A DNA stretch of 41,610 nt, from the NCBI GenBank assembly GCA_009885945.1, contig VFJR01000012.1, forward strand, positions 1 through 41,610. Direction: 5' to 3'. Positions 1 through 41,610 of the stretch are shown piece after piece; the first letter of the stretch is position 1, and each line of letters starts with the position of its first letter. The translations under genes were made by a program, and so were the position numbers. The DNA is from Anaerolineaceae bacterium. Lineage in GTDB: Bacteria; Chloroflexota; Anaerolineae; Anaerolineales; Villigracilaceae. The notes below the pieces were generated by a model. The model saw only the letters and a program-made list of their open reading frames with translations. It had not been told where the DNA came from and made no database searches.

Positions 1-1
1 C

Positions 2-2518
2 CGTGTATTTATTACCAAAGGGATTTCTATTCCCGTTGGGCTGGGATCGCTAGTGGTTATTACCGGAATAACGATTGCCACTCTTCCATCTCTTTGGATT
101 GGCAGAGTTATTATTTTTTCTATAATGACAGTTGCCTTAACTGTCATTATAGATCAATACACAACCGGCATTCCAGTTTCTCCAGCATCCGATCTTATAT
201 ATTTCGTTTCAAGCGCAACGGGCTTTATTTACATTATATTGATCGGCTCTCAATTTAAAAACTTAACACTGCGGATTAAATTTGGCGTTGGGTTAATCAC
301 AACTGCAGTCATCCCGGTGCTAGTGATTGGCATAGTCTCCTATTCCCAAGCACGAGCAACCTTAGAAAATCAGGTAAAAGCAGACTTACAAGAAACCGCA
401 TTTCGAAACACGGCTGTTATTTCAAATTTCCTAGACACACAAATCAGTATTATGCTCACAGAATCTAGGCTGACAGATATCGTACAGTTTCTTGAAGAAA
501 CGGGACCTTCATTTTCGATATCAGAACAAAAAGCAGAAACTTTAGAAAATTTAAATACACTAGTGCAGAAAGACCCAATACACATATTGTCCTACGCGCT
601 CGCCGATGAAAATGGGATAATAATCCTTGATACCGATAATCGCTATATAGGCAAAAACATTTCAAAAGAAGATTATTTTGAAAGTATAAGTACTCAAAAC
701 CCCTATGTTTCAATTGTACGTATAGACCCTATTTCACTTGAGCCTACTATCTACTTTGCTACGCCAGTCATCTCGGGCAACGGAAGCAGCATTGGAATAA
801 TTCTTGTAAAATACAACGCAGATATCATTCAAGCTATCCTGCAAACAGCAGACGAATCAAGGTCAACTGGATCAGGATATACGTTTGTGCTGAGCTCCGA
901 TACATTCGTTAATCTTGCTCACACTACCCATCCGGAAATAGTATACAAAACTTATAAAGACTTTGCATCATCAGAATTGCAGAAGTTACAAGAAGAAATG
1001 GCTATAAAAGAAGGCTCCGCAGATTCATTAATTTTATCTCAACCAGATACAGTTACCCAGCTTGAATCTATGGATGCCGTAAAAGAGTTTATCGTTCCTG
1101 CCTGGGAGAGCAACGGCGAACTAACCGAAATGGCAGCAGTTCGCATTCCAAATACTTCTTGGATTCTTGTTTCGGCAACTCCTCAAAGCGACATAAATTT
1201 ACTGACTCAATCACAAACTCGCACAACGATCTTCTACACGATCACCATAATAATAGTATCCGCCATCATTGCATTTTTTGCATCCAATTTCTTCACTGCT
1301 CCTATTATTAATATCACCCGTGCAGCCGAAAAAATATTGCAAGGCGATTTTACCAGCTTGGTCAAAGCTGAAACCAATGATGAAATAGGTATATTGGCTA
1401 GCACTTTTAATTTAATGTCATCGCAAATACAAGACCTGGTAGGAAGCCTTGAATCTCGTGTAAATCAACGTACATCAGAATTAGAAAATGCTACAAAGCA
1501 AACGGAAAAAAAAGTTCGGGAGCTTCAAACAATTACCGAAGTTGCACGATATATTTCTACAGAAAACGACCTTGAAAAACTATTAACGCTCGTAACCATC
1601 ACCATGAGTGAAAGGTTTGGTTTTTATCATATTGGCATCTTTTTATTAAATGAAAATAAGAATTTCGCCATTCTCCGCGCAGCCAATAGTGACGGCGGGC
1701 AAGTGATGTTAAAAAGAAATCATAAACTTGAAGTAGGGCAGGTTGGCATCGTGGGCTATGTAACAGCAACAGGGAAACCCCGTATAGCACTTGATACAGG
1801 TACTGATGCAGTCTATTTTAATAACCCAGACCTGCCCAACACTCGCTCAGAAATGGCGCTGCCGCTTATTGTAAGAGGCATTCTGATTGGAGCTTTAGAT
1901 GTACAAAGTACGCTGTCAAACGCATTCACAGATGATGATATAGCCATTCTCGGTTTATTGGCAGATCAAGTTGCAATAGCTATTGAAAATACAAGCTTAC
2001 TTGAAGGAACACAAAAAGCATTAGCCGATTCACAATCAGTTTATCGTGAATACGTGACAAATGCGTGGCAGAAAAAGACAACTGGTGCCATTACAGGGTA
2101 TCATTTAAGTGATTTGGGGGGCAAAATCATCACCACAACACCTGGTCTTTCCGAAATAGGCAGTGATGATTTTGAAAATAAAATTTCTATTCCCATCCGT
2201 GTGCGCGAACAAGTTATCGGAGCATTAAATATTCGCTCATCAACAAATGAACAAAAAACATTAAATAAAGACGAGCTAGGTGTAGTGGAAGCTATTGCAG
2301 ATCGACTTGGATTGGCACTCGACAATGCCCGTTTATTTGAAGAAACAACATCACGTGCATCACGAGAACGAGCTGTATCTGATATCACCACAAAGATTCG
2401 CAGTACAAACAATCCACAAGAAATGATCCGCACTGCCTTAGATGAGCTGCAACAAGTTCTTGGAGCTAGGCGAATTGAAGTTGTTCCAGGAAAAGCACAG
2501 CAAAAGACAGACACATAA
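2..2518 (+). CDS. Membrane sensor protein: TM segments, dCache, HAMP, GAF domains (5' partial)
   Basis: The reading frame is open to the left edge, so the true start lies outside the window; the first internal GTG is at 53. Three hydrophobic segments (about nt 85-155, 180-250, 275-345) precede an extracytoplasmic Cache-like region (nt 350-1200). Another TM helix (nt 1225-1290) leads into a HAMP linker and coiled coil (nt 1290-1500), a complete GAF domain (nt 1540-2010; ends in the typical AIAIENTSLLE) and a second, degenerate GAF region (nt 2030-2340). The last ~60 residues resemble only the first half of another GAF domain. No kinase, cyclase or methyl-accepting output domain is present, so the signal probably passes to the downstream hybrid kinase (inference). 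The parA-like gene starts 22 bases after the stop. Ligand unknown. Confidence 0.85.
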   Translation, partial: RVFITKGISIPVGLGSLVVITGITIATLPSLWIGRVIIFSIMTVALTVIIDQYTTGIPVSPASDLIYFVSSATGFIYIILIGSQFKNLTLRIKFGVGLITTAVIPVLVIGIVSYSQARATLENQVKADLQETAFRNTAVISNFLDTQISIMLTESRLTDIVQFLEETGPSFSISEQKAETLENLNTLVQKDPIHILSYALADENGIIILDTDNRYIGKNISKEDYFESISTQNPYVSIVRIDPISLEPTIYFATPVISGNGSSIGIILVKYNADIIQAILQTADESRSTGSGYTFVLSSDTFVNLAHTTHPEIVYKTYKDFASSELQKLQEEMAIKEGSADSLILSQPDTVTQLESMDAVKEFIVPAWESNGELTEMAAVRIPNTSWILVSATPQSDINLLTQSQTRTTIFYTITIIIVSAIIAFFASNFFTAPIINITRAAEKILQGDFTSLVKAETNDEIGILASTFNLMSSQIQDLVGSLESRVNQRTSELENATKQTEKKVRELQTITEVARYISTENDLEKLLTLVTITMSERFGFYHIGIFLLNENKNFAILRAANSDGGQVMLKRNHKLEVGQVGIVGYVTATGKPRIALDTGTDAVYFNNPDLPNTRSEMALPLIVRGILIGALDVQSTLSNAFTDDDIAILGLLADQVAIAIENTSLLEGTQKALADSQSVYREYVTNAWQKKTTGAITGYHLSDLGGKIITTTPGLSEIGSDDFENKISIPIRVREQVIGALNIRSSTNEQKTLNKDELGVVEAIADRLGLALDNARLFEETTSRASRERAVSDITTKIRSTNNPQEMIRTALDELQQVLGARRIEVVPGKAQQKTDT

Positions 2519-2540
2519 GCATTAATAAAAAGAGGCTAGA

Positions 2541-3326
2541 ATGACCACAATATTTGCAGTATCCAATGAAAAAGGCGGTGTGGCAAAAACAACGACCACC
2601 CTCTCGCTTGGCGCAGCATTAAGCGAAACGGGAAAGCGTATTCTTTTAATTGACCTCGATCCACAGGCTAATTTAACGCTAGCACTTGGAATAGAACCAA
2701 GCGAAACAACCATTACATCCGGAAGTGTTTTAATTGAATCTGCCCCTCTAAAAAGCGCAATCATTAAAACAGATGTTGAAAATATTGACTTAATTCCTTC
2801 CAATCTAAAAATAGAAACTGCCGAACAATTTCTCCCTATGCGCACAAATTACCAAAGTATCCTGCGCCGGGCGATTGAAGCAACCAACCCATCAGTATAT
2901 GACTATATTTTGTTTGATTGCCCTCCTGCCTTAGGAGCCATTACAATAAACGCACTTACTGCGGCTTCTATGGTGGTCATTCCAACACAAGCAGAATATT
3001 TTTCTGCCTATGCACTACGAAATATGATGAGTACAATTCGTCGAGTGAGACAAGAGAGCAACCCAGATCTCGCATACCGCATTTTGGTAACCTTGCTCGA
3101 TCGGCGCAACCGCACGCACAAAAATATTCACGAGCAATTGCGCGCCACCTTCGGCGATGGTGTATTTTCAACTGTCATAGAATTGGACACAAAGTTGAGA
3201 GAAAGTCCCATGGTGGGCATGCCTATCACCCAATATAAGCCAACAAGCCGCGGTTCTATTCAGTATAAGCTCTTGGCTCAGGAGTTAATCGAGTATGCCA
3301 AAGAAGAAAGCCAGCAACCGGCTTAA
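2541..3326 (+). CDS. ParA/MinD-family ATPase
   Basis: A 261-residue ParA-type P-loop ATPase. The deviant Walker A (KGGVAKTT, residues 11-18) with the signature lysine K11, Walker A' (LLIDLDPQ) and Walker B-like DYILFDCPP are all visible. An AGAGGC-type ribosome binding site sits just before ATG 2541. Family members drive ATP-dependent positioning of DNA, chemotaxis arrays or other cargo on the nucleoid. No ParB gene or parS-like cluster is visible nearby. The gene lies between a membrane sensor and a hybrid kinase, and its 3' end overlaps the kinase start by 32 bases. A role in locating the signalling complex (compare PpfA/ParC) is an inference; it could also be a diverged chromosome or plasmid partition ATPase recruited here. 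Confidence 0.9.
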   Translation: MTTIFAVSNEKGGVAKTTTTLSLGAALSETGKRILLIDLDPQANLTLALGIEPSETTITSGSVLIESAPLKSAIIKTDVENIDLIPSNLKIETAEQFLPMRTNYQSILRRAIEATNPSVYDYILFDCPPALGAITINALTAASMVVIPTQAEYFSAYALRNMMSTIRRVRQESNPDLAYRILVTLLDRRNRTHKNIHEQLRATFGDGVFSTVIELDTKLRESPMVGMPITQYKPTSRGSIQYKLLAQELIEYAKEESQQPA

Positions 3327-6300
3327 GAAAATATTCGATGGAGTAACACCCGAAGAAACACTTGCTTTACCAAAGCAAAGTGTTAAAAAAACGCGCCCTA
3401 TTTTAGAAGAAACGCCGCAACTTCCTGTTCCGTCTGATCTTCCTAAAACGAAGCCATTAAATTCCAACAACCTACCCACATCGACCAAAGCTGAACGAAA
3501 AACCGACCCGAATAAATCAAAACAGTTAAAACCAACTTCTGATCGCGCTGAGAACAATACTAGCGTCGAAACCATTACAGAGAGCGTGTCTGAAGGTGGA
3601 TCAATTCTATCTTTTGCTTTCCAGGCAAAAGAAGATAACTGGTCAATTTTACGAGTTGTTGATGAGCCAACCCGGCAATGGACAGATGATGAGCAATTGC
3701 TCATCAAACAAGTCACCGACCAGTTATCCCTTGCGCTCGAAAATGCTTATCTTTTTCAAGATTCACAGAGACGCGCAAATGAAATGACTGCGCTTGCCCA
3801 AATTGGGCGAGAAATATCTTCAACTTTAAATACCGAAGCAATTCTCCAAAAAATTTCGGAGCATGCCCATAAACTATTACAAGCTGCTTCTGCCGCAATC
3901 TATATTCCCAATGAAGAGATTACCCTGCTTCAACCCATTGCTACTACGGGAGAAGAGGCGCAGGAAATCAAAGATGATCCTTTAACTATTGGAAAAGGCG
4001 TTATTGGTTCCATTGCCGCAAACCGTGTTGGCGAAATTATTAATAACGTAAATGAAGATTCGCGAGCCATTACTATTAAAGGCACAGAGACCACCACCAT
4101 TGAGCATTTAATGGTAATGCCCATTCTCACGCAAGACACACTTAGAGGGGTTATCGCAGTTTGGCGAGAGGGAGACGAACAGGAGTTTGTTACAACAGAG
4201 TTTGATTTCCTATCCAGTTTGGCTCAACAAGCCGCAGTTACTATCGAAAATGCGCGCCTTTTTGAAGAAGAAACAAGGCGCTCCGCAGAATTACAGGCGG
4301 TTTCTGAAATTTCATCGGCACTTTCAACGATTTTAAATGAGCAAAGATTGCTTGAAGAATTCGTATATTTAACCCGTAAACGATTTAATCTTTATCACAC
4401 TCATATTTTCATGCTTGAGGAAGATAAAATAACTTTATCCGTCAGAGCTTGTGGATGGCTGGAAGAGGAGAAAAAAGGCACTCAAGACAGCCACTCTATA
4501 AATATTAACCAACAAGTCTCGCTTGTTGCTAAAGCGGCGCGAACGCATCAGACTGTGATTCAAAACAACGTTAGAGAAGACCCGACTTGGCTCGCCAATC
4601 CTGAGCTGCCATATGTTAAATCTGAAATGGCTGTGCCTGTTTTCTCTCAAGAAAAACTACTCGGCATTTTGAATGTCCATTCCGAACGCGGGCAAGCCTT
4701 TTCAGATAGCGATGCCGCTATTATGACTACGCTCGCCACGCAAATTGGCGCGGTGATTCAAAATACAAGGCTGTTCCAACAAATTAGATCAAGCCAATCA
4801 CAACTTTCAGAAGCTTTAAAAATTGCACGTTTAGGATATTCTGAATCTGATCCAAAATCTGCGCTGATGACATTAACCGATGAGCTCTATGCTCTTTTGG
4901 AAACAAACTCAGAAAAAGAAGGCGGCTATACCCACTCCTTTGAACATGTACTTAAAGTATTTGTTTTCCCTGAAGATGAACCAAAAGCAAGAACGGCGAT
5001 GAGAGATGCAATTGCATCAACCGACGCGGCTGAAATTGCCGCGGAAATCAGGTTTGTGACGCGGTCAGAAAAAATAATATGGGTAAGAACAATTTATAAA
5101 GCAGAGCGTGATGCGGCAGGAAATCCAATCAAGGTAATTTCGTCTGCTCAAGATATTACAGAGCGAAAAATTGCTGAAGATGCAATTCAACGTAGAAATC
5201 AATATTTGGCAACCTCAGCAGAAATCAGCCGTATCGTTACATCTACATTAGATTTAGATACGATTTTTGCACGCACAGTAAATTTGGTGGCTGAGCGTTT
5301 CAATCTTTACCACGCCGCCATCTTCACAACCGACGAAACAAAATTCAATGCATCGTTCCGCGAAGGTACGGGTATGGCAGGCGAAGCAATGAAGACAGGC
5401 AAGTTTAGTGTGCAGGTAAATGATAGAAATATCATTGGCTCAGTAATTTGGAACGGCGAAGCCTTGGTGATTGATGATGTGTCTGCTGATCCACGCTACA
5501 AACCTAATGAGTTATTGTCTGAAACTCGATCTGAAGCAGGCATTCCCCTGCGTATTGGGAATAGAACAATTGGCGTATTGGATATTCAATCCACACAGCT
5601 AAGCGCTTTTAATGAAAACGATCTCGCTGTACTGCAAACATTGGCAGATCAGGTTGCCATTGCAATTGATAATGCCCGCTCTTATGAGATATCACAACAA
5701 GCCGTTTTGGAAATGCGCGAAACTGATCGCGTAAAAAGCCAATTCCTCGCAAATATGAGCCATGAATTGAGGACTCCATTAAATTCCATCATTGGATTCT
5801 CGCGCGTCATTCTCAAGGGGATAGATGGTCCTGTTACCGAGCTACAGCAACAAGACCTGACCGCTATTTACAATTCTGGACAGCACCTGCTGGCGCTGAT
5901 TAATGACATCCTTGATTTATCGAAGATCGAAGCTGGCAAGATGGAACTCGCCTTCGACGATGTTAATATCGTTGATTTGATCAATGGCGTGCTATCAACA
6001 ATTTCAGGTTATACGAAAGATAAACCAATCACAATAAAAAAGATTACGCCAACAGACTTGCCGATTATAAGAGCCGATGCAATCCGCTTACGCCAAGTTA
6101 TGCTTAATCTGCTCTCAAACGCTGCAAAATTCACAGACGAAGGCGAAATTAAAGTTGAGGCTAAAATCATTGTCGAACAGGAAACTGGACGGCAAGAAGT
6201 TATGGTAAGCGTAACAGATTCTGGTCCTGGCATTTCGCCTGAAGATCAGAAAAAGCTTTTCCAAGCATTTTCGCAAGTCGACGATTCTCCAACCCGAAAA

Positions 6301-7218
6301 ACAGGCGGTACAGGATTAGGACTCTCGATTTCAGACCGTCTTGTACAAATGCATGGTGGAAGGATAGGGGTTAATAGTGCGGTAGGAAAAGGTAGTACTT
6401 TTTTCTTTACAGTTCCCGCTCCACAAGTCAAAGAACAGAAAACTGATGATGATAGCGGCGTAAAGGTAATTCTCGCAATTGATGATGATGAAAAAGTAAT
6501 CAGCTTATACGAACGCTATCTGCAACCTCAGGGATATCAAGTTGTATCAGTCACGGACCCTGCCAAAGCAAAAGAAAAAGCTATTCAAATTAAACCTTTT
6601 GCCATCACGCTTGATATTATGATGCCGAACATTGACGGCTGGCAAGTGCTTTCAGAATTAAAAGCTGACCCTGCAACACGCGACATTCCGATTGTTATTT
6701 GCAGCATCATAGAAGACCATAAGAAGGGCTTTAGCCTGGGAGCATCAGACTATCTGGCAAAGCCTATTCTTGAAGAAGATCTTTTGGACGCACTAGATCG
6801 TTTAAATGCTGACGGCTCCATCAAGGAAGTCCTTGTTATTGATGACGACCCAAATGACTTACGCTTAATCGGCAAAATGCTAAACGACCAAGGACGCTAC
6901 AAATCTATTTTGGCAGAGGGTGGACCTCAAGGCTGGCAAATGATTCAAGCCTCGCCGCCCCAAGCTGTAATCCTTGATCTGTTCATGCCTGAAATGGACG
7001 GCTTATCTATTATTGAAAATATGCGCTCAGATGACAAACTAAGGGATGTGCCGGTCATTATGATTACCGGCGCAGACCTATCCCCTGAGCAGCGTGAAAA
7101 CATGAACAAAATGGGACAAGTGCTATTAAACAAAGGGTCATTTACCCCTAATGAGCTGCTTGGCACGATTGAACGAGCTTTACATAGAATACAAAAAAAG
7201 AAAAAAGCGACTTCTTAA
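3295..7218 (+). CDS. Multi-GAF/PAS hybrid histidine kinase with two receiver domains
   Basis: A 1307-residue soluble hybrid kinase with no TM segment. Order: low-complexity N-terminus (1-95), the C-terminal half of a GAF (about 98-165), GAF (172-322), GAF (328-497), PAS/PAC (505-625), GAF (638-796), HisKA with H823 in the NMSHELRTPLN motif, HATPase_c (about 920-1040; N-box LNLLSNAAKF, DSGPGIS, GGTGLGLSI), receiver 1 (1058-1170, phospho-acceptor D1107 in DIMMPNIDG) and receiver 2 (1181-1300, D1228 in DLFMPEMDG). The start overlaps the end of the ParA gene, suggesting translational coupling. It most likely autophosphorylates and relays through its two receivers. Its partner may be the upstream membrane sensor and/or the receiver-tagged enzyme downstream (inference). 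Confidence 0.93.
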   Translation: MPKKKASNRLKKIFDGVTPEETLALPKQSVKKTRPILEETPQLPVPSDLPKTKPLNSNNLPTSTKAERKTDPNKSKQLKPTSDRAENNTSVETITESVSEGGSILSFAFQAKEDNWSILRVVDEPTRQWTDDEQLLIKQVTDQLSLALENAYLFQDSQRRANEMTALAQIGREISSTLNTEAILQKISEHAHKLLQAASAAIYIPNEEITLLQPIATTGEEAQEIKDDPLTIGKGVIGSIAANRVGEIINNVNEDSRAITIKGTETTTIEHLMVMPILTQDTLRGVIAVWREGDEQEFVTTEFDFLSSLAQQAAVTIENARLFEEETRRSAELQAVSEISSALSTILNEQRLLEEFVYLTRKRFNLYHTHIFMLEEDKITLSVRACGWLEEEKKGTQDSHSININQQVSLVAKAARTHQTVIQNNVREDPTWLANPELPYVKSEMAVPVFSQEKLLGILNVHSERGQAFSDSDAAIMTTLATQIGAVIQNTRLFQQIRSSQSQLSEALKIARLGYSESDPKSALMTLTDELYALLETNSEKEGGYTHSFEHVLKVFVFPEDEPKARTAMRDAIASTDAAEIAAEIRFVTRSEKIIWVRTIYKAERDAAGNPIKVISSAQDITERKIAEDAIQRRNQYLATSAEISRIVTSTLDLDTIFARTVNLVAERFNLYHAAIFTTDETKFNASFREGTGMAGEAMKTGKFSVQVNDRNIIGSVIWNGEALVIDDVSADPRYKPNELLSETRSEAGIPLRIGNRTIGVLDIQSTQLSAFNENDLAVLQTLADQVAIAIDNARSYEISQQAVLEMRETDRVKSQFLANMSHELRTPLNSIIGFSRVILKGIDGPVTELQQQDLTAIYNSGQHLLALINDILDLSKIEAGKMELAFDDVNIVDLINGVLSTISGYTKDKPITIKKITPTDLPIIRADAIRLRQVMLNLLSNAAKFTDEGEIKVEAKIIVEQETGRQEVMVSVTDSGPGISPEDQKKLFQAFSQVDDSPTRKTGGTGLGLSISDRLVQMHGGRIGVNSAVGKGSTFFFTVPAPQVKEQKTDDDSGVKVILAIDDDEKVISLYERYLQPQGYQVVSVTDPAKAKEKAIQIKPFAITLDIMMPNIDGWQVLSELKADPATRDIPIVICSIIEDHKKGFSLGASDYLAKPILEEDLLDALDRLNADGSIKEVLVIDDDPNDLRLIGKMLNDQGRYKSILAEGGPQGWQMIQASPPQAVILDLFMPEMDGLSIIENMRSDDKLRDVPVIMITGADLSPEQRENMNKMGQVLLNKGSFTPNELLGTIERALHRIQKKKKATS

Positions 7219-7294
7219 ACCCACTTGTTTTATTAGATTTGGAAATTATAAATACTGCATTGTTCTTTCAATAATTTATTTCGAGGTATTATCC

Positions 7295-8965
7295 GTGTCA
7301 TTCGTGATTAAGTGTATGGATTGTAACCACACAACAAATTACTACCCTTCATCTACAACATGCCCGCGCTGCGACAGTCAATGGCGGGAAGTCGAATATG
7401 ACTATGAAGAAGTAAAGAAAATTTGGGAAACACAACTTAAAAACAGAAATTTCAACCTTTGGCGCTACAAAGAACTATTGCCGATTCGCAATCCCAACCC
7501 AGCTCTTTCACTCGGAGAGGGAGGAACGCCGCTCATTCAAGCCGTCAATCTTGGTTTAATGCTCGGATGTCAAAATTTATATATTAAGGATGAAAGACAA
7601 GGTCCTACTTCATCGTTCAAAGATAGACAGGCATCCATCACTATTTCAGCATTAAAAGAAGCCGGTATAACAGAAATGGTAGCCGCATCCACAGGAAATG
7701 TAGCGATTGCATACTCTGCATACGCGGCTAGAGCGGGGATAAAACTTTGGGCTTTTGTTACCAGCCTCGTTCCAGCGGTTAAGATGCGCGAAATCGCCTT
7801 GTACGGAAGTCAAGTTGTAAAAGTCACAGGATCGTATGATCAAGCAAAGCAGGTGGCATCAGAATTTGCGCGGCAAAGAAATCTATATCAGGATATGGGC
7901 GCACGCACCATCACATCTATCGAAGCGATGAAAACTATCGCATTTGAAATTGCTGAACAATTAACAAACTTACATGGTCCCGTCATAACAGAAGATGGTC
8001 GATCTGTGATGCGCACTCCGGATTGGTACGTGCAGGCAATTAGCGGAGGCATGGGGCCGATTGGTGTTTATAAAGGATTTAGAGAATTAAAACAAATGGG
8101 GATGATTGACAAAATTCCTGCACTAGCACCTATTCAAGCCGCAGGATGCGCCCCCATGGCTGACAGCTGGAAACAAGGGTTGGAAACAGCCACTCCAGTA
8201 AAAAATCCGAAAACGCACATTGAAACATTAGCAACCGGCGACCCCGGGCGGGCGTACCAAGTACTAAAATCCAGAGTCGATGAAACTCATGGTGCATTTG
8301 AAAGCGTTAGCGATGAAGATGCTTTCCGTGCTATGCATGTGCTTGCAAAGATGGAGGGCATTTCTGCTGAACCAGCAGCAGGCGTTGCTTTCGCAGGCTT
8401 GTTTCAATTAATTCGCGCGGGCATAATTAAACCAACAGACACAGTGGTAATTAACTGTACTGGGCATACCATGCCTGCCGAACAATTTATCCTTGGCGAT
8501 AATTGGACCAGAGATGTAGTATTCCCAACTGCAACAAAATTAGATACCCCCGAAGATGGCTTACTCTCAGCGCTCAACCAAGTTGCCCCAGAAAGATTTC
8601 CAAAGATTGCAATTGTAGAAGATACACTTGAAGCCCGAAGATTAATCCGCAGAATTTTACAATCTCAAGGAAGTTTTACTATCCTAGAAGCATCGAATGG
8701 GCGCGAAGGGTTGGATTTAATACAAAAAGAATTACCCGATCTTGTCATTTTAGATATGATGATGCCAGAGATGGACGGCTTTTCTGTCATCGAAGCCCTT
8801 AAAGCAAACCCCCAGACTGCCAGCATTCCTGTTATTGTTGCCACCGCAAAAGAGCTAACAATGGATGAAAAAAAGAGGCTTGATGGGCAAATCCAAGCCT
8901 TAATGCAAAAAGGTGACTTCCTAAATGATGAATTTTTAGATGAAGTACGGTCGTTAATAAAATAA
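7295..8965 (+). CDS. Threonine-synthase-like PLP enzyme fused to a C-terminal response-regulator receiver domain
   Basis: GTG 7295 is chosen because a GAGG ribosome binding site ends 8 bases upstream and the product then begins at the N-terminal zinc-ribbon (CMDC...CPRC) usual for this threonine synthase family. The 556-residue product has the PLP fold up to about residue 415, with the Schiff-base lysine K109 in SSFKDRQA and the AASTGNVAIAYSAYAA phosphate-binding region. The family converts O-phosphohomoserine to threonine. Residues about 435-556 form a complete CheY-like receiver: acidic pair in IVEDT, phospho-acceptor D487 in VILDMMMPEMDG, and a lysine in LMQKGDF. A receiver on a biosynthetic PLP enzyme is unusual. 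Its position 76 bases behind a hybrid kinase suggests phospho-control of the enzyme (inference). The true substrate is unproven. Confidence 0.85.
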   Translation: MSFVIKCMDCNHTTNYYPSSTTCPRCDSQWREVEYDYEEVKKIWETQLKNRNFNLWRYKELLPIRNPNPALSLGEGGTPLIQAVNLGLMLGCQNLYIKDERQGPTSSFKDRQASITISALKEAGITEMVAASTGNVAIAYSAYAARAGIKLWAFVTSLVPAVKMREIALYGSQVVKVTGSYDQAKQVASEFARQRNLYQDMGARTITSIEAMKTIAFEIAEQLTNLHGPVITEDGRSVMRTPDWYVQAISGGMGPIGVYKGFRELKQMGMIDKIPALAPIQAAGCAPMADSWKQGLETATPVKNPKTHIETLATGDPGRAYQVLKSRVDETHGAFESVSDEDAFRAMHVLAKMEGISAEPAAGVAFAGLFQLIRAGIIKPTDTVVINCTGHTMPAEQFILGDNWTRDVVFPTATKLDTPEDGLLSALNQVAPERFPKIAIVEDTLEARRLIRRILQSQGSFTILEASNGREGLDLIQKELPDLVILDMMMPEMDGFSVIEALKANPQTASIPVIVATAKELTMDEKKRLDGQIQALMQKGDFLNDEFLDEVRSLIK

Positions 8966-9042
8966 AAAAACAAAAAGGTATTTTTTAAGTTACGAATTAT
9001 TTGCCAGTATCTAGTCGCATTGATCATTTACAGGAACAAAAT

Positions 9043-10023
9043 ATGCAGAACTTTCAAAAAATACTGGCTGTTATACAAGCACGTTTTTCCAGCGGCATTT
9101 TCGCAGCATTAAGTTCGGCTGTATTTTTGGGTATTTCACCCGTTTTTGCAAAACTGTCTTTACAAGCAGGCTTTACACCGCTAGCAGTCGTCGCATTGCG
9201 CACAAGCTTTGCGGCTGGGTTGCTCTTGCTAATTTTTATTATTTTCTACAGAAGGTTTTTATATATATTTCCTGTTGGTTTAATAGGATGCATAATGGCA
9301 GGGGCAATCAATGGATTTGGATCGCTGCTTTATTTTCAGGCAATTAACAGACTCGATATCAGTGTGGCTCAGTTACTGTACTCACTATATCCGTTCTTTG
9401 TCGCCATCTGGCTTGTTCTAGATAACGAGCCTCTCAGTCGTCTGACAAAAATTCGAATACTCCTAGCCATAACAGCAGTGCTATTGCTTACTACAGTGCA
9501 GCGAGACAATACTGTAGATTTGACCGGGGCGCTGATGATGATAGGCGCGTCTCTACTGTATGCACTACATTTGCCCATTAACCAACGTGTTTTATTTGAA
9601 GTGCCCGCCCCCACCGTCACACTCTATACTCTTCTTTCAATGAGCGCTGTAGTGTTACCAGCTTATTTTATTTTTGACTTCACCCTGCCAACATCGCCAA
9701 ACACCAACTGGTTTCCCCTTCTTGGATTAACTATCGCGACTTTTATTTCAAGAATATCATTATTTTTTGGGGTCAAACGAATAGGCGGAATGCAAACAGC
9801 CCTGCTCGGATTAAGTGAACTTTTCGTGACCCTTTTCTTTGGCCACCTGCTGCTTAATGACACTCTAACAACCATGCAATGGATTGGCGCATTTCTTTTA
9901 GGGGTAAGCCTGTTTATGATAAATTTTGAACAACCTATCCCGCCAAAGCGCGGAGCTAGCGGCTGGCTTTCATGGATTCGTTCTCCTACACTCCCAAAAG
10001 ATTTTTGGCGTACTTTTGAATAA
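9043..10023 (+). CDS. EamA/DMT-superfamily transporter
   Basis: The chosen ATG 9043 has an AGGA site 7 bases upstream; an upstream TTG at 9001 has no such site. The 326-residue product is almost entirely hydrophobic, with about ten predicted TM helices in two homologous EamA halves (LSSAVFLGISPVFAKLSLQAGFTPL in half one, then a second unit ending in LGVSLFMINF). Members export amino acids, nucleotides or other metabolites; the substrate cannot be read from the sequence. It follows the threonine-synthase-like fusion by 77 bases on the same strand, so amino acid export is a possibility only. A perfect 21-bp inverted repeat starts at the last base of its stop codon region. Confidence 0.88.
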   Translation: MQNFQKILAVIQARFSSGIFAALSSAVFLGISPVFAKLSLQAGFTPLAVVALRTSFAAGLLLLIFIIFYRRFLYIFPVGLIGCIMAGAINGFGSLLYFQAINRLDISVAQLLYSLYPFFVAIWLVLDNEPLSRLTKIRILLAITAVLLLTTVQRDNTVDLTGALMMIGASLLYALHLPINQRVLFEVPAPTVTLYTLLSMSAVVLPAYFIFDFTLPTSPNTNWFPLLGLTIATFISRISLFFGVKRIGGMQTALLGLSELFVTLFFGHLLLNDTLTTMQWIGAFLLGVSLFMINFEQPIPPKRGASGWLSWIRSPTLPKDFWRTFE

Positions 10024-10071
10024 TCATGCCTAAATTCTCCAAAAAACAGATTTTGGAGAATTTAGGCATGA
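10024..10071. repeat. Perfect 21-bp inverted repeat (hairpin) after the transporter gene
   Basis: Arms 10024-10044 and 10051-10071 are exact reverse complements, with a 6-base loop (AACAGA). There is no U-tract on either side beyond the stem's own A/T ends, so it may act as a weak terminator or mRNA stabiliser, or it may be a REP-like palindromic element. Confidence 0.8.
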
Positions 10072-10111
10072 TACAATATTGCTCATTAAAACAACGACTC
10101 AAGGAAAATAA

Positions 10112-10912
10112 ATGAATTTACTAAAAAACTTCAAAGCAGAAGCCATTATCTTTGACAAAGATGGGACATTAATTGATTTTGATGCCATGTGGGGCGGCTG
10201 GACCATCCAACTGACAGATCGCTTACAGAAAACAACCGGCTTGGATATTCGCGAAAAGCTTTGCTCAGCTTTTGGATATGATCTCCAAGACCATAAGATA
10301 ATTAGTGATGGAAAGATAACCTGTACCCCAATGTGGGAGCTGCGCGAAATTATGATAGAGACAATTATGTCTCTTGGGGTTTCGCACCCCGATGCTGAAC
10401 TAGCAACAGATAAAGCATGGCATGTGCCTGATCCAGTTTCATTAGCAAAACCATTTACAAATCTCAAAACCCTTTTTGAAAATATTCACAAAATAGGAAT
10501 TAAAATCGCAATTGCCACTACAGATGATCGCGCTCCGACCGAAGCTATGATGAAAACTTTCGGTTTAGAACAATTTATTTCAACCATGGTTTGTGCAGAC
10601 GATGGCATCCCTGCCAAGCCTGCACCAGATATGATCAATACAATCTGCACAAGACTAGCAATCCACCCATCGAGAGTTATCATGATTGGAGATACAGTTG
10701 CAGATATGAAAATGGGACGCTCTGCAAACGCAGGCATGCTTATCGGCGTCTTATCTGGAGTTGGATCACTGGAAAACCTGACCCCGCTTGCAGACATTCT
10801 TATTGATTCAATTGACACGATTCAGGGTAGTTTTGTTATAAACGAAGCAACAATACCAATCTTAACCAGCGACGGCTTAACCGACCTAAATCCAGATGTA
10901 GCCTTAGCGTAG
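10112..10912 (+). CDS. HAD-superfamily phosphatase (phosphoglycolate-phosphatase-like)
   Basis: A 266-residue HAD hydrolase. Motif I is IIFDKDGTLIDFD (nucleophile in DKDGT), motif II is in IAIATTDDR, a conserved lysine follows (IPAKPAPDM), and motif IV is MIGDTVADMKMG. An AAGGAAA site precedes ATG 10112. The cap region and overall size fit the phosphoglycolate phosphatase/beta-phosphoglucomutase branch, but the substrate is not predictable. It stands between the transporter and the divergently promoted methyltransferase cluster on the same strand; no functional link is evident. Confidence 0.88.
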   Translation: MNLLKNFKAEAIIFDKDGTLIDFDAMWGGWTIQLTDRLQKTTGLDIREKLCSAFGYDLQDHKIISDGKITCTPMWELREIMIETIMSLGVSHPDAELATDKAWHVPDPVSLAKPFTNLKTLFENIHKIGIKIAIATTDDRAPTEAMMKTFGLEQFISTMVCADDGIPAKPAPDMINTICTRLAIHPSRVIMIGDTVADMKMGRSANAGMLIGVLSGVGSLENLTPLADILIDSIDTIQGSFVINEATIPILTSDGLTDLNPDVALA

Positions 10913-10963
10913 CAATATATCTATACCAAACTCAAAAACTTTCTCTATTCCTATTAAATTATA

Positions 10964-10976
10964 TATAATGTATAAT
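10964..10976 (+). promoter_or_regulatory. Putative -10 element(s) for the GntR-type regulator gene; leaderless start
   Basis: Two overlapping choices of TATAAT lie at 10964-10969 and 10971-10976, only 17 and 10 bases before ATG 10987. There is no Shine-Dalgarno sequence and no clear -35, so the transcript would have a 0-10 base leader. Confidence 0.5.
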
Positions 10977-10997
10977 TATCCATACTATGCTGGATAA
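10976..10997. promoter_or_regulatory. Inverted repeat over the start of the GntR-type gene (candidate auto-operator)
   Basis: TTATCCA (10976-10982) and TGGATAA (10991-10997) are exact inverted repeats 8 bases apart. They span the -10 edge, the expected transcription start and the initiation codon. GntR/FadR regulators commonly bind such short palindromes at their own promoters; assignment here is by position only. Confidence 0.4.
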
Positions 10998-11721
10998 AGA
11001 AATTAACCACAAGCCATTAAAAGAAGAAATATACGAGAATCTTCACAGGCAAATCGTAGCCGGTAACTATACCCCCGGAGATTGGCTCCGCCAAGACGAC
11101 ATAGCCAGTCAAATGGGCGTAAGTATGACGCCAGTTCGGGAGGCGCTTGACCTTCTTGTGGCTTCCGGGCTTGTAGAACGTGTACCCTATCGCGGGGTGC
11201 GTGTGCGCGAAATGTCAACCAAAGACATCGTCGAAGCGTACGGTTTGCGCTTAATACTTGAAGCCATGATCGCGAAAGAAGCTGCAAAAAACATTACACC
11301 AAAACAAATTTCCGAGCTTGAAAGAATGCTTGCGGATATGCAAAACAACCATACTTTAAATGAAGTTGCTCATATTCGGCGATTAAGCCGGGAATTTCAC
11401 TCCTACATAGCAGACGCATCGAACAATAGTTTGCTTATCAAACTCTACGCAGTTGTCTCGAATGCATTCCCTGACTGGCTTTTATACGAAGCCATATTTC
11501 GAAAACCAGAACTGCTAACCAGCAGTATGAATGACATGCAAAAAGAGCACAATGCTATAGTGGACGCTCTCAAAAAAGGGGATGTTGAAAAAGCAGTCAA
11601 AAAATCAGTAGAACACTTAATGGAGTCAGGAAACTGGCTTGAAGAGTATTTAAATGTTCCCGCAGAATTATTGCGCGAAAAAGAAGAGCAAGTTTCGTTT
11701 CTCATTAAAAAGTCAAAATAA
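10987..11721 (+). CDS. GntR-family (FadR/FCD subfamily) transcriptional regulator
   Basis: 244 residues. An N-terminal winged helix-turn-helix (about 10-75; PLKEEIYENLHRQIVAG, then RQDDIASQMGVSMTPVREAL) is followed by an all-helical FCD domain (about 85-225) with the family's metal-site histidines in EFHSYIADASNN and in the C-terminal VEHLMESG. FCD regulators sense small carboxylates or amino acid derivatives. It is the first gene of the methyltransfer cluster, 12 bases before the corrinoid protein gene, and is likely its local regulator. The start lacks a ribosome binding site and is probably read from a leaderless mRNA; a palindrome over the start codon may be its own operator. Confidence 0.9.
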   Translation: MLDKEINHKPLKEEIYENLHRQIVAGNYTPGDWLRQDDIASQMGVSMTPVREALDLLVASGLVERVPYRGVRVREMSTKDIVEAYGLRLILEAMIAKEAAKNITPKQISELERMLADMQNNHTLNEVAHIRRLSREFHSYIADASNNSLLIKLYAVVSNAFPDWLLYEAIFRKPELLTSSMNDMQKEHNAIVDALKKGDVEKAVKKSVEHLMESGNWLEEYLNVPAELLREKEEQVSFLIKKSK

Positions 11722-11733
11722 ACTGGAGGCAAC

Positions 11734-12390
11734 ATGTCGGAAGAACTTTATAAACAAATGGCGCAATGCATTATCGAAGGCGAATCAGAGGTCGCCATTG
11801 AACTTGCAAAGAAATCAATCGAATTAAATATGCATCCTCTTGAAACTATTACCAAGGGATTCGTAGTGGGCGTCAATTATATCGGCGACCAATTTGGGGC
11901 GGGTGAAGCGTTCCTGCCCGAATTGGTGATGGCTGGCGAAGCAATGAAAGCCGCTGTAGCAGTCTTAGAACCCGAATTACTCAAACTTGGCGAAGCCCGC
12001 GAAATGATGGGCAGAGTTGTACTTGCAACCGTCGAAGGCGATATTCACGAGATCGGCAAGACTTTAGTTGGCACAATGTTAAGCGCCTCGGGCTTTGAAG
12101 TCGTTGATCTTGGCGTGGATCAATCTGCAGAAAAGATCATTGGCAAGGCATTGGAAATTGACGCCCATATCATTGGCATGAGCGCATTATTAACTACAAC
12201 CATGGTACGCCAGCGTGAGGTTATTGAGGAACTAGACAAAGAAGGTCTGCGTCCACGTATTAAGGTAATGGTCGGCGGCGCACCGATCACGCGTGCTTGG
12301 GTCGAGAAGATCAAAGCAGATGGTTATTCAGAAGACGCCGTCGGTGCGGTCAAGATCGCCAAGGAATTAGTTGGCAAAGCAGATCAGTAA
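11734..12390 (+). CDS. Corrinoid (B12-binding) methyl-carrier protein, MtbC/MtgC type
   Basis: 218 residues, the standard length. An N-terminal four-helix cap (about 1-85, B12-binding-2 type) is followed by the Rossmann-like B12 domain with the base-off ligand H105 in EGDIHEIGKTLV, plus DLGVDQSAE and VGGAPITRAW. The protein carries the methyl group as methyl-Co(III) between a substrate-specific MttB-family enzyme and a tetrahydrofolate-dependent methyltransferase. A strong GGAGG site precedes ATG 11734. It is encoded directly behind the regulator and 61 bases before the first MttB homologue. It is the only corrinoid protein in the cluster, so both MttB homologues would have to share it unless another is encoded elsewhere. 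Confidence 0.95.
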   Translation: MSEELYKQMAQCIIEGESEVAIELAKKSIELNMHPLETITKGFVVGVNYIGDQFGAGEAFLPELVMAGEAMKAAVAVLEPELLKLGEAREMMGRVVLATVEGDIHEIGKTLVGTMLSASGFEVVDLGVDQSAEKIIGKALEIDAHIIGMSALLTTTMVRQREVIEELDKEGLRPRIKVMVGGAPITRAWVEKIKADGYSEDAVGAVKIAKELVGKADQ

Positions 12391-12391
12391 G

Positions 12392-12405
12392 AACGTTTAA
12401 ACGTT
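12392..12405. repeat. 14-base perfect palindrome AACGTTTAAACGTT
   Basis: It lies just after the stop of the corrinoid protein gene, in the 61-base gap before the methyltransferase gene. It could be a protein-binding site or chance; the same half-site motif AACGTTT recurs in a palindrome after gyrA (26539-26560). Confidence 0.35.
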
Positions 12406-12451
12406 GTCTGGATAGATATCAAATTCGTATTGAAACCTTAGAGGTGAGCCA

Positions 12452-13930
12452 ATGCAACCTAAACTTTTACTGCTTGACGATAATTTAATAGCCCGTATTT
12501 TAGACGAGGCATATCAACTTTTACTAAAACCCGGCATTAAAGTCAACAACGACGAGGCAAGAGAATTGCTTGCAGCAGCGGGTGCACAAATTGATCCTGA
12601 AACAAACGTTGCACATATTCCCGAACAAATTGTTCGCAAGGCTTTAGCAACTGCACCTCGTGAATTTTATTTATACGACCTAGACGGCAATCCCACCGTT
12701 AAATATGGCGGCGATGCAGTTCACTTTGATCCTGGCTCATCTGGCATTGCTATGCTCAACCCTGAAACTCTTGAGCACGAAACAACAGAAACTGCCCACC
12801 TGCTGAAACTAATCAAGGTTGCAGAACAATTACCGCAGTATGATGCACAATCCACAGCGGTGGTATGTCATGATGTGCCGCAAACTATTCAGGATTCATA
12901 TCGCCTTTATCTGGCATTGATGTATTCCAAAAAGCCGATTGTTACAGGCGCATTCACCAATAAAACAGTCATTGAAATGATCGACATGCTCTCCATTCTT
13001 GCAGGCGGGAAGGAAGCCGCGCGTGAAAAACCGCGCGCCATCTTTGACGTATGCCCTGCTCCTCCATTGATTTGGAGTAATTTTGGCGCAGGCAATTTAA
13101 TTGAACTTGCGCGCGCAGGCATACCTGCTGAAATTGTTTCTGTACCGCTCTCTGGCGCAGCAGCTCCTGTAACCATGCTTGGAACTGTTACACAACACAC
13201 CGCAGAATGTCTTGCAGGCATTACCATTCATCAATTGGCAAAAGCAGGCTCACCTGTGGTTTGGGGCGGCGCAGCTTGTATTTTCGATATGAAAAAAGGC
13301 GCAACTCCAATGGGATCTGTGGAAACCGCTATGCTGGATTGTTCGTATGCGCAGGTTGCAAAATCACTTGGGATGCCAACACACGCATATCTCGGATCAT
13401 CTGACTCAAAACTTGTGGATGCACAGGCGGGGCTTGAAAGCGGCGTGACCGCCATGATTGGCGCGCTGAGCGGAATCAATATGATCTCTGGTTCTGGTAT
13501 GTTGGATTTCCTCTCTTGCCATAGCGCTGAGAAGCTTGTGATTGACGCCGAAGGGATTGCAATGGCACAGCGTATGCTCGAGGGCGTCAAAGTACTAACC
13601 GAAACTTTAGCAACCGAGTTCTACGATAAGAACATCAATTTCAAAGGCGGCGATTTTCTCAAACAAAGAGTCACGATGAATCTCTTCCGCAAAGAACAAC
13701 ACATGCCCAGTAACGTTATTGACCGAGACTCCATGCGCGATTGGAAAAAAGCAGGCTCGCTGGATACCTTCGAGCGTGCAAAAATAATGGTGACAAATTT
13801 ACTCGCCTCCTACAAACGCCCTGAACTTGATCCATCCAAAGAGCAATTACTTCACGCCTTTATGCTTGATCTTTGTAAAAAAGCAGGTGTCGAAAGCCTG
13901 CCCGTGCTTGAGGAATTTGAGCCAGCCTAA
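12452..13930 (+). CDS. Trimethylamine methyltransferase (MttB) superfamily protein, non-pyrrolysine, copy 1
   Basis: 492 residues covering the full MttB fold. Features seen are an N-terminal helical segment, YDLDGNPTVKYGG, SSGIAMLNPETLE, the TIM-barrel core with GAAAPVTMLGTVTQHTAECLAG, and GLESGVTAMIGALSGINMISGSGM. The frame is uninterrupted: no in-frame TAG at the pyrrolysine position of archaeal MttB. It therefore belongs with the glycine-betaine/proline-betaine/carnitine-type demethylases, which move one methyl group from a quaternary amine to the corrinoid protein. The start is supported by GAGGTGAG about 5 bases upstream. The S9 peptidase gene begins 3 bases after its stop. The actual substrate is unknown. 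Confidence 0.92.
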   Translation: MQPKLLLLDDNLIARILDEAYQLLLKPGIKVNNDEARELLAAAGAQIDPETNVAHIPEQIVRKALATAPREFYLYDLDGNPTVKYGGDAVHFDPGSSGIAMLNPETLEHETTETAHLLKLIKVAEQLPQYDAQSTAVVCHDVPQTIQDSYRLYLALMYSKKPIVTGAFTNKTVIEMIDMLSILAGGKEAAREKPRAIFDVCPAPPLIWSNFGAGNLIELARAGIPAEIVSVPLSGAAAPVTMLGTVTQHTAECLAGITIHQLAKAGSPVVWGGAACIFDMKKGATPMGSVETAMLDCSYAQVAKSLGMPTHAYLGSSDSKLVDAQAGLESGVTAMIGALSGINMISGSGMLDFLSCHSAEKLVIDAEGIAMAQRMLEGVKVLTETLATEFYDKNINFKGGDFLKQRVTMNLFRKEQHMPSNVIDRDSMRDWKKAGSLDTFERAKIMVTNLLASYKRPELDPSKEQLLHAFMLDLCKKAGVESLPVLEEFEPA

Positions 13931-13932
13931 TT

Positions 13933-15777
13933 ATGCTTGACCTTGCTCAACTTCTGCGCGTGCCGCACGTGGATAGTAATTTAAGATTTGCGATTTCACC
14001 CGACGAGCAGAAGTTGGTTTTTTCGTGGAATAAGAATGGGAAGTGGGAGTTGTACAACATGTCATTGCGAGGGCGATCTTTGCCCGAAGCAATCTCCAGC
14101 GATGATGAGACGGCAGCGTACTCTGCGAGTACGCTGCCGTCTCAAAGAACAAAAGCGCTGCTCACAACGACATATCATAGTTTTGCGCCTCGCTTTTCAT
14201 CTGATGGATCACAACTTGCATATGCTGTGGATTTTGACGGGAGCGAGTCTTTCCATATTGTTTTACATAATCTACAAAATAACTCGCTTGTTGATCTAAC
14301 TCCCGACTCTGGCTACGCGCAGCAGCCGAATTTTGATTTTTCTCCCGACGGCAAAACACTTGCTATTCTTTCAGATGAGCATGGGCAGTTTGCACTGTAT
14401 CTTCTTTTTATTGAAACGCTTCACAAAAAACTTTTGCTTGATATCCACCGCCCCATTTGGGATGTGGCTTGGTCGCCCGACGGAAAATTTATCGCGGCGG
14501 AGGCTGAATCAACTGCAAGCGATCGCACAATTTATATTATTGATTCTATAAATGGGGATTATTTTCAACTTCGACTTGGAGATGAAATTCTGAACGCGCA
14601 ACATCCCACGTGGGCGCCTGATTCTAACCATTTGGCATTCTCTGGCGAGAACGGCGAGTGGCATGACATTGGCGTATTGAACATGAAGACGCGCGCAATC
14701 TCGTGGATCAACGAATCAACTGGGGATGATACGCAACCAACATGGTCGCGCAGCGGGGAATCTTTGGGCTGGGTACATGCCGAGGGAGCCCGAACCAGCT
14801 TTCAGTTTAAGAAAAGAGGCGATGCAGTTAAGCAGATAAAGGTTGGGGATGGCGTTCACTACTTTCCACAATTAAATACCGATAGCGTTGTAATTCTTTA
14901 TGAGGATGTTAAACGCCCGTCCGATCTATGGAAGATCAATCTTGAAGATGGTTTGTGTGAGCAATTAACAAATTCTTTACCCAATGAATTGCGCGGCGCT
15001 GAATTTATTCTGCCTGAAGAAATTTTTTACACGGGCAAAGACGGCGCGCAAGTGCCTGCATTGTTGTATCGCGCAAAAAATAGCAAGCGCGCAGTGGTAA
15101 ATATTCACGGCGGACCCAATTGGTTGTATCAGTTTTTATGGTATCCGCTGATGAGTCACATGGCTTCGCGCGGATGGACTGTACTGGCGCCGAATTATCG
15201 CGGTTCGACTGGCTATGGAAAAAAATGGCAGAATGCAAGCCGCTTTGATTTTGGCGGCGTGGACAACGCCGACTGCGCAGCGGGCGTGGATTATTTGATC
15301 GCGCAAGGATTGGCGGATAAAGATAAAATAGGAGTGACGGGGCGAAGTCACGGTGGTTATTTGACTATGACTTGCATGACGAGTTATCCCAATTTGTGGG
15401 CAGTGGGTTCGGCAGTTGTGCCGTTTTTAAATTGGATCAAATCGCACAAAGAGTCGCGTGAAGATTTGCAACATTGGAACATTGAAAATATGGGCGATCC
15501 AGAGATAAACCATGATCTGTGGGTTGAGCGTTCGCCTTATTTCTTTTTGAATAAGGTCAATGCGCCTGTGCAAATGATCTGCGGAGAAAACGATCCGCGT
15601 TGCCCTGCTTCTGAATCAATAGACGCGCGCGATAAGTTATTGGAACTCGGCAAAGATGTGGAGTTGTTATTGTATAAAGATGAAGGGCATTCATTTTTGA
15701 AAATTGAAAACGTGATTGACGCGGAGGCTAAGCGGGTGGGTTTTTTGGCTGAGGTGTTGGATGGGGGAAGTGATTAA
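13933..15777 (+). CDS. S9-family serine peptidase (prolyl oligopeptidase/acylaminoacyl-peptidase-like)
   Basis: 614 residues with no signal peptide, so probably cytoplasmic. The N-terminal half (about 10-340) is a seven-bladed beta-propeller with repeated SPDG(K) motifs. The C-terminal half is an alpha/beta hydrolase with nucleophile S472 (GRSHGGY), D554 (ENDPRCPAS) and H586 (EGHSF). Family enzymes cleave short peptides or N-acylated amino acids. The gene follows the first MttB homologue by 3 bases, so it is co-transcribed and probably co-translated with it. That placement hints that it releases the methylated amine from a peptide or acyl conjugate (inference). A perfect hairpin (14106-14144) is built into the coding sequence without breaking the frame. 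Confidence 0.92.
   Translation: MLDLAQLLRVPHVDSNLRFAISPDEQKLVFSWNKNGKWELYNMSLRGRSLPEAISSDDETAAYSASTLPSQRTKALLTTTYHSFAPRFSSDGSQLAYAVDFDGSESFHIVLHNLQNNSLVDLTPDSGYAQQPNFDFSPDGKTLAILSDEHGQFALYLLFIETLHKKLLLDIHRPIWDVAWSPDGKFIAAEAESTASDRTIYIIDSINGDYFQLRLGDEILNAQHPTWAPDSNHLAFSGENGEWHDIGVLNMKTRAISWINESTGDDTQPTWSRSGESLGWVHAEGARTSFQFKKRGDAVKQIKVGDGVHYFPQLNTDSVVILYEDVKRPSDLWKINLEDGLCEQLTNSLPNELRGAEFILPEEIFYTGKDGAQVPALLYRAKNSKRAVVNIHGGPNWLYQFLWYPLMSHMASRGWTVLAPNYRGSTGYGKKWQNASRFDFGGVDNADCAAGVDYLIAQGLADKDKIGVTGRSHGGYLTMTCMTSYPNLWAVGSAVVPFLNWIKSHKESREDLQHWNIENMGDPEINHDLWVERSPYFFLNKVNAPVQMICGENDPRCPASESIDARDKLLELGKDVELLLYKDEGHSFLKIENVIDAEAKRVGFLAEVLDGGSD
14106..14144. repeat. 18-bp perfect inverted repeat inside the S9 peptidase coding sequence
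   Basis: Arms 14106-14123 and 14127-14144 are exact reverse complements with a 3-base loop (TGC). The unit is 39 bases, a multiple of three, and encodes roughly DETAAYSASTLPS. The abrupt GC-rich palindrome in a coding region looks like an in-frame insertion of a palindromic element. Confidence 0.8.
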
Positions 15778-15815
15778 TAATCAGTTATTAGCCTAGGGGT
15801 GGGCAATGGAGAAAT

Positions 15816-17237
15816 ATGGAAAAATTGAAATTTCTTAGCGATGAAGATGTAATGGCAATGCACGAAGCCACCTTGCATATAATGAGCGAGGTAGGTTTTG
15901 TTTGGAATCATAAGGAAAGTTTGGATATTTTATTGGGCGCAGGTTGTTCAATAAAAAACGGACGATTGTGCTTCCCAGCGGATTTAGTGATGAGTAGTAT
16001 TGCAAAAGCAAATAAACGACCCGTGATCCGCGGACGCAACGGGGATGCGAACGAGATTGGCGGCGGGAATTTGTATTTCCATAATTTGGGCGGCGCGCGT
16101 GATATTTTTGACGCGAAGACAACTTCGCGCAGACCCGCAACGGATGAGGATGCGAATGACGCCATCCGCATTTTGGATGCGCTGGAAAACTGCCACACAA
16201 TTACACCGTTTTACACGCCTCCCAACGTGACGAATGAAATGATGTCACTGCACATGTTTCGGAACACTTTGCCTTTTACTATAAAACCTGTACAAGGACC
16301 TGGGATTCAATATCCTCATGAGATTAAATTTGCAGTAGAAATGGCAAACGTCGTTGGCATAAAAGCGCAGGAATTAACATTATCTCTTTCACCTGTCAGC
16401 CCGTTGACTATGCACGATGTTGCCGCAGCTGCAATTATTGAAATGGCGAAAGCAGGTGTGATCAACACCAACCTGCCTGCGCCAACAGGCGGCGCGACAT
16501 CGCCAATGACGATGACTGGCAGTCTGGTTCAGCAAAACGCTGAAACGCTGGCTCCGCTGGTTTTGGCGCAAATCATTAACCCAGGGTGCGGCGTAATCTA
16601 TTGCGGCAGATTGGGAATGTTGGAGCCGCGCACAGGCTTAATATGGAGCGGAGTGGAACTGGGTTTGTCTTCGGCGGCTACGGTTCAACTTGGACATTAT
16701 TATGGATTCGCGGTCAATGTGTACGGATTCTCTACGAATGCACATACGCTTGACGCGCAAAATGCATTTGAGCGCGGGCTGAATGCCACTATCCCAGCCC
16801 TGGCAGGCGCGGATGAACTCTCAGGCGTGGGAGAAATGGAAGCAGGCGTGATGGGCTCTCACGCGCAAATGGTCTTGGATAACGAACTTGTTGGAAGTGT
16901 TATGCGCTTGCGAACAGGATTATCCGCAGATGCTGAGCATTTGGCGCTTGAAGTGATCGGTAATGTAATGAATGGCACAAGAAATTATCTCGGCCAAAAA
17001 CACACTCTCAAACATATCCGCGCGGGCGAGTTGACTCTGACAAAACTTGCCGAACGCAACTCTTGGGAAACATGGGATGAGAAATTAGGACGCAAACAGA
17101 TGGCTGACTACGCCATTGATAAAGCAGAAAAATTACTAAAGGAACATCAAGTGGCGCCACTGGAGCCGCAACAAGAGCAGGAACTTGATAGAATATTTGA
17201 TGCGGCGGCGAGGGAGACGGCGAAGGTTAAGAAGTGA
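15816..17237 (+). CDS. Trimethylamine methyltransferase (MttB) superfamily protein, non-pyrrolysine, copy 2
   Basis: 473 residues, full MttB length. It begins LSDEDVMAMHEATLHIMSEVGF, a typical family N-terminus, and contains FHNLGGARDIFD, PAPTGGATSPMTMTGSLVQQNAET, ERGLNATIPALAGADELSGVGEM and a C-terminal YLGQKHTLKHIRAGE. No in-frame TAG is present. It is clearly different from copy 1, so the two probably accept different substrates or act on successive methylation states (inference). GGAG sits 5 bases before ATG 15816. It lies between the S9 peptidase (38-base gap) and the M20 amidohydrolase (98-base gap), all on one strand. Confidence 0.92.
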   Translation: MEKLKFLSDEDVMAMHEATLHIMSEVGFVWNHKESLDILLGAGCSIKNGRLCFPADLVMSSIAKANKRPVIRGRNGDANEIGGGNLYFHNLGGARDIFDAKTTSRRPATDEDANDAIRILDALENCHTITPFYTPPNVTNEMMSLHMFRNTLPFTIKPVQGPGIQYPHEIKFAVEMANVVGIKAQELTLSLSPVSPLTMHDVAAAAIIEMAKAGVINTNLPAPTGGATSPMTMTGSLVQQNAETLAPLVLAQIINPGCGVIYCGRLGMLEPRTGLIWSGVELGLSSAATVQLGHYYGFAVNVYGFSTNAHTLDAQNAFERGLNATIPALAGADELSGVGEMEAGVMGSHAQMVLDNELVGSVMRLRTGLSADAEHLALEVIGNVMNGTRNYLGQKHTLKHIRAGELTLTKLAERNSWETWDEKLGRKQMADYAIDKAEKLLKEHQVAPLEPQQEQELDRIFDAAARETAKVKK

Positions 17238-17275
17238 TGAGATAGAAAGTGGAAAGTAGGGTGTGGTTGGTAATT

Positions 17276-17299
17276 AGTAATCAGTCACCAGTAATCAGT
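17276..17299 (+). repeat. Short direct repeats of AGTAATCAGT between mttB-like copy 2 and the M20 gene
   Basis: AGTAATCAGT occurs at 17276-17285 and 17290-17299, and a related AATCAGTTATTA lies in the previous gap (from 15779). Simple intergenic repeat of unknown role. Confidence 0.5.
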
Positions 17300-17335
17300 A
17301 AATAGAAATTATAGAAAACAAACAAGGAGTTTCAA

Positions 17336-18493
17336 ATGCTTAAACAGGCTCATGCAATTACGGAAGAAATTATCGAATGGCGACGGGATTTTCATATGCA
17401 CCCTGAGACGGGGTTTGACGTTCAGCGCACGGCGGGGATCGTGGCAGACGAGTTGGAGAAGATGGGGTATAGAGTCCAGCGCGGGGTAGGAAAGACCGGG
17501 GTAGTCGCAGATATCGGCGAAGGCGGCAAGATGGTGGCAATCCGTGCGGATATGGATGCATTACCTTTGCAGGAATTAAATGATGTTGAGTTTAAATCTC
17601 AAGTAGCTGGAAAAATGCATGCTTGCGGGCACGACTCACATACAGCGATGGCATTGGGCGCGGCGCAAATCCTTGCCAAAGAAAAATTAAACGGGCGTAT
17701 TCGCTTTTTATTTCAACCCTCTGAAGAAGCGGCAGATGCTGAGGGCAAGAGCGGCGCAGTGCGCATGGCTGAAGAAGGCGCAATGAAAGGCGTGGATTAT
17801 GTGATCGCCCAGCATGTAGACCCAACTCATCCAGTTGGAACAATTGCCATTAATGCAGGACCTGCCTCGGGCGGAGTTGATTCGTGGTTTGCTACTTTAG
17901 AAGGCAAGGGCGGGCATGGAGCGTACCCACACACCACGGTTGACCCATTCTTTTTGCTGGCGCAGGTTATCAACGCATTGAATTCAATCACATCCCGCAG
18001 GCTTGATCCTTTTGCACCTGCTGTAGTGAGTATTGGTTCCATAAACGGCGGTTTTACCGAAAATGTTATTCCGCAAAGTATCAAAATCACGGGCACGTTG
18101 CGTTTTACATCAAAAGAAGTTCAGAAACAAATCCATGACGAAATTAAACGCGCCTTCGATGTTGCAAAAGCCCTTGGCGGAAGTTACGATTTAAAGATTG
18201 AAATTGGAGCGCTTCCTATGATCAATAATGAAGAAGTATCAACGATGATCGCGCAAGTGGGCGCAGACCTGCTTGGCAAAGAAAATGTACATGAGATAGA
18301 AAAATCTCTTGGCGCAGAAGACTTTGGCACATTTATGGAACATGCCCCCGGCGCAATGTACACTGTTGGTGTAAAAAAGAAGGGACACGAAGGTTATTTA
18401 CTGCATCACCCACAATTTGATTTGGACGAATTGGCATTGCCGATTGGAACAGCAGTACTCGCAGAAACAGCATTAAGATTTTTAAAAAAATAA
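17336..18493 (+). CDS. M20-family amidohydrolase/peptidase (N-acyl amino acid hydrolase-like)
   Basis: 385 residues, normal for the M20D group. The metal site is visible: C97 and H99 in HACGHDSH (with H102), the E130/E131 pair in PSEEA, H160 in AQHVDP, and a late histidine in LLHHPQF. The dimerisation/lid domain lies between about residues 180 and 295. A textbook AAGGAG site precedes ATG 17336. No signal peptide, so cytoplasmic. Family members remove N-acyl groups from amino acids or cleave small amides. Within this cluster it may supply or process the amine that is demethylated (inference), possibly in series with the S9 peptidase. Confidence 0.92.
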   Translation: MLKQAHAITEEIIEWRRDFHMHPETGFDVQRTAGIVADELEKMGYRVQRGVGKTGVVADIGEGGKMVAIRADMDALPLQELNDVEFKSQVAGKMHACGHDSHTAMALGAAQILAKEKLNGRIRFLFQPSEEAADAEGKSGAVRMAEEGAMKGVDYVIAQHVDPTHPVGTIAINAGPASGGVDSWFATLEGKGGHGAYPHTTVDPFFLLAQVINALNSITSRRLDPFAPAVVSIGSINGGFTENVIPQSIKITGTLRFTSKEVQKQIHDEIKRAFDVAKALGGSYDLKIEIGALPMINNEEVSTMIAQVGADLLGKENVHEIEKSLGAEDFGTFMEHAPGAMYTVGVKKKGHEGYLLHHPQFDLDELALPIGTAVLAETALRFLKK

Positions 18494-18496
18494 CTT

Positions 18497-18592
18497 AAAA
18501 CCTGACAGTCTTAGACACAACTCGGTTATACTAAAAGCAAGAAAAAACCGAGCGTCTTGTAAATGAATTTTTACAAGGACTAATCAGGTTTT
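18497..18592 (+). promoter_or_regulatory. Candidate structured 5' leader RNA before the methyltetrahydrofolate methyltransferase gene
   Basis: The 122-base gap can fold into a three-way junction. The closing stem is 18497-18505 with 18584-18592, extended by 18507-18512 with 18576-18581 (one G.U). An internal stem pairs 18521-18527 with 18546-18552. A hairpin pairs 18556-18563 with 18570-18577; its last two pairs compete with the closing stem extension. The closing stem ends in UUUU and A/U-rich sequence, so it could also terminate transcription. No known riboswitch consensus (cobalamin, SAM, SAH, THF) was recognised by eye. Confidence 0.4.
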
Positions 18593-18615
18593 ATTTATTC
18601 TTTGGAGAGAAATAT

Positions 18616-19491
18616 ATGCATACAATACTAAAATCGAACAGCAAAGAAGTTATTATCGGTATCGATAGACCATTTGTGATCATTGGCGAAAAGATCAACC
18701 CCACAGGCATGAAAAAGCTGGGGCAGGCTCTGGTAGATGGCAACATGGATTACGTTAAAGAATTAGCAAAACGTCAGGTGGATTGGGGCGCAGATGTTTT
18801 GGATGTAAATGTCGGCCACACTGAAATCGATGAAGTAGAAATGATGCCCATAGTAGTAGAAGCTGTCAAATCTGCTATTGATGTACCACTGTGTATCGAT
18901 TCGAACGATCCAAAAATCCTGGAAGCGGGATTAAATGTTGCCATAGGCAAGCCATTGGTAAATTCTGTCAATGGGGAAGAAAAACAATTAAACACGGTCT
19001 TACCGATTGTCAAAGCGAGAGGCGCGGCTGTAATCGGTTTAACCATTGATAACGATGGCATTCCAGCCACAGCAGAAGGACGTCTTGCCGCCGCTGGCAA
19101 GATCATTGACCGCGCTACAAAGATGGGCATCCCAATTGAAGATATCATCATTGACCCGCTGGTAATGACCGTTGGGCATAATAGTCAGGCTGGGTTAGTA
19201 ACCATTAAAGCCATTGAGTTAATTCGAAAAGAATACGGTGTCAATATGAGTCTGGGCGCAAGCAATGTTTCATTTGGGTTGCCCGATCGCCATTCTGTGA
19301 ACAGCGCCTTTTTGACACTTGCGGCAAACGCGGGTGTCACTTGTTCTATTACTGACCCTATCAAACTCGGAAGTTCGCTTCGGGCAACAGATTTGCTTTT
19401 AGGGAAGGACATGAATTCGATTCGCTATCTAAAGTATTTCCGCGCAACAGGAAAATTACGAGAAGCGGAAGCTGCAGCCAAAAAGGCTTAA
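18616..19491 (+). CDS. Methyltetrahydrofolate:corrinoid methyltransferase (MtgA/AcsE-type, pterin-binding)
   Basis: 291 residues with the pterin-binding TIM barrel throughout: FVIIGEKINPTGMKKLGQAL at the N-terminus, WGADVLDVNVGHTEIDE, PLCIDSNDPKILEAGL, and GASNVSFGLPDRHSVNSAFL. The family passes the methyl group from methyl-Co(III)-corrinoid protein to tetrahydrofolate, or the reverse. In this cluster it would be the last step, feeding methyl-H4F into C1 metabolism. A GGAGAG site precedes ATG 18616. It is separated from the M20 gene by a 122-base gap with a possible folded leader, so it may have its own control. No RamA-type reductive activator is seen in the window. Confidence 0.93.
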   Translation: MHTILKSNSKEVIIGIDRPFVIIGEKINPTGMKKLGQALVDGNMDYVKELAKRQVDWGADVLDVNVGHTEIDEVEMMPIVVEAVKSAIDVPLCIDSNDPKILEAGLNVAIGKPLVNSVNGEEKQLNTVLPIVKARGAAVIGLTIDNDGIPATAEGRLAAAGKIIDRATKMGIPIEDIIIDPLVMTVGHNSQAGLVTIKAIELIRKEYGVNMSLGASNVSFGLPDRHSVNSAFLTLAANAGVTCSITDPIKLGSSLRATDLLLGKDMNSIRYLKYFRATGKLREAEAAAKKA

Positions 19492-19505
19492 ACGGGCAAT
19501 TAGGC

Positions 19506-19548
19506 AAGAAACAACAGGAGGCGGCAAAACCGTCTCCTGTTGTTTCTT
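19506..19548 (+). terminator. Terminator-like hairpin at the end of the methyltransferase cluster
   Basis: A 19-bp stem (19506-19524 with 19530-19548, one G.U) closes a 5-base loop CAAAA. The 3' arm ends TTTCTT followed by AATTA. It lies 14 bases after the last stop of the cluster. Confidence 0.75.
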
Positions 19549-19580
19549 AATTAGGATTTACGCAAAACACACTATTTTTT

Positions 19581-19618
19581 GACCTCCGATAGCAGACCGC
19601 GGTTTGCTATCGGAGGTC
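19581..19618. repeat. 38-base near-perfect palindrome
   Basis: The two 19-base halves pair completely except for one G.T position (19595/19605). The centre is ACCGCGGT. The palindrome is followed by GGGG rather than T, so a terminator is less likely than a REP-like element or a protein site upstream of the lipoprotein gene. Confidence 0.75.
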
Positions 19619-19675
19619 GGGGTAGTAAAAATTCCTGTCTTGCATAAGTTCTATTAATATTCAAGGATTTCTGTG

Positions 19676-20749
19676 ATGAAAAAATATCTATTAATTTTGA
19701 TAACCATGCTTCTATTTATTACAGCTTGCGAAGCACAAACCACAGCCCTTGTAAAAACACCCACGCTCGATGCTGAAATTTCAATTCCTACAAACACTCT
19801 TCTAGTTACATCTACCTTTACCGATACGCCTACCCCACAGGCAACGTCCGCTCCTTTACATCCCATGAGCATCACTGCTATGCAGGCAGGCAACTACCCC
19901 GGCAGCAAGATTACCATCGTAAAGGAATTGGAGAAAGGACAAAACTATCGCCGCTATTATGTTTATTATCTTTCAGAAGGTTATAAGATTTATGCGTTGC
20001 TCACTATCCCAAATAGCACACCCCCTGAAGGTGGATTCCCTGCGATTGTTTTCAATCATGGATATATCCCTCCTGATGTTTATCGCACAACCGAAAGATA
20101 TATAGCATATGTAGACGAAATTGCAAAATCAGGCTACATTGTATTTCGGATTGATTATCGGGGGCACGATCAATCTGAAGGTGAAGCCTCAGGCGCTTAC
20201 GGGAGCCCAGGTTATCAAATTGATGTACTGAATGCAATTGCATCAATTAAACAATTACCAGAAATGAACCCAGAAAAAATTGGCATGTGGGGTCATTCAA
20301 TGGGCGGGTATTTAACTCTGCGGACAATGGTCATTTCACAAGATATAAAAGTGGGCGCAATCTGGGCTGGCGTAGTCGCGTCATACCCGGATCTACTGTA
20401 TAACTGGCGGCGCACAGGCTCATTCACCCCTTCCCCTAGTTCACGCGGAGTTGGCTGGCGCACAAATTGGATTGAGACATTTGGTACACCTGAACAAAAT
20501 CCTGCTTTTTGGGATTCTATTTCAGCCACATCTTTTCTCGCCGATCTTTCTGGTCCCTTACAACTGCACCACGGCACCAAAGATGAAGATGTTCCTTTTC
20601 AATTTTCAATTCGGCTTGCTGAGCAAGTGCGCAGTGCAGGGAAAATTGCGGATCTTTATATCTACGAAGGTGATAATCATAATATCTCAGGAAATTTTTC
20701 AACTGCTATGAAACGGACAATTAAGTTTTTTGATCTATATCTAAAATAG
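19676..20749 (+). CDS. Lipoprotein alpha/beta hydrolase (S9-like esterase/peptidase), paralogue A
   Basis: ATG 19676 is preferred over the GTG three bases earlier because AAGGA lies 8 bases before it. The 357-residue product begins with a lipoprotein signal (lipobox FITAC, C18) and a Thr/Pro-rich linker to about residue 60, so it should be anchored outside the membrane. The hydrolase domain has S208 in GHSMGG, an Asp in HGTKDEDVP and a His in GDNHNISG. It is a close paralogue of the gene at 22756; the two bracket the pseudokinase-propeller gene on the same strand. The substrate is unknown; a dienelactone-hydrolase or S9-like activity on peptides or esters is expected. Confidence 0.9.
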   Translation: MKKYLLILITMLLFITACEAQTTALVKTPTLDAEISIPTNTLLVTSTFTDTPTPQATSAPLHPMSITAMQAGNYPGSKITIVKELEKGQNYRRYYVYYLSEGYKIYALLTIPNSTPPEGGFPAIVFNHGYIPPDVYRTTERYIAYVDEIAKSGYIVFRIDYRGHDQSEGEASGAYGSPGYQIDVLNAIASIKQLPEMNPEKIGMWGHSMGGYLTLRTMVISQDIKVGAIWAGVVASYPDLLYNWRRTGSFTPSPSSRGVGWRTNWIETFGTPEQNPAFWDSISATSFLADLSGPLQLHHGTKDEDVPFQFSIRLAEQVRSAGKIADLYIYEGDNHNISGNFSTAMKRTIKFFDLYLK

Positions 20750-20823
20750 AATCACTCAACAATCCACTAAGAGCAATCGCCCTCAACTTCGTAATTCAAA
20801 TTCTTTTGCATTAAAATAAAAGC

Positions 20824-22752
20824 ATGTCGATTATTGGCCAAACCCTACTCAATCAATACCGCATTGATAAAAACATAGCAGAAACTCACCTTGGAGAAGT
20901 TTTTCGCGCATGGGATCTTCGACGCAATAAACCAGTCAGCATCACAATACTCCAAAAAAAAATCAGCGAAGACAATGAAAAACTAAAAGAGTTTGAAGCC
21001 CAATCTAATGGCTTTAAAAAAGTAATGCACCCAAATATCATTCCCTTCCTTGGTGTTTTACAAACACCCACACTAGCTTTTATCCTGGAAGAGTGGGTGG
21101 ATGGTGCCTCTTTGCGTGACGTAATGAACACTGGGTTATTATCTATCAATGAAGCGCTTGTTTACATCAAAGCAATTTGCAGTGCGCTTGAGTATTTACA
21201 TAGAAACAACTATATTTATTCGTACCTTTCACCTGAAAATATTCATATAAACCGAGATGGGGAAATATTTCTAGGGTCACTTGCTGTTCTGCAGCTAAAT
21301 AATACACAAGGGGTTTTGCACGGCAATAAAAAACAAGCTCGCTATGAAGCGCCAGAACAATTCAACAAAAAAAATATTACGCCTGCTACCGATATATATT
21401 CGCTGGCGGCGATTATTTACGAAGCCGTCACAGGCTCGCTTCCTAAAAATAAAAATCCCAACACCCTCAACCCCACCATCTCCGATCATTTTTCGCGCAT
21501 GTTAATGTGGGCATTGCGCAAAGATGAAACCCGCCTTTCCAACACAACCGAATTGCTTTCAGCGCTTGCACTCGCCGCGCAAATTAATATTGATGAAATA
21601 CCGCTTCGCGCCACGCTGGAAACTGCTCCTGTTACAGCGGCAGTCGCCAAGGGTTGGCACTATCTGCCAACCCCACAACCGAACATTCTCACCTCTGACG
21701 CATTGCCGCTTGACGAACGTCTCGCCTCAGTGACATCCTCGCCGCCAAAACCAAAACGTTCCTACTGGCGCGTTAGCACTCTGGCAACTTTATTAATAGT
21801 CGGCGCTTACTTAGCCTCCCAAATCGAACCCGCACAAACTACACCTATCATCCCAAGTGCACAACCAACCAGAGAAATTCGTATACCGTTATTAAATACC
21901 AAGCCACTGCCAACACTGACGCCATTTCCTAAGCCAACAGATTCCCACGGCGGCAGAATTATCTTCACATGCACGCGCGGAGAATACAATCAATTATGCA
22001 CCATCAACGCGGATGGTACTGGCTACAAACGCATATCAGATCAACTGGCAAATGATTATTACCCTGCCTTTTCTCCGCAGGGCGGCGCATTTGTGTTTTC
22101 ATCCAACCGCAACGGCGCATTTGATATTTATCTCTTCTTAATCGCCAACAACGATTTATTTCAACTCACAGATCGTATCGGCAACGTCGTTTCACCAGAT
22201 TTTTCACCAGACGGAGAAAAAATCGTCTTTGCCAACCGCGCCTCCACAGGTCCAACCTCTATTTGGATTGTGGATCGTCTAGGACTTAATCCGCGTTTGA
22301 TTCATACAGGACCCAACGCCATTGTTGCTACGGCTTGGTCGCCCAACGGAGACAAAATAGCGTATGCTTTGCAACAGGATTCTCCCAATGAGTATCAAGT
22401 TTTTCTAATGGATGTGGACGGGCGCAATCATCAACGCGTGACCAACGGATTGCAAGGTGTCGGCGGTAGCATTGACTGGGCTCCTGATGGGAAGTCAATA
22501 CTCATTTACGCGGGCGCTTTTGGCGCTAAAGAAATATTCAATGTAAATGTTGAAACGGGAGATTTCACTCAACTTACTTTTGGCGGCAACAACGCCGCGG
22601 CATCTTACTCGCCTGACGGCAAATATATTGTCTTCAATTCATTACGCAACAACGAGCAGGCAGATCTATTTATCATGAACGCAGATGGACACAGCACAAG
22701 ACAATTGACCGATGATCCTGAGCCAGATTGGCAACCAGTATGGGAACCTTAA
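20824..22752 (+). CDS. Pseudokinase with TM helix and extracytoplasmic TolB-like (PD40) propeller
   Basis: 642 residues. Residues about 5-270 keep the Hanks-kinase fold: ...LGEVFRAWD, HPNIIPFLG, LEYLHRNN, YEAPEQF and TDIYSLAAIIYEAVTG. The catalytic residues are gone: T41 replaces the VAIK lysine, Y132-S133-Y134 replaces HRD, and S152-L153-A154 replaces DFG. A TM helix follows (about 313-332), then a Pro/Thr linker and a six-bladed propeller (about 370-640) with repeated SPDG(E/K) motifs. The cytoplasmic part is therefore probably a binding or allosteric domain that signals with the outside propeller (inference). The next lipoprotein hydrolase gene starts 3 bases after the stop. No Shine-Dalgarno sequence is seen; TAAAAT lies 7 bases before the ATG. 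Confidence 0.88.
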   Translation: MSIIGQTLLNQYRIDKNIAETHLGEVFRAWDLRRNKPVSITILQKKISEDNEKLKEFEAQSNGFKKVMHPNIIPFLGVLQTPTLAFILEEWVDGASLRDVMNTGLLSINEALVYIKAICSALEYLHRNNYIYSYLSPENIHINRDGEIFLGSLAVLQLNNTQGVLHGNKKQARYEAPEQFNKKNITPATDIYSLAAIIYEAVTGSLPKNKNPNTLNPTISDHFSRMLMWALRKDETRLSNTTELLSALALAAQINIDEIPLRATLETAPVTAAVAKGWHYLPTPQPNILTSDALPLDERLASVTSSPPKPKRSYWRVSTLATLLIVGAYLASQIEPAQTTPIIPSAQPTREIRIPLLNTKPLPTLTPFPKPTDSHGGRIIFTCTRGEYNQLCTINADGTGYKRISDQLANDYYPAFSPQGGAFVFSSNRNGAFDIYLFLIANNDLFQLTDRIGNVVSPDFSPDGEKIVFANRASTGPTSIWIVDRLGLNPRLIHTGPNAIVATAWSPNGDKIAYALQQDSPNEYQVFLMDVDGRNHQRVTNGLQGVGGSIDWAPDGKSILIYAGAFGAKEIFNVNVETGDFTQLTFGGNNAAASYSPDGKYIVFNSLRNNEQADLFIMNADGHSTRQLTDDPEPDWQPVWEP

Positions 22753-22755
22753 GTT

Positions 22756-23907
22756 ATGAATAAAAAAATTGTTTTAAGTATTTCCTTATTATTTATACTT
22801 GCCTGCGCAACAACAACTCCCCCGCAAGCAATACCTTCTGCAGATATGCCGATTGAAAAAACATTAACAATAACCAAAGCATCCACATCAACTCAACGAG
22901 TGTTGACAGCAAAAAGTGAGACACCATCCGCAGTGCGCTTTACCCGCACAGCAACTATAACGCCAAGCCCAATTCCGACAAGCACATCCACTAAGTCCTT
23001 TTTAACCAGCCCCCAGCCAATGGAAATCGAGGTCATGCGCTTGGGAGAGTATCTTGGCAGTGATATTTTTGTAGAAAGCGAACTCGGGCGCGGGTCAAAT
23101 TACAGCCAGTATTATGTATATTATCTTTCACAAGAATTGAAAATCTATGCACTGCTAACAGTGCCTGATGGCACACCGCCAACAGGAGGATTCCCCGCTA
23201 TTATTTTTAATCACGGCTATATTCCACCTGAACAATATCGCACTACGCAAAATTATGAAAGTTATGTTGATGCGTTAGCCAAGTCAGGATTTGTTGTCTT
23301 CCGCATTGATTATCGTGGTCACGATCAGTCTGAAGGAACAGCTCGTAGCGCTTATGGCTATCCTGACTACACGATAGATGTTTTGAATGCAATCAACACC
23401 ATTAAACGACATGCATCTGTGAATCCCGACAAGATCGGCATGTGGGGACATTCTATGGGTGGGTTTCTGACATTGCGGGCAATGGTTATTTCGAAGGATA
23501 TTAAAGTAGGCGTGATTTGGGCTGGGGTGGTTGCGCCCTATCCTGATTTGCTCAGCAAATGGACAAACTACGACACGATTCCGCATCAGCTAGATAATGG
23601 CTTGGATTGGAAAGAGCAATTCCTAGCGCAGTATGGAGCGCCAGGCTTAAATCCAAAATTATGGGCAAATTTCTCGGCTAATTCCTATCTGGCAGACCTT
23701 TCTGGCCCGCTTCAAATCCATCATGGCACGGGCGATGAGGTCGTGCCCTACGAGTTTTCGACCGTACTGGCAGATGAGGCTGAAAAAGCGGGGAAAACAG
23801 CAGACTTGCTGCTTTATGATGGGGATAACCATAACATTAGCAACTCATTTAATGCGGCGATGACAAGCACAATAGAATTCTTTATTGAGTATCTAAATAA
23901 GCCATAA
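22756..23907 (+). CDS. Lipoprotein alpha/beta hydrolase (S9-like esterase/peptidase), paralogue B
   Basis: 383 residues. Lipoprotein signal with lipobox FILAC (C17), then a Ser/Thr/Pro-rich linker to about residue 85. The hydrolase domain has S233 in GHSMGG, Asp in HGTGDEVVP and His in GDNHNIS. It matches paralogue A closely through the core (for example FNHGYIPP, FRIDYRGHDQSEG, IWAGVVA). It is translationally close to the pseudokinase gene (3-base gap), so they probably work together at the cell surface, for example in peptide or ester processing (inference). Confidence 0.9.
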   Translation: MNKKIVLSISLLFILACATTTPPQAIPSADMPIEKTLTITKASTSTQRVLTAKSETPSAVRFTRTATITPSPIPTSTSTKSFLTSPQPMEIEVMRLGEYLGSDIFVESELGRGSNYSQYYVYYLSQELKIYALLTVPDGTPPTGGFPAIIFNHGYIPPEQYRTTQNYESYVDALAKSGFVVFRIDYRGHDQSEGTARSAYGYPDYTIDVLNAINTIKRHASVNPDKIGMWGHSMGGFLTLRAMVISKDIKVGVIWAGVVAPYPDLLSKWTNYDTIPHQLDNGLDWKEQFLAQYGAPGLNPKLWANFSANSYLADLSGPLQIHHGTGDEVVPYEFSTVLADEAEKAGKTADLLLYDGDNHNISNSFNAAMTSTIEFFIEYLNKP

Positions 23908-23924
23908 AAGTGCGTGATTAGGGG

Positions 23925-23930
23925 TATAAT
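23925..23930 (+). promoter_or_regulatory. Putative -10 box upstream of gyrA
   Basis: A perfect TATAAT lies in the 115-base gap after paralogue B. No good -35 is seen. A transcript from here would run into the hairpin at 23964-23991 before reaching gyrA. Confidence 0.4.
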
Positions 23931-23963
23931 TAGCTTATTCAGATAGTATCTTTCATTTAAAGG

Positions 23964-23998
23964 CACGAAGCCATTTTTTACACGCTTCGTGTTTTTTT
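23964..23998 (+). terminator. Intrinsic terminator in the gyrA leader
   Basis: The stem CACGAAGC/GCTTCGTG (23964-23971 with 23984-23991) closes a 12-base loop and is followed directly by seven T residues. It can end transcription from the lipoprotein operon; relative to the putative -10 at 23925 it would also act as an attenuator. Confidence 0.75.
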
Positions 23999-24022
23999 AT
24001 GCAAATTGATCATTGAGGATTT

Positions 24023-26536
24023 ATGGCAGAAGAAAATAAAAATGTAGGGAATATTGAAAGTGTAGATATTGATAATCAGGTGCGCACTGCTTTCTTGGAT
24101 TATGCCATGAGTGTGATCGTGGCGCGCGCCCTGCCAGATGCCCGTGACGGGCTTAAACCAGTGCATAGGCGCATTTTGTACGCCATGCACGACATGGGTA
24201 TCCGCGCCAGCACTTCCTACAAAAAATCAGCCCGTATCGTCGGTGAAGTGCTGGGTAAATATCACCCGCACGGCGACTCGGCAGTATACGAATCTATGGC
24301 GCGTATGGCGCAGGATTTTTCATTACGCTACATGTTGGTAGATGGTCAGGGTAACTTTGGTTCCATTGACGGTGACGCACCAGCGGCGATGCGCTATACC
24401 GAAGCGCGTTTGCATAAACTTGCAGAAGAAATGCTCGGGGATATTGATAAAGATACCGTTGATTTTGGACCTAACTTTGACGATTCACTGGAAGAGCCTT
24501 TGGTTTTGCCTTCACGTGTACCAAACATGCTGCTCAACGGCGCATCGGGCATTGCAGTGGGTATGGCAACCAATATCCCGCCGCATAATTTACGCGACCT
24601 AACCAGCGCTATTATTTATTTAATTGATCATTACGATGCAATGGATGATATATCCCTTGAAGATTTAATGAAATTTATTCCCGCACCAGACTTCCCCACT
24701 GGCGGCATTATTGTGGGGCGGGAAGGAATTGAATCTGCTTATAGCACAGGGCGCGGGCGCTTGGTAGTACGAGGCATGGCGCATATCGAAGAAGGCAAGG
24801 GCGGCAAGAATCAAATTATTATCACTGAAATTCCTTATCAGGTTAATAAGACAACCTTGATCGAGCGCATTGCAGAATTAGTACGCACCGACAAAATTGA
24901 TCAAATTTCAGACTTGCGCGATGAATCAGATCAGCGCGGCATGAGTATTTTCATTGAGCTTAAACGCGGCGCGCAAGCAAAGAAAGTATTAAATCAACTT
25001 TATAAATATACATCACTGCAATCTACTTTTGCGGTGCAAATGCTGGCATTGGTAGACGGCGAACCACGTACTTTGCCGCTAAAACGCTCATTGCAAATTT
25101 TCGTAGAACACCGCCAAACAGTGATTGTGCGCCGCACAAACTTTGATTTGGCAAAGGCACGCGCACGTCAGCATATTTTGGATGGTTTGCTGATCGCCTT
25201 AAATAATATTGAAGCAGTTATCAAGACGATCCGCGAAGCCGATGATTCGGATGTAGCAAAGACCAATTTAATAAAGCGCTTCAAACTGAGCGAACTTCAG
25301 GCGCAAGCTATTTTGGATATGCAATTGCGCAGACTTGCCGCATTAGAGCAATGGAAAATTGAAGAAGAACACAAACAGATTACAAAACAAATTGCTCACT
25401 TAGAAGATTTGCTGGCGCACCCTAAAAAGATTCTGGCTTTGATTCAAGATGACATGCGGGATCTCGCTGAGAAATTTGGCGATGAGCGCCGCACACGCAT
25501 TGCAATTGATGCCAAGGAAGAATTAAGCGATGCAGATCTGGTACAAGACGAAGCTGTATTGATCAGCTTAACTGCGCGCGGGTATATTAAGCGTGTGGCG
25601 GCATCTGTGTTCCGTTCGCAAAGCCGCGGCGGGCGCGGTGTGATGGGGCACTCTACTAAGGATGAAGATGAAGTTGTGGCGCTGATCCCTGCACGCAGCT
25701 TAGACACCATGCTTTTCTTCTCAGATAAAGGCAAAGTGTACAGTGAGAGGGTTTATCAAATCCCAGATGCGGATCGGTCTGCAAAGGGAATTCCTCTGGT
25801 TAATATCCTTGCTTTGGAAGCCAACGAAAAAGTAACCGCGGCAATCCCTGTGGGGAATTTTTCAACTCATAATTATTGCATACTTTCAACAGTCCATGGA
25901 AAAGTAAAACGCGTCACGATGGAAGAATTCGCGTCAGTCCGCCCCTCAGGCTTGATTGCCATGTCGCTCGACGAAGGTGATCAATTAGGCTGGGCGCGCC
26001 TGACCAGCGGCAAAGACGAAGTTATCTTCATCACCGAGATGGGGCAAGCTCTTAGATTCAGCGAGGAGAAAGTTCGTTCGATGGGCAGGCAAGCCTCGGG
26101 TGTACAAGGGATTCGTTTGGCGAAAGACGATTTAGTAACCAGCATGGATATCGTTGAAAAAGAAGGCGCGTTGTTAGTAATCACATCTACAGGTATTGGC
26201 AAGCAAACACCATTAAAAGAATACACACCCAAAGGACGCGCTACTGGCGGTATTTCCACCATTGACCAAAAGGCTATTAAAGAAATTGGCAAGATCGTAG
26301 CGGCGCGCGTGGTACAAAATGACGATGACCTGACCATTATGACATCTAACGGCGTGACTTTACGCATGAAGGTAAAAGATGTAAGAGTAGCAGGGCGCTC
26401 CACCAGAGGTGTGCATTTGATCAAAGCTCAGGAAGGCGACAGCGTAGCTTCGATTGCTAGAACATCTGCCGAAGATTTAAAGAAAGCAGGTGCGCAAATT
26501 GTTGAAGAGGAAGATGCGCAGAAGAAGCTGATGTAA
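24023..26536 (+). CDS. gyrA: DNA gyrase subunit A
   Basis: 837 residues, normal for GyrA. The N-terminal winged helix/tower ([26 protein letters not shown]) is followed by the active-site tyrosine Y125 in AMRYTEARL and the quinolone-determining segment [15 protein letters not shown] with the drug-sensitive-type Ser and Glu. The C-terminal beta-pinwheel starts with a GyrA box-like QSRGGRG, which favours gyrase over topoisomerase IV. TGAGGA lies ahead of ATG 24023. Gyrase introduces negative supercoils with GyrB, which is not in this window. The gene stands alone between two terminators, with a candidate leader attenuator upstream. Confidence 0.97.
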
Positions 26537-26538
26537 AT

Positions 26539-26560
26539 AACGTTTCAACGTTGAAACGTT
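26539..26560. repeat. 22-base perfect palindrome after gyrA
   Basis: The 11-base halves (first half AACGTTTCAAC) are exact inverted repeats with no spacer. It sits 3 bases after the gyrA stop, before the terminator, and shares the AACGTTT half-motif with the palindrome at 12392. Confidence 0.6.
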
Positions 26561-26578
26561 CGCAAGTTCGTTGAAATC

Positions 26579-26613
26579 AAAAGGTCTAGGATGCAAAACT
26601 CCTAGACCTTTTT
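26579..26613. terminator. Bidirectional intrinsic terminator between gyrA and acs
   Basis: A 13-bp stem (26579-26591 with 26600-26612) with an 8-base loop TGCAAAAC and a T-run on the + side; the A-run at the other end supplies a T-run for the convergent acs transcript. Confidence 0.9.
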
Positions 26614-26639
26614 CTATTACCTGCTTTCCACTTTCTTTT

Positions 26640-28610
26640 TTATTCTTCCAGCGTACTAATATCCCCCTCTGGCAGTCCTTGCGCGCGGGCTTTTAATACG
26701 CGGCGCATGATTTTGCCTGAGCGAGTCTTGGGGAGTTTGTCTACAAATTTCACATCCTCTGGACGGGCAATGGGACCGATATGTATGGCGACGTGCTGGC
26801 GTAATTCTTCGGCAAGTTCAGCAGAAGCAATTTTACCTGTGCGCAATAATACATACGTATAAATAGCCTGACCTTTAATCTCGTGAGGCAAACCAATCGC
26901 CGCGGCTTCTGCAACGGCGGGATGACTTACCAATGCAGATTCAACTTCGGCGGTGCCTAAGCGATGACCTGAAACTTTAATGACATCATCTACACGACCG
27001 ATAATCCAGAAGTAGCCATCTTTATCACGTTTAGCAGAATCACCTGTAGTGTATTTACCGGGATGCTTGCTCCAATACTGATTAACATAACGTTCATCAT
27101 CACCGTAAATGGTGCGCAACATTGAGGGCCAGGGATTCTTAAGCACAAGATATCCTTCCGTATCATGACCTACGGGTTTGCCTGCTTCGTCTACAATTTC
27201 TGCTTCTTGACCAAAAAAAGGTTTGGTTCCAGAGCCAGGCTTGAGAGGCACAACGGGCGTGGGCGTGATCATGAACGCGCCTGTTTCTGTCTGCCACCAT
27301 GTATCAATAATCGGAAGTTGATCTTTACCAATGACACGGTGATACCACTTCCACGCTTCCGGGTTGATCGGCTCTCCGACGGTGCCGAGCAGTCTGAGGG
27401 AAGAAAGATCGTGCTTCATGGGCCAGGAATCGCCAAAGCGCATGAGCCCACGAATGGCGGTTGGCGCTGTGTAAAAAATAGAAATCCCATAACGTTCAAT
27501 GCACTGCCACCAACGATTTGGCTCAGGGAAGGAAGGTCCGCCTTCAAACAAAAATGATGTGACGCCGTTAAGCATAGGACCGTACACAAGATACGAATGT
27601 CCTGTGATCCAACCTGGGTCAGCCGTACACCACCAGCGGTCATCATCGCGCACATCGAAACAATATTTAAGCGTGGCGTAGGTGCCAACCATATAACCGC
27701 CGTGCGTATGGAGAATAGCTTTTGGTTTTCCCGTAGAGCCGCTGGTGTAAAGAATAAAAAGCGGATCTTCGGAATCCATTTGCTCCGTTTCACATTTACC
27801 ATCAGCAATAGGCTCTTGCAGAAGTTCGTGATACCAGCGGTCACGGCCTGTTTCCATTTGCACATCGTTATTCACGCGCTTGACGACGATTACATTTTCA
27901 ACATCTGGGCATTTCTTAACCGCATCATCTACGATCGCTTTGAGTTGAACTATTTTTCCGTTTTGGTATGAGCCGTCACAAGTAATCACTAACTTGGATT
28001 TGCTGTCTTCAATACGCCCTGCAAGCGAATCAACTGAGAAGCCCCCAAAAACAACCGAATGAATCGCACCAATCTTTGCGCAGGCAAGCATGGCAAAAAC
28101 AATTTCTGGCACACGCCCCATGTAAATGGTGACGCGCTCTCCTTTTTTGACGCCCATGCTCTTGATAATATTTGCCATGCGGCTCACTTCACGATTCATG
28201 GCGTAATACGAGTAGGTACGGTGATCCTTTCCGTCTTCACTTTCCCAAATGAGCGCAAGTTTATTTTTGCGATATGTTTTTAAATGACGATCAATGGCAT
28301 TATGAACAATATTAACTTTTGCGCTTGTAAACCATTTAAAGAATGGTTTTTTAGAATCATCCAGCACTTTTTTCCATTTGCCGAACCATTCCAACTCGTT
28401 AGCTTCAGCTTCCCAAAAACCTTGCAAGTCTTTGCTGGCAGATTTGGCAAGCTTGTTCCAATCTTTAAGGCGCGCTTCTGCAATTACTTTTTTGGATGGA
28501 TAATACACTTCCCCGCTTAATTTTTTAGGCTTGGCAACAGATTTAACAACTTTCTTTTTTATTGCCAATTTTGGTTTTACAATTTTTTTTGTTTTTTTAG
28601 CAATAGCCAT
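26640..28610 (-). CDS. acs: Acetyl-CoA synthetase (AMP-forming) with a lysine-rich N-terminal tail
   Basis: 656 residues. The adenylation core shows TSGSTGKPKAILHT, the WWQTETG motif, TGDSAKRDKDGYFWIIGRVDDVIKVSGHR and the C-terminal acetylatable lysine region PKTRSGKIMRR. It makes acetyl-CoA from acetate, ATP and CoA through acetyl-AMP. The first ~30 residues are an added basic tail with 13 lysines in KK, KP and AKP patterns, like histone H1 tails. The strong AAGGAG site 7 bases before the ATG supports this start, so the tail is translated. It is encoded 18 bases after a small membrane protein, probably in one operon. Convergent with gyrA. Confidence 0.95.
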   Translation of the reverse strand: MAIAKKTKKIVKPKLAIKKKVVKSVAKPKKLSGEVYYPSKKVIAEARLKDWNKLAKSASKDLQGFWEAEANELEWFGKWKKVLDDSKKPFFKWFTSAKVNIVHNAIDRHLKTYRKNKLALIWESEDGKDHRTYSYYAMNREVSRMANIIKSMGVKKGERVTIYMGRVPEIVFAMLACAKIGAIHSVVFGGFSVDSLAGRIEDSKSKLVITCDGSYQNGKIVQLKAIVDDAVKKCPDVENVIVVKRVNNDVQMETGRDRWYHELLQEPIADGKCETEQMDSEDPLFILYTSGSTGKPKAILHTHGGYMVGTYATLKYCFDVRDDDRWWCTADPGWITGHSYLVYGPMLNGVTSFLFEGGPSFPEPNRWWQCIERYGISIFYTAPTAIRGLMRFGDSWPMKHDLSSLRLLGTVGEPINPEAWKWYHRVIGKDQLPIIDTWWQTETGAFMITPTPVVPLKPGSGTKPFFGQEAEIVDEAGKPVGHDTEGYLVLKNPWPSMLRTIYGDDERYVNQYWSKHPGKYTTGDSAKRDKDGYFWIIGRVDDVIKVSGHRLGTAEVESALVSHPAVAEAAAIGLPHEIKGQAIYTYVLLRTGKIASAELAEELRQHVAIHIGPIARPEDVKFVDKLPKTRSGKIMRRVLKARAQGLPEGDISTLEE

Positions 28611-28628
28611 GTTCCATCTCCTTAAAAT

Positions 28629-29111
28629 TTATGAATTACGGGCAGAAGCGGATATAAATTCCCATGACATTAAGTGACCACATAAGATCAGCAAACAGAG
28701 CAGCATTCCCTCCACTTGAAGCGGCAGTAAACCTAGTAAACCTGCAAAGCCAGGAAAGATCGCGAAAACAAGAACTACAAAATAAAGAATAGGGACGACC
28801 CAGCTATTTTTACTAAAGGGTCCATTTGGGCTTGTAAGCCGCGTAAGCTTGATCAATTTTGTTGAAAATGTAATCCCTGCCAACGCCGCAAAAATAAAAA
28901 CACCTTTCCAAATTACTCTGCTATCCCCGCCCACTTGCGCGCCTAAACTCATTAATGCTGGAATTAAAAATGAAGAATATACCCCGCTTGCCATGCGGCT
29001 TGACCTTTCATCTTTAAACCATTCAGGCTTATCTTTTACCACCGACCACCATAATCCCACCAACGTAAAGCTAGTAGCCGCAGTCACTGCATAGAAAGTA
29101 TTAATATCCAT
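28629..29111 (-). CDS. Small integral membrane protein, unknown function
   Basis: 160 residues with four to five hydrophobic segments (about 5-25, 43-60, 68-85, 105-125, 128-150) and short polar loops. I do not recognise the family. An AAAAGGAG site lies 7 bases before the ATG. It directly precedes acs (18-base gap), which suggests co-expression; a link to acetate transport is only a guess, since it lacks recognisable ActP or SatP features. Confidence 0.8.
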   Translation of the reverse strand: MDINTFYAVTAATSFTLVGLWWSVVKDKPEWFKDERSSRMASGVYSSFLIPALMSLGAQVGGDSRVIWKGVFIFAALAGITFSTKLIKLTRLTSPNGPFSKNSWVVPILYFVVLVFAIFPGFAGLLGLLPLQVEGMLLCLLILCGHLMSWEFISASARNS

Positions 29112-29200
29112 TGCATATCTCCTTTTGGGTAGTATTAGGATTTTATCAGTTTTTCTTAAAGCGCTTATTGGCGAAATTTAAAGCTTGGCATGATTTAAAT

Positions 29201-30508
29201 TCACAGATATTTTAATTTTTTCGCTTCAAACAATAACTCGTCACGAAATTCATCCGAAGCAATAGCGATCAACGCCCGCGCACGCTCACGGATCGTTTTC
29301 CCATATAAATCAGCAACACCATTTTCAGTAACTATATAATGCACGTGATTACGAGATGTTGTTACACCAGCGCCAGATTTAAGCACAGGCACAATTTTGC
29401 TAAAGCCATCTTTTCCCTTGAGCAATTTACTTGGCAGGGCAATAATCGGAATACCGCCTTTAGAACGGGAAGCTCCATATATAAAATCCACTTGCCCGCC
29501 CACGCCGCTATACAAGCGCGGCCCAATACTATCCGCACAAACTTGCCCAGTTAGATCCACCTCAATCGCAGAGTTGATTGCAACCATATTATGGTTTTGA
29601 GCAATGATAAATGGATCATTAACATATTCTGTTGGCAGCATTTCAAAAATGGGATTATCGTGAACAAATTTATATAAGTTTTGAGTTCCGATGATAAAAC
29701 CCGCAACGATTTTACGAAAGTGCAGAGTCTTACGCTCACCATTGATCACGCCGCGATTCACAAGGTCAATGATGCCGTCTGAAAACAACTCAGTATGGAT
29801 ACCCAAGTCTTTATGGTTGGTCAATCGCCGTAAAACCGCATCTGGAATTGCGCCAATACCCGTTTGCAAAGTAGCGCCGTTCGGAATCAATGAAGCAACA
29901 TGATCTGCAATCTTGTCAGATGTTTCATTTGCTTCAGCCGCCATATGCACTTCAGGCAATAAATAATTTACAGGCACAATCGCGTTCAATTTTGAAATAT
30001 GAATAAACGAGTCTCCCAGCGTGCGCGGCATATTAGGGTTTACTTCCGCGATCACCATATCCGCAGACAAAGCCGCAGACATCGTCACGCCTACCTCTAC
30101 ACCTAAAGAACAATACCCATGCTCATCGGGCGGCGATACTTGAATCAAAGCTACATCCACCGGCAAACGGCCCGATTTGAACAAAGCAGGAATTTCAGAA
30201 AGAAAGCACGGCGTAAAATCAGCTCGCCCTTCATTTACAGCAGAGCGCACATTGTCGCTAATGAAAAGCGTATTCACCCTCAAATATTTTTCCATGCCGG
30301 GCGCCACATAATCTGCTGAGCCAATTGTAAGCACTTGATATATCTCCACATTTTGCAACAAAGGCGCACGCTTCACCAACGCCCCCATTACTTGTTTAGG
30401 CACAGAACAATTGCCTGTTAAAAAAATGTGCATGTTCGATTGAATCAAATCAGCCGCTTCTTGCGGAGATTTAATTCGGTCACGATAGGTCTCAAGAAAA
30501 TTCATCAT
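29201..30508 (-). CDS. Acetyl-CoA hydrolase/CoA-transferase family protein (4-hydroxybutyrate/acetate CoA-transferase-like)
   Basis: 435 residues with the two-domain CoA-transferase I fold. The N-terminal half includes VDVALIQVSPPDEHGYCSLG, and the second half includes LQTGIGAIPDAVLRRL, YSGVGGQVDFIYGASRSKGG and VTENGVADLYGKTIRERA. The family moves CoA between acyl-CoA and acetate or hydrolyses acetyl-CoA. The start ATG overlaps the stop of the FAD oxidoreductase gene by one base (TAATG), so translation is probably coupled; a second ATG follows immediately. Acyl substrate unknown. With acs downstream, it suggests routing of an acyl product to acetyl-CoA and acetate (inference). Confidence 0.9.
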   Translation of the reverse strand: MMNFLETYRDRIKSPQEAADLIQSNMHIFLTGNCSVPKQVMGALVKRAPLLQNVEIYQVLTIGSADYVAPGMEKYLRVNTLFISDNVRSAVNEGRADFTPCFLSEIPALFKSGRLPVDVALIQVSPPDEHGYCSLGVEVGVTMSAALSADMVIAEVNPNMPRTLGDSFIHISKLNAIVPVNYLLPEVHMAAEANETSDKIADHVASLIPNGATLQTGIGAIPDAVLRRLTNHKDLGIHTELFSDGIIDLVNRGVINGERKTLHFRKIVAGFIIGTQNLYKFVHDNPIFEMLPTEYVNDPFIIAQNHNMVAINSAIEVDLTGQVCADSIGPRLYSGVGGQVDFIYGASRSKGGIPIIALPSKLLKGKDGFSKIVPVLKSGAGVTTSRNHVHYIVTENGVADLYGKTIRERARALIAIASDEFRDELLFEAKKLKYL

Positions 30509-31788
30509 TATTCAATCCAATCTAAAATTTTATGCCACGCGCCCGCAAAAGGCAAAAACCATGGAAAGCCGTTATACAATCCCAGCGGTGCGCCAGGGAA
30601 ATCAAATTGCGCAAAGGGCTGTTCTTTAATAGTACCAGCTAACATTGCCTCTGCCACAGTTTTACCCAAATGAGATGCCATTGCTACGCCATGCCCAGCA
30701 TACCCAAGCGAGTAATAAATTCCATCCACTTCACCAACATGAGTCATCATGTCAAATGCAAAATCCAAAGTGCCGCCCCACACATATTCAACTTTTGCAT
30801 TTTTCAATTGTGGATACACCTGAATCATTTCCCTTTGTAAAATTTCGGCGCTGCGCTTAATCGTATTTTGCGATTCAGGAAAAAACGCCGCGCGCCCGCC
30901 AAAGATCATGCGATTATCCCACAAGCGAAAATAATTTAAATAATGTTTAAAGTCAAAGATCATGCGGTTATGCGGGCTGAGTTCTTTAACTAATTCATCC
31001 GATAATCTTTCAGTCGCAATAATAAACGACCCAATCGGGATGATCTTCCTCTGCAATTTCTGCGTGATATTGCCTGTATAACCAGATGTGCCCACCAAAA
31101 CAGAATCAGCTTCCAGTTCGCCTCTTTCTGTTTTGATAAAGAACCGCGTCCCTCTACGCTGAAGGCTGATCGCCCGCGCGCAAGCGCATAACAACGCCCC
31201 GGCTTTTTCTGCCGCGCATGCCAACCCGCTAACGTATTGCGCCGGGTTCAACCCGCCGCTCACTTCGTCCACCATGCCGCCGTGATAGTTATCCGAACCA
31301 ATTTCACTTTTCAAGTCATTTGGTGAAACAAGCCGCACTTTATGATTGAATTCTCTCGCCATAAAATCAACTTCCCTTTGAAGCGCCTCAAAGTGTTTTG
31401 GTTTATTTGCCACCAACAAATGACCATAACGCGAGAATCCACAATCAATATTTTCTTCTTTCACAACCTGCTCAACAGTATCTACTGAATCAAGCGATGT
31501 TTGAAATAAACTCTTTGCAATTTCCCGCCCATATTTTTTGATGACTGTATGCATCGAAGGCTTTAACCCTGTCAGCGTCATGCCGCCATTGCGCGAACTT
31601 GCCCCCCAGCCGATCGTATTTGCCTCTAAAACAACAACTTTCGTGCCGCGCTTTGCCAATGTGCGCGCCGCGCTCAAGCCCGTAAACCCGCCGCCGATAA
31701 TGGCCACATCCACTTTTTGCGGAAGCGTCGTCAGATTGGAATCATCGGGCATTTTTACGGTAGTGTGCCAATAGATTTGTTGTTTCAT
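30508..31788 (-). CDS. FAD-dependent amine/amino acid oxidoreductase (DAO family, PuuB-like)
   Basis: ATG 31788 is chosen because AGGAG lies 5 bases upstream; the frame extends 13 codons further without such support. The 426-residue product has the dinucleotide-binding motif VAIIGGGFTGLSAARTLAKRG, then the DAO-family ASSRNGGM, and the C-terminal FAD segment YYSLGYAGHGVAMASHLGKTVAE. Relatives oxidise gamma-glutamylputrescine, glycine, sarcosine or D-amino acids, giving an imine and H2O2 or passing electrons on. It is first in a minus-strand operon with the CoA-transferase. A role in degrading an amine to an acid that is then activated with CoA fits the order (inference). Confidence 0.9.
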   Translation of the reverse strand: MKQQIYWHTTVKMPDDSNLTTLPQKVDVAIIGGGFTGLSAARTLAKRGTKVVVLEANTIGWGASSRNGGMTLTGLKPSMHTVIKKYGREIAKSLFQTSLDSVDTVEQVVKEENIDCGFSRYGHLLVANKPKHFEALQREVDFMAREFNHKVRLVSPNDLKSEIGSDNYHGGMVDEVSGGLNPAQYVSGLACAAEKAGALLCACARAISLQRRGTRFFIKTERGELEADSVLVGTSGYTGNITQKLQRKIIPIGSFIIATERLSDELVKELSPHNRMIFDFKHYLNYFRLWDNRMIFGGRAAFFPESQNTIKRSAEILQREMIQVYPQLKNAKVEYVWGGTLDFAFDMMTHVGEVDGIYYSLGYAGHGVAMASHLGKTVAEAMLAGTIKEQPFAQFDFPGAPLGLYNGFPWFLPFAGAWHKILDWIE

Positions 31789-31883
31789 ATTTCTCCTATT
31801 ATAGTGAATGCCCATTAATTGTGCCACAAAGTTAGATATAATTCTATAAAAGAATAGTTTGAAAAAATTGTTCAGGAGAAAAA

Positions 31884-32621
31884 ATGGAGTTACTATTATC
31901 TTTTGCAGGTTGTTTGGCTGTACCCATTGTTGGCGTAGTACTTGTATTGCTTGCCGTCTGGATTATCCGATTGAACAAAGACGACACAAAAAAACGACAT
32001 CAGGAACGATTTGAAAAAATAAGCGCCCTCCGTAAAAGAGGCGTTACCGCCCCCGCTGTTGTACTTTCTGTGAAGAATGGTTTTAGCACTGGTCGCAGCG
32101 GCAATCAAGAAACGCAGATTACTTTTCAGCTTGAAGTCCAGCCTGAAGGGCGCGCGGCTTTTCAAACAACCTTTCAAGATTGGGTTCCAGGAAGAGGATA
32201 CAAGCATCGGGCTGATGATGAGGGGCGCAAAATTTGGGTGACCTATGACCTGAACGACACAAGCCAAATGATGTTTGAGTATTATGACGTAGACCGCAAG
32301 CACCTTCTTGGTCGCCCGGCTTTTGATAAGCTGGAAAATCGGAATAAAGTAATCCGTAAGACAGGGGAAGAAGCTCTTGCTATAATTCTTGAAACAGAAG
32401 ATTTAGAGTTGACCAATATTGTCGAAAAAGAATATTTAGCTCAAACTATCATGCGCTTGAAATTAGAAATTACCCCAACGAATGGTTCGCCTTATCAAGC
32501 AGAAACTCAGGCTTTAATTGCAAACGCTTCATTGCATAAATATGCAGCTGGTAAAAAGGTGTATGTAAAATTTAATCCACAAGATAAAACTCAGGTGACA
32601 CTAGATCGCTCTGCGGAATAA
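31884..32621 (+). CDS. Membrane-anchored DUF3592-like protein with two repeated beta domains
   Basis: 245 residues. One N-terminal TM helix (about 3-26) is followed by a basic stretch and two similar beta-rich units (about 45-145 and 160-245). Each starts with a GxxAxAxxL-type strand and ends in a strand such as KIWVTYDLND or KVYVKFNPQDK. This resembles DUF3592-type modules; function unknown. TTCAGGAGAA precedes ATG 31884. It is divergent from the FAD oxidoreductase gene, 95 bases away. Confidence 0.8.
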   Translation: MELLLSFAGCLAVPIVGVVLVLLAVWIIRLNKDDTKKRHQERFEKISALRKRGVTAPAVVLSVKNGFSTGRSGNQETQITFQLEVQPEGRAAFQTTFQDWVPGRGYKHRADDEGRKIWVTYDLNDTSQMMFEYYDVDRKHLLGRPAFDKLENRNKVIRKTGEEALAIILETEDLELTNIVEKEYLAQTIMRLKLEITPTNGSPYQAETQALIANASLHKYAAGKKVYVKFNPQDKTQVTLDRSAE

Positions 32622-32813
32622 GATAAATCTTGTAACTGCTCAGGCATGTCGTTGTAATGCGGGTTCACTTCGATAAGATCAGTGCGACGCTTGCACTTCC
32701 CGCCAACATTTTACTCTTTAGTGTAAACAATCCTTGAAATTAGGAGACTGCTTCGGCAAAAACCAGGTGCGCCTTGCAGCGACATAAGCTTTTAGCTAAG
32801 CAGTTACTAAATC

Positions 32814-33296
32814 TTACTCTAAGATATTTTTCCAGTTTAATTCATCAAATGTTTTATGTAAACGATGTCCATCATCAACAATATGATACATTAAATCTGT
32901 AAACAATTTCTCTGCCTCTACACGCGCGAGTTGCAAGGGCACAACATCATCCTGCGTCCCGTGGATCACGACTGTTGGAACAGAAGCAGCTTTCAGATTA
33001 AGATAGGAAGCGAAAGGGTCGCGTAAAAGCGCTGGGGCAAGCAGAATCAACTTGCGTACCTGAGTCGGCTTCTCGCATGTAAAGACTGCACCCATTAACC
33101 CGCCATAAGATGAACCAATAATTGTCCAATCATTTGTGTCTGCAATAATTTTATAAAGTTGTGCCATGCGCTCTTCGAATGAACCTGTAAAATCAGGCGT
33201 GACCATGCCGGGGAATTTTTCTGCAAATTGGCGCGCCTTACCACTCTGGCTTGATGAATCAGAGCCGTGTAAATAAATTATTTTGGAGTTGTCCAC
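32814..33296 (-). CDS. Small alpha/beta hydrolase
   Basis: 160 residues with a GTG start; the preceding gene ends 4 bases upstream, so the two are coupled. The fold is a compact hydrolase: IIYLHGSDSSSQSGKA oxyanion region, nucleophile in GSSYGG, an Asp in VIHGTQDDVVP and a His in DDGHRL. Size and motif spacing resemble the YqiA/UPF0227 and RBBP9-like small esterases. Substrate unknown. Confidence 0.87.
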   Translation of the reverse strand: MDNSKIIYLHGSDSSSQSGKARQFAEKFPGMVTPDFTGSFEERMAQLYKIIADTNDWTIIGSSYGGLMGAVFTCEKPTQVRKLILLAPALLRDPFASYLNLKAASVPTVVIHGTQDDVVPLQLARVEAEKLFTDLMYHIVDDGHRLHKTFDELNWKNILE

Positions 33297-33300
33297 TATT

Positions 33301-34116
33301 TTATACCTTTGTAATAAATGGTTTGGCGCGCAAAATATCTTTTAACTCAAACTGCAATTGCTTTGGCAGAGATGGCTCAATACGACGCATAGTAATAGCG
33401 GTCATGGGGTTTTCGCTTTCAGCCAAAATTTGCTTAAGCATATAAGTGGTTTCGGCAGGAGATGATTTATATAATCCGATAATAATCTGCTCAATCTCAG
33501 GTTGGAGCTCGGCTGACGCAGCTTGAATAACAGGCTCCACCAAAGCAAGGATTGGCGGAAAATTTTCAAATGAAGTATCTTCGAGCATAGGAATCAAGGC
33601 TTGCAAACCGAGCGACCACATGCGTGTACGTTCAGGGTGCAGCCATTCACTGACTAAAGCGAAAAAGTTTTGTGGGGTTTCTTTTCTCATGCGCGCCAAA
33701 CTTGTTGAAAGCAAAACGGCATGCACATTTGCGTCACGCACTTGCTGCGCCCATGCAGTAAGGCGCGGAAGCAAACGCTCTTCCTGTGGCGGAATACGCC
33801 CTAGTAAATACGCCGCCAACAAACATGTTTCAAGCGCATTTTCATCCCACAACGCATCCGCTAACTCCAAGGTATGCTCTGGGCTTTGAGTGGAGAGTTC
33901 TCGCAAAGCAATTTCAATCTGCCGTAAAACAACTGGTGGAGTGCGATACGTTTTCAACACTGAACCTGGAGCAAAATTTTCTTTGGTTTTTAATGTGTGA
34001 TTAACGTAAGATTCAAGCAACTCGTGCAAATGCTTCATAAAATCATCTGCTAGAAAGAAAAAATCTGCGAGACGATTTGCTTGTTTGCGCAGGCGGGCAA
34101 GGTCAATGGCAGGCAT
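33301..34116 (-). CDS. Helical-repeat protein of unknown function
   Basis: 271 residues, strongly alpha-helical and Leu/Ala/Glu-rich, with HEAT-like helical hairpins through about residues 60-260 (for example ADALWDENALETCLLAAYLLGRIP and HAVLLSTSLARMRKE). This pattern recalls HEAT/AlkD-like proteins, but no catalytic residue can be assigned. It is followed after 4 bases by the small hydrolase gene. A perfect 18-bp hairpin lies just upstream, between it and proS. Confidence 0.75.
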   Translation of the reverse strand: MPAIDLARLRKQANRLADFFFLADDFMKHLHELLESYVNHTLKTKENFAPGSVLKTYRTPPVVLRQIEIALRELSTQSPEHTLELADALWDENALETCLLAAYLLGRIPPQEERLLPRLTAWAQQVRDANVHAVLLSTSLARMRKETPQNFFALVSEWLHPERTRMWSLGLQALIPMLEDTSFENFPPILALVEPVIQAASAELQPEIEQIIIGLYKSSPAETTYMLKQILAESENPMTAITMRRIEPSLPKQLQFELKDILRAKPFITKV

Positions 34117-34128
34117 GTTTTTTACGAG

Positions 34129-34171
34129 TTACGGCGTATGAATTACAGATTGCGTAATTCATACGCCGTAA
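34129..34171. repeat. Perfect 18-bp inverted repeat downstream of proS
   Basis: Arms 34129-34146 and 34154-34171 are exact reverse complements around a 7-base loop (AGATTGC). It lies between the proS stop and the next minus-strand gene; no clear T-run follows on the minus strand, so its role as a terminator is uncertain. Confidence 0.8.
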
Positions 34172-34175
34172 AAAA

Positions 34176-35615
34176 TTAATAGGCTCTTGCAAAATATACT
34201 TTTCGTTTAGAAGTTTTGCCGCACACTATACAATTCCCATCATGGCCCGGCTGTTCAAATGGAATATTACGCGTGGTAGCTTTTGCATCTTCTTTGGCTT
34301 TGGTCTCACACTCTGTCGATTCGCACCAGTAGGAAAACGCCCAACCATCTTGAACTACTTTCTTGAGTTCTTCATAATCTTTGGGATCATGGATATTTGC
34401 ATCACGGTATTCAGTAGCGCGTTTGAGCAGAGAATCTTGTATCTCAGACAGAAGCAGGTTTAAGGCAGAGTCGAGACCCGTTTGAGGGACGAATGTTTTT
34501 CCTTCTCGCCCGGGTCGGTCGCGGCGAGCAAGAGCAACAGATTGTTTCTCTACATCTTTAGGTCCAATTTCAATGCGCACGGGCACACCGCGCATTTCCC
34601 AATCATTGAATTTAAAACCACTGCTAACATTATCGCGGTCATCCATTTTGATGCGAATGCCCGCGGCTTTGAGTTCTTTGAAAATGCGCTCGGCAACATC
34701 CATTACTTTGTTTTTTTCTTCGGGCGATTTAAAAATCGGTACTATAACCGCTTGGGTAGGCGCGAGCCGTGGAGGCAATACCAACCCCTGATCATCCCCA
34801 TGCACCATAATCATCGCGCCAATAATGCGCGAAGAAATTGCCCATGAGGTGGTTTCGCAAAATTGAAGTGTATTGGCATTATCCAAATATTGAATTTCGA
34901 AAGCTTTTGCAAAATTTTGCCCAAAATAATGCGATGTTCCCGATTGCAGAGCGCGTTTATCCCACATCATAGCTTCAATTGAAGTAGTAATTTGTGCGCC
35001 TGCAAATCTTTCGGTTTCGCTTTTTGTGCCTTTAATAATTGGAAGCGCGGCTTGGCTGAGACAGAAATCTTCATAGATATCAAGAATGCGATACATTTCT
35101 TCTTTAGCTTCTTCAGAAGTAGCATGCGCAGTGTGTCCTTCGTGCCAATAAAATTCAGAGGTGCGCAAGAAAAGCTTTGTGCGCATTTCCCAGCGCAGTA
35201 CAGACCCCCACTGGACAATGAGAATTGGCAGGTCGCGCCACGACTTAATCCACTTAGCATACATGTGTCCAATAATGGTTTCAGAAGTGGGGCGAACTAC
35301 CAATGGCTCTTCCAATTCATTACCACCGCCGTGAGTCACTACTGCTAATTCAGGCGCGAAGCCTTCCACGTGTTCTTTTTCCTTCTCAAAAAAAGACATT
35401 GGGATTAATGTTGGAAATGCGGCATTGACATGCCCAGTCGCCTTAAATTCTTTGTCGAGCCACGCAGTGATGTTCTCCCACAAAGCCCAGCCATACGGTT
35501 TCACGACCATACAGCCGCGTACAGGAGCGTAATCTGCCAAGTCTGCTTTTACGACCAATTGGTTGTACCATTCAGAAAAATCTTCCGCGCGAGTTGGTAA
35601 TTTATCTTCAGACAT
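34176..35615 (-). CDS. proS: Prolyl-tRNA synthetase, archaeal/eukaryal-type (ProS type 3)
   Basis: 479 residues, the short form without an editing insertion. It starts with EDFSEWYNQLVVKADLADYAPVRGCMVVKPYGWALWE and carries the class II motifs (VVRPTSETIIGHMYAKWI; VLRWEMRTKLFLRTSEFYWHEGHTAH; GVPVRIEIGPKD) and a C-terminal domain with Cys residues (WCESTECETKA, NCIVCGKTSKRKVYFARAY). It charges tRNA-Pro. ACTGGAG precedes the ATG by 7 bases. A good promoter, a proline-rich leader ORF and an intrinsic terminator lie upstream, suggesting attenuation by proline or tRNA-Pro charging. Confidence 0.96.
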   Translation of the reverse strand: MSEDKLPTRAEDFSEWYNQLVVKADLADYAPVRGCMVVKPYGWALWENITAWLDKEFKATGHVNAAFPTLIPMSFFEKEKEHVEGFAPELAVVTHGGGNELEEPLVVRPTSETIIGHMYAKWIKSWRDLPILIVQWGSVLRWEMRTKLFLRTSEFYWHEGHTAHATSEEAKEEMYRILDIYEDFCLSQAALPIIKGTKSETERFAGAQITTSIEAMMWDKRALQSGTSHYFGQNFAKAFEIQYLDNANTLQFCETTSWAISSRIIGAMIMVHGDDQGLVLPPRLAPTQAVIVPIFKSPEEKNKVMDVAERIFKELKAAGIRIKMDDRDNVSSGFKFNDWEMRGVPVRIEIGPKDVEKQSVALARRDRPGREGKTFVPQTGLDSALNLLLSEIQDSLLKRATEYRDANIHDPKDYEELKKVVQDGWAFSYWCESTECETKAKEDAKATTRNIPFEQPGHDGNCIVCGKTSKRKVYFARAY

Positions 35616-35698
35616 TTTATTCTCCAGTTTTTTTAAATTTCATTGTCAAAGGCTTTTACCTTCGAAGCACTACATGTACCAGAAGCGCTATAAATCTC

Positions 35699-35733
35699 AA
35701 AATAAAAAACGGCTCGCCAAGCCTGGGAGCCGT
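35699..35733 (-). terminator. Intrinsic terminator between the proS leader ORF and proS (candidate attenuator)
   Basis: On the minus strand the stem ACGGCTC/GAGCCGT (35733-35727 with 35715-35709), extended by CCA/TGG, is followed by TTTTTTATTTT (T-tract 35709-35699, overlapping the last stem base). It lies 84 bases before the proS ATG and downstream of the proS promoter. Confidence 0.88.
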
Positions 35734-35756
35734 CCACTAATATATTGAACTGAATC

Positions 35757-35813
35757 TTATCCAGACCGGGGGAGGGTTATTACTTTAGGGGATGGATACG
35801 GGTTCATCTTCAT
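35757..35813 (-). CDS. Candidate proS leader peptide (18 aa, four prolines)
   Basis: A short ORF MKMNPYPSPKVITLPRSG runs from ATG 35813 to TAA 35757. Prolines are at positions 5, 7, 9 and 15 (CCG, CCA, CCT, CCC). The predicted transcription start is within a base or two of the ATG, so it could be translated as a leaderless message. The terminator begins 23 bases after its stop. The GGUCUGG of codons 16-18 (35767-35761) can pair with CCAGGCU in the terminator's 5' side (35726-35720) with two G.U pairs, a possible antiterminator. Expression is not shown. Confidence 0.5.
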   Translation of the reverse strand: MKMNPYPSPKVITLPRSG

Positions 35814-35820
35814 ATAATTT

Positions 35821-35849
35821 ATTATAAATGGAAAAGTAAATTTGAGCAA
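35821..35849 (-). promoter_or_regulatory. Promoter of the proS transcription unit
   Basis: On the minus strand TTGCTC (35849-35844), a 17-base spacer and a perfect TATAAT (35826-35821). The expected start is near 35814, next to the leader ATG at 35813. Confidence 0.7.
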
Positions 35850-35881
35850 AAGCAAACCGCAATCTCGCAAACATGGTTTTG

Positions 35882-37921
35882 TTATAGGTTTTTCGTTTCT
35901 TGTTTTTTAAAATTAGATTTCAAAATTATGACAAGAAAACTAATCAACAATGCCCCAAACATAAACGCATACACCTGCTCTTCTTTCAAATAAAAGAATT
36001 TAATAATACTTATCAAATTAAGAAAATTAAGTGCGCTCATAAATGAAAAGAACAGCCATTTGCTTTGCGCATCAGTTGAATTTGTTATTCTAGAAATCCA
36101 TTTTAATATTGCATACCATCCGCCGCATAACAGCAAAGCAGTTGGGATAATAGCAGGAAATGCATATCTAGCCCACGGCGTCAATCCTCTGATCAATAAT
36201 TCATTAGACCCTCCTCGGATTACCGTAATAATCCAAACCGAAACAAAAGATAGCGACAAAAACAGAAGAATATTCCATGGAAGAATTTTCTGTTTTCGCA
36301 AGATCAGAGCAAATGTTCCTAAAACGCCAGCAATTGAAACAATCTTTAGGAAATCATAAGTTAATTTTCCACCCAGAAGATATATTTTAGCACGCGCAGG
36401 TTTCGCCCAAAATGTCTCGAAAAGCAGAAGAGCGCTTGCCCTAAAGTATCCCCCAGCCCCGTCATAATCCTGTAAAGCTGAAACAAAAATCTGGGAATCT
36501 GCCATAAAATTTGATATTTTCGCCAAAAGCTGCCTTGCTTGAGGGTTTAACCAAATCCAGCCACTCTCGGCAGAAGGGTTGCGTGCTGCGTTTTGAAATT
36601 CCAGCCCATCCCATATTCCGTTTCGCAAACTATCATCTTTATAAACAGGCTCGCCTCTTAAAAATTCTTGCGGAACAAGAGTAATTCCATCATAATAGAT
36701 GGCCGAGCCGTTTATTGCACTATATAGTGTAACCCACCCTTTGATAGCATCATGGGGTACACTTGTTTTTACGCTAACAAAAGTAGGAATTGGGGTTAAA
36801 TTAATTACTTTTTCTTCACTTTTAAATTTTCCATTTTGTGTAACAAAGCTGAATTCTGGTGCTGGCACAACTCCGATGTTCTTTGACCAAACCCATGCTC
36901 CAATAGTAATAACTTTTTTTCTAAAAGGCTTTATTTGCTCAGAAGTAATAAATTGACCAATAAATTTATTACTTCCTTTTTCATCAATTCTAAATGCATA
37001 ATCGCCAAAAGGAGCTAGCTGTGTCAGTACACGTGCCGAAAAAGGCTGATCTAAAGTCCTAAACCAATAAGCAGGATCGCCCAATCGAAATGAAAAAGTT
37101 ACTAAAACAACTACCCCTACCGCTGTTGCAAAATACGGAACCCATTTGTAAAAACGATTAAACGCAGAATACAAGAATACAAATAATGCCAATCCTATTA
37201 TTGGATATACTGTATTCTTCGAATAATATCCGCTAGCAACAGTTAATATCAGGAAAACAAATCTTTCAAGAGTTAATCCATACTTCAGACATATTATTGA
37301 TTGCCAAACAAATAATGAAAATATAAAAACTGCTAACACATCATTATTGATAGAAGTCATTGTATCTGTTAATCCAGGCAAAAGGACTATAAAACAAGTC
37401 ACTATCCATTGAAAAAGGTGACCTTCACCTACCAACTCTCCCACTAATTTCCAGCAGAAATAAATTACACCCAGAAACATTAAGACTGAGACAAGTCGAG
37501 TAATATAATTTTGAAATTCAAAAGATGAGTTGCTGGTAAGCCACAAAACACGAGACACTACCCAATAATACAACGGCGGATCACTTTTCTGAGACACACC
37601 GATATATATGGACTCGCCGAATGTTAAATCTGGCTGGTGAACATAGAAGTCATAATATCCATACTTAAGCATGGATGCTGCGAGCTTAGATTGCATTTCT
37701 TCATCCACGGTATTATGATTGATTTGGCTTGTTTTGTTCGCCATCAGCCATGCGTACTCAAATTGGGTAGGTTCATCATAATGCCACCATGGTGGAATTA
37801 TGAATGTATAAATCACACCCTGCAACAAACCCAAACACAAGAGAACCTGCAAAGATTTTTGCAAGCCCCAACTCTCAAAGTATTTAATTAAACTATGGAA
37901 ATGCTTTTGGAAAAAATGCAT
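35882..37921 (-). CDS. Polytopic membrane glycosyltransferase-like protein (GT-C/GT39-like)
   Basis: 679 residues with roughly 11-13 TM helices. The first periplasmic loop holds an acidic pair, WHYDEPTQFEYAW, as in dolichyl- or polyprenyl-phosphate-sugar-dependent GT-C enzymes. A long soluble segment (about 310-480) with beta-rich sequence sits between the two membrane halves. It is likely to glycosylate a lipid or protein outside the membrane (inference). The gene stands alone between the palindrome at 37955 and the proS promoter. Its AT content looks somewhat higher than that of its neighbours. Acceptor and donor unknown. Confidence 0.75.
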   Translation of the reverse strand: MHFFQKHFHSLIKYFESWGLQKSLQVLLCLGLLQGVIYTFIIPPWWHYDEPTQFEYAWLMANKTSQINHNTVDEEMQSKLAASMLKYGYYDFYVHQPDLTFGESIYIGVSQKSDPPLYYWVVSRVLWLTSNSSFEFQNYITRLVSVLMFLGVIYFCWKLVGELVGEGHLFQWIVTCFIVLLPGLTDTMTSINNDVLAVFIFSLFVWQSIICLKYGLTLERFVFLILTVASGYYSKNTVYPIIGLALFVFLYSAFNRFYKWVPYFATAVGVVVLVTFSFRLGDPAYWFRTLDQPFSARVLTQLAPFGDYAFRIDEKGSNKFIGQFITSEQIKPFRKKVITIGAWVWSKNIGVVPAPEFSFVTQNGKFKSEEKVINLTPIPTFVSVKTSVPHDAIKGWVTLYSAINGSAIYYDGITLVPQEFLRGEPVYKDDSLRNGIWDGLEFQNAARNPSAESGWIWLNPQARQLLAKISNFMADSQIFVSALQDYDGAGGYFRASALLLFETFWAKPARAKIYLLGGKLTYDFLKIVSIAGVLGTFALILRKQKILPWNILLFLSLSFVSVWIITVIRGGSNELLIRGLTPWARYAFPAIIPTALLLCGGWYAILKWISRITNSTDAQSKWLFFSFMSALNFLNLISIIKFFYLKEEQVYAFMFGALLISFLVIILKSNFKKQETKNL

Positions 37922-37954
37922 CTATTAATTATAACATTTACAGAGCAGTGGATT

Positions 37955-38000
37955 TAAAAGTTATAGAGTATTGGATATATCCAATACTCTATAACTTTTA
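37955..38000. terminator. 46-base perfect palindrome (terminator-like) after the MIP18 gene
   Basis: The two 23-base halves (37955-37977 and 37978-38000) are exact inverted repeats with no spacer, centre GGATATATCC. On the minus strand the 3' arm ends in TTTT. It follows the stop at 38021 by 20 bases, so it probably terminates the regulator/MIP18 operon. Confidence 0.75.
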
Positions 38001-38020
38001 TCGCTTGATATTAAAAATAA

Positions 38021-38368
38021 TTACGCGTACATGCCCCAGTCAAGCGCAGACGGATCTTCCATCATTGAAAAATCCCACATATCCATACCCATTTCCACAG
38101 TCACCGGCATATTAAGTCCTTCAGTTGCTTTAGCTTTGGTCATTTCGATCATTGCAGGACCATAAGGGCAAAACGGCGTAGTTAAAATCATCTTTACCCG
38201 AGCAATATTATTCTCAACTTCAATATCGCGCACCAACCCCAACTGAATAATATTCATACCAATTTCTGGATCAATCACTTCAGAAAGTCTTGCCCGCGCA
38301 TCAGGGACAAGATCAGGGCGAGTTTGATGAATTGTCCATTGAATTTCTTTGATTTCAGCTTCAGTCAT
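38021..38368 (-). CDS. MIP18/DUF59-family metal-sulfur cluster assembly protein
   Basis: 115 residues. Family signature EVIDPEIGMNIIQLGLVRDIEV (about 30-51) and the reactive cysteine in LTTPFCPYGPAM are present. SufT and PaaD are relatives that help mature Fe-S proteins. Encoded 15 bases after the SufR-like regulator, clearly the same operon, so it is likely used in Fe-S cluster assembly or repair under that regulator's control (inference). An unusual Met/Asp-rich C-terminus (EMGMDMWDFSMMEDP) follows the domain. Confidence 0.92.
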   Translation of the reverse strand: MTEAEIKEIQWTIHQTRPDLVPDARARLSEVIDPEIGMNIIQLGLVRDIEVENNIARVKMILTTPFCPYGPAMIEMTKAKATEGLNMPVTVEMGMDMWDFSMMEDPSALDWGMYA

Positions 38369-38383
38369 AATAATAATCCTTGT

Positions 38384-39001
38384 TTATTTATTTTTAGCAT
38401 CAACTACATATGTGCAATGTGAAGCGCCGTCTAAAATACATTGAACTTTACTAGCGGGCAAAGCCAGCATTTTTGAGATTAACGTCTGATCTACCGTACA
38501 TACTTCCGGGTGAGCTATGCCAATTTGATAATAGGGACAAGAAATTTCATGGATTTGATATTTACCATCTTTTTTCTCCCATTCCACAGTAAATCCCTCG
38601 TGCCCAAGCATTTCTTTAACAAAATCTAAACGCTTTTCAATATTCATACCGCGCATATCATCGGCATAGGTATCAGCAAGATCTTCAGCAATTTGGCTAA
38701 ACAGCTTCGCTACAACGGGGCCTGGCATCGTCTCTTTCATTTGAGACAGCAATCGCGTTGTTAGACGCATATATCTAGCTGGGAAACGCTCCATCCCATC
38801 ATCTGTTAATGTGTAAACCAAACGAGGCCGGCCAACTCCGTGGCGTTCTTCCTGCCCTTCTACTAAACCTTCCATTTGAAGATTTGTAAGATGGTGCCTC
38901 ACAGAAATTGGATTAATACCAACAGCTTCTGCAAGTTCGTTTATAGTTGAGCGAGGTTTTCGCAAAAGAGACTGTAAAATCTTTTCCCGTGTGTTGTTCA
39001 T
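38384..39001 (-). CDS. SufR-like DeoR/ArsR-type winged-helix regulator with a four-cysteine Fe-S site
   Basis: ATG 39001 is chosen because a strong promoter lies just upstream of it, so the extra 13 codons of the open frame would not be in the message. The 205-residue product has a winged helix (ILQSLLRKPRSTINELAEAVGINPISVRHHLTNL; GVGRPRLVYTLTDDG wing) and a C-terminal ligand domain. Its four cysteines, in ISCPYYQ, PEVCTV, KVQCIL and ASHCTY, match the SufR-type cluster-binding arrangement. SufR proteins repress suf genes when loaded with a cluster. It forms an operon with the MIP18 protein. No suf genes are in this window. Confidence 0.9.
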   Translation of the reverse strand: MNNTREKILQSLLRKPRSTINELAEAVGINPISVRHHLTNLQMEGLVEGQEERHGVGRPRLVYTLTDDGMERFPARYMRLTTRLLSQMKETMPGPVVAKLFSQIAEDLADTYADDMRGMNIEKRLDFVKEMLGHEGFTVEWEKKDGKYQIHEISCPYYQIGIAHPEVCTVDQTLISKMLALPASKVQCILDGASHCTYVVDAKNK

Positions 39002-39011
39002 AACAATTAAG

Positions 39012-39040
39012 AGTATAACAGTGCAGATTTTGTTTGTCAA
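39012..39040 (-). promoter_or_regulatory. Promoter of the SufR-like regulator operon; leaderless
   Basis: On the minus strand a perfect TTGACA (39040-39035), a 17-base spacer and TATACT (39017-39012). Only 10 bases separate the -10 from ATG 39001 and no Shine-Dalgarno sequence is present, so the transcript starts at or within about 4 bases of the start codon. Confidence 0.8.
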
Positions 39041-39079
39041 TATATTATATAAATATCATAAATATTCAGAACCTTGATG

Positions 39080-39085
39080 TATAAT
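39080..39085 (+). promoter_or_regulatory. -10 box for the Rcp1-type response regulator; probably leaderless
   Basis: TATAAT lies 9 bases before ATG 39095, with no Shine-Dalgarno sequence between and no convincing -35. Confidence 0.5.
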
Positions 39086-39094
39086 TATATAAAT

Positions 39095-39550
39095 ATGAAC
39101 ACAATAATTCATGTTCTGCTAATCGAAGACAATGACGATCACGCAGAATTAGCAGCGCGCCAAATATCAAACTCGGAAATGCCAATTAAGCTCACCCGTT
39201 TATCAGATGGGCAAGAAGCGCTTGATTTTCTTTTTCATAAAGGGCAATTCACGGATGCAGAATCGGCGCTACAACCCAATCTAATTCTTGTTGACTTACG
39301 CTTGCCAAAAGTTGACGGAATTGATGTGATCAAAATAATTAAGAACGACGAGCAATTACGACATATTCCCGTCATTGTCCTTACAACATCAGATGCAGAA
39401 CGTGATGTACTTGATGCCTATAAAAATCATGTAAATAGCTACATTGTCAAACCCGTTGATTTTCAAAAACTTCAACAACTAATGAAAGATTTGCGGTCTT
39501 ATTGGTTTGTTTGGAATAAAAGTCCAACAACAAATAAATCCCCTGAGTAA
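39095..39550 (+). CDS. Single-domain response regulator, Rcp1-like
   Basis: ATG 39095 is preferred: the protein then starts MNTIIHVLLIEDNDDHAELA, and upstream TTG/ATG codons overlap the -10 box. The 151-residue product is one receiver domain with the acidic pair in IEDNDDH, phospho-acceptor D67 in LVDLRLPKVDG, T in VLTTSDAERD and K in YIVKPVDF. The RLSDGQEALDFLFHKGQF segment and C-terminal YWFVWN are typical of Rcp1-type regulators paired with phytochrome-like or hybrid kinases. No output domain. Divergent from the SufR-like gene; the cognate kinase is not adjacent. The stop codon is in the loop of its terminator. Confidence 0.93.
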   Translation: MNTIIHVLLIEDNDDHAELAARQISNSEMPIKLTRLSDGQEALDFLFHKGQFTDAESALQPNLILVDLRLPKVDGIDVIKIIKNDEQLRHIPVIVLTTSDAERDVLDAYKNHVNSYIVKPVDFQKLQQLMKDLRSYWFVWNKSPTTNKSPE

Positions 39551-39566
39551 ACTCAGGGGATTTATT
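39533..39566. terminator. Terminator overlapping the response regulator stop codon
   Basis: A 15-bp stem (39533-39547 with 39552-39566) closes a TAAA loop containing the TAA stop codon. The 3' arm is T-rich (ATTTATT). It lies 3 bases from the 3' end of the convergent tRNA-Leu gene and can serve both strands. Confidence 0.85.
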
Positions 39567-39569
39567 ATG

Positions 39570-39651
39570 TGCGCTGGAGAGGACTTGAACCTCCACGTCT
39601 TACGACACACGCACCTCAAGCGTGCCTGTCTGCCAATTCCAGCACCAGCGC
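39570..39651 (-). tRNA. tRNA-Leu (GAG anticodon)
   Basis: The minus strand folds into a class II tRNA: acceptor GCGCTGG/CCAGCGC, D-arm, anticodon stem CACGC/GCGTG with loop TTGAGGT (anticodon GAG at 39617-39615), a long variable arm (TGTCGTAAGACG region) and a T-arm with GGTTCAAGTCC. Discriminator base A is at 39570; CCA is not encoded. It reads CUC and CUU codons. Confidence 0.95.
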
Positions 39652-39664
39652 ATAAGCAGGGCGT

Positions 39665-39692
39665 ATTATAATCAGGTTGCTTTCCTTGTCAA
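39665..39692 (-). promoter_or_regulatory. Promoter of tRNA-Leu
   Basis: On the minus strand TTGACA (39692-39687), a 16-base spacer and TATAAT (39670-39665), placing the start about 7 bases before the mature tRNA 5' end. Confidence 0.8.
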
Positions 39693-39721
39693 GCAGAAAA
39701 ATTTTAAAAGGAGAATTTACA

Positions 39722-40738
39722 ATGGCACGAATTGTTGTTGACGCAATGGGAAGTGATACCTTTCCAAAACCAGATATTGAAGGAGCGATCGCAGCCGCTC
39801 GCGAATATGGAGTGGAAATTATTTTAGTTGGTGACGAATCAATCATAAAGCCTGAACTTGATTCCGCAAAAATAGGAAATCTACCCATACGCATTATCCA
39901 TGCGCCAGACATACTCAGCATGGACGACAAAGGCGAAGATTTAGTATTTAAAGCGCGCAGTAAAGATGCAAAAAATTCTATGGCGATCGGGATAGACTTG
40001 GTTAAGAATGGCGAAGCCGATGCCTTTGTGACCGCCGGAAATACAGGCGCCGGTATGGTCACTGCATTATTTCGACTTGGGCGCATTCGTGGTGTAGATC
40101 GTCCTGCGTTAGCGCCTGTCTTCCCTACTGCAAATGGCTTTTGCATTGTGCTAGATATAGGAGCAAACCCCGATTGCAATGCAGAAAATTTATTGCACTT
40201 TGCAATCATGGGCAGTGTTTATGCTGAAAAAGTACGAGGCGTGCACAACCCTAAAATTGGCTTGATCTCCAATGGCGAAGAGGCAGGCAAAGGAAATGAG
40301 CTAGTCAAAGCCGCTTTTCCTCTACTTAAAAAAGCAAAAATCAATTTCTTTGGCAATGTTGAAGGAAAAGAAGTAATTGGCGGCAAAGTAGATGTAGCCG
40401 TCACGGATGGTTTTACTGGCAATGTCATGCTTAAATCTTCTGAAGCTGTTGGTAAATTACTAACAGAAAAAATCCGTGAAATTATTAAAAATGGAAATCT
40501 CATTACGAAGATTGGCGGATTATTGGTGCGCCCTGCTTTGCGTGAAATGAAAAAAATCATTGATCCCAGTGAACAAGGTGCGGCTCCTTTACTGGGCGTA
40601 AATGGATTGGTCTTTATTGGCCATGGACGTTCAGATGCGCATGCAATTAAGAATGCAATACGCGTTGCCAAAGATGCCGTCGAAGCGAATGTATTAGAAG
40701 CTATGAAAATCGCAATTGAAGAGAGCTTAAAGAATTAA
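39722..40738 (+). CDS. plsX: Phosphate acyltransferase PlsX
   Basis: ATG 39722 follows AAAAGGAG at good spacing; the upstream TTG of the open frame does not. The 338-residue product carries PlsX signatures: VVDAMGSDTFPKPDIEGA, FVTAGNTGAGMVTALFRLGRI, VLDIGANPDCNAENLLHFA, ISNGEEAGKGNELVKAAFPLL and VTDGFTGNVMLKSSEAVG. It converts acyl-ACP and phosphate to acyl-phosphate for PlsY in phospholipid synthesis. The usual neighbours rpmF, fabH and fabD are absent; instead a NERD-like membrane protein follows after one base. Confidence 0.96.
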   Translation: MARIVVDAMGSDTFPKPDIEGAIAAAREYGVEIILVGDESIIKPELDSAKIGNLPIRIIHAPDILSMDDKGEDLVFKARSKDAKNSMAIGIDLVKNGEADAFVTAGNTGAGMVTALFRLGRIRGVDRPALAPVFPTANGFCIVLDIGANPDCNAENLLHFAIMGSVYAEKVRGVHNPKIGLISNGEEAGKGNELVKAAFPLLKKAKINFFGNVEGKEVIGGKVDVAVTDGFTGNVMLKSSEAVGKLLTEKIREIIKNGNLITKIGGLLVRPALREMKKIIDPSEQGAAPLLGVNGLVFIGHGRSDAHAIKNAIRVAKDAVEANVLEAMKIAIEESLKN

Positions 40739-40739
40739 T

Positions 40740-41429
40740 ATGAACATCATTAAAAATGAAAAAAAGATTAAACGCAACGGGCTTATTGGTCAATGGATCA
40801 GCATTGCCGCCCTCATCATCCTTGGCACTGGTATGTACCTTACATTCTCTAAACCTGAATTCTTTACATACTCCCTTCTTGCCTTAGTCACAGGATTTAC
40901 GTTCACCCAAATTGGCATGTACATGGGCAATCGCTGGGGACGCTCTCCGCGTCCTGATGAACAGTTAGACGCTGGATTAAAAGGTTTAACCAGTGAATTT
41001 TCTATTTATCATTACACTACTCCCGCATCCCATTTATTAGTTGGACCTGCGGGCATTTGGGTCCTGCTCCCTTATCGCCAAAGCGGAAAAGTGGCATACA
41101 TAAAAAGCCGCTGGAAACTGATGGGCGGTGGTTTCCTCCAAAGCTATATGTCAATTTTTGGGCAGGAAGGCATTGGACGACCCGAGTTCGAAATGGCAAG
41201 TGAAATTTCAGCTGTTGAAAAACTATTGAAAAAGAAACTTAACCAAACCGATCTACCTGCTATTCAAGGCGCATTAATATTTACGAACGACAAAATCGAA
41301 ATCGAAAGCAATGGCGCACCAGAAACAGCAATGCAAATAAACAAACTCAAAGGATTTATCCGCCAAAAAGCAAAAGAGAAAACACTGAGTTCATTTAAAA
41401 TTATAGAAATTACAGAAGCATTGAAATAG
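40740..41429 (+). CDS. Membrane-anchored NERD-like protein
   Basis: 229 residues. Two N-terminal TM helices (about 17-35 and 40-60) precede a soluble domain. Its core SEFSIYHYTTPASHLLVGPAGIWVLLPYRQSGKV resembles the nuclease-related NERD fold, where a strand with VGPxGIWVL follows the first helix. Catalytic residues cannot be confirmed by eye. The start is one base after the plsX stop, so translation is coupled. Function unknown. Confidence 0.7.
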   Translation: MNIIKNEKKIKRNGLIGQWISIAALIILGTGMYLTFSKPEFFTYSLLALVTGFTFTQIGMYMGNRWGRSPRPDEQLDAGLKGLTSEFSIYHYTTPASHLLVGPAGIWVLLPYRQSGKVAYIKSRWKLMGGGFLQSYMSIFGQEGIGRPEFEMASEISAVEKLLKKKLNQTDLPAIQGALIFTNDKIEIESNGAPETAMQINKLKGFIRQKAKEKTLSSFKIIEITEALK

Positions 41430-41468
41430 AGAATTTCGACGGACTCCGCAAGCTTTAAGTAACTCACC

Positions 41469-41540
41469 TTACGCAGAACGTCCCGAAGGTTTCTTGGAAA
41501 AACCTTGTTGAGCCGTTCAAACCTTCGGGACGGTGCGTAA
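41469..41540. repeat. Large imperfect inverted repeat after the NERD-like gene
   Basis: CGTCCCGAAGGTTT (41479-41492) pairs with 41519-41532, and TTACGCA (41469-41475) pairs with TGCGTAA (41534-41540), with a small internal loop (GAA/G) and a 26-base apical loop. Convergent genes flank it, so it may be a terminator or a repeat element. Confidence 0.7.
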
Positions 41541-41553
41541 CATCAGTTAAAGA

Positions 41554-41610
41554 CTAAATATCTTGCAAAGTAATAGCGATATTAATCGAACCGTTTAGAA
41601 AGTCAACGCC
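41554..41610 (-). CDS. 3' end of an unidentified minus-strand gene (partial)
   Basis: Reading the minus strand from the right edge gives an open frame of 18 codons ending ...INIAITLQDI and TAG at 41556-41554. The hydrophobic/polar alternation and position after an inverted repeat fit a gene terminus, but it is too short to identify. Confidence 0.4.
   Translation of the reverse strand, partial: GVDFLNGSINIAITLQDI

Follow-up and report, generated by a model that had tools for sequence, protein, structure and literature searches.

A proline-codon leader element upstream of proS in a Chloroflexota bacterium: a predicted attenuator related to leaders with exchangeable sensor codons

Main finding

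The DNA preceding proS in an Anaerolineaceae bacterium (Chloroflexota; Villigracilaceae) very probably encodes a proline-sensing, ribosome-mediated transcription attenuator of this gene, and the element looks like the proline branch of a Chloroflexota family with exchangeable sensor codons. The element was read from a stretch of 41,610 nucleotides (contig VFJR01000012.1), hereafter the window. Its open reading frame (ORF), codons, promoter spacing, terminator and pairings are conserved; ribosome stalling, co-transcriptional timing and the response to proline are inferred, without transcript, expression or charging data.

Organization of the element

The sequence-only reading had described, on the minus strand, a promoter (TTGCTC-N17-TATAAT), an 18-codon ORF with four Pro codons, an intrinsic terminator with a T-tract, and proS. 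All of these are present in the window, the terminator and proS both lying downstream of the leader ORF, and the observation is confirmed as real. The parts, all on the minus strand, are as follows.

35844..35849, minus: weak -35-like box TTGCTC, 3/6 match to TTGACA
35821..35826, minus: -10 box TATAAT, 17 nt from TTGCTC and 7 nt from the ATG at 35813
35757..35813, minus: leader ORF MKMNPYPSPKVITLPRSG plus stop, 18 codons, apparently leaderless; frame, Pro codons and stop kept in relatives
35787..35801, minus: sensor Pro codons 5, 7 and 9 (CCG, CCA, CCT); base 2 conserved, base 3 drifting
35793..35798, minus: region 1 UAUCCA; partner UGGAUA (35763-35758) in the whole-leader fold
35761..35767, minus: region 2 GGUCUGG, ending in the Ser and Gly codons; 2:3 pairing from swap test and alignment
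35720..35726, minus: region 3 CCAGGCU, in the terminator 5' arm and loop; from folds, swap test and alignment
35704..35735, minus: intrinsic terminator, hairpin 35735-35707 and U-tract 35709-35704; from sequence, scan and folds
34176..35615, minus: proS, archaeal/eukaryal-type proline--tRNA ligase (family I), TIGR00408 above cut-off; the likely regulated gene

The Pro residues of the window leader are codons 5, 7, 9 and 15, and its C-terminal end reads Ser-Gly-stop. Region 2 GGUCUGG (35767-35761) is complementary to CCAGGCU (35726-35720), so the pairing proposed from the sequence alone is possible in the window, and it is conserved in relatives. A simple scan of the window detected the short terminator core and missed the promoter, whose -35 box matches at 3/6 positions; the -35 region is poorly conserved among 80 leaders. 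With up to three mismatches allowed, the terminator core occurs only once in the 3.43-Mb genome.

No T-box or other Rfam family matched the elements at gathering scores, and the earlier remark that no T-box consensus is visible is borne out by the lack of a match to the T-box covariance model. A weak SECIS_4 score (E 0.82) and four weak Rfam scores at L154 (best E 0.041, to a Burkholderia sRNA model, 18 of 40 bits) were taken as chance. Elsewhere in the window, a match to Rfam PYLIS_3 (13397-13496, plus strand, 41.2 bits) lies inside an MttB-like ORF (12452-13930), which needs no TAG read as a residue to stay open and is thus probably a non-pyrrolysine homologue.

Conservation of the element in relatives

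The best 80 of 583 confirmed relatives from a proS scan were taken as loci. From 3' features alone, the element was found at 66 of these 80, giving 67 elements with the window, three of which run off the end of the fetched stretch, leaving 64 untruncated in this first set. For the 14 loci without an element in the fetched flank, a genome-wide search recovered it in 7 more; at L040 it apparently lies on another contig than the proS fragment. Even genome-wide, no element was found for 7 of the 80 loci (L023, L058, L074 and L078-L081), and the contig of L023 begins 28 nt before proS. In an even sample of the class, each of the 25 genomes of the window's family gave exactly one match.

In every one of the 64 untruncated elements, TATAAT or TACAAT stands 6-10 nt ahead of an in-frame ATG, the scripts permitting distances of 3-14 and 4-12 nt, and the frame is open through to Ser-Gly-stop in 63 of the 64, the exception, L069, having an internal TGA. 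After further genomes were added, with a search that demanded the -10-to-ATG spacing, the enlarged set comprised 80 distinct leaders, 79 of them with an intact ORF. The -10 box lies 6-7 nt from the ATG in 58 of 62 leaders (5' ends unmapped), a spacing that fits a leaderless start in the window's family, the transcript 5' end itself being inferred. In L057 the leaderless ATG is gone, and an in-frame ATG remains about 30 nt beyond the -10 box. The stop codon is TAG in 52, TAA in 9 and TGA in 1 of the 62 leaders, and TGA also in L029. The L069 and L076 leaders have an in-frame stop after the Pro codons and before region 2, which could reflect degeneration of the element, an error in the sequencing or a variant with early release of the ribosome.

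Most leader peptides of the window's family fit N-P-x-P-S-P...S-G. Among 42 distinct 18-codon ORFs, pairwise differences at codons 7 and 9 were 0.30 and 0.30 for base 1, 0.09 and 0.05 for base 2, and 0.58 and 0.63 for base 3. In-frame Pro codons numbered 200 versus 131 ± 9 in shuffles; CC-starting triplets per leader were 3.2 in frame versus 2.6 and 2.9 in the other frames, a modest excess. The four Pro codons emphasized at the outset are not equivalent, codons 5, 7 and 9 forming the conserved sensor and Pro15 being unconserved. The comparison of related proS upstream regions that had been suggested as a check found a short ORF, Pro codons with drifting third bases and a terminator all conserved.

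Gene order around the element

Among the best 80 of 583 proS loci, the order is element-MazG-LOG-proS in 54, element-LOG-proS in 10, element-proS in one (L025) and other or truncated in 15. The placement of the element directly before proS holds for the window and L025, but a LOG-like gene, mostly with a MazG-like gene too, intervenes in 64 of the 80 loci. The sole LOG-type (PF03641) match in the window genome lies on a different contig from proS. Because the element is retained next to proS even when MazG and LOG are missing, as in L025 and the window, proS is its likely target.

Upstream of the element in the window lies a gene on the same strand (35882-37921, minus), whose 3' end is close to the element. 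L093 has a PolyA_pol-domain gene (domain confirmed; 175-1428, minus) divergent from just upstream of the element, the promoters being apparently back to back, and L103 has a similar ORF (107-1534, minus), also divergent from just upstream. At L072, a SAM riboswitch (268-371, minus, 93.4 bits) is found on the strand opposite the proS leader.

RNA pairing and folding in the window's family

The partner of region 2 GGUCUGG in relatives is CCAGACC or CCAGGCU, located in the 5' arm and loop of the terminator. In swap tests on 79 leaders, from which kinship was not removed, the own 2:3 pairing was better than that with swapped partners (0/2000 permutations as good), and the same held for pairing of the sensor region with the bases after the stop codon (0/2000); relatives often pair region 1 CGAACC with GGUUCG after the stop. 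As controls, region 1 with region 3 was neutral (1237/2000 swaps) and the post-stop bases with region 3 were not (5/2000). The sensor paired with the last five codons less well than with swapped partners (2000/2000 swaps as good or better), so that the protector in the window's family would act mainly via the post-stop bases.

The 2:3 helix is paired in 96.7% of alignment cells, mostly invariant, with one pair changed on both sides, and the outer terminator stem is 100% paired in alignment A1. In whole-leader folds, for which there was no shuffled control, region 2 or its flank pairs with the 5' part of the ORF in 68 of 79 leaders. Three states were folded for 62 leaders. With the ribosome modelled at the stop codon, the terminator had P > 0.5 in 62 of 62 leaders; in the stalled state, before the terminator 3' arm is made, the antiterminator had P > 0.5 in 56 of 62. 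In stalled-state folds at equilibrium, the terminator is favoured over the antiterminator in most leaders (mean P 0.80 versus 0.18, 62 leaders; 0.99 versus 0.01 in the window), so the antiterminator must win kinetically, and timing matters. From the shared region 3, the 2:3 antiterminator is inferred to exclude the 3:4 terminator; its pairing is also inferred to run into the terminator loop, hindering closure of the outer stem.

A wider family in the Chloroflexota

Outside the window's family, model R1 gave weak hits before homocitrate synthase genes (L116, L118), with Lys-containing leaders ending in Ser-Gly-stop; a third hit (L117) ends a longer reading frame and was rejected. A pattern search with inspection turned up further elements built in the same way, standing ahead of genes for lysine (homocitrate synthase, LysX), arginine (argC, argG) and proline (family-II proS, and MazG/metallophosphoesterase/LOG/family-I proS clusters), with examples from other classes of Chloroflexota (L176, L177, L179). 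The design is not restricted to proS or to the lineage of the window, these relatives with Lys or Arg codons standing before lysine and arginine genes elsewhere in the phylum. Among class genomes the pattern matched 64 of 396, and among phylum genomes 47 of 400; about 20 of those 396 class genomes also matched the reversed control, and chance matches within coding sequence account for many of the hits. Those followed up had a clear hairpin, apart from G181 (L156), which looked like chance and was set aside. Within a single family, 5 of 15 genomes gave hits to a pattern search, and two of these hits (L169, L173) were left out.

Leaders of the wider family end in sensor-Pro-Asp-x-x-Ser-Gly-stop, corresponding to CCGGAC-N5-GUCUGG, which forms the 1:2 hairpin, and are followed by a terminator whose apex carries CCAGAC (region 3). 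Joint covariation of the 1:2 and terminator helices exceeded all 500 shuffles on every measure, mostly owing to the terminator; the 1:2 helix is paired in 92.6% of cells, with one pair changed on both sides. Among 135 canonical elements, the 1:2 hairpin has 6/6 pairs in 106 and 5/6 in 22, and, for the 2:3 pairing, own partners do better than partners swapped inside one target class (0/2000; control 385/2000). Region 2 GUCUGG has become AUCUGG in seven elements, with the partner CCAGAU in five (L190, L196, L153, L312, L320), a wobble partner in L249 and CCAGAC retained in L250; it has become GUCCGG in five, with the partner CCGGAC in two (L319, L343) and not in the other three. The stop codon precedes region 2 in L149, L253, L281 and L295, and L291 has no stop in the frame used.

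By a strict -10 test, 5 of 16 Pro, 1 of 87 Lys and 0 of 39 Arg elements appear leaderless (out-of-frame control 2/149), and leaderlessness is not a trait of the whole wider family. A post-stop motif is also conserved (position 5 G in 103/135, position 7 T in 106/135), with no pairing partner named. Tandem attenuator-like elements occur at L199, L207, L210, L243, L244, L273, L290, L302, L319 and L339, nine of these loci having a lysine gene next and L273 no recognised gene, and in several first copies the stop or frame is displaced. Tandem Arg and Lys attenuators at L290 and L302 were considered and rejected, the Arg reading being the wrong frame of a Lys leader.

Sensor codons and target genes

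Covariance model R2 was built from 18 elements of the wider family, starting at the codon before Pro-Asp and excluding the 11-codon sensor window. With this model, matches came from 114 of 386 genomes in the class search and from 32 of 380 in the phylum search, where 30 lay outside the class. A re-search of the fetched loci gave 181 matches, 28 of them without an ORF by the rule used; removal of one without a clean window, three duplicates and nine without a recognised target left 168. Thus 168 of 177 non-redundant elements precede a recognised gene, taken as the first downstream gene (94 Lys, 50 Arg, 24 Pro).

In 130 of the 168 (Lys 79/94, Arg 34/50, Pro 17/24), the gene agrees with whichever of the Lys, Arg and Pro codons is most frequent among the 11 upstream codons, versus a mean of 58.9 and a maximum of 79 in 10,000 label shuffles. 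The other 38 comprise 22 ties, 7 without any of the three codons in an open frame and 9 pointing elsewhere, L290 and L302, with their misread frame, still being counted as disagreements. Single-linkage clustering chained all elements together, and grouping at 60% identity was used instead; with one representative per group, 29 of 38 agree, 1 is wrong and 8 are undecided (shuffles: mean 12.0, maximum 21).

Target names came from tblastn comparison with proteins encoded at the loci themselves and were checked with curated models; three assigned by eye (carA in L197, lysW twice in L244) were confirmed afterwards. The argC-like hits could include lysY, the homoaconitase-like target is matched only by subfamily models whose scope includes leucine enzymes, and the LysE-like target passes Pfam LysE and falls below NCBIfam cut-offs. 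Pro leaders occur before both ProRS families (TIGR00408 and TIGR00409). Two further families of the class also have Pro leaders, lying upstream of clusters with proS (60-64% identical) at L148/L149/L166 and at L150/L163 and L151/L164, so that the Pro branch shows the same gene neighbourhood there.

In the class and phylum searches, R2 at an E-value of 1e-3 gave no hit in any of the 20 genomes listed from the window's family. Applied directly to 20 loci of that family, R2 fell in the right place in 17, with E-values from 2e-5 to 0.96, the window being weakest (0.96), and in the reverse test model R1 matched L161 (4.1e-7) and L162 (1.3e-5). L190 and L196 share with the window's family the same operon, a Pro-x-Pro sensor and leaderless spacing. 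From these cross-matches and shared features, we infer that the element of the window's family may be a derived proline branch in which the CCGGAC hairpin has been replaced by CGAACC:GGUUCG.

We further consider it likely that a single ancestral core has spread through the Chloroflexota and repeatedly changed its specificity by swaps of the sensor codons alone (Lys, Arg, Pro), and that it has been taken up even by two distinct proline-tRNA ligase families.

Proposed mechanism and alternative explanations

RNA polymerase would start at or beside the A of the ATG, giving a leaderless leader, with a ribosome following. When Pro-tRNA is sufficient, the ribosome would reach the stop codon and cover region 2 GGUCUGG, region 3 would enter the terminator, and transcription would stop before proS. 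When Pro-tRNA is scarce, the ribosome would wait at Pro codons 5, 7 and 9, leaving region 2 free; region 2 could then pair with region 3 before the terminator 3' arm exists, and proS would be transcribed. Without a ribosome, region 1, lying in the sensor codons, is predicted to pair with bases at or after the stop, and the terminator would form. Across the family, the putative common core is Ser-Gly-stop at N-UCUGG-N-UAG with CCAGA at the terminator apex, and the sensor codons (Pro, Lys, Arg) appear exchangeable. The earlier idea that stalling at the early Pro codons favours antitermination is supported by the conserved codons and the fold states, stalling itself remaining an inference.

It is improbable, though somewhat less so than the other alternatives, that the ribosome is stalled by the peptide sequence itself (P-x-P-x-P, EF-P or an antibiotic) and not by the supply of Pro-tRNA. 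Pro-rich peptides are established to slow ribosomes (compare PMC8129111 and PMC11611912), but leaders of the window's family have no conserved Pro-Pro pair. Codon supply is indicated by the leaders that share the related core, in which Lys or Arg codons go with a corresponding Lys or Arg gene.

We give very little weight to the hairpin being merely the terminator of the upstream gene, with the short ORF a chance occurrence and the proS promoter after the terminator. The same-strand gene at 35882-37921 does end near the hairpin, and there is a weak promoter-like match across the proS start, but conservation extends to the frame, the Pro codons, the stop, the promoter spacing and the 2:3 pairing, and the divergent upstream gene of L093 (with a similar ORF in L103) means that the hairpin there ends no upstream gene. 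A functional micropeptide with a conserved Ser-Gly C-terminus is just as hard to sustain: Ser-Gly-stop is almost invariant in the leaders, but codons 2, 3, 6 and 10-13 vary widely, and the constant end doubles as region 2, which in L115 (Pro-Gly end) has become CCUGG together with a change of region 3 to CCAGG.

Relation to known systems and significance

The proline-sensing attenuator proposed here resembles the trp/his/leu/phe-type attenuators of E. coli and others, in which a leader ORF carries cognate codons and 1:2, 2:3 and 3:4 pairings govern an intrinsic terminator; the pheST synthetase genes of E. coli are also attenuated by a leader peptide. Unlike these systems, the element has proS as its likely target, is found in Chloroflexota and has an apparently leaderless ORF in the window's branch; moreover, its stop codon directly follows region 2 and one core appears to serve Pro, Lys and Arg leaders. 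Tsubouchi et al. in 2005 reportedly described a leader peptide with Lys codons before the AAA-pathway lysine genes of the Thermus thermophilus lysine cluster, which would resemble the Lys branch here, in a different phylum.

Peptide-leader attenuation of the synthetase genes trpS and leuS of Streptomyces is described in PMC1262725, in whose main text the terms 'proS' and 'prolyl' are absent; these genes and E. coli pheST are synthetase genes under attenuation, as predicted for proS, for other amino acids and in other phyla. The attenuator RNA of Sinorhizobium meliloti trpL begins with the ATG of the leader ORF, according to PMC7298713, and is thus leaderless, as the window element appears to be, differing in its amino acid (Trp) and lineage (Alphaproteobacteria). 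T-box riboswitches also control synthetase and amino-acid genes, and those of two Dehalococcoides (Chloroflexi) are listed for ile and trp genes in PMC2494555; the element has no T-box match. Limited literature searches brought up neither a proS peptide attenuator nor an attenuator family spanning operons, and Lopatovskaya et al. 2010 (PMID 20198868), on attenuation of synthetase operons, could hold earlier predictions. The novelty first supposed for proS stands to that extent, but the related core is not confined to proS or to this lineage.

To our knowledge, each peptide-leader attenuator is usually regarded as an invention of its own, and such leaders as too short and too variable to be traced by homology. 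If the shared ancestral core is real, it would constitute an attenuator family recognisable by homology across targets, as against leaders arising independently in each operon. With it, proS would join the synthetase genes under peptide-leader attenuation, and the leader codons may offer a way to predict the relevant amino acid in mostly uncultured bacteria. One attenuator core that can be traced across a phylum while its amino-acid specificity changes would open testable questions on how such switches change specificity.
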